NCBI RefSeq assembly: GCF_026914265.1
Contig: NC_069135.1
Coordinates: 9,894,887 to 9,958,886, forward strand
Reading direction: 5' to 3'
Length of the DNA: 64,000 bases
DNA from: Mya arenaria
Lineage: Eukaryota; Mollusca; Bivalvia; Myida; Myidae
Part shown: positions 1 through 64,000 of the stretch, one piece after another
Numbering within the stretch: the stretch's first letter is position 1
Layout of the letters: every line of letters begins with the position of its first letter
Position numbers and translations under genes: made by a program
The notes under the pieces: model-generated
What the model was told of the DNA's origin: nothing
The model's database searches: none
What the model saw: only the letters and a program-made list of their open reading frames with translations

Positions 1-3000
1 TAATCCTCCATTGTTTAAGATATGGTTTTACCTCAAAGATTTAAGATTACATTCTGGCTACCACAGTGTCAACAATGTCTTAAATTTTCTATTTACATCC
101 GTTTTTCGGCAATTTTTCAGCGTTTGTTAGAATTCGTCACCGAAACATCTGAAACTTAAAGAAATAATGCACCAGTCAATTGTAACTACGGCCCCCCAGG
201 TCCGGGGGTATACCGGGGATAGCCGGGGAAATAGGCCGTGTTTTTACCTTTCAGGTGGCCCCGCCGTGCCGGACGAATGCGGAGGTTTTGTCTTCGCGCA
301 AAATATAGCGGGGAATTCGCCTTACCTGGGGTGCGGGGGCATTTGGCGGGGATTTGACCATCAGTTCGTCCCCGCAGGGCGGAGATTTTACCCCGGGTTG
401 GCTGGACCGAAAGTCAACGTCCCCGCTATTCCCCGGACCTGGGGGGGGGGGCGTGGTTACAATTGACTGGTGCATAAGAAGAGCCTAAATTAAAATGCGA
501 ACGGAGCGAGTCTTCGTTTTGTAATGTTGACTGTCCCGACCCTTATAATTAGCCAGTTACGGCTTCTTGGTGTAGAGAAATGTTTCTTAAAATCCTCCAT
601 TGTTAAAGCTATTGTGTTAAGATCACAATCTGGCGAAAACAGTGTCCACACTTTTTTAAATCTTCTATTGGCATCCGTTTATTTGTATTTGACACCAAAA
701 CATCAGAAAATTAAAGAAATAAAAAAACTAAATTTGAATAACTTACATGCGAACGGAGAAAGTCCTCGTTTTGTTATTTCATTGCCAACGACCCCTTTAG
801 CCAGTTACGGCTTCTGGATGAAGTGAACTTGTTTTTATAATCCTTCATTGTTTAAGCTATGGTGTCTAGATCACATTCTGGCGACCACAGTGTCTACAAT
901 TCCTATAATATTCTATTGGCATTCGTTTTTCGGCAATCCTTCAGCGTTAATAAGTATTCGTCACCCAAACATCTGAATATTAGATAAGAAGACTCTAAGT
1001 AAATTAAATTACATGCGGTCGGAGCGAGTCCTCGTTTAGTGATGTTAAGAGCCACCAACCCCTTTAACCAGTTACGGCGTCTCGGTGAAATTAATTGGGG
1101 TTTTTGTGAAATCCTCCATTGTTTAAGTTATGGTGTTTAGATCACATTCTGACTACCACAGTGTCTACAATTCCTATTATCTTTTATTGACGTCCGTTTT
1201 TCAGCAATCCTTCAGCGGTTAAAAGTATTCGTCACCGAAACATCTGAAAATTAAAGAAATAAAAAGACGCTAAATTAAATTAAATAACATTCGATCGATG
1301 CGAGTCCTCGTTTAGTTATATTGACTGCCATCGACCCCTTTAGCCAGTTACGGCTTCTTGGTGTAATATAATGTTTCTAAAAATCCTCCATTGTTAAGAA
1401 CATATTCTGCCTACCACAGTGCCCATACTTTCGTTAATCTTCTCCTTTTTTCGACAACCCTTCAGCGTATTTTAGTATACGTCACCGAAACATCCTAAAT
1501 TAAAATAACATACATGCGAACGGAGCAAGTCCTCGTTTTGTTATTTTCACTGCCATCGCCCCTTTAGCCAGTTACGGCTTCTGGATGTAGTGAAATGTTT
1601 TTGTAATCCTCCATTGTTTAAGCCGTGTTTATAAAATCGCATTTTGGCTACCACAGTGTCTAAAATTCCTATCATCTTCTATTTACATCCGTTTTTTTGC
1701 AATCCTTCGGCGTTTGTTAGAATTCGTCACCGAAACATCTGAAAATTAAAGAAATAAGAAGATCCTAAATAAAATTAGCCTACATGCGAACAGAGCAAGT
1801 CCTCGTTTTGTAATATTGACTGCCACCGACCCCTTTAGCCATTTACGGCTTCTTGGTGTAGAGAAACGTTTCTTAAAACACTCCATTGCTAAGGCTATGG
1901 TGTTAAGATCACATTCTGGCGATAACAGTGTCCACATTTTCTTAAATCTTTTATTGACATCCGTTTTGACATCGGCAATCCCTCAACGGTTAAAAGTATT
2001 CGTCACCGAAACATCTGAAAATTAAAGACATAAGAAGACGCTAAATTCAATTAAATAACATGCGATCGGTGCGAGTCCTCGTTTAGTTATATTGACTGCC
2101 ATCGACCCCTTTAGCCAGTTACGGCTTCTTGATGTAATATAATGTTTCTTAAAATCCTCCATTGTTAAACCTATATGGTGTTACGAACATATTCTGCTAC
2201 CATAATGCCCATACTTTCGTTAATCTTCTCCGTTTTTCGACAATCCTTCAGCGTATTTTAGTATACGTCACCGAAACATCTAAACATTAAACAAATAAAA
2301 ACATAAATTAAAATAACATACATGCGAACGGAGTAAGTCCTCGTTTTGATATTTTCACTGCCATGACCCCTTTAGCCAGTTACGGCTTCTGGATGTAGTG
2401 AAATGTTTTTGTAATCCTCCATTGTTTAAGCCGTGTTTATAAGATCGCATTTTGGCAATCACAGTGTCTTCAGTTCCTATAATCTTCTATTGACATCCTT
2501 TTTTGGCAATCTTTCAGCGTTTGTTAGAATTCGTCACCGAAACATCAGAAAATTAAAAAGAAAAAGATCCTAATTAAATTAACTAACATGCGAACAGAGC
2601 AAGTCCTCGTCTTGTTATATTGACTGCCACCGACCCCTTTAGCCATTTACGGCTTCTTGTTGTAGAAACTTGTTTCTTAAAACACTCCATTGTTAAAGCT
2701 AAATTCTGGCTACCACAGTATCCACACTTTCTTAAATCTTCAAATGACATCCGTTTTTCGGCAATCCCTCAGCAGTTAAAAATATTCGTCACTGAAAATT
2801 AAAGATATAAGAAGATCCTAAATAAAATTATCTTAAATGTGAACGGAGCGAGTCCTCGTTTTGTAATATTGACTGCCACCGACCCCTTAAGCAAGTTACG
2901 GCTTCTTGGTGTAGAAAACTAAACTGTTTTTTATTATCCTCCAGTGTTAAAGCTATGATGTTAAGATCACATTCTGGCTACCACAGTGTCCACAATTTCT

Positions 3001-3598
3001 TAAAAACTTCTATTGGCCTTCGGTTTTCGACAATTCTTCAGCGTATTTTAATATTCGTCACCATAACATCTGAAAATTAAAGAAATAAATGAGTAAATTA
3101 AAATAGCATACACGCGAAAGGTGCAAGTCCTCGTTTTGTTATTTTCACTGACATCGCCCCTTTAGCCAGTTACAGCTTCTGGATGTAGTGAAATGTTTTT
3201 TGTAATCCTCCATTGTTTAAGTTATGGTTATTAGATCACATTCTGGTTACTACAGTGTCTACAATTTCTTAAATTTTCCATTGGCATCCGTTTTTCGGCA
3301 ATCCTTTAGCGTTTGTTAGAATTCGTCACCGAAACATCTGAAAATTAAAGAAAGATCCTAAATTAAATTAGCCTACATGCGAACAGAGCAAGTCCTCGTT
3401 TTGCTATGTTGACTGCCATCGCCCATTAGCCATTTACGGCTTCTTGGTGTTGAGAAATGTTTCTTAAAATATTCCATTGTTTAAGCTATGGTGTTCGGAT
3501 CACATTCTGGCAATAACAGTGTCCACACTTTCTTAAATACTTTATTGATATCCGTTTTTTCGGCAATACTTCAGAGGTTAAAAGTATTCGTCACCGAA
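1..3598. repeat. ~265-bp satellite array, trimeric higher-order repeat (first block)
   Basis: About thirteen head-to-tail copies of a 225-276 bp unit are marked by a recurring GAGCGAGTCCTCG-like box followed by TTTAGCCAGTTACGGCTTCT and TTCGTCACCGAAACATCTG. The box recurs near 511, 762, 1028, 1304, 1529, 1799, 2074, 2337, 2603, 2852, 3127 and 3392. From 1304 on, three subtypes alternate. A is at 1304, 2074 and 2852. B is at 1529, 2337 and 3127, with GGCTTCTGGATGTAGTGAAATG. C is at 1799, 2603 and 3392, with AGCCATTTACGG. This gives a ~790-bp trimer. Short open frames inside are by-products of the repeat. No gene is seen. Confidence 0.9.
168..474. mobile_element. GC-rich MITE, copy 1, with 3-bp TAA target duplication
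   Basis: A 307-bp element begins TGCACCAGTCAATTGTAAC and ends with its inverted complement; the inverted similarity continues through the C-rich and G-rich tracts for more than 40 bp at each end. It is flanked by TAA (165-167 and 475-477). The host satellite reads AAAGAAATAAGAAG at this place in its other units, so the empty site is known and the duplication is exactly 3 bp. A 3-bp TAA/TTA duplication fits the PIF/Harbinger superfamily; that assignment is inference. Other copies lie at 22,325, 33,384 and 36,112. The open frames inside are not genes. Confidence 0.88.
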
Positions 3599-5834
3599 GA
3601 TACAAGATACAAGATAAAAGAATATTTAAAGTCGGGTATGTGTTAACAAGAAACATTAGCTCAATGAGCTATTTTCCGATATAAATAACCGACATACATA
3701 ACATATCAAATAAAAATAACAATGAGTGACCTGGAAATAAAAGTATATATGTTAAAATCATCACATATTAGAGCATGCATACAAATAGGAAAATTGGATT
3801 AGAGCATCGAGAACAGTGATAACATCATCAAGTTTTCCCGGCTGCACGGCCAGTCCACACGCGCACGGTTCCACTAGTTGATATACCACTGTAAAATGGT
3901 TTGTTTTTTCAAAAGTATAACTTAAAGGGTAATCATATACATTAAAGTAGCAAAATTGTAAGTAGCAAAATATACAAGGGAATAACAGCTTTGTACATGG
4001 ATGTGCAGTTTGTAAAAAAAAACTTAATAGTGAAACACATAGTGAAACCTGGTTATTAGAATGGCGAACGTCGTTGTTCGGGCGGGCGGGCCGGCGGGCG
4101 ACTTGGCGGTGTCAAACTCACCTATGAAACTGAATAACTTTAGTAAGAGTTGACATATCTTGACCAAACTTGGTCTATAGAAAGAGTTTATGGGTACCTT
4201 TCATGTGATTGCGTTTTGGGTCCCTAGGGTCAAGGTCAAGGTCACTGTTACTAAAAATAGAAAAACGGTTGAAACTGAATAACTTTAGTAAGGGATGACA
4301 TATCTTGACTAAACTTGGTCTAAAGGAAGAGTTTATGGATACCTTTCATGGGATTGCGTTTGGGGTCCCTAGAGCCAAGGTCAAGGTCACTGTTACTAAA
4401 AATAGAAAAAACGGTTGAAACTGAATAACTCTAGTTAGGGATGACATATCTTGACTAAACTTGGTCAATAGGAAGAGTTTATGGAGACCTTTTATGGGAT
4501 TGCGTTGGGGGTCCCTAGGGTCAAGGTCACTGTTACGAAAAATAGAAAAACAGTTGAAACTGAATAACTTTAGTTAGGGTTGACATATCTTGACTAAACT
4601 TGGTATAAAGAAAGAGTTTATGGATACCTGTAATGGGATTGTGTTTGGGGTCCCTAGGGTCAAGGTCAAGGTCACTGTTACTAAAAATAGAAAAACGGTT
4701 GAAACTGAATAATTTTAGTTAAGGATGACATATCTTGACTAATCTTGGTCTATAGGAAGGGTTTATGGAAACCTTTCATGGGATTGCGTTTGGGGTCCCT
4801 AGGGTCAAGGTCACTGTTACTAAAAATAGAAAAACGGTTGAAACTGAATAATTTTAGTTAAGGATGACATATCTTGACTTAACTTGGTCTATAGAAAGAT
4901 TTCATGGGTACCTTTCATGGGATTGCGATTGGGGTCCCTAGGTTTAAGGTCAAGGTCACTGTTACTAAAAATAGAAAAACAGTTGAAACTGAATAATTTT
5001 AGTTAGGGTTGACATATCTTGACTAAACTTGGTCAATAGGAAGAGTTCATGGAGACCTTTTGTGGGATTGCGTTTGGGGTCCCTAGGGTCAAGGTCACTG
5101 TTACTTAAAATAGAAAAACAGTTGGAACTGAATAACTTTAGTTAGGGTTGTCATATCTTGACTAAACTTGGTCTATAGGAAAAGTTTATGGATACCTTTC
5201 ACGGGATTGCATTTGGGGTCCCTAGGGTCAAGGTCACTGGTACTAAAAATAGAAAAATGGTTCAAACTGAATATCTTAAGTTAGGGTTGACATATCTTGA
5301 CTAAACTTGGTCTATATTAAAAGTTTATGGATACTTTCATGGGATTGCGTTTTGGGGTCCCTAGATTCAAGGTCAAGGTCACTGTTACTAAAAATAGAAA
5401 AACAGTTGAAACTGAATAATTTTAGACAGGGTCTACATATCTTGACCAAACCAGGTATAAAGGAAGAGTTTATGGATACCTTTCATGGGATTGCGTTTGG
5501 GGTCCATAGATTCAAGGTCAAGGTCACTGTTACTAAAATTAGAAAAATGGTTGAAACTGAATAACTTAAGTTAGGGTTGACATATCCTGACACAACTTGG
5601 TATAAAGGAAGAGTTTATTGATACCTTTCAATGGATTGCATTTGGGGTCCCTAGGGTCAAGGTCACTGTTACTAAAAATAGAAAATCAGACACAGGCTGA
5701 AGTTCTTCTGTCAATCATTAAAAACCTGGTTTCGTCGCATTGCGGCGTTTCTTGTTTACATATATATTGGACATTTATAAGAGGGACCTGTCCAGATGCA
5801 GATCAGCCTTCTAAATTCCAGGTAGGTTTGAGAG
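3599..5834. mobile_element. 2.2-kb insertion in the satellite with 7-bp direct repeats
   Basis: The satellite is cut at CACCGAA (3592-3598) and resumes at the same heptamer (5835-5841) followed by ACATCTG, so the uninterrupted satellite sequence predicts the junction exactly. The insert starts with GATACAAGATACAAG, has an AT-rich left part, a G/C-rich stretch near 4075-4110 (GGCGGGCGGGCCGGCGGGCG), a tandem core, and a tail with GTCAATCATTAAAAACCTGG and a GCATTGCGGCG segment near 5,740. No long coding region is present, so it is non-autonomous. The tandem-core architecture resembles the bivalve 'pearl' type of element. It could also be two nested insertions. Confidence 0.7.
4110..5690 (+). repeat. 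~142-bp tandem core, about eleven copies
   Basis: Each unit contains TTGAAACTGAATAACTTTAG, TTGACATATCTTGAC, AAACTTGGTCTATAG, ATGGGATTGCGTTTGGGGTC and GGTCAAGGTCACTGTTAC in that order. The TTGACATATCTTGAC box recurs about every 140-146 bp from near 4,150 to near 5,577. Units are clearly related but diverged. The same unit is found on the minus strand at 30,290-30,830 and as a single degenerate copy at 52,340-52,580. Confidence 0.9.
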
Positions 5835-6330
5835 CACCGAAACATCTGAAAATAAGAAGACTCTAAATTAAATTAACTAACATGCGATCGATGCGAGTCC
5901 TCGTTTGGTTATGTTCACAGCCATCGACCCCTTTAGCCAGTTACGGCTTCTTGGTGTAGAGATATTCTGGGAAACACAGTGTCCATACTTTCTTTAATCT
6001 TCTATTGACATCCGTTTTTCGGCAATCCTTCCGCGTTTATTGGTATCCGTAACCGAAACAGCTGAACATTAAAGAAATAAAAAACTAAATTAAAATAGCA
6101 TGCATGCGAACAGAGCAAGTCCTCGTTTTGTTATGTTTACTGCCATCGCCCCTCAAGCCAGTTACGTCTTTTCGATGAAGTGAAATGTGGCTACCACAGT
6201 GTCCACAATTTCTTTAATCTTATATTGGCATTCGTTTTTCGGCAATCCTTTAACGTTTATTAGTATTCGTCACCGAAACGTCTTAAAATTAAAGAGATAA
6301 AAAAAACTACAAAAAAATGTTACATTTTTT
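5835..6330. repeat. Satellite, second block after the insertion
   Basis: Two further ~265-bp satellite units, with boxes near 5,897 and 6,119, then decay into unique sequence. The first is of subtype A (CGATCGATGCGAG) and the second of subtype B (GTGAAATG after the GGCTT-like segment). The trimer order of the first block, which stopped at C, therefore continues in register. Confidence 0.85.
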
Positions 6331-6899
6331 ATTACAAAAGATTATTATTGGTGGAAAAATAAGATGTCATACTCCCTAGTTTATTCATGCACTCTTTCAC
6401 ACATTTTCCAAAACGAAAATATTACCTTTCACTTACTTTTGTAGTTTCTCCTAATCCTAACGGGGTGAGTCTTGCTACTTGTTCACCTGGTTCTCCTCTT
6501 ATTTCATGCATTGGCTGGTGCAAATCTACATAGTATACTCCAATTAACAGGTTAGGTGTCTGATGATGTGAAGACTTGTGCATCATAATTCAATATTATT
6601 TATATTGTCTTGTTTTGAATTTCAATATCTGTATGAAGTAGCCGGTGATGCAACTTAGAACAGTTGTTAACACCACAGACCTTTCCCCGGAAACATATTT
6701 TTCCTAGTGTCTAGTTCCAAGACATCTAAAGAACAGATTCAACTATTTGGCCTTTTCCCATCTCTGTTGAGCAGTTAGCTGTTCAAGTTTGGTACATGAC
6801 CAAATGCCATGATCACCAAGCAAAAACTGCAAAATCTCTGTTTTTGTGTTCCCCGTTGTTCTCCATTAAAAAGGATTCTCTTTGTTTCCCACTACTTTT
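6331..6899. other. Unassigned AT-rich stretch beside the Gypsy fossil
   Basis: No reading frame of note. It may include the decayed downstream part of the minus-strand Gypsy element beginning at 6,900, but nothing diagnostic is visible. Confidence 0.4.
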
Positions 6900-8060
6900 C
6901 AAGCTACATGATGTACTTGTACTGTCAATACCAAGTTTTGTTTCTGCCACAACTGTAAGGTTCAGATCAATTCATGTGGTACAGTGACAAATTTCAGTTG
7001 GAGCTTTTCATTGTTTCTTGGATTTTTTACTGTCAATGTTGATTCACCTTACGATGTGGCAGTGTATTTGTTCCATATTCTCAGTTGCGGTACCCTTTTC
7101 ACTCTTTGTGACTTTCTTACAAATATCTGTTGAATTGTGTTTATCACAGCACCTGTATCGATCTGAAAGTCGACATTACATTCATTGACAACCATTTTGG
7201 CCTTTGCTCTTGAGTTGATACTTCCCTCTACAATTTGAGTCAAAATTCATCCTCTTGAGTTCGAATCATATTTTCATGAACTGCATGTACTTTCTTGCAG
7301 CATGACTTTAAGTGATTTCTTCCACTACAAGCATTGCACTTTTTGTCCCAAGCTGGACATTTCTCATTTACTCTTTGATGAATAAAGCCACATAAGTTGT
7401 ATTTCCCTTTGTGTTTGTTAAACTTAAGATTGTACTGCCTTTTCGTTTATGCACATTGCCACGCTTTTTTGTCGATCGGTTTTGACCTATAAATCTTGTT
7501 CACTGGGTTTGTTCACATGTTGATTTTCTTATTTCAATTCGTTGACATTTTTGTTAGTTTGTTCATAAGCTCAGCAAATCTGTTAACATTTGTTTAGCTC
7601 TAGCTTATCTTCTCGAAGTAATCGCTTTTGTAATTTCCCCAATGAACTGAATACTATTTTAATCACGATTCATATACATGTTTCCGTCCGCTTCCTTAAT
7701 TATGTCAAGAAATGTTCAAATGAGAGAAACTCATCAAATTTAACTGTGCAAAACCTTTGAGATTCCAACACCACATTCTTGCGTGGATTGCAATGGTCTT
7801 CTAATTGCTTTAGTCTTTGTCAGGGTCGAATTCTCAGCATCTTCAGACCATACAAATTGGTCATAAACGCCAATGACTTTGGCTCTAGCACAGTGTACAA
7901 TTATGCTCGTTTTAACAGACTTTGATTTCTCCAATGAGCCACTCGCTGATAAATAAATTTGCATTTGACGTTTCCATTTCTTAAAAGTTTTCAGAAATAT
8001 AACCATCAGTAGTGTCAAGATAACTCGGGGGCTTCATAGCTTCTGCCATGGTTTTCTATT
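6900..8060 (-). mobile_element. Ty3/Gypsy LTR retrotransposon fossil (gag, zinc knuckle, protease)
   Basis: Reading the minus strand from 8,060 downwards, remnants appear in the normal Gypsy order: a gag region near 7,740-8,018, a cysteine/histidine knuckle near 7,280-7,340, and a retropepsin-like segment near 7,049-7,243 with an Asp-Thr-Gly core. Reverse transcriptase, integrase and LTRs are not recognised. The copy is broken, with several breaks, and looks old. The family call rests on the character of the gag and protease segments. Confidence 0.65.
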
Positions 8061-8389
8061 TTGGCTGGAACGAATCACTTTTGGTACGAAACAATGGCAA
8101 GTACAACGTTTACCATCTGTTTCGAACTTGTTATGTTTAGGTATTTTCTAACTTGTCCGGATGCAGATATACACGGAGAATGCACCACCGCTGCCAACAT
8201 GTTGAATACTTGGGGGAATTAAGACTTGTGGTTAATATAATTTTTATTATACGATGTGTTTTTTTTTCAGTAATATCAGTAAGCTAAATATATGAAAAGA
8301 CAAGTATCACAGTTACAAATGCTTAAAAATGGCACAAGTATCTACCCATCAACACTCTAAATCTCATTAAAGTCCGCACAAGTCATGTA

Positions 8390-8850
8390 ACATAACAGGA
8401 CCACTTTACAAGCACTCATTCAAGCTATTATACTCCGACCTACTTTTAGACAATGCGTCATATACTACCCACAGGTTCGTAGTCGTTTTCTGGGGTGTTA
8501 AAACTGCATAGTGATGTATATAATGGATTTTGCCATCTGTCATGGTTTCATCAATAAATCCTTTAGTTAACTGACCGTGTATGACAGAATTGTACTTTTC
8601 AAGAAGTACGGGATTGGTGCTCAACACATGATTTGAGGAGTCCATACGCAAGTTGGTAGGTAAGTATCTTCTTTCCACGGCCAGGTGACTTGGTAACGTC
8701 CTTCTTCGAACTTTACTGTCTGTTTGAAATTTTCCATGACACATTCGTCCTCTGATGTTACTTGTTTGTCAATAATATCAATGGCTTCAATATTCCAATA
8801 GTCTTCAAGGTCGGGCTTAGTTGGGACACAACTGTCAACACTTTTGTTTT
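8390..8850 (-). mobile_element. BEL/Pao retrotransposon fossil (start of reverse transcriptase)
   Basis: The minus strand encodes a segment typical of the linker and N-terminal reverse-transcriptase part of BEL/Pao elements, including HYAVLTPQKTTT and a YDA-SKS-EYNSLNE pattern. Only about 0.45 kb is recognisable; the rest of the element and its LTRs are not seen. It is broken and old. It lies upstream, on the same strand, of the Gypsy fossil, and the two are separate elements because the part order does not match a single one. Confidence 0.7.
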
Positions 8851-8899
8851 AGTAACGTTTGTGCCATATGTCAGCATGATCACTGTTAAGAACGCTGAA

Positions 8900-9918
8900 G
8901 CAATGGTTTGAAAATTGGGAACTCGAGTGGAAAACTTTAATATATTTTACGATAATATAAGGCTTATTTGTGTATCCAAATGTACATATATAGGAGTCAC
9001 GCTATCGTCAAATGACAAACTTTATCAGTCGCAAAAAGCTTTAGCCGACCAGACTGTAAAGGCTATTTATTCTCTGAATTCACTTTTTGACGTTGTGTCG
9101 ATGGGGATAAAAGAAAAACTTAAACTTTTTGACAACATGATCATGCCTTTATTTAATTATGGAGCAGAAATATGGGGTTTTAATAAAGCCCCTGATATAG
9201 AAGAATATATTTAAGATTCCTTAAACACGTATTAAAGGTGATAATTCAAATCACAAACACTTCTGTTTATGGTGAACTTGTGAGGTTTCCCTTAGATATT
9301 GCACGTAAAGAGCGAATTCTGAAGTATTGGTACAAAATCGTAACTAAACACTACGGTTCTTTGGTGCATGAGGTGTATTGGGATCAAGTGAATGATAATT
9401 TTCGTGGGTCATGGGCATTAGAGGTAAAGCAATTGCTTAATAGTTTGGGTTTTAGTTATTTATGGAATAATACTGACATTTCATGCTAAACAGTGTCATA
9501 CAATGATTACCTGATCATTATTGCCAACACTGTTTTTCTCTATAAGACACGTCAGCCAAATTAAAAACTTATTGTAGTATAAAGCGTAGGTTTGGTTTCG
9601 ATAATTATCTAAATTGTATTGAAAATGACAAGCATCGTATTTCACTCACCAGATTAAGATGCTCAGCTCACAAACTTGCAATCGAGGAAGGCCGTTATAG
9701 AAATGTAGATCAATCTGATTGTAAATGCATATTTTGTCAAACGAATGTTGTTGAAGATGAGTTTCACTTTGTTCTAGTTTGTCCTTTTCACAGAGTCATA
9801 CGGATTGAATGTTTGTCTAGATATGTTTGTCATTGGCCCACAATGCGAAAGTTTAAATTGTTATTATCTGCTGAGCAGAATAGTACCCAAATTAAACTTG
9901 CTAAAAATATGTATTTTT
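8900..9918 (+). mobile_element. LINE ORF2 C-terminal fragment
   Basis: Plus-strand remnant of a non-LTR retrotransposon: the region after the reverse-transcriptase catalytic core (8,915-9,214, with the typical MPLFNYGAEIWGF segment), a continuation in another frame (9,238-9,489), and a zinc-finger-like end near 9,640-9,800 (cysteines around CIFC, then DEFHF and CPFH). It needs at least two frame changes and an internal deletion near 9,490-9,560, so it is a pseudogene. The reading is cut off at about 9,918 by the tandem-core element that follows, which shows the order of insertion. Confidence 0.8.
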
Positions 9919-10905
9919 TATGCCCTCAAAGGTGGGCATATTAAAATCGCACCGTCCGTCCGTCCGTCCGTCCGTCCGTGTGTCCGGCTCAATCACTCGT
10001 GTCCGGGCTGTAACTTTCCCTTGTATCGACAGATTTTAAAATAACTTTCCAAATGTGTTTGACATACCAAGACCATGTGTCGCATGCAATACCCGTGTCC
10101 CTACCTTTAAGGTCAAGGTCACACTTAGTGTTTATTCACAATGGAGTGCTGCATACACGGACATAGGGTATAGGTTGTCGTGTCCGGGCTGTAATTTCCC
10201 CTTGTATGGACAGATTTTAAAATAACTTGCCACATGTGTTCCACATACCAAGACGACGTGTCGCGTGCAAGACCCGTGTCCCTACCTCTAAGGTTAAGGT
10301 CACACTTAGGTGTTTATTCACAATGGATTGCTGCGTATAAGGACATAGAGTATAGGTTGTCCTGTCCGGGCTGTAACTTTCCCTTGTATGGACAGATTTT
10401 AAAATAACTTGCCACATGTGTTCCACATACCAAGACGACGTGTCGTGTGCAAGACCCGTGTCCCTACCTCTAAGGTCAAGGTCACACTTAGGTGTTTATT
10501 CACAATGGAGTGCTGCTTATAAGGACATAGAGTATAGGTTGTCGTGTCCGGGCTGTATCTTTCCCTTGTATGGACAGATTTTAAAATAACTTGCCACATG
10601 TGTTCCACATACCAAGACGACGTGTCGCGTGCAAGACCCGTGTCCCTACCTCTAAGGTCAAGGTCACACTTAGGTGTTTATTCACAATGGAGTGCTGCAT
10701 ATAAGGACATAGAGTATAGGTTTTTGTGTCCGGGCTGTTACTTTCCCTTGTATGGACAGATTTTAAAATAACTTGCCACATGTGTTCGACATACCAAGAC
10801 GATGTGTCGCGTGCAAGACCCATGTGCTTACCTCTAAGGTCAAAGTCACACTTTGATGTTTATTCACAATTTAATGCTTATAAGGACATAGAGTATAGTG
10901 ATAAC
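9919..10905 (+). mobile_element. Tandem-core ('pearl'-like) element with 182-bp units
   Basis: Starts TATGCCCTCAAAGGTGGGCA, then a (CCGT)n tract at about 9,955-9,980, then five copies of a 182-bp unit (GGGCTGTAAC-type box near 10,007, 10,188, 10,370, 10,552 and 10,734). Units share GTCAAGGTCACACTTAGGTG and CCACATACCAAGACGA. The short ACGG/CCGT microsatellite beside a tandem core is the published architecture of bivalve pearl elements. No transposase is encoded. The middle units are almost identical, which suggests recent expansion. Confidence 0.82.
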
Positions 10906-10935
10906 GAAATGCTTATCCTTGTAGGTACAGTGGAT

Positions 10936-12085
10936 GTTACCATCCTTTGTGAAGACCTTTGTTGTGTCCGGATTTGTTTTTACCTGCTCACGCAACGCAT
11001 TCTCAATGGGGTAATATCATCGGTACTCAAAACCTCATTACGGCCTTCTGCATTTATATAGACATTTCTTTAACTAGAACACCTTCATTGTGTAAGCTGT
11101 TGAGACGAAACGGACAATGATATGAGGTTTTTTATTAGATGGATTTTTTGCTTGTTCCTTTTTTGGTCGGTTTTGTGAATGATCTAATTATGCTTCTAAG
11201 AATAACATCACAGGTAGACGTGAGGATATCTGCAATTAACAAAGTTGCATCCGTTTTTTCGTTGATTTTTTCGCATATTGTGCTGACGGGTTGTGGATCG
11301 TATTTGCTTCTTCCAACGGGAGATTTCGGCGTAATTTTAGCAGCGGGATCCAAGATGTTCCGGTTGTGGCTGCCGGTTGCGAAAATGCTTTTGCATCAAG
11401 TATTTGTCGTCTTTACCCCAGATTCTGTTCTTGTCTTGCTGGAGTTGTCAAAATTCCGCGTCATACGGCAAAACCGAGTTACACATAAACCTTTGAGCAG
11501 AACTTTCTATTTTCACGAGATATTCCACGTGCTGGACACTATCCGGCATTGTCAATCCGTCGTTTTCAATGAGTTCCAGTAGAATGCACATACTGCCCTC
11601 AAGATACTGGACTCGAGTGAAGGTTCCAAGCTTAACTTTTGAACCCTCCCGTTTTTCAGCCCAAAGTCCCCTAATTTAAATTCCGGAAAATGCGGAATCC
11701 TGCCTGGGGTGCTTCAGAGTAACATAGACGCAGATATGTCAAACTTTCCGTTTGTTGCCGGTAGGGAATTAAATACCTGCTAAGTAGAAGCTGTACCTTG
11801 TGTCTGCGATTAGTGTTGTATGTCGTCGGCCATTAATCCCGGCTCACTTCCGGTGACAACCGAACCGCAAAACTGAGCATCCTTCTTCGTTTTTAAAACT
11901 GCACCAGTCAGCAATAGCAACTGTCCAAAACTACTGTCAATTATTCTTTGACATATTAATTTTCGGAACTCCTCTGATTATATCGATTATTTGGTTGTCT
12001 CAATTTCTCATAACTTAGTCGACATAAATCATTGATATCTTTAAATATGAGATTTATGTTTAAAGTAATGTTCTCCACTATTTGT
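10936..12085. other. Unassigned stretch with decayed coding-like sequence
   Basis: A 147-codon open frame on the plus strand (11,139-11,582) and coding-like minus-strand segments between about 11,135 and 11,890 overlap. The minus strand looks the more protein-like (for example ENDGLTMPDSVQHVEYL near 11,520-11,570), broken into several frames. It is most likely a decayed mobile-element gene; no family is recognised. Confidence 0.35.
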
Positions 12086-12089
12086 TTCA

Positions 12090-12215
12090 TATTTGCATGT
12101 AATTTACTAGAAGATGAATTCATTTTATTCTTGAATGTCAACTGTATAATGATCTAAGAGAGCAATACCTGAAAACGTATTATTCCGCACTGACTATACT
12201 TTTTTAAGGCAATGG

Positions 12216-12268
<53 letters not shown>

Positions 12269-12470
12269 TACTTCACGCTTAATTGTTACTATATTGATGC
12301 AATATGGTCGCATGCTTTGATATATTTATAATTTCGATCAGTTGCTAATATGAATGTATTTACATTGACTGTGTTCAGAAAAATGTTTCGTAATTATATA
12401 ATGTATACGCATGGTATTTTTGTTTAGATTTATTTGTTTGGAATAACCTGAAAGACTGTTTAAATACTTG
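12090..12470 (+). mobile_element. LINE 3'-end fragment containing an (AG)n tract
   Basis: Homologous over about 380 bp to 54,640-55,050: both share the zinc-finger coding end (GAAGATGAATTCATTTTATT-type), AACTACTTCAC, TATATTGATGC-type and GTAATTATATAATGTATAC segments. An (AG)n microsatellite of about 46 bp (12,220-12,266) sits inside and is absent from the other copy. Confidence 0.7.
12220..12266. repeat. (AG)n microsatellite
   Basis: Uninterrupted AG dinucleotide run of about 23 repeats. Confidence 0.97.
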
Positions 12471-12915
12471 ACACAAATGAGGATAACATGTCACAGTCTA
12501 AGAATTAAAACTGGTCGATATGGAAGACATCGCATTGATAGAAACTTCAGATACTGTGAACATATAAGATAAGTATCACCTTCTGTGCATTTGTAATAAA
12601 TATTAAGTTGTACGCAAGCGATATTAACCTAAATATTGAAAGAATTAACCTTTCTTTTTTAGAGTTGATAAACACAAGTTATGAGTGAGAAATTTATAAT
12701 GAATTTAGTGACTTGTATCAATACGTACTAATTTGTTAACTGAAGTATAATAATTGCTTTGATAGTTTGTTTTGATGCATGTTCTTCATAGTGATAGTAT
12801 ATATTTGGTATGTTATACTAAATAGAATATTTACTATTGATTATATAACATTTTGAGGTATGATGAACTGTATGTTTCAATCCAAATAAACTATTCTATT
12901 ATATTATGTTCTATT
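12471..12915 (+). mobile_element. Second LINE 3'-end fragment
   Basis: The start reads RIKTGRYGRHRIDRNFRYCE in one frame, the kind of segment that precedes the C-terminal zinc finger of bivalve LINE ORF2 proteins. The rest is AT-rich 3' untranslated-like sequence ending with AATAAACTATTCTATT repeats near 12,885-12,910. Confidence 0.5.
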
Positions 12916-13780
12916 CTAATCATAAACCTGTCTTGCAATTCTTTTGCTGTCCAGACTGTTAGGATGGGATTGAAAATCTGACATAGGTAGATCTGACAAA
13001 ACACATAAGCGAAAAAAAAATCGCAGGCGCCATTTTGATAATTTATCGATTATATTATTGAAGCTGAACAAAAGAACGAGTTTTAAAATGTATCCATGAA
13101 CAAACTTATTTGTACACGTTAAAGTCTCGAGAAGGCTTCTTACCACTTCCGCAAGACCTATGTTAAACAGTGAAGGTAGACCTGTTTGTTTTCTGGCAAA
13201 CAAACCATGACCATTGCCTCTGTCCCACTGTCCCATTGTATCTCCATCCAATGCAAGGCCAGCACTTAATGCGATTGTACCAGGGGCGGAACCCTCTCGA
13301 GCCACTCCACCTGTATATGCAAATGGTAGGCCAGTTCCTACCTAACCAACATCCACCACACTCTGATGTCAAAGCAGAATCTCCAATCTCCAAAATTTAT
13401 CAGAAGCCACACAAGTTTTAGCTGAACTTTTCGAAGAATAAGGAGGATTTACAACTCACTCAAGCGTAGGCATTATCGTTGACTTCTGGACTGTAACAAA
13501 TTGAATTATAAATTTCTTTTATAGATCACTTGTATATGATTTGTAATATATGCATATACATGTTGAAATAATTCAGTAAAGCACAAAAATGATGATGAAG
13601 GTTTGAGGTCGCTGAATAAATAGTGGTATATGGTACCTATGTACGCGCTTATAGTTCACTTACCTCCGGTTCTTCTTTCATGCCCGTTCGCTATTTTCGC
13701 GCCCACAAATAGTGAGTCACTGGTGACAAGGCGCTGCTGAAGCAGGTGCGGGCTTTCCACGTGACCAATGGACGAGCCTA
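12916..13780. other. Unassigned; coding-like minus-strand segment at 13,100-13,390
   Basis: On the minus strand, 13,130-13,320 reads as glycine-rich, non-repetitive protein (VAREGSAPGTIALSAGL then GNGHGLFARKQTGLPSLF). The open frame (12,916-13,305) runs on into AT-rich sequence. It could be an isolated exon or a decayed element gene; I do not recognise it. The rest, 13,430-13,780, shows nothing. Confidence 0.3.
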
Positions 13781-13817
13781 CTCAAGCGGTCTCATCAATA
13801 ATATGCTCTTTGGAAAT

Positions 13818-14690
13818 ATAATGTCGTAACATCAAGGTGACTAAATGCCGTAAGATCAAGAAGACTAAATGCCGTAAGATCATGAATATTAAATATAGAA
13901 AGATCAACAAGATTGAATGCCGTAAGATCAAGAATACTAAATGCCGTAAGATCAAGGAGATTAACTGTCGAAAGATCAAGAAGACTATATGACGAAAGAT
14001 CAAAAAGACTAAATGTCGAAAGATCAAAAAGACTTCGTGTAAAAGATAAAGAATACTAAATACCGTAAGATCAAGAAGAAAAGATGTCGAAAGATCAAGA
14101 AGTCTAAATGACAAGAGATCAAGAAGACAAAATGCCGTAAGATCATGAATACTAAATGTCGTAAGATCAAGAAGACTAAATGTCGGAAGATCATGAAGAC
14201 TATATGACGAAAGATCAAGAAGACTAAATGTCGAAAGACCAAGAATACTAGATGCCGTAAGATCAAGAAGACCAGATGACGACAGATCAAGAAGCCTAAA
14301 TGTCGAAAGATCAAGAATACTAAATGCTGTAAGATCAAGAATACTAAATGCCGTAAGATCATAAAGACTTAATGTAGAAAGAACAAGATGACTAAATGTC
14401 GAAAAATCAAGAAGACTAGATGTCGAAAGATCATGAATATTAAATGACGAAATATCAAGAAGACTAAATGCCGTAAGATCAAGAATACTAAATGCCGTAA
14501 GAGCAAGAAGACTGAATGTCGAAAGATCAAGAAGACTAGATGACGAAGGAACAAGAAGACTTAATGTCGAAAGACAAAGACTACTATATGCCGTAAGATC
14601 AAGAAGACTAAATGTTGAAAGATCAAGAATACTAAATGCCATAAGATCAAGAACACTTAATGTCGAAAGATCAAGACGACTAAAGGGTGA
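13818..14690. repeat. 24-bp minisatellite, about 36 copies
   Basis: Consensus AAATGCCGTAAGATCAAGAA plus GACT, repeated head to tail with substitutions. The period is a multiple of three, so the minus strand stays open for up to 286 codons as an octapeptide repeat (LDLTAFSL-like) in one frame and for long runs in another. Several frames being open at once, the lack of any non-repeat flanking domain, and neutral-looking variation argue that this is non-coding. Confidence 0.92.
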
Positions 14691-14724
14691 AAAAACAGAC
14701 GTTGGACGGTGAAAAAATCAGAGA

Positions 14725-15240
14725 CAGCTAGTGTTCTCTTCGGCGTACCAAAGGGGACACTTCTTGGCTCATTGCTATTTTAGCCAACATAAATAACATG
14801 TAGAGGACCTTTCTGCATTTGAAAATTGGAAGGAAACTTTTCAAGTGAGTTTCAATCCCTTAAAATAAAATCAGGATAGCACCTCGACGCATATATATTC
14901 TAGACACTCAGTGCCAATAAATCTTAGATAAGTTGACCCCAGCAAGAACCTAGAAGTCACAATGACAAAGAACCTCATTAAGACCAACAAATAGGCGATA
15001 ATTATAACAGGCAATGCCAATCAAACACTCAAATTCATACGTAAGGAAATCAAGGAATGCATTCCACCAGTTAAGACAGCTTCATACAAAACGATGGTCC
15101 GTCATACCCTAAAATGTCTCATCTATCTGAGCCCTTACAGACAGGCCCCCATTAAACCTTTTGGAAAGGTACAGCACGGAGCAGCTCGCTCCGGCTATTT
15201 GAGCCTTGGCAGCGTCAATGACTTCTCTTGTTAATAGACG
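14725..15240 (+). mobile_element. LINE reverse-transcriptase fragment (CR1/Jockey-like)
   Basis: Plus-strand remnant with VLFGVPKGTLLGSLLF (the P-QG-LGPLLF block of non-LTR reverse transcriptase) near 14,733, then KNLEVTMTKNL near 14,945, VKTASYKTMVRHTL near 15,080 and KVQHGAARS near 15,170. These blocks occur in the usual order but are compressed, with a deletion that removed the YADD region, and they lie in more than one frame. Pseudogene. Confidence 0.7.
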
Positions 15241-16145
15241 TCACATAAGGTTTACATGATGGAACGTCATTTGACCCATCACAAACGTCGTTTTTGAAGT
15301 ATCAGAGGTATGTCGAAGATGTTGCGTCATGGATGCATTATAATAGTATAATAATTATAAGAATATGAATGCATTTGAGGAGATATGCGTCCAAATAAGT
15401 GAACACAATCCTGTTCGCCCATAACAACACTGCATTCGATAAACACCCTTTAAGTCCTCGTGATCTTAGAAACCAGACCGCACTTGTCGGGAAGTAACTA
15501 GTTTGATTTGCATCACAGGCCATAATTTAATTTATTCTCACTGCACTACTTCCGTCAGCTTAAGTAATGTCCTTTAGATCAAACTGATAGAAGAATTATT
15601 AACTTAAACTTTTATCAAACGCATTAATATAATAAAACAGCGATTTCTGAAAATGTAATAGATTTGTTCTGTGGTAAGGAAATGCGTTATTTGTTCTTGA
15701 ACTGCAGCCGGAACTCAGTAGATACGCCATAAACCTCCTGGTAACGAGTCCGTGAAAATGTTCCAAAAAATGTAAAATTTTAGTGTTAAAACCAGTCTGG
15801 CATGAGGAAAGTGTCCTATTAAATGAAAAACTCATTTTTATCATCAACTGTCAAATTCAAACTCTACAAAACTGTCACATTCTTCATGTTTTGGCAAAGG
15901 TTCTTTCTTATTTTTTGTTAATGAAATCCCCCACCCACCCCCAACCATTAGTTTTCTTTTCTTTTTACGATTTTGGAGTTGCTTGATTGTTAAGTATACT
16001 TTTTGGCGACGACGCAGTCTCGAGAACATAAACTATTGAGTAATTGGCTGGTGTTAAAGCATGGGGCTCATTTTATGTGCATTGTTAAGTATGTGGTTGA
16101 TATGTATGGTGACATATAACAGCCGTAAGATAACCTGTAAACGTT
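15241..16145. other. Intergenic; includes a dispersed repeat at 15,551-15,755
   Basis: No gene. 15,551-15,755 resembles 39,480-39,680: both have GTCAGCTTAA near one end and ACTGCAGCCGG/ACTGAAGCCGG followed by AAACCTCCTGGTAA/AAACTCCTGGTAA near the other, with diverged sequence between. This looks like a short dispersed repeat of unknown class. Confidence 0.45.
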
Positions 16146-16154
16146 CGCGAATTG

Positions 16155-18045
16155 ATGTACGTGAAGTTAGCGGCCTAGCGGCCTAGCGGCGTGAAGTTAG
16201 CGGCCTAGCGGCCTAGCGGCGTGAAGTTAGCGGCCTGGCGGCCTAGCGGCCTAGCGGCGTGAAGTTGGCGGCCTAGCGGCCTAGCGGCCTGGCGGCCTAA
16301 TTATTTTTTCTATTTCCAAGCAATTGTTAATGCGTTTTTTTTTTTAAACAATGATAAATCAAGGTTTTTTATTCATATAGTTACATAGCGGCCTTAAATT
16401 GTTATATATTCAGAATATTTTTCTTTACCTTTTATTCTAAAACAATTTTAAATTAACTGTTTTATGCACAAATTATCACTCTGAAGCGTTTGTCAAACTT
16501 TTTTCAAAAAGTCGATCAAGCACTTCAGCGACCTAGCGGCATAGAAGCCTGAAATTAGCGGCCTAGCGGCCTAAATTGAATCCTATTTCAAAGCATGTAT
16601 ACATGCATTTTCTTCTAAAACAATAACATTTTAACTGTTTTTATGCACAAATTAACACATTGAAGCGATTATCAACAGTTTTTTTCCAAAAACGTCGATA
16701 AAGCAGTCAGCTATTTCAAAGCATTAAACATGCCTGTTCTTCTTAATCAATGATATATTAACTGTTTATATGCACAAATTATCACTCTGAAGCGTTTTTC
16801 AACTTTTTTTCAAAAAAGTCGATCGAGCACTTCAGCGGCCTAGCGGCCTAGCGGCGTGAAGTTAGCGGCCTGGCGGCCTAGCGGCCTAGCGGCCTAAAAT
16901 GGTATCCTATTTTAAAGCATGTATACATGCATTTTCTTCTAAAACAATGACATATTAACTGTTTTTATGCACAAATTAACACTTTGAAGCTATTAGCGAT
17001 TATCAATATTATTATTTTTTTTAAAGCGTCGATAAAGCAGTCAGCTATTTCAAAGCATTAAACATGCCTGATCTTCTAAAACAATGATATATTTACTGTT
17101 TTATGCACAAATTATCACTCTAAAGCTTTTTTTTATTTTTTTTCAAAAAAGTTGATCGAGCACTTCAGCGGCCTAGCGGCCTAGCGGCGTGAAGTTAGCG
17201 GCCTGGCGGCCTAGCGGCCTAGCGGCCTAAAATGGTTTCCTATTTCAAAGCATGTATACATGCATTTTCTTCTAAAACAATGACATATTAACTGTTTTCA
17301 TGCACAAATTAACACTTTGAAGCAATTAGCGATTATCAACATTTTTTTTTAAAAGCGTCGATAAAGCAGTCAGCTATTTCAAAGCATTAAACATGCCTGA
17401 TCTTCTAAAACAATGATATATTTACTGTTTACATGCACAAATTATCACTCTGAAGCGTTTTTCAACTTTTTTTCAAAAAAGTCGATCGAGCACTTCAGCG
17501 GCCTAGCGGCCTAGCGGCCTAGCGGCGTGAAGTTAGCGGCCTGGCGGCCTAGCGGCCTAGCGGCCTAGCGGCCTAAAATGGTATCCTATTTCAAAGCATG
17601 TATACATGCATTTTCTTCTTAAACAATGGCATATTAACTGTTTTTATGCACAAATTAACACTTTGAAGCTATTAGCGATTATCAACAGTTTTTTTAAAAG
17701 CGTCGATAAAGCAGTCAGCTATTTCAAAGCATTAAACATGCCTGTTCTTCTAAAACAATGATGTATTTATTGTTTTTATGCACAAGTTATCACTCTGAAG
17801 CGTTTTTCAATTATTTTTCAAAAAAGTTGATCGAGCACTTCAGCGGCCTAGCGGCCTAGCGGCGTGAAGTTAGCGGCCTGGCGGCCTAGCGGCCTAGCGG
17901 CCTAAAATGGTTTCCTATTTCAAAGCATGTATACATGCATTTTCTTCTAAAACAATGACATATTAACTGTTTGAATGCACAAATTAACACTTTGAAGCTA
18001 TTAGCGATAATCAACATCTTTTTTTTTCAAAAAAGTCGATTAAGC
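16155..18045 (+). repeat. Left arm of the foldback element (six GC blocks)
   Basis: GC-rich octamer blocks lie near 16,165-16,294, 16,534-16,575, 16,838-16,895, 17,167-17,230, 17,500-17,573 and 17,842-17,905. The second block is a degenerate version (GCGGCATAGAAGCCTGAAAT), and the outermost spacer is of a distinct sort (AAATCAAGGTTTTTTATTCA). Confidence 0.9.
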
Positions 18046-18089
18046 AGTCAGCATACATGCCAATCCTTCTCAAAAATATGTTCATAATC

Positions 18090-20968
18090 GCCTCAGAGTG
18101 ATAGTCTGTGCATAAAAACAGTTAACATATCATTTTTTTAGAAGAAAATGCATGTAGTCATGCTTTGAAATAGGATAGCATTTTAGGCCGCCAGGCCGCT
18201 AGGCCGCTAGGCCGCTAACTTCACGCCGCTAGGCCGCTAGGCCGCTGAAGTGCTTGATCGACTTTTTTTTAAAAAGTTGAAAAACGGTTCAGAGTGATAA
18301 TTTGTGCATAAAAACAATAAATATATCATTGTTTTAGAAGAACATGCATGTTTAATGCTTTGAAATAGATGACTGCTTTATCGACGCTTTTGAAAAAAAA
18401 AACTGTTGATAATCGCTAATAGCTTCAAAGTGTTAATTTGTGCATAAAAACAGTTAATATGTCATTGTTTAAGAAGAAAATGCATGTATACATGCTTTGA
18501 AATAGGATACCATTTTAGGCCGCTAGGCCGCCAGGCCGCTAACTTCACGCCGCTAGGCCGCTAGGCCGCTAGGCCGCTGAAGTGCTCGATCGACTTTTTT
18601 GAAAAAAAAGTTGAAAAACGCTTCAGAGTTATAATTTGTGCATATAAACAGTAAATATATCATTGTTTTAGAAGATCAGGCATGTTTAATGCTTTGAAAT
18701 AGCTGACTGCTTTATCGACGCTTTTAAAAAAAAATGTTGATAATCGCTAATTGCTTCAAAGTGTTAATTTGTGCATAAAAACAGTTAATATGTCATTGTT
18801 TTAGAAGAAAATGCATGTAAACATGCTTTGAAATAGGATACCATTTTAGGCCGCTAGGCCGCTAGGCCGCCAGGCCGCTAACTTCACGCCGCTAGGCCGC
18901 TAGGCCGCTAGGCCGCTGAAGTGCTCGATCAACTTTTTTGAAAAAAAATAAAAAACGCTTTAGAGTGATAATTTGTGCATAAAACAGTAAATATATCATT
19001 GTTTTAGAAGATCAGGCATGTTTAATGCTTTGAAATAGCTGACTGCTTTATCGACGCTTTTAAAAAAAAATGTTGATAATCGCTAATTGCTTCAAAGTGT
19101 TAATTTGTGCATAAAAACAGTTAATATGTCATTGTTTTAGAAGAAAATGCATGTAAACATGCTTTGAAATAGGATACCATTTTAGGCCGCTAGGCCGCTA
19201 GGCCGCCAGGCCGCTAACTTCACGCCGCTAGGCCGCTAGGCCGCTAGGCCGCTGAAGTGCTCGATCAACTTTTTTGAAAAAAAATAAAAAACGCTTTAGA
19301 GTGATAATTTGTGCATAAAACAGTAAATATATCATTGTTTTAGAAGATCAGGCATGTTTAATGCTTTGAAATAGCTGACTGCTTTATCGACGCTTTAAAA
19401 AAAAAAATATTGATAATCGCTAATAGCTTCAAAGTGTTAATTTGTGCATAAAAACAGTTAATATGTCATTGTTTTAGAAGAAAATGCATGTATACATGCT
19501 TTGAAATAGGATACCATTTTAGGCCGCTAGGCCGCCAGGCCGCTAACTTCACGCCGCTAGGCCGCTAGGCCGCTAGGCCGCTGAAGTGCTCGATCGACTT
19601 TTTTGAAAAAAAAGTTGAAAAACGCTTCAGAGTTATAATTTGTGCATATAAACAGTAAATATATCATTGTTTTAGAAGATCAGGCATGTTTAATGCTTTG
19701 AAATAGCTGACTGCTTTATCGACGCTTTTAAAAAAAAATGTCGATAATCGCTAATTGCTTCAAAGTGTTAATTTGTGCATAAAAACAGTTAATATGTCAT
19801 TGTTTTAGAAGAAAATGCATGTATACATGCTTTGAAATAGGATACCATTTTAGGCCGCTAGGCCGCTAGGCCGCCAGGCCGCTAACTTCACGCCGCTAGG
19901 CCGCTAGGCCGCTAGGCCGCTAGGCCGCTGAAGTGCTCGATCAACTTTTTTGAAAAAAAAATAAAAAACGCTTTAGAGTGATAATTTGTGCATAAAACAG
20001 TAAATATATCATTGTTTTAGAAGATCAGGCATGTTTAATGCTTTGAAATAGCTGACTGCTTTATCGACGCTTTTAAAAAAAAAATATTGATAATCGCTAA
20101 TAGCTTCAAAGTGTTAATTTGTGCATAAAAACAGTTAATATGTCATTGTTTTAGAAGAAAATGCATGTAAACATGCTTTGAAATAGGATACCATTTTAGG
20201 CCGCTAGGCCGCTAGGCCGCCAGGCCGCTAACTTCACGCCGCTAGGCCGCTAGGCCGCTAGGCCGCTGAAGTGCTCGATCGACTTTTTGAAAAAAAGTTG
20301 AAAAACGCTTCAGAGTGATAATTTGTGCATATAAACAGTTAATATATCATTGATTAAGAAGATCAGGCATGTTTCATGCTTTGAAATAGCTGACTGCTTT
20401 ATCGACGTTTTTGGAAAAAAACTGTTGATAATCGCTTCAATGTGCTAATTTGAGCATAAAAACAGTTAAAATGTTATTGTTTTAGAATAAATGCATGTAT
20501 ACATGCATTGAAATAGGATTCAATTTAGGCCGCTAGGCCGCTAGGCCGCTAATTTCAGGCTTCTATGCCGCTAGGTCGCTGAAGTGCTTGATCGACTTTT
20601 TTGAAAAAAAGTTTGAAAAACGCTTCAGAGTGATAATTTGTGCATAAAACATTTATTTTAAAATTGTTTTAGAATAAAAGGTAAAGAAAAATATTCTGAA
20701 TATATAACAATTTAAGGCCGCTATGTAACTATATGAATAAAAAACCTTGATTTATCATTGTTTTAAAAGAAACGCATTAACAATTGCTTGGAAATAGAAA
20801 AACTAATTAGGCCGCCAGGCCGCTAGGCCGCTTGGCCGCCAACTTCACGCCGCTAGGCCGCTAGGCCGCCAGGCCGCTAACTTCACGCCGCTAGGCCGCT
20901 AGGCCGCTAGGCCGCTAACTTCACGCCGCTAGGCCGCTAGGCCGCTAGGCCGCTAACTTCACGTACAT
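18090..20968 (-). repeat. Right arm of the foldback element (nine GC blocks)
   Basis: Inverted counterpart of the left arm. Blocks lie near 18,186, 18,517, 18,848, 19,183, 19,522, 19,851, 20,199, 20,527 and 20,812. The degenerate block and the distinct outer spacer are mirrored at 20,527-20,580 and 20,640-20,810, so the outer two units pair one to one with the left arm while the inner units are more numerous. Units at 18,841 and 19,177 are nearly identical over 336 bp. Confidence 0.9.
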
Positions 20969-20977
20969 CGCGAATTG

Positions 20978-21460
20978 TTTTCTGTTAACCACTTCATTTT
21001 CGCGATAATTATCTAGCTACCTAGTTTATGTTCGCGAAACCTTTTCGGTAAGATAAATATCATAATACTTAAAACTGGCTTCAAAGTGCCCAGAACTGCC
21101 ACCTGTTACCTTTTTTAGCTGTATAAACATTAACAGTCTTACTAGTTAGGTTTTGCGAATTGCGCTTAATAAGTAACATATTAACTGGTTAACTAGACAT
21201 CTTACGGCATTTACGTATATGCCACCATAGATATGAAAGTACACTGAAACCACAATTATTAATCCCATTGTCTCTCTTTAACGTATCCATAACTCTTTGA
21301 ACAATACGCATTAGCTATTTATTTTATTTTGTTTAACATCACCATTTTACAACATTCTTCCGCCTTTTAATTTGTTAAAAGGCATCTTTTGACAACTTGT
21401 TCTAAATTTCACGAACTGATGTAGTTTTTATTTGGCATGTTGAAAAGTGCATACCTCTAA
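20978..21460. other. AT-rich intergenic
   Basis: No gene or repeat recognised beyond the target duplication that borders the foldback element. Confidence 0.6.
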
Positions 21461-21464
21461 CTTA

Positions 21465-21818
21465 TCAAAGTTTGCCCGGTGTTGATACGCCGTGAAATAA
21501 AACGGTCGAACCAACGAATACCATTCGGTGGTATGCAAGGATATTTATTCTCACACTCGGGCCTTGCCCATTCAGCGAGTGCTCCGATAAGATTGTTAAT
21601 CATTTTATGTTTTAGAGCAAAATGCACAGACAGAATGCAACCCTGGTGAGAGCTACCCGAGTTCTTTAACATGCAGTGTATAGCACTGCCACATTGGACC
21701 CCCATTTTACGTCCCTCCCGGAAGACGATTAATATTTGTTTAGTAGTGCTGCGGGGATTCAAATCTGCGACCCCGGGATTGACGGTCAAGTGTTTAACCA
21801 CTAGACCACGGATCCGCC
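21465..21818 (-). mobile_element. tRNA-derived SINE
   Basis: On the minus strand from about 21,818 the sequence has a pol III A box (TGGTCTAGTGGTTA) and a B-box-like GATTTGAATCC, spaced as in tRNA, but no pairing acceptor stem. It is followed by a non-tRNA body (GGGAGGGACGTAAAATGGGG, CACTGCATGTTAAAGAACTC, TTCTGTCTGTGCATTTTGCT) and an end near 21,465. This is the build of a mollusc SINE with a conserved central domain. A 151-codon open frame across it (21,457-21,912, minus) is incidental. Confidence 0.75.
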
Positions 21819-21822
21819 ACCA

Positions 21823-22321
21823 TACGGGCTTCCATTCTACCTTAAAGTGGTGTTGAAGTATCACGTGGTGGTGGGTGCACACACTAACAGTATTTGTTTT
21901 ACGTGAGTTCACGTTAGTGTTCAGTTTACAATCGTGAAAGTACTGTTTTCTTTATAAACTATATGACAATTTGTCTATAGAGATTAGCAAAACAACGAAG
22001 ATAACATGGTAAATACAAACAAACATTTTATTTCACTGGGGTCTGTTGTTCATATTTCAGTACAGATGGATTGATGGTGAACAGAGCTAAGGTGCTGAAG
22101 GGGCACAAACTGGCCTCTTACGGCGCTTCCAACGAAATCGACACCGTCCTTTTCCCCGTTAACGAGCTTTCCACCTAACACTGAAGTCGGGCCCGTCGTA
22201 AAGCATGAACTACAAATCCTCTGACATCGCGTTCGTCTAATATAGCGATAATGATACGCCCACAGTGTCACGTGACCTCTTAGTAAGGGCCATCCGGCAA
22301 TTTCACAGAAGCATACGATAC
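21823..22321. other. Unassigned
   Basis: A 98-codon minus-strand open frame (22,050-22,346) runs into the MITE and has no recognisable protein character. Nothing else seen. Confidence 0.4.
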
Positions 22322-22324
22322 TAA

Positions 22325-22627
22325 AGCACCAGTCAAATGTAACCACGCCCCCCCCCCCAGGTCCGGGGAATAGCCGGGACCTTGACTTTCGGTCCAGCCA
22401 ACCCCGGGGACGAACAAATGGTTAAACCCCGGCCAAATACCCCCGCACCCTAGAGACTCTATATAAGGCCCAATCTCCGCTAAATTTGGCGCTATGACAA
22501 AACCACCGGGGTCACCCGGCCTTGCGGGGCCACCTGGAAAGTAAAAACACGGCCCTTTCCCCCGGCTATCCCTGGTATACCCCCCGGACCTGGGGGGGGG
22601 GGGGCATGGTTACAATTGACTGGTGCA
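22325..22627. mobile_element. GC-rich MITE, copy 2
   Basis: 303 bp, same termini as copy 1 with the first base changed (AGCACCAGTC at the left, GACTGGTGCA at the right). Flanked by TAA (22,322-22,324 and 22,628-22,630). Confidence 0.88.
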
Positions 22628-22754
22628 TAATACAGAAGATATACTTGACAATCAGATATAAAATTTATTAAAGGCGGTAAAACATAACAATAAATGCAAT
22701 TATTAATCAACTTTTACGTATTTGACGCGATACGGGGACACTCGCGGTACTAAT

Positions 22755-23373
22755 ATAATGTTATTAATTAGGTGATTTCATATTGGCCTAGTTATTTGTC
22801 CGAGGTTAGCTGTATTTGCCTGAGCCCGAAAGGGCGAAGACAAATACAGCTGACCGAGGACAAATAATTGGGCCAATGTGAAATCACCTAATTAATAAGT
22901 ATTTTATTAATTAACTTTTACCATTTTAACCAAAAACATTCTTATAACTTACCTTTAGTTCACAGTGAAGCCGTATTTATCCCTTATTAATTCATGGTGT
23001 CTGCTTTTCTAGACTTGACTTTGCTGATTTACGAAATTAAGACGAAAAGACATGCTTCCTTACTCTGCACAGTGCTTTATTCATAAGTATTTGCAATGTC
23101 ACTTTGAAAGGATTCATGTCAAAATCAGCAAAGACAAGTCTAGAAAATTAGACACCATGAATGAATAAGGGATAAATACGGCTTCACCAGTTCAATGTGA
23201 ACGTCAGCCTTCAGGTAAGTAATTGGAATGTTTTGACCAAAATGTAGTACCATACGTAATAGTTAACTAATAAAATACTTATTAATAAGGTGATTTCAAA
23301 GTGGCCGAGCTAACAGCTAAGCTCGGACAAATAACTGGGCTACTATGAAATCATCTAATTAATAACATTATAG
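22755..23373. mobile_element. Nested-hairpin MITE-like palindrome, ~620 bp
   Basis: The outer inverted repeat is TAATGTTATTAATTAGGTGA at the left and its diverged complement at the right. Inside are three self-complementary parts: 22,761-22,898 (loop around GAGCCCGAAAGGGC), 22,960-23,200 (GAAGCCGTATTTATCCCTTA pairing with its complement near 23,180), and 23,283-23,361. The first and third parts are also inverted copies of each other, so the segment can fold as one long hairpin or as three. No coding capacity. Confidence 0.78.
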
Positions 23374-23424
23374 TATAACGTTAAAGTAGTTCATTATTAT
23401 TAACTGAATGCAATATATGATTCT

Positions 23425-23586
23425 GGTAGAAATAATTTATTATACAAATATCATATGGCAGCATATGTGACATTGATATTGTCAACCCGAGAGCAGAATG
23501 TCTTACGCCTCGGGTGACATTCTGTTTCGAGGGTTGACAATATCCATGTCACATATGCTACCATATGATATTTATTTTATTATACC
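23425..23586. mobile_element. Near-perfect hairpin, ~160 bp (MITE-like)
   Basis: ATATCATATGGCAGCATATG and GATATTGTCAACCCGAGAGC on the left pair with GAGGGTTGACAATATC and CATATGCTACCATATGATAT on the right, with a short loop near 23,503-23,515. Ends GGTAGAAATAATTT / AAATTATTATACC-like. It lies 50 bp from the larger palindrome. Confidence 0.8.
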
Positions 23587-25400
23587 GAACAAAATTAAGT
23601 ACATAAAATGTTTTTAATTCATTTAATTAAACAGGTTTCACAAGGTTAACAAAATATAACACAATTAAATAATTATATCTGGAACAAAATTCCACCGTGA
23701 ATTATGCTAAAATTTCTTAACAAACTGACAGATCCTGTCCTCTGACGTTTTTATGTACACATTGATTAGTGTATGTGTATAAGGGAGGCAATAACGTCAT
23801 GATTTAGCTATATAGTGGCAGTTATTTGCGGTCACATGACATGACAGTGAATTTTAGCCTGGTCACGTGTCAAAAAAGTTGAAAATGTTTCTGATAGTCA
23901 AAATATCTTCTTTTTCTGGTAATGGGATTTCACCATTGTAGACAAAAGTGAGGTATAATAATTACAAATAACATTGGAAATTTGTAACCGTAGAAAGGCA
24001 GTCTCTATTTTAATACTCAAATTTAGGGAACAAAACATGCATTAAATTCCTTTACGAAAGTAACAAAACGACTTTTGTTTAGATCAAATGTCAAAACACA
24101 ATTGCTTTTGCTGTTTTTCTTCCTTTCGTTTCAGTTTCAAGAATTATCATTATTGATATTACTACCGTAATGTTTCTCTCAATGAATTAAATAAAACTGT
24201 TCTCACAAGCAACATAGAAGTAAGAAATGATAATAGTCATTGTAAATACACATACTTTTACTTAACATGTTAAATTTGTGTTATTTACAAAGATAAAATT
24301 GTGTTACCTATACGTGTATACTGTTTGTGACCTTAATTTATGTGATATTAAATCTTTTATCTAGATTTAATAAAAATAAGTGTAACTCAAATTAACTGAG
24401 TTGTCATTTTTACTAACAGTAAATGTGTATTTTCAAAAAAAACTGAGAGGCAAATGTATATGCTTCGGATTTAAAACTTTACGAACAAGAACGAAACAAA
24501 ATGAAAATAAATCGCAAGATATCGTCAATATTATACACAAATTATCATAATATTAGTTCTTGTTTAAAGACTTTTGACAAGTGCAGATTGTCGGAAGGCA
24601 TGGCGGATAGCAAAGGGCAACTGATAAGCCCCACCTAATCTGTATGCTGATTTGTCAGTCGGGTATCGACCGGCTAGTTTGACTGACAGGCTGCGTCATG
24701 TCAAGTGCAGATATTGCAGTTAAGAAAATATGCATACATTATGCCTTGTCGTGTTATTTCATTTAAATATTTTTGCACTAGAACTTAAAATTGTGGTGTG
24801 TCTATTCTGCATATGGAGAATTAATTGTATTACATGTATTTGATATTCTAAAAAATGAAACTATATCTATTTGTATACATGGCTGCCTGTCTAATCATTT
24901 AAAACGTTATACATCATGTGTTTTATTTAAGTATAAAGCGTACTTTTGATGTTATGTCATACTCAATCGATGTAATGTCATATTTAAAAATGAGATGCTA
25001 TTGAAATATTTATGTACGAGCATTAAGTACTTCTCCTTTATGAACTTAATGTTCTTTTAAAAGCTTAATTCCTGTAATAAGACGTATAAGGATTTAAATA
25101 AACTATTCCATAAAGGATAACTTTACTATAAAATATGGACATTTACTGTTTGTGTTTACTTCTAGCAAATATTGTTATCTCAAACCCGGATACGTCATAA
25201 ATTTGACTCATAGCCCAGAGTAAGTATAGATTCAATCACCGCGAATGAAATTAATATATATAATGTATGGTTAACTTGAAAACAATGGTTTATCAACCTT
25301 TAAAACTCTCCCCATATATGAACAGCGTTCATCTCTCACAGCGTTATCAGTATGTACCAGTTTATTGAACAACAAGGTTGGACTAAACTCACAAGATAAC
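23587..25400. other. AT-rich intergenic and presumed 5' flank of the first glycosyltransferase gene
   Basis: No coding region. A TATATATAAT run at 25,254-25,263 lies about 140 bp before the glycosyltransferase start and could act as a TATA element; this is only positional. The 60 bp before the start codon resemble those before the second gene (ACTAAACTCACAAGATAAC versus ACTAACCTACAAAATAAC), so the duplication included the 5' untranslated region. Confidence 0.5.
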
Positions 25401-26876
25401 ATGAAGTTGTGGTTAAGGACAGCGGTTATACTTGTCGTGATTGCGTGTGTTTCTATAATTTCCTCGTTTATAAAAATAAAAGCCCCATGGAGTTTGAGCA
25501 GCAATGTCGTGCATGAGGATATTCGTCAAAACAGCACATTCTTCCAAACGCACTCAGCTCGGAAACTTCGCCCAAGACGAAAGTTTATGCGGAGGCAATC
25601 TGAATTAGCAGAAAAATACAAGATTAGTGTGTCACCCGAGAATGTTTCAATTCATGTGCAAAATGTTACTAATGCCGGCCTAAATGTGCATGGCATCGGT
25701 GAGTGGACATGGCCAAATCTAGATGCAAACCAGATACAAGCGGCCATTGGAAAAGTCGAGGAAATGTGTACCGGAAGCTTTATCGGATACGACCATAGTT
25801 TTGCCTTACTCAATAACGTCACTGTTGATCCGAAATTTGGGCATGGCAGAAAAGGTGGTGAAAACATATCTGATGTCATAAATCAGAGAGAAGATTTGGA
25901 ATATCATACTTTAGAAAAGGGGTACTTCAAGCTGCGCTGTCAGGAAGGTAAACCATACCATTTCAAACAGAAGAGCCATTTAAATAACTGGTTTAATGCA
26001 CTAGACTTTTACAACCAGTCCACTAAAATAATATCTACTCAACAACGGTTTCGTATGACAGCAATCGCGATTAAGAGGTTTGAATACGCAAATCTATATC
26101 ACACAATGACGGACTTTTACAACGCATTTCTGGTCGCTAAAGTTCTTAAGCTGGCACCTGACCACGTGACCGTATTTATAGTGGACGGACACCCTGCAGG
26201 TGCGCTGGACGACACTTGGTCACGACTCTTCGGTGGAATGATTCGTGCAGGTGAGATAACTGAAGCAGTAACAATCCAGCGTATGGTCTGGTCCACCATA
26301 GGCTACGACAGCATGCTTAACAGCCACCATCTACATCAAGTGCCATTTCTGGAGGAATTTAGGAGCTTCTTTCTCTCAAGACACTCTTTACATTTCAACG
26401 ACGCACTCGACTGTGATAACCTGACGGTAGTACTCCTTTTACGAAAAGACTATTTAGCTCATCCTAGAAACCCATCAGGATCAGTGAGCAGAAAAATAGC
26501 AAATGATAAAGAACTTGTTCAAAGTCTTAAGGAATTTTTGCCTCAACATAATGTGATAAGTTCTCAAATCGATCTTTTTTCAATGAAAGATCAGTTGAGT
26601 CTGATTTCCAGGACGGACATACTGATTGGCATGCACGGTGCCGGCCTTACCCACACGTTGTTCCTACCAAAGCATGCCGGCTTGATCGAGCTTTACCCGA
26701 ACTACTGGCCCACTGCAAATGTACACTTTCAGGCCATGGCACGCTGGAGAAACCTCAAATACTTACAATGGCAAAATACTGATCCGTCTAATGAACATGC
26801 AAATGAATATACTGTCATTAATAAAAGTGCGCTTTTGGGAATGGTGAAAAATATGCATTCTTCAATATGCAGCTAG
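25401..26876 (+). CDS. GT61-family (EOGT-like) glycosyltransferase, copy 1
   Basis: Intronless 491-residue gene. An in-frame ATG lies 36 bases upstream, but the ATG at 25,401 is chosen because it aligns with the second copy's start and directly precedes the membrane anchor. Residues about 5-27 form a single hydrophobic segment after a short basic end, predicting a type II ER/Golgi protein. A stem with several N-glycosylation sequons follows. The C-terminal two-thirds is a family-61 (DUF563) domain: RFEYANLYHTMTDFYNAFLV near 233, VDGH near 261-264, and DILIGMHGAGLTH ending near 417, the family's most conserved motif, then LFLPKHAGLIELYP. The general style is closest to EOGT (EGF-domain O-GlcNAc transferase), but donor and acceptor cannot be read from sequence. 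A diverged-plus-identical relation to the gene at 41,637 shows tandem duplication. Confidence 0.93.
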   Translation: MKLWLRTAVILVVIACVSIISSFIKIKAPWSLSSNVVHEDIRQNSTFFQTHSARKLRPRRKFMRRQSELAEKYKISVSPENVSIHVQNVTNAGLNVHGIGEWTWPNLDANQIQAAIGKVEEMCTGSFIGYDHSFALLNNVTVDPKFGHGRKGGENISDVINQREDLEYHTLEKGYFKLRCQEGKPYHFKQKSHLNNWFNALDFYNQSTKIISTQQRFRMTAIAIKRFEYANLYHTMTDFYNAFLVAKVLKLAPDHVTVFIVDGHPAGALDDTWSRLFGGMIRAGEITEAVTIQRMVWSTIGYDSMLNSHHLHQVPFLEEFRSFFLSRHSLHFNDALDCDNLTVVLLLRKDYLAHPRNPSGSVSRKIANDKELVQSLKEFLPQHNVISSQIDLFSMKDQLSLISRTDILIGMHGAGLTHTLFLPKHAGLIELYPNYWPTANVHFQAMARWRNLKYLQWQNTDPSNEHANEYTVINKSALLGMVKNMHSSICS

Positions 26877-26977
26877 GGAAATAGCTTAATAGATGACACA
26901 GCTGTGACTGTTCAGAGTCTACATTCGGTAATATTAACTTTATTTTGAAAGAGTTATCAAATGTCGAAACGAGCAAG

Positions 26978-26983
26978 AATAAA
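26978..26983 (+). promoter_or_regulatory. Polyadenylation signal of the first glycosyltransferase gene
   Basis: Canonical AATAAA about 100 bases after the stop, in a 3' region still alignable with that of the second copy. Confidence 0.55.
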
Positions 26984-29163
26984 TTTTATTTCTTTTCAAT
27001 TCAAATCCGTGTTCTTTAACGAAATAATATTTAAACTTATCCGTTATGGAATTTCTCTCAACATTAGTAAAAAATATTGAAAACATTCCAAAAAATGTTA
27101 TCCTGGTTTCGTTTACCTTAGACGTGTAGAAATACATAAAAAACTAAGAATGTGAAATTGCATATCGACGCCATGCTTTTCACTCACCAGAAGCTGTTGA
27201 TAATGTTAGCAGATCATTTTTTCTGAAGGGTTTATACATTAAACAAGTACAAAAGTTGCTGCAGGATGCAGCAATTGGATGTTAGCGCGGGCCAACTATT
27301 GGTTATGCAAGTCTTTATGTAGGGTCAGAACGAAGTAAATGAAGTAAGGACTAACATTGATTGTAGATGTCAGTAAACTAAAGTTGATTAAAAGATGACA
27401 GAAGTGGGCTGTTGTTTTGAAATGAAAATAAGACTTGACACAATAACAATTGTACAACTGATGGTATATCTATGACAGAAACCATAATTGTATCAAATAA
27501 CTTTATTCATGAACTGTATCAATATACACACATTTATAAAAGAAAACATGGCCACAGTGGTGGTTTTCTTTTGGAGTGGCTGATATGATAGCTGAAATGT
27601 TAAATATGCCAACATGATTTGGTAAATTCTGGGCAAAGTTCGAAACGTTGAGAATTTGAAGTACTTTGGTGAAATATTGACTTTAAACAGGAGTAGCACC
27701 AAAGGTTTATCCAAAAAACTAATTAAGGACATCTGCTTAAAACAATGTTTACTGTTGGCTAATAATCCGCGAAACAAGTTGACCGTTATAATTAAGTGTT
27801 ACAAAGCCATTGTTTCTAACTGAAAAACACATAAAACTGTTTGCTGATGTAACAGATTTTAACACAATTAAAAAATACATTTAACATAAACTAAAAGAAG
27901 TTGGTTATACATGAGCTGAAAGAAAGAAGTCTGTCATCATTATTAATGTCATTTTCCTTGTTCTGTGGCGTAGATGATTTATAGGCATGCAGGATGTTTT
28001 AAACAAAGGAAACAAGTTTACACTTATAGGTAATAAACATTATGTAATCATCATGCATTATGCACTTTTAAGGCATAAGATATAAGAATGATGAGCAGAA
28101 TGTGATGCAGGTTGATAGTGGTATGACAAGGAAGTTGATCACTTAATGTGTATGGAAATATAATGACACAAAAGATTTATGAAGAAAGTGCTGAAAATCA
28201 TAGGTTACAATGAAATGAAGTGAGGAATATGTTTTAATACATGAAAAGTGAAGTATTTGTACTAAGTTTGGTGGAAATGTGTTAATGTTATTTTGCCTGT
28301 AAAACTTCTCAATTCTTTAAAATATGACATTGAAATATAAGAATAAATACTGCATTGAGTATTACTGAAATGTGAACATATGTACAAACAAGAAAGAACA
28401 TGAGCAATATGACATTTTATATACATTTTGTATACAACAAAGAGTAATAAGCATGATAACAAAAAATACAGAGTTAGTATGTATGCTGGGAATGGTAGAG
28501 TTGTACTGAAATGTAATTAACAATAGAAAGAATATTTGTTATAATTTGGTGTAAGTGCGACCAATACTTGGAATAAGAATGCACACAGACAAATTAATAG
28601 AATACTAAAATACATGCTGGTACTATTTCATAAGCAATGAAATAGAACAGGTATGAAAGAAAAGAATATAAATGAAAATGCATGAAAACCTAGTAATATG
28701 TACGTAGTATGCAAATGCACAGTATTTATATGAAACTATTTATAGGGTGATAAATATCTTTTTCATGGGGGGGGGGGGCTTAAAAAGACTCAGTTTCAGT
28801 GGTTACGTTGGAATGAATTGGGTTGAAAGTAGGTGTATTTGTTAAATGATTTACTAACTTAAAAGTTGAAAGTTTTCAAACCCAAAACTATAAATGATAT
28901 GCCTGGAGTTTTATATTATCAGTATAAGCATTGCTGATATGGTTGATAGCCAAAAGGCCATTATTTTTTAAAGTTTGAAAAGTCATAAATCACGAAAATG
29001 AAAAACAACAACACACAATAGAATGGTTAAGGGTCATGCAAAAAAAGCAGGGTAAGTTGAGAAGTTGTAACAGGCATACTTATTTAAGCATTATGAATTC
29101 TAATGTTTGTAAATGGAGAGTCAGTGCCTATAAAAGAGACATTGAATGATATATTCATCAGAG
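26984..29163. other. AT-rich intergenic
   Basis: No gene, element or structured repeat recognised. Confidence 0.6.
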
Positions 29164-29522
29164 TTAAAGCTGCACTCTCACAGATTGAATGTTTTGACAA
29201 CTTTTTCATTTTTTGACCTAGAACGAGCCATATTTTGCGAAAATCCATTGAAACCAGTTATATAAGACAGCTGACAAAAAAGATTGCAGATTTTTATACT
29301 TAAGTTCAAAAATTGATGTTTTATGCAATTTTCTTTAACTGTTAGTAACAGCTTAAGCCATAAGACATTATTTTTCAAATGGAAATATGAAAATGTGTGA
29401 TTTGATCTTTTGTCTGTAATCTTAAATCATTTGTTTGCGGATATTAAAACAAAATTTGCGCTTTCCAAGACAAACAATAAAAAAGTTGTACATATGGTAA
29501 ATCTGTGAGAGTGCAGCTTTAA
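29164..29522. mobile_element. MITE family 2, copy 1 (perfect 23-bp inverted ends)
   Basis: Ends TTAAAGCTGCACTCTCACAG and its exact complement form a perfect 23-bp inverted repeat around an AT-rich, non-coding 313-bp middle. The outermost TTAA at each end may be the target duplication, as for piggyBac-like elements, or part of the terminus. A diverged copy lies at 37,584-37,935, with matching interior landmarks (GAAACCAGTTATATAAGAC versus GAAACCAGTGATATAAGAC). Confidence 0.85.
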
Positions 29523-30029
29523 GCATAACAGGTAGTAAAGAAGGGTGACATGGCAAAACGACATAGTGATAAAAATACAAGTATTTCTTGTAAATTAACA
29601 TTTTGTAACTGTTTAAGTGAGATGTTGAAAAACAGAACATTGTTAAATATATATGTACATATGAGAAATTAATTTAAACATTAATGGGAATTAAACTTAG
29701 CAAAAGCATAGTGATATCTACAGAGCATTATGCAAACATCAGTGTTCAGATAGACAAAACAATGAATGAGAATTCTTATAATACTGTCAAATGTCTCTGA
29801 TTTTAGGAACATGTTTTGTAAATAATTATTGAAATTGCAGAACATTTAAGAAAACAATAGGAAGATAAGTAATCATTATGATGAGGTTATTAAATAATGT
29901 TACGATTCTGTAAAGTCATATATTGTGACTGTAAGATATTGGCACAACTGTCACTTAACATATTGACAGAATGGTAAAACACAACAATGGCAAAAATGGA
30001 AGTACACTATTTTATAAATATCAAATTTC

Positions 30030-30830
30030 AAATCCCCCGCCACGGAGTGGGGAGGGGATTACAGAAACACTTCATCAGTCTGTCTGTCCGTCTGGCTGTA
30101 ACATTTCGTGTCCGTGCTATAATTTACTTATGCATTGATGGATTACCATATTGCTTGGTACAAATGTTGTCCTCATTGAGACGATGAGCAGTGAAATTGA
30201 CCAGGGTCCATAACTCAAAGATCAAAGTCACACGAGATATTTAAATGTCAGAGTACACATACTCGTGTCCGCGCTATAAACTCTTCCTACACATATCAAG
30301 TTTGGTCACAGTATGTCAGCCTTAACTGAAACAGTAATCTATTTTTAGTAACAGTGACAATGACCCTAGGGGGCCAAAAAGCATCCATTAAAGCTCTGCA
30401 TAAACTTGTCCTATATACCAAGTTTGGTCACACTATGTCAACCCTTACTTGAGTTATTCAGTACTTACCATATTTCTATTTTGACCTTGACCTAGACCAT
30501 AACTCTCGGGCCAAAAACACAATCTCAGGAAAGGTCTCTATAAACTCTTCCTATATACCAAATTTGGTACCAATTAGAAGACCCTTACTTAAGTTATTCA
30601 AAACCAACCCTTTTTCTATTAATTGTAACCTTGACCTTGATCATAGGGGCCTCAAACGCATTCCCATAAAAGGTCTCCATAAACTCTTTGCATATACCAA
30701 GTTTGGTCTCTGTATGTCAAACCTAACTAAAATTATTTGATACATAAGGTGACTTTGACGCTGCTCTAACACCAGCCCGCCCGAACAATGACACAGGTCA
30801 TTCAAATATCTTGTTTTCCCTTTATGAAAA
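30030..30830 (-). mobile_element. Tandem-core elements, minus strand, related to the 4.1-kb core
   Basis: 30,030-30,285 begins with CCCCGCCACGGAGTGGGGAG and TCTGTCTGTCCGTCTGGC and belongs to a pearl-like type. From 30,290 the minus strand carries about four ~130-bp units with CCAAACTTG, GTCAAGGTCA and AAAATAGA-type boxes, diverged copies of the unit at 4,110-5,690. It ends with CAGCCCGCCCGAACAATGAC, the complement of the GTTCGGGCGGGC segment near 4,075. The two parts may be nested or abutting elements. Confidence 0.7.
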
Positions 30831-30889
30831 TGTGGTTAGGAATATAAAAATGTGCCTTTCAAAAGAAATTAAAAGAAGAGAAGAAAAAC

Positions 30890-31740
30890 ATTCAAGGGCA
30901 ATAATTTGTATTTAGGGTTAACATGAAGTTATGTTCCTTAGTGTAAGATGGTCGTCAATAATTCTGCGAAGTATTAAGTGCATTGAATGAAGGTATAGAA
31001 GTCTTTTTTATTAAAATCCCAACTTTCCCTAATACTTTAACTTGCCCTAAAACTTTAACCTAAGTCAATCAGGGGCCATAACTTGTATTAAGGATAATGC
31101 CATAACTTGTATTAAGGATAATGTGAATGAAGGGTATAGAAGTTATCAATAAATATATCAACCTGCCCTAAAATTTTAACCTAAGTTCCATAGTCAATCA
31201 GGGGCCATTGTGTGAATAAAATATGATATGGAGTTATCTTACCTAATTATGTGATGGCACTGAACAACTGTGTAAAGTATTAAGTCAATTGAATGAAGGG
31301 TATTGGACTTATTAGTGAAAATCCCAACTTGTTCTAAAACTTTAACCTGCCCTAAACCTTTAACCTAAGTCAATCAGCGGCTATAACTTGTATTGAGGAT
31401 AATACAGAGTTATGCAACCTCATTGTGTGATGGTTCTGAACAAATGTGTCAAGTATTAAGTTAAATGAACGAATGGTAGAGAAGTTATTAATAAATATCC
31501 CAACCTGCCCTAAAACTTTAACCTAAGTTTGATAGTCAATCAGGGGCCATAACTTGTATAAAGGAGTTATCTATTCCCATTATATGATGGCCCTGAACAA
31601 CTGTGTGAGGTATTAAGTCAACTGAATGAAAAGTATTGGACTTATAAGTGAAAATCCCAACTTGCCCTAAAACTTGAACCGGACACCGACACCAGAGCGA
31701 ATAGTATAGCCCACCTTATTCTTAAAATAGTCGAGCTAAA
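30890..31740 (+). mobile_element. Tandem-core element with ~155-175-bp units
   Basis: About five diverged units share CAACTTGCCCTAAAACTTTA, CAATCAGGGGCCATAACTTG and GTATTAAGT (near 30,971, 31,277, 31,453 and 31,610). The right end reads GACACCGACACCAGAGCGAA, then a TATTCTTAAAATA hairpin, then GAGCTAAAAA. A hairpin just before CTAA recalls a Helitron 3' end, but no Helitron protein or 5' end is seen. Confidence 0.65.
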
Positions 31741-33380
31741 AAAAACACAAATGTGATAATATATTTATAACATGTGTTTTCTCTACAAAAACAGTGAAAC
31801 AAGGTTATGACATCACCACAAAATATATGTATCACTTTATCGAAAATACTTAAGGCTTGCTATTTCATCGATGTTATGAATCAAGAATCATTTTCCTTTT
31901 TTATAGCCAAAATAACCTTGACATTGATCTTACCTACACTACACACAATATGTATAACTTTAACGAATACCAGTGGTTGTGTACAATTTTGATCAGATTA
32001 AACATATCGGTCAGGTTGCGAGAAAAACAAATTGCCTTGTGTTGACTTGATGTAGTGTCAGCTAAAGCAGTGAGGCAGGTTGTTTCGTTAAGAATCAATT
32101 GGTCCTTTCACACTTGCAATGACAAGTTTTTCATTTTCAAACTTTCCTCTAGCGTTTATAGGGAAGAGCACTGTGAGGTAGAAGTGAAGTGCAATATCGT
32201 CACCGATTGTTTTCAGTTCAAATATTGTGAAGAGGAGTAACTTAACTGTTGAAGATCAAGTTGGAACAGTTTCCGCATTTCATACCTACTGCTGCGTTTG
32301 ATAACAACCTCAGCTGTGCAAAAGTAGGCCACTTGTGTAAGGGACTGGCTCTAACAAAGAAGACATTTGTCAAGGTCCATTTACTTGTTGCCACACTCTA
32401 AAAAGATATGAAAGGAGTTTGTTATGATACCATGATAAGTGAATGTAGCACTGAAGACCTGATAACATGAAACATGAGAAATAAAATAACTCTAAACATT
32501 AAACTGAGGTGAATTTGTTAGGTTTCAAGGTTGATTTCATAAGCTTTATTCGAAATGTGAATTGACAGGTAATTGCAATTTGATGTCAATTCTGAATCAG
32601 GTTATACAAATCAAACATTGATGCATGAATTGCAGAATAATAATTAAGATTAAGTATTTATATACAAGTAATGATTTCATTCCTTTATTCAGCTATTATT
32701 CAGCTATTGAGTTAAGCAATTTTGTTAGAAAAAGTGAAAAAATGTTATTAATTTTTAGGAAGGCTTGTTTATAGGTCATGTATTTTGTGCGAAATAAATA
32801 TCAAAATGATGTCTAAAAAAAGATTATATTGTGAAATAATGTAAGCTTGTAGAGTTATTTTTTTTAAACATTATAAGAAATTGTTAATAATTGTAAATAC
32901 ATTCAATTATTTATTGAAATGCATTGAAACATCCATATGTTTTTGTTTTATTAAAGGTTGAATGTTAATACCAAAAGCAATGCTATTTAAAGTTGCAGTT
33001 AAAAACTTAGCAAAATATTTGCCCAACTTTAGTTGTGTTACATAACAACACAAAATGCAGAAGGTTTGGGATTTCATTTTTAATATGAATGCTGGCTATT
33101 GTTCTGAAACCATAAAGTTAACAGGAAATTAAGAAAGAGAACAAACCTGGTTTTGGGCAGCGGGGCAGCACTGATATTTGTGGGCTGAAGAATACTCATT
33201 TCTTGGAACTCCTCAGTCCTGGCCCATTATTGTTGGTGCTGTCTTTTGTCATCTTGAAGATGAAGCCCTATCTGTTCAATATTTACAACTCTTGTGGTAG
33301 AAACTGGAATGTAGGATGATAAATATAAATATACATTTTATTGAGACAGAATCCCGTAAAACATGTTTATTATTTTAAAC
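31741..33380. other. AT-rich intergenic with weak exon-like segments
   Basis: On the minus strand, 32,230-32,370 (SQSLTQVAYFCTAEVVIKR after a TTTGTTAG acceptor) and 33,165-33,225 (TEEFQEMSILQPTNISAAP before a CCAG|GTTTG donor) look more protein-like than their surroundings. They could be exons of an unrecognised minus-strand gene. Nothing else seen. Confidence 0.25.
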
Positions 33381-33383
33381 TAA

Positions 33384-33701
33384 TGTACCAGTCAATTGTA
33401 ACCACGACCCCCAAGGTCCGGGGGTATACCGGGGGTATACCGGGGATAGCCAAGGAAATGGACCATGTTTTTAACTTTCAGGTGGCCCTGCATTGCCGGG
33501 TGAATGGAATGGTTGTGTCTCGCTTTAATTATAGCGGGGAATGGGCCATGCCTAGGGCCCCTGGGGTGCAGGGCATTTGGCGAGATTAAACCATCTGTTC
33601 ATCCCCGCAGGACGTGATTTTAACCAAGATTGGCTGGACCTATGGTCAGGGTCCTCGCTATTCCCCTGACCGGGGGGGCGTGGTTTCAATTGACTGATGC
33701 A
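33384..33701. mobile_element. GC-rich MITE, copy 3
   Basis: 318 bp, ends TGTACCAGTCAATTGTAACC and CAATTGACTGATGCA. Flanks are TAA (33,381-33,383) and TTA (33,702-33,704), a 3-bp duplication with one change. It is more diverged than copies 1 and 2, and contains a duplicated GGGGGTATACC near 33,420. Confidence 0.85.
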
Positions 33702-33704
33702 TTA

Positions 33705-36108
33705 GTCTAAAATAATAACTGGAGCATAATGAAAACGATGCAAAAATTTAATTAATGACTACGAACAAATCACCTTAAACTCGTTACATACAGACTGACA
33801 TGCAAACTTTGCGCATGCATTACAAAGAAGGGCTTGAAATATCATCCCTACCATTGTGACTCATTCAGTTAGACGCGTTAATGTCCAAATCGAACGTTTT
33901 TGTTGCGGTATTTCACTTCGAATCAGCCTCTCGCAATTTTGACCTTGACCGCACACTCGCCTATATCTGAAATGCAAGAAGCGTTTTCATTGGACGGCTA
34001 TCATTCCTGGGTTTTAATGACGCAATTTGGAAAAGCCTTCAAATATTGTCCAAAATGAAAGTAGAAATACCGCAAAAAAAACCGTGCTACTGTTTAAATC
34101 GAAAGACACGAAACCTGCTTTTAAAATGATAAATATAAAATAACAATAGTTTTTCAGTTCACTACGTAAAAAGAAAATGAAAATATCTTTCCCCAACCGC
34201 CAGCGTGTTGACCTCGATATCCCTATACTGGACGCTTGCATCTGATCCGTACATGTCATAACCGGGTAATCAGATAATAGACTGGTTCACCAATTTTCTA
34301 AGATTATTGTAAGATACATTCTGCGCATTCGTGGTTTATTCTTTTATGTAAAAATATTTAAATAAAAAAGAGAAGTTTTCTCAACAACTGTGCATTTATG
34401 ATATTTTTTCTCTAAAAGAGTTATTTAAAAAAAAATCTCTGGTTTTAATTTGCCTTATATTTTCAAAGCTTCACATATTAGATGATTACCAATCTTCTAT
34501 TGCAAAATCGAACAGGAACCAGTCTAATGGCGAACTGCGTCCGAGAGCGGACGGTAAGAAACGGCGCATGCGCGATCAAAACAATGAAAACGCCGCATGC
34601 GCAAGCCCATTGCACCAGGGACACTTCTAAAACAATCAATATATGCGCCGGGCGCCGATGCGCCCGCGCAATAATGAGTTTGAATGTACTTTCTTCCTAC
34701 GTTGTATACCTATATACATCAGGTAAGTGTTGAAAGTTATGCCTATACTATGTATAAATGATTTGGCAAGCGCCGTGTTTAATTGTTAGTATTGTTCAGC
34801 ATGCTCTGCTTTTTTTGGAAAGTGTCAAATGAGTATCTTCTAATGTCATCACCCCATTGTATGTCAAAGGAACACTCGCATCAATTTTAATGATATGATA
34901 GGTTTCATCAATGACTTTCTGATAACTATGTACTGTTTTATTCTATGCTCTAGTTAATATATAATAAATATTCTGTTCTGTTATGTTCCGATATCGCCTT
35001 TGTAGTTAAAACATGCAACAAATTGAATTCCTATTATTGATATCCTATGTGGAAGATTGCCATGCAGGTCAAAATATTTATGACCTACTAGAAGTCCAAC
35101 AATGTCCCGTACAAAAATAAAAAAAATCTTTTTATTTTTAACAGATGTCGAACTGATCAGAATATAAGGATTAGAGTATATTGCATTTCGAAAGTATGTT
35201 TAATTATACGTTATAGACTGGTTATCGTTGGCTTGAAATTGAAAAGCACAAACACACCAACTATACAAAAAAATGCTATCTATTTTATGTACCAGGAATA
35301 CATGCCCCTTATTGTAAAATATGCACATTTTTGGTCAATGTAAATGAATAACTTCGTATATGTTGGAAAACTCGTCGCTGCGTGGTGTTCTTCTTTCAAG
35401 GACAAGACACCTTCAGATGGTCCAAATATCGGCAAATACAATCGTAACAACTCGGCCATCTCCGGCAAGCTTCGAGATAGACCTCGTAAATAGTAGTAAG
35501 GATATATGAAAGTGCGATGCGGCTACCGGCGATTAACATCCTTTTCAATCCGCGTAAAGAAGGCCCATTGTAACAACAAGGAAATGGATTGTGTTAAATT
35601 AAAAGTTCTTGTTTAAGAGAAAATATTTATTGTAACCTCAAACAATGTTCGTTTTATGAATATTTAGATGTTTCCTTATACATGAAGCACTCTAGAAAAA
35701 TCATGAGCACACAGAAAATGTACTTGACAGTAATTGAAATGATCATACGGTTCATGGCATGCACGAATCATTACATCGGATTAAATGCATGCATGGACTA
35801 AATGTCAGCATTTTCTCAACAGCCATAGGATTACCCTATGAAATGTAAGTTTTAAGTCATACGTTGCTTGTGTTATTGTTCACACCATGCTTTGCCATTC
35901 TAACAACATTACTATTCTGTAAAATCATTGATTGCATTGTGCAGAGTTTTGTGGGTTATGGGTGGGTGTGAACTTGGCACCCAGTCAGCTTTACCAGCTG
36001 ATAGCCATGCATGCCTTTACTTCGGCATTATTGGGTTTGGGCTGTTTTTGTCTAAACAGTTCTGTGGCCAGTGTGCTCAATTGGTAGTACCATACAACGG
36101 CCATGTGG
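33705..36108. other. Intergenic with a CpG-rich patch near 34,530-34,680
   Basis: Mostly AT-rich. Around 34,530-34,680 there is a compact CpG-rich patch ending at a good splice donor (ATCAG|GTAAGT at 34,724), a candidate promoter plus first exon on the plus strand. On the minus strand at 35,468 a start codon in good context opens MPEMAELLRLYLPIFGPSEG, another possible first coding exon. Neither is joined to a recognised gene. Confidence 0.3.
34564..34602. promoter_or_regulatory. Two NRF1-type motifs
   Basis: GCGCATGCGC at 34,564-34,573 and CCGCATGCGC at 34,593-34,602 match the NRF1 consensus (YGCGCAYGCGCR) and lie 29 bp apart, in a CpG-rich island within otherwise AT-rich DNA. Such pairs are usual in constitutive animal promoters. 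Confidence 0.5.
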
Positions 36109-36111
36109 CTA

Positions 36112-36416
36112 TACACCAGTCAATTGTAACCACGCCTCCCCCCCCCCCCGGGCGGGGAATAGCGGGGACTTTGACATTCAGTACAGCCAACACCGGCTAA
36201 AATCCCCGCCATGCGCGGATGATAAAATGGTAAAATCCCTGCAAAATGCCCCCACACCTCTAGTGAAGGCCCATTCCCTCTATATTTTAAGTGAAGACAA
36301 AACCGCCGCATTCACCTAGCACTGCCACCTGATAGGTAAAAACACGGCCCATTTCCTCGTTTAACCCCAGTATACCCCCGGACCTTGGGTCAGGGGGGGT
36401 ACAATTGACTGGTGCA
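36112..36416. mobile_element. GC-rich MITE, copy 4
   Basis: 305 bp, ends ACACCAGTCAATTGTAACCA and ACAATTGACTGGTGCA. Flanked by CTA (36,109-36,111 and 36,417-36,419), again a 3-bp duplication but not TAA. Confidence 0.85.
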
Positions 36417-36419
36417 CTA

Positions 36420-37424
36420 AGTTGACAGAACTTGTCTTCAAATAGTATTTGTTCACGGCGGGTCATGCTTCACTTTACCTCCTAGGCTTTGGTGAAACCC
36501 ACTCATTAAAAGTTTCTTTACACATTCTATTTGTCTTGTCTTTCTATACATTTTATTTGTCTAAATATATTACCGGTCTCTTTAGCAATATCCTTGTGCC
36601 TCTTTGAGTACTTGGCTTGACGGTTTGGTTTTAAATACATTGTTTTGAATGTTTTATTTGCACACAACAATGATGATGATGATGATGGCACTATGCTATG
36701 CCAAAGCCTCAAACATTTTCTTCAAACAAAAAAAAGGACATTCAGAATAACTTTTATTACATCATTTGAGAAAATAAACTCATACAATCAACAAAATAAG
36801 CATGCATCTGTATAATCACAAGTCATGTTATGTGTTTGTTAAATTCAACTTAAAAAAGAAAATAAATATTGGTTGCGGTAAGCAATGCTCATCACTTCAA
36901 ATAAACATTCCAACAGACTGAAAAACAAATCAACACCAATGGAAAAACTGTTTGCAATTCAGCTAGTATCTTATTTTATGCCTAATCAGATTGCTATGCA
37001 AGCTGAAAGCACTCTTTCAGTCTGTTGCCAAAGTAGAAACACGTACAGACATCCTTTGCAAGGATGTGCCCTATTAAAGGCTTTTCTAAAGTCTTAAAAA
37101 ATTAACTGAACAAAATAGTTCTTTATTTGGTCTGCCAATGCCATCTGTTTCTGTTTTTGTAGTTATCTTCCCTCCTTAATATAGGAAAACTACTTTCAGC
37201 GTAGATAAATCCTTTACCATATAACCCTTTTATGTGTCTGGGTGTATCTAATAATCACAGGCCAACAAATGACTTTTATCTGCAACTTCCCATCAGTATT
37301 GAGTCATCAAATATTTGAGATGACAAGATGTTTCACTGAACGCTTTGTTTCCATCTTGCACTCATTTCCCCAAGGTAGGCGTTGTAGTTGTGTTAGATGA
37401 TTTCCATGCATTGCAGGTCAATCC
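36420..37424. other. AT-rich, (GAT)n tract near 36,669-36,687
   Basis: No coding region recognised. It may hold the 3' untranslated region of the small minus-strand gene model that ends at 37,425; a minus-strand AATAAA lies near 37,125. Confidence 0.45.
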
Positions 37425-38785
37425 TCATACAATGGCATTTTTGATTTCATTCGGATTCAAGTGCCTGAAATAGAAAACATAAAATACAACAGAAATAATA
37501 GGAATTATATTTTCAGATCAATTATTTTAAAAGCCTGTACAACAACAGAAAAGTATTCACAAAATATTAAGTGCAACATCAATTTAAAGCTGCATCCTCA
37601 CAGTTTTACTGTTCTGCCAACTTTTGATTTTTGTCTTTTAACGGGCCAATTGGCAATTATTGTGCAAATGTATGGAAACCAGTGATATAAGACTGCTGAA
37701 TTAATATCAGATCACAGTCTTTCATATTCAAGATTGAAAATTTGGTATAAATGTCTTCTACTTAGTCATATAAGGTCACACATAATAGAACATATTTCAA
37801 TTGTTTGGAAAATAATTTGTTGCTATTTAAGCCATATAGTTGTGTACATTTAATTTTATTACTCCTTTGATATCAATTGAGGGCTTTTGAAGAATGACCA
37901 AGAACAACTGTCAATCTGTGGGAGAGCAGCTTTTAGCTCTGGACTACTGGTAAATTTAAAAATATGAAATGAAATTGTTATCATGTTTAAATTCCACTAC
38001 AATGTTGATATTTTAATAATAATACTATCAATCCTTGTTGATTAATTGTACAAACATGCAGGTATATTTGGGCTTAAACCAATAGGATGCTTGATTGGTA
38101 ATTTCGAAAATAGCACAACCATTACCTCATCCGCCTTTTTTCATTAGAACAAGCCAGGAATTCAGAGTCGGCTGCACCACTGGTACCATACTGCTCTCTG
38201 AAAATGACAATAAGATTAAAATTTAAATGTCTGCATTTCATTTGCACAGTAAAAATGTAAGCATTTTTCAATGTTTCTGCATCACCACCACAGGTGGATA
38301 TCATGGAATTTAACCATGAAGTTGAAACTGAGATCAATAATAGTAATCTTACTCCCAGCTTGAAAGAAATGTGTGCTGGTTTATGCGTTCAAACTCATTT
38401 GGCTAAACCACTTGAATGAATATCTTATTTATTTAGAGAGCTATATTAGTGAACAGGCATCAATTGTGCCATTACATTAGGCTGTTCGATACCAACACTC
38501 ACGGACATATAAACCATACTTCCTTGGTTAAAAGAATGTAAATTTTAATTTAAAAAAAATCAAGTTAATGAAATGAATATCTGTCAAATAGAAGAAGACT
38601 TTACCCCACCCACTAAGAATTAATGACATTTCCATTTAGTTTCTCATTAGGGCTCTTTTAAAACCATTTTTACATTTTAATAAAATACAATAAGTATAAA
38701 AATATCACTTACACACAAATAAGTGGTAAAAGTTACGCTCCTCATTCTGTCTTTGGTCTAACATATCTCTTGGTTGTTTGAACAT
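37425..38785 (-). CDS. Possible three-exon small gene, unrecognised (~104 residues)
   Basis: A phase-consistent model on the minus strand: exon 1 38,785-38,713 (start MFKQPRDMLDQRQNEERNF, donor T|GTAAGT), exon 2 38,327-38,126 (acceptor TCTCAG, contains AADSEFLACSNEKRRMR, donor GAG|GTAAT), exon 3 37,464-37,425 (acceptor TTTCAG, HLNPNEIKNAIV, stop). Introns 385 and 661 bp; the second contains a MITE (37,584-37,935). The exon ends look like real protein, but the middle of exon 2 (about 38,180-38,235) looks like intron sequence kept open by chance, so an exon may be wrong. No family recognised. It could be an assembly of unrelated open segments. Confidence 0.35.
37584..37935. mobile_element. MITE family 2, copy 2 (diverged)
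   Basis: Ends TTAAAGCTGCATCCTCACAG and CTGTGGGAGAGCAGCTTTTA match copy 1 at 29,164 with several changes, and interior landmarks are shared. Confidence 0.8.
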
Positions 38786-38789
38786 CTTC

Positions 38790-39759
38790 TTGGTCGGCCA
38801 TGATGGACTATTTTATATTATATTATATTATATCCGAGGCCATATCTTGATACTAGCCGAGGAGTTCCGATTGCGGCAAATACTGTATTTTCTCACAACA
38901 AGTCTAGGATTGTCAATGCGAGCGAGTAGGAGGCCGATGAAACATCATTTTACATGATTAGACGAATAAACGCAACAATCATGTTTGCTACCTCATCTGA
39001 GTTTTCCAGTTTAGAAAAGCGCACGTTTAAATCATATCTGTTTATGAGAACAGATAAATATACCGACGCTATGTTTAAACTTACTGGCATTTACGCGGTA
39101 GACACCGTCAGTAACTTTCGAATTGGAAAAATGTGCAAAAACTGCGAATGATGCATATATACTTGATTTAAAGATTTAAATAATAATATTTAATGATGAA
39201 AGTAAAGTAAGCAGGGAAATAAAAACGTGCATCGTTCGATCATTCCAAATGTGAACGTGTTTGGGCCAATTATAATTATACTTAAAATCTTAAAAACAAC
39301 CAAGCAACACTTGATATTGTTGATGTTGTCTTCCTGGATATTACAATCTAACACCGCTACCACAAGCAGCTACTTAAAAGATATGAATGACCACTAATGT
39401 TTTTCAATGCATTGCGCCAATTAGAAATATGTTGTACTGGCATGGTTTTTCATGTTCACCATGTTATATGATAATAGTACTGTCAGCTTAAATAATGTCC
39501 TCGAGAGCGAACCGATTGAATGTTGGTTTATTGTGCTTTGTATCAAATACATTAAGACACAATGAAATGGTAAATATCCTAGAGTTTTGTAAAGTGATTG
39601 ATTTCATTTGAAATACATTGCTCTTGTTGAACTGAAGCCGGCATCTAACAGATTCGTCATGAAACTCCTGGTAAACACTTGCCACTGTGTTTCGAATTAT
39701 GCAGGGGACAGCTCCATCCATTTGGAGGCAGGGGGCGTGTCCAGGGAAAATTTAGACTT
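38790..39759. other. Intergenic; dispersed repeat at 39,480-39,680
   Basis: Contains a short TATAT-rich run near 38,812-38,833 just upstream of the small minus-strand gene model, and the second copy of the repeat seen at 15,551-15,755. No gene seen. Confidence 0.4.
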
Positions 39760-39985
39760 AGCTCGTCTGATGACATTCAATTTATTGTTCCCAGAATCAG
39801 AATCGCTGACACATAAATAGCTGTGATTGGGCCAAAATGGTGGAATGCTCTTCAAAGAGACAATAAACATCAGTGAAAATTCTCTTTTAAAAGGAACTAA
39901 AAACTTATTTGTTGAGTCTGTCCTATAATTGCAGTGGTTACACGTTAAAGTGATTCGTTCATGCTTTGTAAAATGCACTTTTTTA
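39760..39985 (+). mobile_element. Possible LINE 3'-end fragment
   Basis: The segment around 39,832-39,920 reads GPKWWNALQRDNKH-like and then SFKR-LK-YL-like in neighbouring frames, the usual C-terminal end of several LINE ORF2 proteins (W-LP-...FK-LKTYL). It is followed by AAATAAAG near 39,990. Short and degenerate. Confidence 0.45.
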
Positions 39986-40004
39986 ATTATGAAATAAAGT
40001 GTGG

Positions 40005-41636
40005 CAAATCATCAGGAGTGTTAAAAAAATACCAAAAGTTGAAACCTTCAGCCCTTGTTGATATTTGCTCAAATATCGTCTTTGAAGATCACAATTTTCA
40101 TTAGCGTTTATGACGCAATTGAAAATTAATTTCGGCTGTGCTGTTGCGTGATTGGTTGATTGACATTATCACGTGATGTTATCTATGTATCCATAAGAGG
40201 TCAACAAATCTTTATATGCGACATTCAAAATAACGATAAAAAGACAGTACATCGCTTTGTTTGAAATCCGACTGAATATATTTAAACAACTTGTTAAAAC
40301 GTTATATTCATTATTATATTTTCTCACTTATTGTAAAATAAATTGGGTGTTTGTCGGTAAGTGCTTGAAATTCAATGAAATGACTCATGTGTTTACCGCG
40401 GTTTATTATTCATTACTGCTCCATATGATGATTTATTTTTATCCTTCTGGCTATTTGAATGATAGTATACATGTGTAAATTGTTTACTTGTGTTTAACAT
40501 AATTAGGATGTTTAATTATTCATTAATGTTTTATATGACCTGTTGTTTATCGTTGCTGATGCTATTTGAATAATTGTACGTATACATGTGTAAATTGTGT
40601 AAAGCTGTATGACATTATGTTTTGTTTTTAGAAGGCCATATTGAAAATATGATGTTTTATAGTAGACGTGTTATACGGGATTCTTCAAGTCCCTAACGTG
40701 CTAACGGGTTTGTGCAAAAACGGGGTGGGGGGGGGGGTTAATAAATATTGAAATGGTATTTAGAAAAGTTTTTCGCGGTTGATATAGATAATAAAGGTTT
40801 ATTTACATATTTTATCATATAAGTGCAAAGATATTTTGCGCAAAACAAGCATTCAATGCAATAATTAAAACACAGGATTTACCTTTCCGATAAAACGAAA
40901 CTGACACAGACAACATTTATGCCAAGCGTATATTCTTATATTCACACGAGAACATACATACACGCACGTAAAAGTAATACTATAGATATATATGTTTATA
41001 TACAGTCATTGAACATTCCCCTATAAAACATGTTGAAAAAAAAATCTGAATTTATTATAACAAACATGACATATATTGCAACTTTTGAGTTTAGATTATT
41101 GACTGTTTGTTGGTAGTAGGCGCGTAACTATTCTATATTGAACGATGTGTAAGGAAACGTCAATTGTTGATTGACATTAAAAATTATTTCGTTTTCCATT
41201 CATTCATTCTATTTTTTTGCAGTAGTCAATCCATTTTTCTTCGATTTTAAATATCTTGAAAAGCCTGCATTTGACCCTTTTATATTTTCTGGAAGGTGTT
41301 TAAAAAAAAATATAAATATATGAAAGCTACATAAATATTTGTTTAGATTTTCACTGAGTAGCGTAAAATCGATTTTGTTTACGTCTGTCAAAACCCAATT
41401 AGTTACATAACATATTAATTAAAGTACAAGGCCTTCAGTCCAAGATTCAATTATCTGATACTATCGCAATATTGATGACACTATTTTAATGTAAAATTCA
41501 TACAAAACATGGACATGCACATATCTAATATACATTTTAATAGGCAACTTTTAAACCGATCCCAATTTTCGCTAAAAAGGATATTAGTATATGCCAGTAC
41601 ATTGAGCAATAGTGTTAGACTAACCTACAAAATAAC
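40005..41636. other. AT-rich intergenic, 5' flank of the second glycosyltransferase gene
   Basis: No gene or element recognised. A G-rich run lies near 40,722-40,738. Confidence 0.6.
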
Positions 41637-43112
41637 ATGAAATTGTATTTAAGGTTAACGGTTATAACGTTCGTGATTTCGTGTATTGTTATAATAACCT
41701 TGTTTATCAACATCAACGCCACATGTAGTTTGAGCAGCAATGTCGTGCATGGGGACATTCGTCATAATAACACATTCTTTCAAACGCACTCAGCTCGGAA
41801 GTTTGGCCCAAGAAGGAAGTTTCTGCAAAGGCAATCTGACATAGCAGAAAAATACAAGAAAGGTCTTGCACCCAAGAATATATCAATTCCAGTGCAAGAA
41901 ATTACCAATGCCGGCCGAAATGTGCATGGAAGGGATAAATGGACTTGGTCAAATCTAGACGAAGATCAGATACATGTGTTCATTGGAAAGGTCGAAGATG
42001 TGTGTAACGGAAACTTCATTGGATACGACAATAGTTTTGCATTGCTAAAAAACGTCACTGTTGATCCGAAATTTGGGCATGGCAGAAAAGGTGGTGAAAA
42101 CATATCTGATGTCATAAATCAGAGAGAAGATTTGGAATATCATACTTTAGAAAAGGGGTACTTCAAGCTGCGCTGTCAGGAAGGTAAACCATACCATTTC
42201 AAACAGACAAGCCATTTAAATGACTGGTTTAATGCACTAGAATTTTACAACCAGTCCACTAAAATAATATCTACTCAACAACGGTTTCATATGACAGCAA
42301 TCGCGATAAAGAGGTTTGAATACGCAAATCTATATCACACAATGACGGATTTTTACAACGCATTTCTGGTCGCTAAAGTTCTTAAGCTGGCACCTGACCA
42401 CGTGACCGTATTTATAGTGGACGGACACCCTGCAGGTGCGCTGGACGACACTTGGTCACGAATTTTCGGTGGAATAATTCGTGCAGGTGAGATAACTGAA
42501 GCAGTAACATTCCAGCGTATGGTCTGGTCCACCATAGGCTACGACAGCATGCTTAACAGCCACCATCTACATCAAGTGCCATTTCTGGAGGAATTTAGGA
42601 GCTTCTTTCTCTCAAGGCACTCTTTACATTTCAACGACGCACTCAACTGTGATAATCTGACGGTAGTACTCCTTTTACGAAAAGACTATTTAGCTCATCC
42701 TAGAAACCCATCAGGATCAGTAAGCAGAAAAATAGCAAATGATAAAGAACTTGTTCAAAGTCTTATGGAATTTTTGCCTCAACATAATGTGATAAGTTCT
42801 CAAATCGATCTTCTTTCAATGAAAGACCAGTTGAGTCTTATTTCACGGACGGACATACTGATTGGCATGCATGGTGCCGGCCTAACCCACACATTGTTCC
42901 TACCAAAGCATGCCGGCTTGATCGAGCTGTACCCGAACTACTGGCCTACTTCAAATGTACACTTTCAGGCTATGGCACGCTGGAGAAACCTCAAATACTT
43001 ACAGTGGCAGAATACTGATCCTTCTAATGAACATGCAAATAAATATACAGTCATTAGCAAAACTGCCCTTTTAGACATGGTGAAAAGTATGCATTCTTCC
43101 ATATGCAGCTGA
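41637..43112 (+). CDS. GT61-family (EOGT-like) glycosyltransferase, copy 2
   Basis: Intronless, 491 residues, the same length as the copy at 25,401 with no alignment gap. It has the same layout: a type II anchor at about 5-27, a glycosylated stem, then a family-61 domain with YANLYHTMTDFYNAF, VDGHPAGALDD and DILIGMHGAGLTH. Compared residue by residue, 48 of the first 138 positions differ but only 16 of the last 353. The change is abrupt at AACGTCACTG (42,051, equivalent to 25,815), where a 157-base stretch without a mismatch begins. The 3' untranslated regions are alignable but clearly diverged. The catalytic motifs are intact, so both genes look functional; different stem regions could give different localisation or partners. 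Confidence 0.93.
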   Translation: MKLYLRLTVITFVISCIVIITLFININATCSLSSNVVHGDIRHNNTFFQTHSARKFGPRRKFLQRQSDIAEKYKKGLAPKNISIPVQEITNAGRNVHGRDKWTWSNLDEDQIHVFIGKVEDVCNGNFIGYDNSFALLKNVTVDPKFGHGRKGGENISDVINQREDLEYHTLEKGYFKLRCQEGKPYHFKQTSHLNDWFNALEFYNQSTKIISTQQRFHMTAIAIKRFEYANLYHTMTDFYNAFLVAKVLKLAPDHVTVFIVDGHPAGALDDTWSRIFGGIIRAGEITEAVTFQRMVWSTIGYDSMLNSHHLHQVPFLEEFRSFFLSRHSLHFNDALNCDNLTVVLLLRKDYLAHPRNPSGSVSRKIANDKELVQSLMEFLPQHNVISSQIDLLSMKDQLSLISRTDILIGMHGAGLTHTLFLPKHAGLIELYPNYWPTSNVHFQAMARWRNLKYLQWQNTDPSNEHANKYTVISKTALLDMVKSMHSSICS

Positions 43113-43401
43113 GGGAATAACTCACTAGATGACACAGATATGACAAATTGGGTTTCCACATCCAGAAATATTAACTTTCTTATGAAAACTGTTATCAACC
43201 CCGAAACGAGCAAATACAATTTATTTAATTTTTTTGTGTAATTTAATGTCACTTTTATGAAAGGAATTTCACCAGTAATTGCATCGCTCTCAACGTTTGT
43301 TGCATTCGCTTGATATTATATTAAGTTAATCACTAATACTTTCGAGTTTCGAGCGTTAACTAAATTATATAAACGAACCGACGAACTGTCTTTTTATCAT
43401 T

Positions 43402-43737
43402 GTGGTAAATGTCGCTACATATCGTGCGCGTCTAAGACACAACTATAGTGATTTAAATTCCTGCTTGTTTTGCAACTACTCTGGAGACTCGCCGCTATGT
43501 GCACATTGTGAAGAAATAAATGTAATAATGTCTTCTTCCGTTGTACACTATTCACAGAAGAACCTAAATAAACCTATATTAAATATTTTTATAAACACAA
43601 GACAATTCCTGCCGTTGAGCACAGCTAAATTTCTTTTCGGTCTTGACTGCATTTCCGAAGATCAAAATGTCTTTTTCCTCAGAAAGTTCATTGTTCTATC
43701 AAAACTACCGATCGTTTTAAGTAACAATTCGTAGCAA
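43402..43737 (+). mobile_element. LINE ORF2 C-terminal fragment
   Basis: A 110-codon open frame reads as the C-terminal zinc-finger end of a LINE: ARLRHNYSDLNSCLF, then paired cysteines (CNYSGDSPLCAHCEE), then FLFGLDCISEDQNVFFLRKF, the usual LLFG...E...IF-VQKFI ending. It starts abruptly, as expected for a 5'-truncated copy. It could be mistaken for a small gene next to the glycosyltransferase. Confidence 0.6.
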
Positions 43738-43824
43738 GAGCCCACTGTTATCTTTTCAATATTTCTTTTTCTGAAATATTTCCCTTAACTTTTCTGATAA
43801 TATTTTCTAGTTTAATACTTATGT

Positions 43825-44030
43825 GAAAAAGTACAGAAACCAGCTCAGTAACAAAAAGGTTTAACCATAAACCCGGTTTACTGGCACTGGGTAAACGCCA
43901 AAGACACAGAACACAAAAAAATCACAAACAAGAAACATGGAACAACAGCACAAAACTCCACAAACAGCACCGTGCATACATACTATATATATATATAACT
44001 AGGTATGTTTATCAAGGAATGTTAGAAAGA
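43825..44030 (-). repeat. Dispersed repeat with internal (TA)n, minus-strand copy
   Basis: Inverted copy of 48,940-49,150: both contain AAACCGGGTTTATG, TTTGGCGTTTACCCA or its variant, TGTTCCATGTTTCTTGTTTG and a TA-dinucleotide tract followed by a GGTATGTTTATCAAG-type end. The (TA)n tract is short here (about 43,985-43,999). Confidence 0.8.
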
Positions 44031-44034
44031 AGCA

Positions 44035-47000
44035 GACGAATTGTAAATGAGTGGCAATAAAAGAATGCACGCGTTTTAGCATTCCGACTGGCAGAGTCAC
44101 GGAAACAGATGAGCTAGATAGAAGTGTCATTTCGTGATATTTGTTTAATTTCAGAAAATGGAGACTCCGTATGTATGCAAAGGGTGCTGATATTCCAAAA
44201 CAAACACATAATTTAAAAGAACACTTGCAGCAACGTTTTACCTTGATAACCATGATTCTGTTTGACTGTTTATTTAAATCCATAAACATCACAGGTCAGC
44301 TTCAATTGGCCGCATCCGTGTCTTTTAAAGTAGGAAAGAAGAGAAAATGATTTGCAACAAGTTGCACAAACATGCGATTCGTCATGCCGTGTTTGATACA
44401 CCTGTTTAAAAGAAATGTCATGTCACAAGTAATGAGGTATGCCCGCAACCCGTTACTTGGAAAGAATTAAAAAAAGAAAACTCGAAAATTTAAATGACGC
44501 TTAGTCTACATAACTGTCATACAGTGAGTCTCTGAGCGTGTAAAACGTTCCTATTATACATCATAAAACTAAATACTCAAAATTACAGAAATGATATTTC
44601 CACTGCAACACGAACCACATTCTTATGTGTGTAACGCACCCCCCCCCCCCCCCCCGCACACGCATACACAAAAACGGCGAAAACACAGTTTAAACATACT
44701 ATTAAATTTAAACCCCGAAATGAATAGTCATAATAACAATCTTTCAATAACCTTCAGTATATTTTCTTTACTCAGCGAATAAAATATCTAACATGTTACC
44801 TGAGCACGGGAAGTAAACAACAAAGGACTGAAGGGCCATATTTTAGTGATCAAGCATGTGACGGACAACTGTGAGCTGAAACATGTATGTCACGCATAAT
44901 GCATGCTAAAGTGTTTATGGCATATACAAACGAAAGGCACGCGGAACACACATCACAACAAAATACAAGCCTTTTATATAGGAAGAAGAAAAAGGTTTAT
45001 TTACAAATGATATTGTACACAGTATCTGTATGATTTGAACATATCAATACATACATGATATGCAATTATTAACAAGTAATGGACGAACAAAATAACATAC
45101 TTATATCTTCAAATATATGATATGTTCAACATAATAATAGTATGCAGTTTGTCAGATCTTGTGAAGAATTATCAATAAGTTATACAGGTTATGTAAGGTT
45201 GTTTTCATACATGTATTTTATCATCTGGTTATCTTACATTTGATCTAACATTCAAACCTAATAATGTTCCAATAATGTTCAGACATGTACAGTAACAAGT
45301 GATTACATTTATACTGTTTACTACATTATACAATACGTTATTTGTAAACATGACAGAATACCCCCTTTCTAATAATGCTGCGTCGAATGGAAGGGGGATA
45401 ACCCTTCCATTTAATCAATCCGTTTTCCAACATAATTATTTCGATTTATGTCCCATTTACTATAGTCTAAATTTGAAATTGTCATAATATTGTTGAAATA
45501 CACGATTGGATTTTACTGTTAAAACACAGTTTTCATTTGTTCATGAAAAAACTCATCATTGTCCGTGATTTTTAGCGCCCGTCAGTGAAATAATAAGGAT
45601 ATGCACCGAAGGTTGTAAAATGGCCGTGTACTTTATCAGATCTAAAATTTCCGTGCACTTTTTAAATTTTATTTTACTCATTGTTCCCTTTGAAATAACT
45701 ATTAGAAAAAACATAGCCTCTGAAACCTTCAAAATGCATAAAACTTACAGAAAATATGGTTATCGTATGACTTACTTATATTTGTCACGAGCCGTGTAGT
45801 TTACCGACATTTTCAACTCAGAGAAATCAGTTGGTCAAGATTTTTAATATATTTGAAGTGTCAAAAATGGACTGAAGTGTCCATACTTTCAGAAAAAAAT
45901 ATCTCAAGTTAAGTACTATCTTAGTTCAGTATTTTTTATTAAGAATATATGTCAAAATGTTACAATTTCGTAGAAAATAAAATGACAGCCACAAAATAAC
46001 GTTTGTTTGTTTCTTTAATTCAAATCTTTGTATACATAAAATAATCAACATTCTCACTCAGGACCTCAATATTCGCAAATTCGTTCAATCAAGTAAGAAG
46101 GCAGCTGTTAAACATCTTTCTAAAATTGGAACTGTGCAATAATCCGTACTCAAAATTACGCGAGTACAAGTGTTGGGGGAAGTCAAGGGTTGTTACTTGG
46201 CAATTATACTGGCCTTCAAGTGATTTTAATTATCATACGGATTAATTTACCATAAATCGTGAGTACATGGATAAACGCCATAATCTGTTACATGCTGTTA
46301 TCATCCCGTGAGAATGTCACGTGATCCCGAGATGTGATGGCGCTACAAGCCGTGCCCTGATTGTTTGGAGGAAAATCGGCGCCGGACAGCATCAGAGGTC
46401 CCCTCTTCAGAGACCTACCAGAACCCAGACAACGCAGACCGAAAACCTTATCCAAGACAACCAATCATCATGGATGGTAATTTTGGCTCTCTCGGTTAAA
46501 ATACTCGTTGTATTTAACGCGAAATTAAATATTGGTAACGAGATATTGCCGCGCTTTCTAAGTGCGTTTCACTTTTTGGGTGATTTCAAATATTTGTTTC
46601 ATTTTCGTGGGTGATTTTCACGACTTACATGTCTTTTTACTATTTCTGATCCTTGACCCTCGGGATGTTATTTTATTTTACCTTCATCAATTAACATATA
46701 AGAGGGGAGAGGTATTGAAATAATAAATATTGAAATTTGCTCTTGATTATTCTTTTTTTCAGGGTCAATTCTCGGGGATTCTCCATTTTAAAAATGGAAG
46801 CGCGAGAGAATTTAAGCACTAGTCTCGATTTACCGGATGTTTACACAAGCTTCCGGTTCAACTATTCGGGCGGCTGTTTAGATAGTTTCATGTTTTATTC
46901 GTAATATCTTTGTTTGTATCCATAATTACTAATTGTTTTTTATTGAAACCGTTGTCAGACCGATGTCTCGTCAATTCAGGATTATATTTTGCATATCGGG

Positions 47001-47439
47001 TGAGTTCAGGGGTCTATACGAAGCTTCCGAAGTGGAAGCAAAGTCTTCTTTTGAAGTAAGGGACCTTGGAAATGGAAATGTTACGGAACAAAATATGAGG
47101 TTGTTCCCTGTGAGGAGTGAGGTCTTCAATTCCTATCATATGAACCCGACACCAAACATACATTTCTCGAAATGAGCGAGTCCATTGATATGCTGGTATG
47201 GAACAAAAACTTGGCACAGACAAGTAGTACTGTTCCATTGGGTGGTGGGTGAAGGAGGTCCCTAGTGCTAGAATAGTGAGTTGTAGGTTTTTGGCAAGAA
47301 TAAAACAGGAGGGGGGTGTCCTGATCAACAGGGTCTACCAGTTACGTCTGTAGATCAAGTACAGTCCCCCTCTCTTGAACGTAAAGTTGGGGTTTATGCC
47401 TTAGAGGAAGCACATGGAAGATTTTAATCTACCATGATT
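44035..47439. other. AT-rich intergenic
   Basis: Contains a 17-18 base C run (44,638-44,655) and an isolated GC-richer stretch at 46,320-46,470 that could be a 5' exon (ATCATGGATG|GTAATT donor near 46,479); no gene can be traced from it. 46,930-47,440 has short open frames on both strands without recognisable domains. Confidence 0.4.
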
Positions 47440-48357
47440 AACCCTGAGTTCTCTATGGTTCCTCTTGAGAGTCCTTATACATCGGATGAAACTTGAAGTT
47501 TTAGATTTTGTACTCAATAATTCTTTTCTTAAATTTGGTAAATGTTTATATAAGCAAACAATTGGAATTCCAATGGGTGCCAATTATGCACCTTTACTTG
47601 CAGACCTCTTTTTATACTGCTATGAAAGTGAATATATGTTAAAATTATTTAAGTCTGGAGATTTAGCTCTTGTTGATAAATTCAATAGCACGTTTAAATA
47701 TTGATGATATTCTAAGTTTAGATAATCCTGTGTTTACAGATAATATTCAATCGATATACCCTTCACAATTACAACTTAATAAATCTAATACATTCGTTTT
47801 AAAAGCATCCTATTTAGATTTGCAACTAGAAGTAAAAGAAGATATATTGAGCATCACTCTTTATGATAAACGTGATGATTTTCATTTTAAAATAATTAAT
47901 TACCCTTCTTTAGATGGCGATGTTCCTATTTCACCATCATATGGTGTTTTTATTGCACAGTTAATACGATTTGCTAGAATATGTACAGATGTAAAAAAAA
48001 ATCAGCTCTCGCAGTAAACTTATGACGCAAAAACTTCTAAAACAGAGTTTCCGAAAACTTTCTCAAATTTGTTAATGGTCATTATAATCTCATATCAAAG
48101 TACAATAGTAGTCTTAAATCGCTCATTGCTGATAGTATTCCTCATCCCGATTTTTATGGTGATGTTTTAAAGAAAATTCTTAAAATTAAAATGTTTCCAG
48201 TAGGTAGTTGGGCAGATAGACTTAATGAATTACATGGATTTTATTTAAACCGTGAATATAAAGGCAATATTTTGAAGAGCACTTGCCTTCTTGTTTTTGA
48301 AGATGAATACCTGAAACAAAATATTTGGTTGAATATAGCATCCTTTCATAACTAAAC
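47440..48357 (+). mobile_element. Penelope-like retroelement fragment (reverse transcriptase)
   Basis: Plus-strand remnant with the IGIPMGANYAPLLADLFLY block of a Penelope-type reverse transcriptase near 47,561, the IDDILSLDNP catalytic segment near 47,700, SASYLDLQLE-like and LYDKRDDFHFKI blocks near 47,810-47,890, and the C-terminal SKYNSSLKSLIAD...HPDFYGDV region to a stop near 48,354. It is a broken, 5'-truncated copy with a few breaks; no GIY-YIG endonuclease is seen. Confidence 0.75.
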
Positions 48358-48939
48358 TTTCAGTGCTTTGATTTTTATGAAAAATTCATGTAAAACCTTT
48401 TTTGGCGGACACGTGTTGACTGACTCCGATTGTTTTGGCTGTGACTTAATTTTCTTCAAATATTTTACGTTTTCATAAAAATTTTGAAGGAGAGAACGGC
48501 ATATACAAGTCGCTTTTATTTTTAATAATGTGTTTCTTTATTTGTTCCCAGTTTTAGTACGATGATGCTTTTTATTATGAAACTCTATGATCACACAGTT
48601 TTAAACCTTATTTTATAAGGCGTGTTTTTGGTTTCTAACGATGACTGCATCGTATCTTTGAACAGTATTTGCATTAGGTGCTCTGAATTGTTTTCCTCCG
48701 TCTGCAGATAGAGTTGGGATCTCTAATCATTGAAGTACTTGGGGTTTACCTTTTCGTTTATTATTATTATTTGTTTTGTTGATAAGTTTCCTCAAGTTAA
48801 TGCATACTTTGATAAGATTTACGTTTTGCGTTTTATCTTTATAAAGAATTGTTGGGATAAGAGTGAGGTTTGTGCACATAAACTGGTTTAAACCCCCAGT
48901 AAATTTACATTTTACTGACCGTTCCAAGGCGGTACCTAA
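48358..48939. other. AT-rich, possibly Penelope-like 3' region
   Basis: No coding region. It lies between the reverse-transcriptase end and the (TA)n-bearing repeat, and may be the element's own 3' part. Confidence 0.4.
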
Positions 48940-48959
48940 CAATTCTTGATAAACATACC

Positions 48960-49015
<56 letters not shown>

Positions 49016-49150
49016 TGTGCTGTTTGTAGAGTTTTGTGCTGTTCTATGTTTCTTGTTTGTGAATTTGTGTTCTATGTCTTGGGCGTTTGCCCATTGCCAC
49101 TAAACCGGGTTTATGTTTAAACTTTTTACTACTGAGCATGTTTCTGTAGC
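48940..49150 (+). repeat. Dispersed repeat with long (TA)n, plus-strand copy
   Basis: Same repeat as 43,825-44,030, with an expanded TA tract at 48,965-49,014. Confidence 0.8.
48965..49014. repeat. (TA)n microsatellite
   Basis: About 25 uninterrupted TA repeats inside a dispersed repeat; the other copy has about seven. Confidence 0.95.
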
Positions 49151-49299
49151 TTTTTGCATATATACTGGTTTCACTGCTGGGTCAGTCGTTGGGGGATTAT
49201 AGTGTGTGTTCTCGTAAGTAGGACATCAAGTCAGCTGGCTTGGCAGAGGGGTATAGGACTGAAGAACTATACAGGCGTGTGTGTAATGGTGACTAACGG

Positions 49300-52200
49300 C
49301 CTTTTGATTCAGATGACTGATAGCTCTTGGGGGACCCGCGGGCACCTTCAGAGGTAAGAGAGATTCATTTTAATGTTGGGTACATGGGCCCACAGACCGG
49401 GGACACCCTAGTAGTAGTGTACCCACATGTCCCTCTAGTAAAACAAAGGGCATCTAGTGGGCATACTCTATATGCATATTTTAATAATAGTCTTGAGGTC
49501 CCTACGGTTCTAGACGGTCCACATATTACGTTTTGGGGTCAGGGAAAATCCTCCAAAAGTAGGGACAGGGCGCCAACAGTCCTTTCGTACCCGGGCATGT
49601 TCAGGTGGTGAAACGACAGGCACATTCGGAGTCGCGTTATGATTCTCAGTGAAAAGGTTTCTCGCAAAGATATGGTGAGGGTTGTATGGAAGTTGGGCGT
49701 AGCGTCCCCAGGTCACAACGTGCCCCAACCGCGACTTATCCAAATACTCACAACGATCGTAATTAACTCTCATCAGAGCCACGCTATGGGAATCACACGG
49801 AGTTTATGGCCCCATTTTCACCTTGACACCCAGGATAGGGTATGTTGAAACTTATCAACACCATTCAGAGGATTTAAGGTATTTATCTGAGTATCGTGGG
49901 CAAGAGTATCCCTGCTTACATGCACATGATTTCTTGGTTCGTTCTCATCCATCCAACTATCAAATTAGGGGGCATAGGGGCGTACGGGTCGCACAAGCCA
50001 GGGTTTTGCCATAAGCAACTAGGGGTTCTTGCGGGGAACATTGGTATCAACCTTTGCTACATGACCAAAGTTATACACCTTTGCCACATGACCAAGGTTA
50101 TACACCTTTGCCACATGATCAAATTTATGCGCCCTAACTGAATTCGCACGTGTCCTTTAACCATTCTCGAGACTGGTCTCAATCGTACAGGCCGTATGCG
50201 CTGAAAAGGAATGATGTATCAGATCATGGACAGGAGGAATCTAGATCAGCCGGGCAGGTAATCGGGTATTAAAATGTTATTAATGGTTCGCCACGTCCAG
50301 ATACGGAAGTTAACTTTAGGGGTTCCTATCTTGAATATCCCAATAGTCCGCCGGATACGGGACGGCACGGGGACATAGTAAGATATATGACCCCTGTGAC
50401 AGAGGGACTGCATGGTGCTCGGGTTATTTATAGTGGTGTGGGGAGGTCTATGTGTGGTCAACATGTGGGAAAAGGACCAGAAATAAGCCCAGAGGGTAGA
50501 TCGGCGGCGGGTTTAACTTGTTTTTAGGAGATTTGTTTGTAGTACAACCCGGATCGGCCCAGGGAATAGGTGGGTGCTCAAGCCTGGGAATTCACAAGGG
50601 AAAACAAGAGGGGTTTAGATTTAATCTGGTAAGGGATGATGATGTCATTGAGCATTGAGCATGTAGTCCCGGCAGGGAAGGGAACAAAATGCCCAAGTAT
50701 GTCAATATGGCGCGAATATATTCATATAATTATAGATAGTCATGCTTTGGAACAATTGTGCTGGACCATTGGTTTGTCTATGGAAACGGTATAGGGGTCC
50801 ACTTTCCCAGAGACAGCAAATATGGAATTCAAACATGTAGTACAAGATGCGGGGGAATCAGTTGATGATTGGGCAGATAGGGTCCGTAAATCAGTATTTG
50901 GGACCTATGATGGTCAATCGGTCGATTTCATTGATAAACAGGCAACCTCTAAACTTTGTGACGGGATGTGATGGTTACCGGATAGCGGTGCAAATAGATA
51001 TGCTCATCTTCAGAACAGTAAGTGCCGCAGTTGATGTCGTGAAGTTGTATCAACATAAAGTTAAGTCTAATGAGCCCCGGGAAACGTGTGGGAATGGTAG
51101 GCGTCCCCAGTCCCCTAGTATAATTAAGTATGAAGCCGCCCCAGAATCTAGGGAGGTATGCACTTCTTAGTATAGGGACCATCATCAATCAAGGCTGAGG
51201 AGTCCTGTAGATAATAGACGAGGGCAGGGTGGAGCGGTTAGCCTGGATCGATTGTGCAAGTTCTTATCAAAATTGTAAGATAGGGCAAGGAACAATGCTA
51301 CTCCCATGAATCGGTCAGATGATAGGGCATCACGTTTAGGATTCCGTTGCCCGAGTCCTTCTCCTGGGGGAGGGATAGATGTTCTGTATGTGGTGATACC
51401 CTCCACTTCAAACTGTATTGCCCTTAGTACAAGAATATACCGAAACCTTGGCTGAGACTAACCAGTTCCTAGACCAAGGGTCAAGCTCAGAGAATTCTCC
51501 TTAGGTATGATTACACGGGATGATTCTGAGTGTGAGCACTGTCAGTGGGTGTCGAAATTAATGAAGTCGGGGTGTCCCTAATTAAAAAAGGATGGGTTGG
51601 GAATGTGGATGTGCCTGTCCCTGAAAAAGACACGGTCATGTCGTTGATGGATCCTCCAGTCTTTGAGGCTGACTTAGCTTCGGAATTCGGGGGCTCCTTG
51701 GTGAGTGCTGATCCCAATTTAGGGTAGTCGGAGCCAGTCGTGCTGAGGGTCAGGTCAACTTGCCTTGCATAATTGCGGTCAATTTGGGTAGTTTTGAAGT
51801 TTCTGCCTTCGTCGATACGGTAGCAGAAGTGACCAGAATGTCCCCCTGTGTCTTCTGAATGCGGGAAGGGGTTCCTTTATGAAGGGTTATGTAGTAGGTC
51901 CCTTGAGGTTTGCATTGGGGGGACCGGTTCCCTGAGACTGTCCATGTGGCTCCTATTGAAGATGAAATGCTATCGGGTTACACGCCCAATCGGTTAATGT
52001 TAGGTGGGGAGCTTTCTCTTCCCAGTAATCTTATATTCCCATTGCCACACCAGGTGGGGGGGGGTAAAGAGATGGATACTTATGTATCTGGGATGGCCAA
52101 GTTCACTCAAAGGGCATGTGGATTGGCTAGAGAGAAGTTGTCTTAATCCAAACAGATGAAAACAGATTATGATCTGAGGGTGTTCCATGGGTTTTTTCCC

Positions 52201-52330
52201 GGTTCCCGTCTATCTATCACTCAGCCTTGTGAAAGGAAACGAGTACGAAGTTAGCGAAACCTTGGAAGGGAACGGGGGTGATTGTTAGAATTTTGGACCC
52301 GTTTTTGTACCGGCAACAGTAGAAGATTGC
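49300..52330 (+). mobile_element. Ty3/Gypsy LTR retrotransposon fossil
   Basis: Plus-strand remnants in order: a presumed gag-side region (about 49,300-50,700), a clear gag segment (near 50,820-50,970, ESVDDWADRVRK), a zinc knuckle (near 51,370-51,430), a protease region (near 51,540-51,840), then the C-terminal end of integrase (near 51,960-52,230, GYTPNRLMLGGE). Reverse transcriptase, RNase H and most of integrase are missing between protease and integrase end. It is heavily broken (a dozen or more breaks) and old. LTRs were not identified. It is less AT-rich than its surroundings, as usual for such elements. Confidence 0.75.
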
Positions 52331-52339
52331 AGTGATGAC

Positions 52340-52580
52340 GGCAAACAATGACTGTTAGTGTTGACATTTTGTAACCAAACTTGGAATGTAGGGGCTATTT
52401 ATGGAAGACTTCCATGGGATTATGTATGAGGCCCGTAGAGTCAAGGTCAAGGTCGCTGGTCAAGGTTTCGCTAAAATAGAAAAAAACACATTTAAAACTG
52501 AATCTCACAACAAAGGCTGAAGGTATGTCAATCATTGAGAAACTGTTTTTGTCACATTGCGGCGTATTATTATTTTATGT
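52340..52580 (+). mobile_element. Tandem-core element remnant, one core unit plus tail
   Basis: One diverged unit of the 4.1-kb type (CCAAACTTGG, GGTCAAGGTCGCTGGT, AAAATAGAAAAA) followed by the same tail as at 5,690-5,760 (GGCTGAAG, GTCAATCATT, TGTCACATTGCGGCG), so the 3' end of the family is defined by two copies. Confidence 0.7.
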
Positions 52581-53355
52581 ATTTTTTACCCCTTTTTTGC
52601 TTTTCACAGGCACACATTGCATCATTAGTGTTTTTTCTAAGACAAAGCGGCGCAGTTGAACGCTTTGTCCTACGACAGCTCTTTTTTTTAGTTTTAGTTT
52701 AGAGCTATACATGACTTAAAATAAAGTCATCCTCCATGCTTCAAGTAGACTCTAGCCAAATCGTCCACGGTACATATCAAAGCATGGTGCAGAAGTGTAT
52801 CGGGGGTGTCCGACGATGTAATTTCTTGGGGTAAGGTATTATTGTCATATTAGAAGCTTGCAATAATAAATCACTTCTTCAGAATTGTATTAGAGACACA
52901 TTTCAGTGTACATTATTTTGCATTTTAACAGAAATGTACCAGATTTGAAAATGCTTTTCGATGCAATGCTAATTTGCCCTTTAATAGGTTTGTCCGCTCA
53001 ACAGCTCCTGTCACTTAAATACTAAAAATGATAATGCAACATAAAATAATGGTTATTATGTTGTATTTGAAATATGACAATGTATTTTCTTAAGAAAAGG
53101 TCGAGATATTTTTTGTAATTGTTAGCGGTGTTGTGCAAAACTGGAGCCAAAAATTAGAAATTAACTCGTTAAAATAATTAAATTGAATTAAAGTGCATAT
53201 CTTGGCAGTCCTTACATCTCTGTTTTGATATTTGTTTTGTAATGATCCTTTTCGACTGATAATGAACAACAGTGTATGCTCTTGTTGTTACACATCACTA
53301 TTCAATGCAAATTTAAATCTGGGAGTAGGATCTGTTATTCGTCCCAGCTAATTTA
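52581..53355. other. AT-rich intergenic
   Basis: No gene or element recognised. Confidence 0.55.
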
Positions 53356-55050
53356 CACGAATGTTTTGTGCTTTTATTTCGATCAAATTTTGGAATAGTT
53401 TCTTGTCTGTTATTTCTCTTTATATATATGCTTACTTATTCAATAAATTGTTTGATATCAGTTATTTCCCAGTAAATTGGTATGATGGATATATTGTACC
53501 CCTTTATAAAAAGGGTGATGACAACAATGCTAGTAAATTATAGAGGCAGATTGGAAAATTGTTCAAAAAGAGTCTAAATGAAAGATTTAATGAGTGGATT
53601 GAAAATACCATGTATACATAGAAGCACAATCTGGCTTTAGAAAGAATATGGGCACTGTTGATATTTTTGTCCTGCACGGTATTTTTTCACGATTGTTGAG
53701 TAATAGCAAAAATATATTTACAACTTTTATTGATTTACGAAAGTCTTTGATTATGTTGCGAGGCACATCATGTGGTATAAAGCCAGGAATAAGAAGAAAA
53801 ATGTTAGATATAATAAGATCTATGTATACAAGTGTTAAGTCGCGTGTGAAGTGTGAAAATGTTATCAGTGAAGACTTTGATAGTTCACTTGGTGTACGTC
53901 AAGAAGAATCATTGTCTCCTTTCTTATTTTCCATTTCTTATTTAAATGATATTGAAGAGTACCTGATTGCAAATGATTTTAATGGCGATATGGGTGTTCA
54001 TAAGTTGTTCTTGTTATTATATGCAGATGTTATTGTAAAAAAATCTGAGTCAGAGGTAGGACTACTGAAAGGGGTAATATTATTAGAAGCGTATTGCGTA
54101 TAAAGATTTTTGAAAACTGGTCAATTGTTGGAACTAGTGAATTAATAAACTTATCTGGGTATTGTTTTTACACCTGGAGGGTCATTTTCGACCACGTTTG
54201 ATACATTATCAGAACAAGCTCTTAGAGGGAGTTTTATACTAAAGAATTGTTTAACTAAGTACCCCATTTTGTCAACTTATCACAGATTTGATCTGTTTAA
54301 TAAACTAGAAATATTATTTTTTCCAATTCTAAGTATGGGGATTACAGAAAAGTATACAATTAGAAAAAGTACATCTGATCTTTGTGAGGATTAGTATGTG
54401 TTTATTATGAGAACAAGGACAATTTTGAATATGGAGAGTCAGGTAGGACAACATTGTTAGCTTAACATTCTTCAAGTGCCTTAAGATATTGGATCAAAAT
54501 TGTGCAAATGAAGACTATTAGATATGTGAGAATAGTTTATGATGGATTTCTTTGTGATTTAGATGAGAATCCAAATTTCAAATAATGGAATTATTTGGTG
54601 AGATATTTACTCCAATCATTTGTGATAGAAAATGTAATTTATTAGAAGATTAATTTCATTTTATTCATGAATGTCAATTGCATAAAGATCTAAGAAAGCA
54701 TTACTTGAAAACATATAATTATACCGCACCTAATATGCCTAAATTTATTGCATTTTTTAAATCGCAAAATGTTACTGTAAACAGCAACCTTCCCATTTAT
54801 GTTTATCAGGCAATGTAAATAAGGGAGAAAGAGATGTATTGTATTACGGGTAATATTGTCAATATAAACTACTTCACTCTTAAATGAAACTTTATTGATG
54901 CTATATCGTTTGGTCGTATGATTTGCTGTATTTTATTTTGTTTAGCTGCTTATATGAATGTACTGTACCTTGACTATGTTTAGAAACATATTTTGTAATT
55001 ATATTATGTATACTTATGGGCATTTTTGTCCAGATGTATTTGTTTACTGT
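53356..55050 (+). mobile_element. LINE ORF2 remnant with 3' end
   Basis: Plus-strand reverse-transcriptase remnant: WYDGYIVPLYKKGD near 53,480, FTTFIDLRKS near 53,719, SLGVRQEESLSPFLFS near 53,885 and LLLYADVIV near 54,010, where the second aspartate of the YADD motif is replaced by valine. The central reading frame is open for 151 codons (53,648-54,103), with stops and frame changes elsewhere. The C-terminal zinc-finger region is near 54,640-54,700, and the 3' untranslated end matches 12,090-12,470. Pseudogene. Confidence 0.78.
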
Positions 55051-55329
55051 ATGCTTTACATGTCATATTAATTCGTACCAGTGTCTCCATGTATCGCAGA
55101 CCTAGTATACATGTTTTATATCCAGAATACACTGGTTTGCATGTAGAGTATGGAACTGTATTATTGTTCCATGTTATGCACCGGCAGCAACAAAATAATG
55201 ATGATGTGGGGGGGGGGGGTGTAGATAACACATCAAAAGGATAATAAGTTCTTAAGTCAATGTATTCAAATTTAAGCGCCCGTGTAAAAATTGAGGGAAA
55301 TAGCATTTCCCAATCATTTTATGTAACGT
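55051..55329. other. Spacer between LINE remnants
   Basis: Contains a G run near 55,208-55,219. No gene. Confidence 0.5.
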
Positions 55330-56780
55330 AGGCACCAGACAGGGGGATTTGAATTCTCCAATAATATTTTCTCTTTACATCAATGACTTAGTAGCACATG
55401 TAGAAATGGCATATTTATAACTAATGATATTCCTGATATTGTTTGTCTTATGTATGCTGACGATGTAGCGAACTGTGCAGATACGGCAAACAATCTCCAG
55501 ATGCAGCTTAACGCTGTTTCTAGTTTTTGTCAAGATACGAGTATGCAAGTGAATTTAAAAAAGACAGAAATAATAGTATTTCGGAACGGTGGTCCATTAC
55601 GTAAATATGAGAAATGATTTCTAAATGGCCATCCAATTAACACCGTTTCCGTATACAAATATATGGGATTATTGTTTACCCCGAAACTTTCCTGAACAGC
55701 GGCTAAAACTAAATTGGTGTCACAGGCACGCAAAGCAGCCTTTTCCATAAAACAATACCAAAGGCCGTTCGGCTATTTTTCGCATTCTGATATATTTAAA
55801 CTATTTGATAGTATGGTAACTCCAATTCTCACCTTCGGGTCTGAAATATGGGGCTTTGAACATAGTGAGGTAATAGAAAGGGCTCAAGCAGAATTTTGTA
55901 GATATTTTCTCGGAGTGAATTCGACAGTAAATACAAGTATGGTACTTTGGGAATGCGGTCGACTTCCACTTTGCATTGTATATTATTCAAAATGTATCAA
56001 ATTTTGGTGCAAATTGTTGTAAATGCCAAATCAAAGATATCCAGTTAATTGCTATAAAATGATAAAATCGCTGGATGAGGTGGGTAGGTGTTCATGGGTA
56101 GATTGGTGTTAAAAATTTGCTGTTTGGGTTTGGCTTTGGTTATGTTTGGATCTCGCAGGACGTTGGGGATATAAATTTATTTCTACATACATTCAAGCAG
56201 CGTTTAAACGATTGCATGTCCCAAACTTGGCACAATGATGTTACTACTTCATCGCGATGCAACACTTATCAGTGTTTTAAATCACTGTTAACCCCTGAGA
56301 AATATCTAACAAAGGACATACCTTTTAAAATCAGACTAGCACTCGCGCGTTTTGGATGCTCAAGTCACAAGTTAAACATTGAAATAGGTAGACACAATAA
56401 TGTTCAACGTGAAAATCGAATTTGTTACACTGTTTCAGGTATTTAAACATCCAGGTAATTGAAAATGAATACCACGCCTTTTTCGAGTGCCAACATTATG
56501 AGGAAATACGAATAAATCATCTATATAACTGGTATAGTGTTCAGAGAAATCAATTTTCATTCAATTGTTTAATGAGCAGTAACGATAGCTTTGTCGTTAA
56601 ACATGTTGCATATTGTATCTATCAAATTTTGACTGCAGTAGATAGTAGATAAAACATAAAGCAGTCAGTATTTCAGGATGGCACATATTATATTATTGTA
56701 AACGTTTGTTGATGTTGTATTCTGGGTCGGAGGCCTTTATTTACAAATAAATTGAGTTGAGTTGAGTTGAGTTGATATAC
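55330..56780 (+). mobile_element. Second LINE ORF2 remnant with (TTGAG)n tail
   Basis: 5'-truncated plus-strand copy: SPIIFSLYINDLVAHV near 55,356, CLMYADDVANCADTANNLQ near 55,443 with an intact YADD, KKTEIIVFRNGGPLR near 55,559, MVTPILTFGSEIWGF near 55,812, a C-terminal zinc finger with DNEYHAFFECQHYE-type residues near 56,460, and a 3' end at AATAAATTGAGTTGAGTTGA (56,745-56,775), a simple-repeat tail as in tail-primed LINEs. Several frame changes; not active. A different family from the copy just upstream. Confidence 0.8.
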
Positions 56781-57189
56781 CACCATTTATTATGTTTAGT
56801 GTAAGATTACCTTTAAGGGGATAACACTTTATTTATGGAATATTTGTGCAATTGGTTTGGTAATGACGTTTTGAGTATTTTAATATCATAAACATAAAAG
56901 TCAACCTTCTAATGTTAAAGGTACATACTAATATTCACTAAATTGTGTTACAGTTACATAAAAATAGACTCAAACGCGGTATTTACCTTGATATAACAAT
57001 CTTGTTGTTGTAGTTCTTGATTGAAAATAGATATATGTATAAACGCTCTTGGACTCTTTATGTTCTCGTGATGGAGATATTGATTCATTACTCCCTCAAA
57101 AGAATGCATGTGTGGCTATCACATTTCTTGTTAAAGTCATTCAGTCTTACGTTTCGGTCATAACAGTGATATTAGAAGGCCGCGTCTAT

Positions 57190-58060
57190 AGGGATACCTG
57201 ATAACAGTTTTCAATGGACAAGGGTCTATAGATTATATATAGCTAAACTCCGACTGGCCGTCCGTCATCCGTCAACAATTGCTTGAAACGACACCTCCTC
57301 CTAGCTCGCATGACCAATTCAGTTAAAACTTCACTGATATCCTTGGATGGTGTCATTTCAAAAAAATATCAAAGAAACGAATTTCATTCAGAACTCTGGT
57401 GGCAAAGGCAACCGAAAGGAAACATTTTTGAAACATTCTTGACAAAAACCCAGGCCTAGAGATTTGATATTTGTGTGGTACAGCCTAGTAGTTCTCTCTC
57501 AAATTTGTTCAAATGATCCTCCCTTGACAAAATTGACCCCTCCTCGAGGGTCACAAATTTCTTACATACTTAAATAGGGAAGTACCGCTAAAACCAGGCC
57601 CTTGATATTTTTATGTAACATCACATAGTAGTCCTCTATCAAGACCGTTCAAATCGTGCCCTTTGGAGTAAAACATACCCTGCCCAGGGGGTCACCAGTG
57701 TCGTTTAGACTTATAGACTAATCTGTTTGTCTGAACCCGCTAGGCACTTGATAGTTGTTATGTAGCATCATACAGTGGACCTCCATCAGTTGTGTTCAAA
57801 TTGTGCCCGAAAGGGCAAACTGGTCATTCCCTGGGGTTCACAAGTTTCCTATAGACTTACATAGGGAAATCTTTACCAACCTTGTTGTCTAAAACCGCGA
57901 GGCCAAAACAGACCCTTAATGTTGTGTAGCATCATATTGTGATCCTTTATCAAGTGTGTGCATGTCCCTGGGTCAAGACTGCTTCCGCCCCGGGGTGTTA
58001 GATTTCCTATAGAATTATTTTATAAAGACCAGACCTTGACATTTAGACCAATAATCCGTA
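57190..58060 (+). mobile_element. Tandem-core element with ~140-150-bp units (third family)
   Basis: Begins near CTAAACTCCGACTGGCCGTC with a CCGTCATCCGTC tract. It then has about four diverged units sharing AGGCCCTTGATATT, AGCATCATA...GTCCTCTATCAAG, TGTTCAAATCGTGCCC, GGGGTCACAAGTTTC and ATAGACTTACATAGGGAA. No coding region. Same general architecture as the elements at 9,919 and 30,030 but a different sequence. Confidence 0.7.
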
Positions 58061-59156
58061 GCGGTACTATATGGAATCATTAGAGAGTTCATAAGCATAC
58101 AACTTACAAACGCAAGGGTTGATCTGTTTTGAACTTATACACAAATATATAGCAATGCAGAGGAAAATGACTCAGTTAACCAAGAAGTTTGAGTATGAAG
58201 CAAATATTTGTTTGCAAATTTATGAGGTTTATATTAATGGATAATGATATATGATGAATGCTCATCCATCTAACATGCAATGTTCATCTAACATGCAATG
58301 TTCATCCATCTAACATGCAATGTTACTGAGTATAGTTCGTCCATTTCGCATATTTCACTGCTTAAGCAGTGCAGATGGGAGAAACCCACATTGAGTTAAT
58401 AATAACCCCTGTAGTATCCTATTTTTATAATTATTATGCAATATAGTGCCAATGAGCTCAAAACCAGAACTGCAAGGAGTTTCCAGTTTATAGGAATTTT
58501 CCGTTTTATATCTGTATGTTGTATGCGTGTGTTTGCTGTTAATACACGCACTATTACAAACTTTTCTTTTGAATAAACATGAACTTATTTTGTAAATCAA
58601 ACCTTTTTCAGGTATGTTTCACAAACTGATTTTCATTGTAATCTGGTACTTCCGAGTATGAATTTCAGCTCAATATAGACTCAGGTGAATTTTTGTGGTC
58701 TGTTACAAAAGTCTTAAGATAAATCTCAAGCCTAATAATGAGCATCAATATCCGGCGGGCTTTTTTAAAAAAAGGTGGATATAATAATATCAGAAATCAT
58801 TCGAGTCATCAGTGAAAAAAATGGTTCAATGATCAAACAGTATGCACAATTATATAATTCAGGTATATTAACATATATTTCTATAAAGGAAATTACGTTA
58901 ATATGCAAATATACACTATTACATTGTTTACTCTTCAACAAATGTTTATTATAGACTCAGATCCAGTTTAACGAAGACAAATCATTGAATGTGACATCAC
59001 AACCCTTATATTCCTGGGCCCGTTTCACGAAAAATCGGAGGAGCGAGTTCGTACCAAGGACGGGTCTTCTACAGAGGTAATGCATTGTAGAAAATCTGTC
59101 CTGAGTCGTTATGGCTCCTAAGATTGTTGATGAAATAACACCCTGGTATCAGCATC
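58061..59156. other. 3' flank of the transporter gene; small tandem repeat
   Basis: Three imperfect copies of a CATCTAACATGCAATGTT unit lie at 58,262-58,324. Otherwise AT-rich with no coding region. Confidence 0.55.
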
Positions 59157-62100
59157 CTAAATACAGCTGGGGCGCCCCAAAAGTGTTTGTTGTGCGCCCC
59201 ATAACCGTGTGTGCTGACGCGCCTTAAAAGTGTGTGTCGGGTGCACCATCCTTTTCAGTCTGTTGTGTTCCTGTCGTCGGCGTTCCAGGTCAACCTTGTA
59301 TTCGGACGACATGAAGAGTTCTTGGACCTGCTCCAGTGTCTTATTTTTCGTCTCCGGCAACATGAAGCACATGAATATCAGCCCCAGAAAGCATATACCG
59401 AAGTACAGCCAGAATGTCCCTGAAACAATTTAGAAGAGATAAGTTCGCTCATCACTTTAATAGCACCGGTGTACCTGCTTACATTTAATATAAACCCGAG
59501 TTGTATTCTTAATTGCTTTATCACGACACTGATTATACATGTGGTACGCAATGATGTGATGGTCAACGATAATACACACTTAATACCCCGCATGGACTCG
59601 CCAAAATGTCCATCGTTCAACGATGACGTATGTGTATTACATTATACTATCTCGAACTGTTTTTTATTGTTAAATAGAGATGCATGTAAGATATATTTTC
59701 TGACCGACCTTCGAGCCCATATTTGCAAAGTCACATGTAAATTACAATCTTAGTTCAAAAGTCTAAAACATCACTTAGATGTTGCAAGCCTAGTTACCAT
59801 ATTTGCCGATATTCTCAAGGAGTGAGAGGAAGGTGAGCGAGACGATTAGATTGAAGACCCAGTTGGTGGCAGTGGCCAGGGAGGTCCCCGTACTGCGCGC
59901 CCACAACGGATATATCTCGGAGTTGATTGTCCATGGCATCGGCCCCAGGCCTGGTATGTGAACAATATGTTTGACGAAATTGAGGACTTAAGGGGATGCA
60001 TATAATTGTATAACTTATATAGAAGGAATTCATTTTCAAGCCATGTTCATATGTATCTCGAACCTTTGCAACACAAGTTATTATAAAATGTAGCTTACCG
60101 TGTGTTGACCATGAACATACAGTTTGCAGTATGCATACAATATACTTGACCATGTAAATAATATCGCGAAGTATTTTAAGTTCCTTCACATTTTCAGTGA
60201 TACTGTTGTCACCAACGCCAATTGTATCAAATTGGTTGAGCGTTGTATGATGTTACATCTCTGTGATCATTTTTCTATACACGATACTGGTCGAGTACCA
60301 GAAACCTACTGATGCCTCAATTCAGGTCACTCCTTTTAGAGTTTTTATACAGCCTTAATTAAATCATTATTTTAAACAGTACCATCAAGAAGAGCGTGTC
60401 AAAAAATGTAAAAAAAAAACATAATTACTTTCCAAAATTAATGAAACTTTCTTAACATATTTATATAAGAGTATATACATCACAGGGGGACTGAGGTCAT
60501 CAAGTAAAAGCACATATTTAGGATAACATGGTTTAAACATAAAGTTGATCAATACTTTAATGAAATTCATAACAGCCTTTTTTTGTTTAAGCGTCTTCTT
60601 TTGCTTTTCAGTTGTGAAAAATGATACTTAAAATACATATTTTCAGGGTAGTAGGTACCCTGGAATTGAAAAAGTTCTTAATGCACCTTGCTTCTAATAC
60701 CATATGCAAAAAAAATGTATTGTTTTCCTTTGCACCTGGAATGAGTGAGGCACCGATGCGCGATGTCCGAAAGTGGGCGGAATTTGGAACTCGACCAGTA
60801 CAGATTTATACTGGGTCAGTGTGTCATTCAGAACAATGCCTAAATATTTTTTCACCAAATAACAACACGAATTCAGCAACTAATGTCAAATTACCCTGTA
60901 AACAAATATCAACATTATTATTTTTATTTTTTTTAAAAGTCATATTGAAAGGCTACATCTTGATTTATCTGCGTAAAAGAAAGAGATTTGAACCTTCACG
61001 AAACGAAGGTGACGTGTTATTGTGTTTGGTAAGAATTTAGGGAAAAATCATGTTTAAAAGAGTCCATTTTCTTAACGCCTTCTGCTGCGTTAAAATGGCT
61101 GGTCTTGCTTGTCAGCTAATTACTTGGCTAAGCTAAGTATGAAATCTCGCAGTATTTTTTTCACTTTACGAACATTTGAAATACGAACCAAAAACAATTT
61201 GGTACATACTTCATGCTTGGAAACTTTTAACCTAAACTGCTATTTTTAAGAACTTATAAACGTGTCCATAATCCGGCGCTTGAAATATATGAAAACACAT
61301 TGGTATGACACAAACCCTTAAACAGCTGGTGGAGTGGAAAGCAATGTTCAAGTAATAACGGTTGCGGAATTTCCGAAGACGATATATGTTACCTGGCGCA
61401 AACCCCATGACGAAGAGTGCGAGGCCAAGTACGGCCATCCAGCTGTAGTCGGTTGGACAGTAGCTGTCTGCCCAGAAATACGTCCTATCACTGCGCGGTG
61501 TGTCCCACACGTTCGACTGGTTACACCGGAAGCTCGAGGTCACTGGGTTACCGGAAATGTTGGTGGAGAAGATTGCGTAGCGCTCCGGATGATCAGCCTC
61601 CGCCGGGAGACAACTTCCGGAGCTTTCTGGGCTGTCCCGGTTATAACAGAAACCGCAGTGCTCGTTCGTGATGCAGTTCTCACATTTACTGGTAATGGAA
61701 ATCATCGTTTATTTCGTTTATGGATCTCGGCGTTATGATATTTTTACTCATTCTTACAATATTTGGCTAATTTGACTGGACTAAAGGAATAACGTATTTC
61801 ATTTCTGTTTGATTTCACATTACTTTTTTACAGTGCACTTCAATTTTTTTCTTCCAAACCTTTATGAACATTTAGACTGACAGATCACTGAAGGCTACCT
61901 GTACGAGAAGCAAGCGCTTGAATCGTTTGTGAAGTTGTTCACTCCGGCTTCGAACACCTTGAGTTCCGGTGTGTATACGATGGACAGCTGGAAACCAATG
62001 GCCAACACCGCAAGACCGATCATCACGCCTGCAAGAGAAAGGGGCGAAAGTTACAGATAGAACACGCAAACGAATGAACACAGCGTCAGTTTAACGAATA

Positions 62101-63960
62101 TAGTTTGCTATTGGCTCTCAGTTAACGTCCAAACGATCTATGTATCTACTCACCGATCATGCTTAATATTGTGAGCCAGCGGCGACCGGAGCGTTCCACG
62201 AGCCAGATGCCGAGTAATGTGCACAGGCAGTTGACTGTGTTAGGGACACACACCAGCCAGATGGCCAGCTCCACAGGGAAACCAGCCAGCTTCAAAATGG
62301 AGGCGCTGTAGTATCTGTTGGCAGAATTTAAGTTTTGTTTGTTCTGTTTTTGTTTTGTAATACCATCCTTTCCTTATATGTTGTAAATTTAATGATATAC
62401 GAACACAATATTTATTTAATTGGTATTCTAATGATACGGAATTAGAAGATTTGTATAGGTTATTAAACACTAATTTCGAAAAAATAGATTATTATGTATA
62501 CAATCTTATTTTGAACATTAATAGTTAAAGGGAAGTTATCATGATTTGTTATATACACTTTGCTTGTATCGATTAATTACCCTGACACAACCCATGCCTT
62601 TCTTTAATGTTATGCATTTTGATGTGGCTCGGTAAACCTCGTTTCCGCAAAACACCCTGCGCTCGGATCGGGATGAACCTATCTTACACTCTTGGCCATG
62701 GAAGGTACTTATAATCTCATGTCGGAGAAAAAACTTATCTGTTCATTTGCAACATATGTGTTACATCTATCGCCCAACGCACGTTATTTACATTAAAACA
62801 TGTCGACAAATATTTTTAAAGAACTCGCACAGTGGTTTGCTACATAGCTTATCAACGTATACACTCTCCCTACATGACAGTGTTGATGCCGCATAGCTGC
62901 TGGAAGAGCTGCATGCCACAACCAAGGAACAGCGCCCGTCGCACGGGCTGCGTCTGTAACATCCGCATCAGCACCCCATCGCTAGCTGCGAAAAGAAAAA
63001 AACCGGCACCGAATTGCACATTTGTTGTTGTTGTTGTTGTTTGTTGTTTTACGCGTTTTCCTATATAATGTAGGCCTTTGCAATTTTAGAAAAATATGCC
63101 GGATATTAGATTTGCAATTTGCCCGTAAATACATGTAACATTCATATAAATAGCCAAGAAGTTTACAAATTAAGTTGATAATGATAAACAAAGCGACACC
63201 GTTCTCCATCTCAACATACATTTTTCCTAGCTGATTGTTTTAATCATAACAATATCTGTCTCATGCAAACTTGCAAAAAAACGTGTACGCGCTTACTTGC
63301 GAATTTCTTATTTTCATCGATGGCGGATTGTATCTCTTGCAGCTCGTTGTCCACACCGTTCACCTTGCGGATTTGCTGTAGTGCCCGCCGCGCATCGTCC
63401 ACCCGTCCTTTCTCCATCAGCCAACGGGGGCTTTCCGGCAGGCCGAAGAAACCGATAAATTGGATGACACTGGGCACTCCGGCAAGACCCAACATCCATC
63501 TGCATTTGGGGGATATGAGTAGAAACTTATAGTACATAAAAGTATTCATATGACGTCTTTATTACTATGATTGTTTTTTTAAGATTGCATCATGGTTTAA
63601 TAGATCTAGATTGAGGGGTCATAGCTAATGAATGATATCCATAGAAAAACAATTCAGATGCGATGGTAGAAAAACGTACCGTAAGGCGTCAAGATGTTAC
63701 TAGTTAAATAATCTTAATGAATGGCCACATATTAACGTACGTACTTGATAAAATCAAAATGCAGTTTAATTCTTTGCCTATTTTTGCGGCGTGTTCTCAC
63801 CTCCAGCCGTTCTCCTTGTTGACAGAGAAGAGACCAGCGACGATGCTGGAAATGACGATACCGATGGTGATGAACAGCTGGTTAATGGTGACGAGCCGCC
63901 CACGGATCTCCGGGGGAGCCGCCTCTGCCACGTATACAGGGATTGACATGGATGCAAAAC
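59157..63960 (-). CDS. SLC2A13: SLC2A13-type proton/myo-inositol (sugar) transporter, 3' eight exons
   Basis: Eight minus-strand exons join in phase with GT-AG junctions: 63,960-63,801; 63,499-63,297; 62,985-62,874; 62,314-62,154; 62,028-61,899; 61,688-61,393; 59,950-59,798; 59,419-59,157 with a TAG stop. The product runs from about membrane segment 4 to the C-terminus of a 12-segment major-facilitator transporter. Visible family signatures are [12 protein letters not shown], the PESPRWL block after segment 6, [13 protein letters not shown] in segment 7, ERSGRRWL between 8 and 9, [20 protein letters not shown] in segment 10 and [15 protein letters not shown] after segment 12. A long extracellular loop between 9 and 10 has a PSI-like cysteine cluster ([15 protein letters not shown]), a hallmark of SLC2A13/HMIT. 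The tail is basic (residues [15 protein letters not shown]). The 5' exons lie beyond 64,000. Confidence 0.95.
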
Positions 63961-64000
63961 CTGAATGAGAAGGCGTGTAACTATAAGTACATCCCAGCAA
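63961..64000 (-). other. Intron of the transporter gene
   Basis: Sequence upstream of the TTCAG acceptor at 63,961; the open frame continuing through it is intronic. The earlier exons are outside the window. Confidence 0.7.

Follow-up and report, generated by a model that had tools for sequence, protein, structure and literature searches.

What kind of element can be built almost wholly of two inverted arms, and by what means would it move? The question is raised by a 64,000-nucleotide stretch of the Mya arenaria genome (C14:9894887-9958886, referred to here as the window), in which direct reading and searches delimit a 4,814-bp inverted structure at 16155-20968. We conclude that this structure is a DNA transposon of the foldback type, non-autonomous and most likely a member of the Mutator (MULE) superfamily, in a high-copy family that would be mobilised in trans. 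An earlier note on this DNA had assigned it to the MuDR/Foldback group. The foldback part of that assignment stands, as the family has the structure of this class; membership of the Mutator superfamily is probable, on the basis of 9-bp duplications, long inverted repeats and a MULE analogue in the same genome.

Structure of the window element

The inverted arms of ~335-bp tandem units, the exact tips and the flanking 9-bp repeat that the earlier note described were all recovered by reading and by searches (Table 1). Its picture of two arms that nearly touch, in an element that is essentially all arm, is also accurate, the arms meeting at the junction listed in the table and no open reading frame of 60 aa or more overlapping the element. 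Even with three mismatches allowed, the tip has just two matches in the window (chance mean 0.01), and the duplication CGCGAATTG occurs at no site in the window besides the two flanking copies (chance mean 0.21; two or more copies in 2 of 100 shuffles).

Each unit consists of two related AT-rich modules (~130 bp, 76-90% alike) and one GC block, and TRF reports periods of 333 (16556-18052) and 336 (18085-20674). The GC blocks repeat TAGCGGCC and CGTGAAGTTAGCGG, of which the latter is part of the tip; such a recurrence of the tip motif within the arms is characteristic of the foldback structure. When paired from the tips inwards, element positions 1-1898 align with 4814-2884 at 93%, which gives the window copy a tip-anchored terminal inverted repeat of 1.9 kb, of the long kind found in Mutator/MULE elements. 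The left arm (1.9 kb) is shorter than the right (2.9 kb).

Table 1. Features of the element and of its host sequence, in window coordinates
Feature	Position	Strand	Remarks
Host dispersed repeat, left part	16103..16154	+	start varies between matches; at least 38 element-free matches, 87-91% identity
Target-site duplication CGCGAATTG, left copy, 9 bp	16146..16154	+	direct reading and search
Left tip ATGTACGTGAAGTTAGCGG	16155..16173	+	direct reading; 447 + 454 exact matches genome-wide
Left arm	16155..18052	+	6 GC blocks, units L1-L4
Outer GC block, left arm	16170..16295	+	reiterates CGTGAAGTTAGCGG and TAGCGGCC
Left-arm units	16570..17900	+	L1 16570-16892, L2 16893-17225, L3 17226-17571, L4 17572-17900
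Arm-to-arm junction	18042..18070	.	identical 29-mer at 15 genome places, window included
Right arm	18058..20968	-	9 GC blocks, units R1-R7
Right-arm units, inside to outside	18188..20529	-	R7 (18188-18519), R6, R5, R4, R3, R2, R1 (20201-20529)
Outer GC block, right arm	20812..20953	-
Right tip, exact inverse of left tip	20950..20968	-	direct reading and search
Target-site duplication CGCGAATTG, right copy, 9 bp	20969..20977	+	direct reading and search
Host dispersed repeat, right part	20978..21118	+	as far as tested

Tip pairs, duplications and transposases

The structure is not unique. The tip search proposed in the earlier note, carried out over 1.216 Gb in 18 contigs, returned 447 forward and 454 reverse exact matches of the 19-mer, with none for a reversed control and none in viral contigs; the outer 661 bp of the element have at least 336 genome matches. 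Among the 100 of 901 tips listed by place (53 forward and 47 reverse, from C1 and most of C2) there are 29 pairs within 15 kb, spaced 243 to 12,584 bp apart (median 1,841).

Sixteen pairs, including that of the window, were read at both ends; five left and three right ends without a mate in the fetched sequence were left out of the tally. Exact 9-bp duplications flank 11 of the 16, and the remainder comprise three with one mismatch, one of 8 bp and one with none. The 15 fetched pairs thus account for 10 exact 9-mers, three one-mismatch forms (TGAATATCT/GGAATATCT, CCCAGCCAA/CCCAGCAAA and ACTTTCAAA/ACTTTCAAC), the exact 8-mer CTTTAAAT and one pair (L035) without a duplication; four of them have one mismatch in one tip. 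The differing duplications that the earlier note had predicted are therefore present, the 11 exact 9-mers representing ten different sequences. Two pairs, C1:49673240 and C1:52146263, have duplications that are reverse complements and flanks that are 97-98% alike, and were counted as one site, so that the ten exact duplications outside the window represent nine sites. As a control, 345 comparisons between non-mate ends gave no exact match and two with one base different.

The copies vary in form. GC-block counts in the left and right arms are 6/9, 6/6, 2/4, 4/1 and others, a variation in subrepeat number typical of foldback elements. The ends recur in short pairs of 451-963 bp, where some tips differ at one base, and these pairs too are flanked by 9-bp duplications, a few of which contain a mismatch; their inverted repeat is just 18-159 bp, and none was found in L014. 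At the other extreme, a 9.4-kb pair (C1:26409373-26418777, duplication TGAGGCGTT) has an all-arm look, as judged from its matches.

Duplications are 7 bp long in Galileo and 8 bp in hAT and P elements. The 7-8 bp expected of a Galileo-like member of the P superfamily was seen in a single pair of the sample (8 bp, 1/16, as against 11/16 with an exact 9 bp), and the prevailing 9 bp falls within the 8-11 bp of Mutator/MULE elements (PMC6446971). The same survey gives Rehavkus 9-bp duplications and terminal inverted repeats of 26-400 bp.

At least 54 MULE-domain matches were found in this genome when 150 of 153 candidates were scored. An analogue with a transposase lies at C13:29065684-29070951, where an open frame of 529 codons (MULE, 1e-8; Transposase_mut, 1.1e-5) is enclosed by two inverted arms. 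These arms are built of tandem units of ~192/204 bp and agree at 98% over 1,145 bp. An exact 9-bp duplication, GGTCACTCC, stands on both sides; 17 shifts and five lengths were tried to find it. The family has a 29-bp subterminal string with 116 + 116 exact genome matches, and a transposase of this type at 92% identity or more occurs at only 7 places, which indicates that coding copies are a small minority in the C13 family. Another copy, L065, also has arms around its MULE frame. In L080 and L081 inverted tandem arrays, mostly 64-68% alike, flank a MULE frame on both sides, with no duplication found at the array ends; in L078 arrays lie on either side of the frame without pairing. Arrays are absent from the flanks of L073 and L079, two of the five MULE relatives read with flanks, and from around L039. 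L041 belongs to a different MULE lineage; its inverted ends are tandem repeats of 16 bp, and a candidate duplication of 9 bp was picked for it among many offsets.

None of the arrays of L078, L080, L081 and the C13 element resembles that of the window element. The C13 family resembles the window element only in the short string ACGTGAA and in weak matches of AT-rich sequence (at best 29 bp, E 0.001), and none of 30 MULE loci (L039-L068) matches the window element at E 1e-3. The Phantom subclass combines FLYWCH with a MULE transposase; P0001 (MULE and Transposase_mut, FLYWCH not listed at E 0.1) and L039 (MULE, with a FLYWCH match below the cut-off) are not linked to the window element family.

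A transposase-bearing copy with the tips of the window element was found neither among the 100 of 901 tips listed by place nor among 23 others located by a restricted pattern. Inside the tip loci that were read lies arm sequence, or arm followed by non-arm-like sequence. In a by-eye comparison of incomplete lists no MULE place lay inside a located copy of the family, the nearest (C1:51092705) being 3.4 kb outside one. Several candidate partners were rejected. Among the three longest listed pairs, the 8.6-kb pair C1:46300899-46309471 (GCATGGTGG) encloses a 1,174-aa LINE frame with RVT_1 and Exo_endo_phos, and the 12.6-kb pair C2:8127801-8140384 (ATACCAATA) an rve integrase frame, all but 3.8 kb of its interior being covered. 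Of 27 tips without the following C, the two that were read, C1:21823043 and C1:51087810, are ends of L014/L015 and L027/L028, ordinary arm copies. Tip-like strings in the MULE loci L039-L068 reach at best 11 of 12 bases (L044 and L045), which is about the level of chance by estimate; these two loci continue alike past the string. The partner of the window family may be rare, unlisted, absent from the assembly or of another kind. Among the minority of copies that were listed and read, none has a transposase between exactly these tips, and for that reason Mutator membership is probable rather than proven.

This same result would suit a foldback-type element moved by a non-MULE transposase, its long arms having arisen by convergence as in Galileo of the P superfamily, and foldback arms are indeed described in more than one superfamily (PMC3169594, PMC3688188). 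We nevertheless consider such an origin unlikely, as the 9-bp duplications suit MULEs better than 7 or 8 bp would, and this genome also holds an element of that plan with a MULE frame and a duplication of 9 bp. For a Mutator-type element, a MULE transposase encoded elsewhere would bind the tip motif CGTGAAGTTAGCGG, which recurs in the GC blocks along both arms, pair the two ends, cut at the ATGTAC tips and insert the element by a 9-bp staggered cut.

Insertion sites, shared centres and probable arm growth

Element-free versions of the insertion site, which the earlier note had proposed to look for, were found for the window copy, L031 and L016, all as paralogous sites within this one genome. 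For the window copy, the flanks joined by one CGCGAATTG served as a 291-bp query, for which 40 of 1,457 candidates were scored. There were at least 45 matches. Two are the flanks themselves and five are weaker or partial (two of these end at the junction), and at least 38 begin at query positions 93-121 and reach 271 or beyond, so that they span the junction at 150 without the element, with an identity of 87-91%. Since the junction is crossed uninterrupted at so many places, the window element must sit in a dispersed repeat. For the L031 site the element-free version is L082, whose sequence continues straight across with one ACTTTCAAC. L016 lies within an array of 69-bp units; the seven units that follow it are free of the element, six of them having CTCACCCAT and the other a form that differs at one base.

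A search with the L031 site gave 58 rows, 22 of which cross the junction (21 of them only to 161-162), and 14 match the left flank and end at query position 149. Family tips or GC blocks adjoin three of these 14 (C13:47297509, C13:47045668 and C2:17013898), which indicates that in other copies of that host sequence, too, the element occupies this site. Together with flanks common to L025/L029 and to L011/L012, these matches would fit a spread in which copies chiefly hitch-hiked within mobile or duplicated DNA of other kinds and seldom transposed themselves. This account is very improbable, because the nine different exact duplications among the ten fetched pairs, and that of the window besides, point to separate insertions.

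Long inverted arrays are difficult to assemble, and a false inverted duplication was named in the earlier note as a possible artefact. We give it even less credence. The junction 29-mer is exact at its 15 places, which are spread over 10 contigs, and this recurrence speaks against an error of assembly; the two arms are not exact mirror images, having 6 versus 9 blocks and 93% identity, and the short pairs have the same ends and 9-bp duplications. Although the arms are tandem arrays of changing unit number, an inverted segmental duplication or satellite array made by recombination, with no transposon at all, is hardly tenable in view of the same tips with differing 9-bp duplications and of the element-free site matches.

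The relationships of the arm units were compared in three copies, those of the window, of C4:39800308-39804145 (duplication CATTTTGCA) and of the LINE-enclosing pair on C1. The outermost (position-1) units, whichever arm or copy they come from, fall into a single clade (local support 0.998) and are 97-99% alike, and the innermost right-arm units (WR7, BR4 and C4R4) form a clade of their own (local support 0.998). Position-3 units are of two types, BL3 grouping with C4L3/C4R3 and WL3 with BR2, so the order of units is not fixed throughout; WL4 and BR3 show no clear grouping, and several inner nodes are weak. That outer units keep their position points to a common master for the three copies compared. 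Between the centres of the window and C4 copies, whose duplications are not the same, 5 of 288 positions differ. Among the other fetched loci the junction 29-mer is absent save from L001-L003, so in the shorter copies and in the C1 copy the centre is a different one, or lies outside the part that was read. Within the right arm of the window element, R2, R4 and R5 are 98.8-99.4% alike, and R3 and R6 are 99.4% alike, a pattern that fits the addition of middle units.

We infer that window-like copies descend from a master that had lost whatever core it had, whereby the arms came to meet. The arms would then lengthen or shorten by gain or loss of middle units, probably through unequal exchange, as perhaps in the right arm of the window element, while the outermost unit would stay unchanged in both arms. 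More tentatively, the core-less, all-arm master may itself be the main transposing unit. Its arms, as growing and shrinking arrays of transposase-binding motifs, might out-compete the coding element, reach the size of the 9.4-kb all-arm-looking pair and perhaps seed dispersed satellite-like arrays; we regard this possibility as rather doubtful.

Relation to known elements and significance

The FB and FB-NOF elements of Drosophila resemble the window family in their very long inverted arms of subrepeats, 9-bp duplications and mostly non-coding copies, and differ from it in the short FB subrepeats and the NOF core, the likeness being one of description alone. Within the genome itself, the C13 MULE-foldback family has inverted tandem arms of AT-rich units, a short reiterated motif (ACGTGAAATCCACT) and a 9-bp duplication, whereas its tips and unit sequence are different and it encloses a MULE frame.

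The closest elements in print, compared by their published descriptions, are Tetris of Drosophila virilis and Tm1 of Meloidogyne. As described for the D. virilis group (PMC4079207), Tetris/DAIBAM is a non-coding foldback whose TIRs hold, inside a flanking domain, ~220-bp tandem repeats that vary in number; it has 8-10 bp duplications and a short MITE-like relative with the same ends, and no autonomous partner is reported there for Tetris. Unlike the window family, which has no core, bipartite ~335-bp units with a GC block and 901 exact tips, Tetris possesses a middle domain, which varies in size, and is represented by three copies of complete structure (PMC4079207). According to its description, Tm1 (61 elements analysed in two genomes) is alike in its composite TIRs, in which the number of motif units varies, in its 9-bp duplications and in its many short non-autonomous copies, and its autonomous form has a MULE (Phantom-like) transposase; its units, however, are mostly of 14 bp and its ends are usually asymmetric 7-bp motifs (PMC3169594). 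Galileo likewise has long TIRs of a foldback-like kind, with additional binding sites for the transposase in their internal tandem repeats, but its transposase is of the P type (PMC3688188).

Molluscan MULEs as such are not new, since a 2023 study of bivalves curated 39 autonomous MULE consensus elements (PMC10294476); in Table 1 of a 2019 survey a MULE-Mollusca group is entered with neither a duplication length nor terminal repeats (PMC6446971). Two oyster satellites are labelled DNA/MuDR (PMC8268682), and tandem-repeat MITEs in the clam Donax are cited in PMC5139131. The foldback passages of PMC8268682, PMC7492417, PMC5139131 and PMC11136912, all of which cite Tetris, describe no molluscan foldback, and the word 'foldback' is absent from the relevant passages of PMC10294476 and PMC8905726.

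What the present analysis adds is that a single bivalve genome contains two or more families whose foldback arms consist of tandem units, a MULE frame being enclosed in one of these families, and that it has copies alike enough in their position-1 units for the growth of foldback arms to be read. In the transmissible cancer of Mya arenaria, DNA transposons are in excess among the amplified repeats (8/45; PMC10663159), and the window family can be tested for somatic movement.

Long tip pair and array target of the window family

On contig C1 of the same genome, the 19-bp tips of the window's foldback-type family form a 9.4-kb pair (G000:C1:26409373-26418777) with the target-site duplication TGAGGCGTT, and this pair is apparently all arm. 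At L016, a locus with a family copy, the insertion target is a 69-bp array (about 1553-2051 of the locus), which looks tRNA-like on inspection by eye.

Glycosyltransferase-domain frames and tandem arrays

The two Glyco_transf_61 frames of the window are a paralogous pair. Outside the foldback element, a minus-strand frame of 286 codons, with a short residue repeat, crosses the array of 24-bp units.

Frames and tandem arrays of the window outside the foldback element
Feature	Window position	Size
Glyco_transf_61 (PF04577) frame 1	25365-26876	503 codons
Glyco_transf_61 (PF04577) frame 2	41637-43112	491 codons
Tandem array	1488-3598	276-bp units
Tandem array	4125-5689	145/284-bp units
Tandem array	9997-10898	182-bp units
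Tandem array	13820-14684	24-bp unit x 36

MULE loci elsewhere in the genome

A MULE-domain match (L048, G000:C1:51092705-51092983) lies 3.4 kb outside the window-family copy at C1:51087810-51089321. The MULE lineage at 943-2542 of locus L041 has 16-bp tandem inverted ends and a candidate 9-bp duplication, CAAAAGTAC. Beyond the end of the C13 MULE-foldback element, in which a MULE transposase frame sits between inverted tandem-unit arms, there is a 42-bp x 61 minisatellite (L077, G000:C13 from about 29071860).
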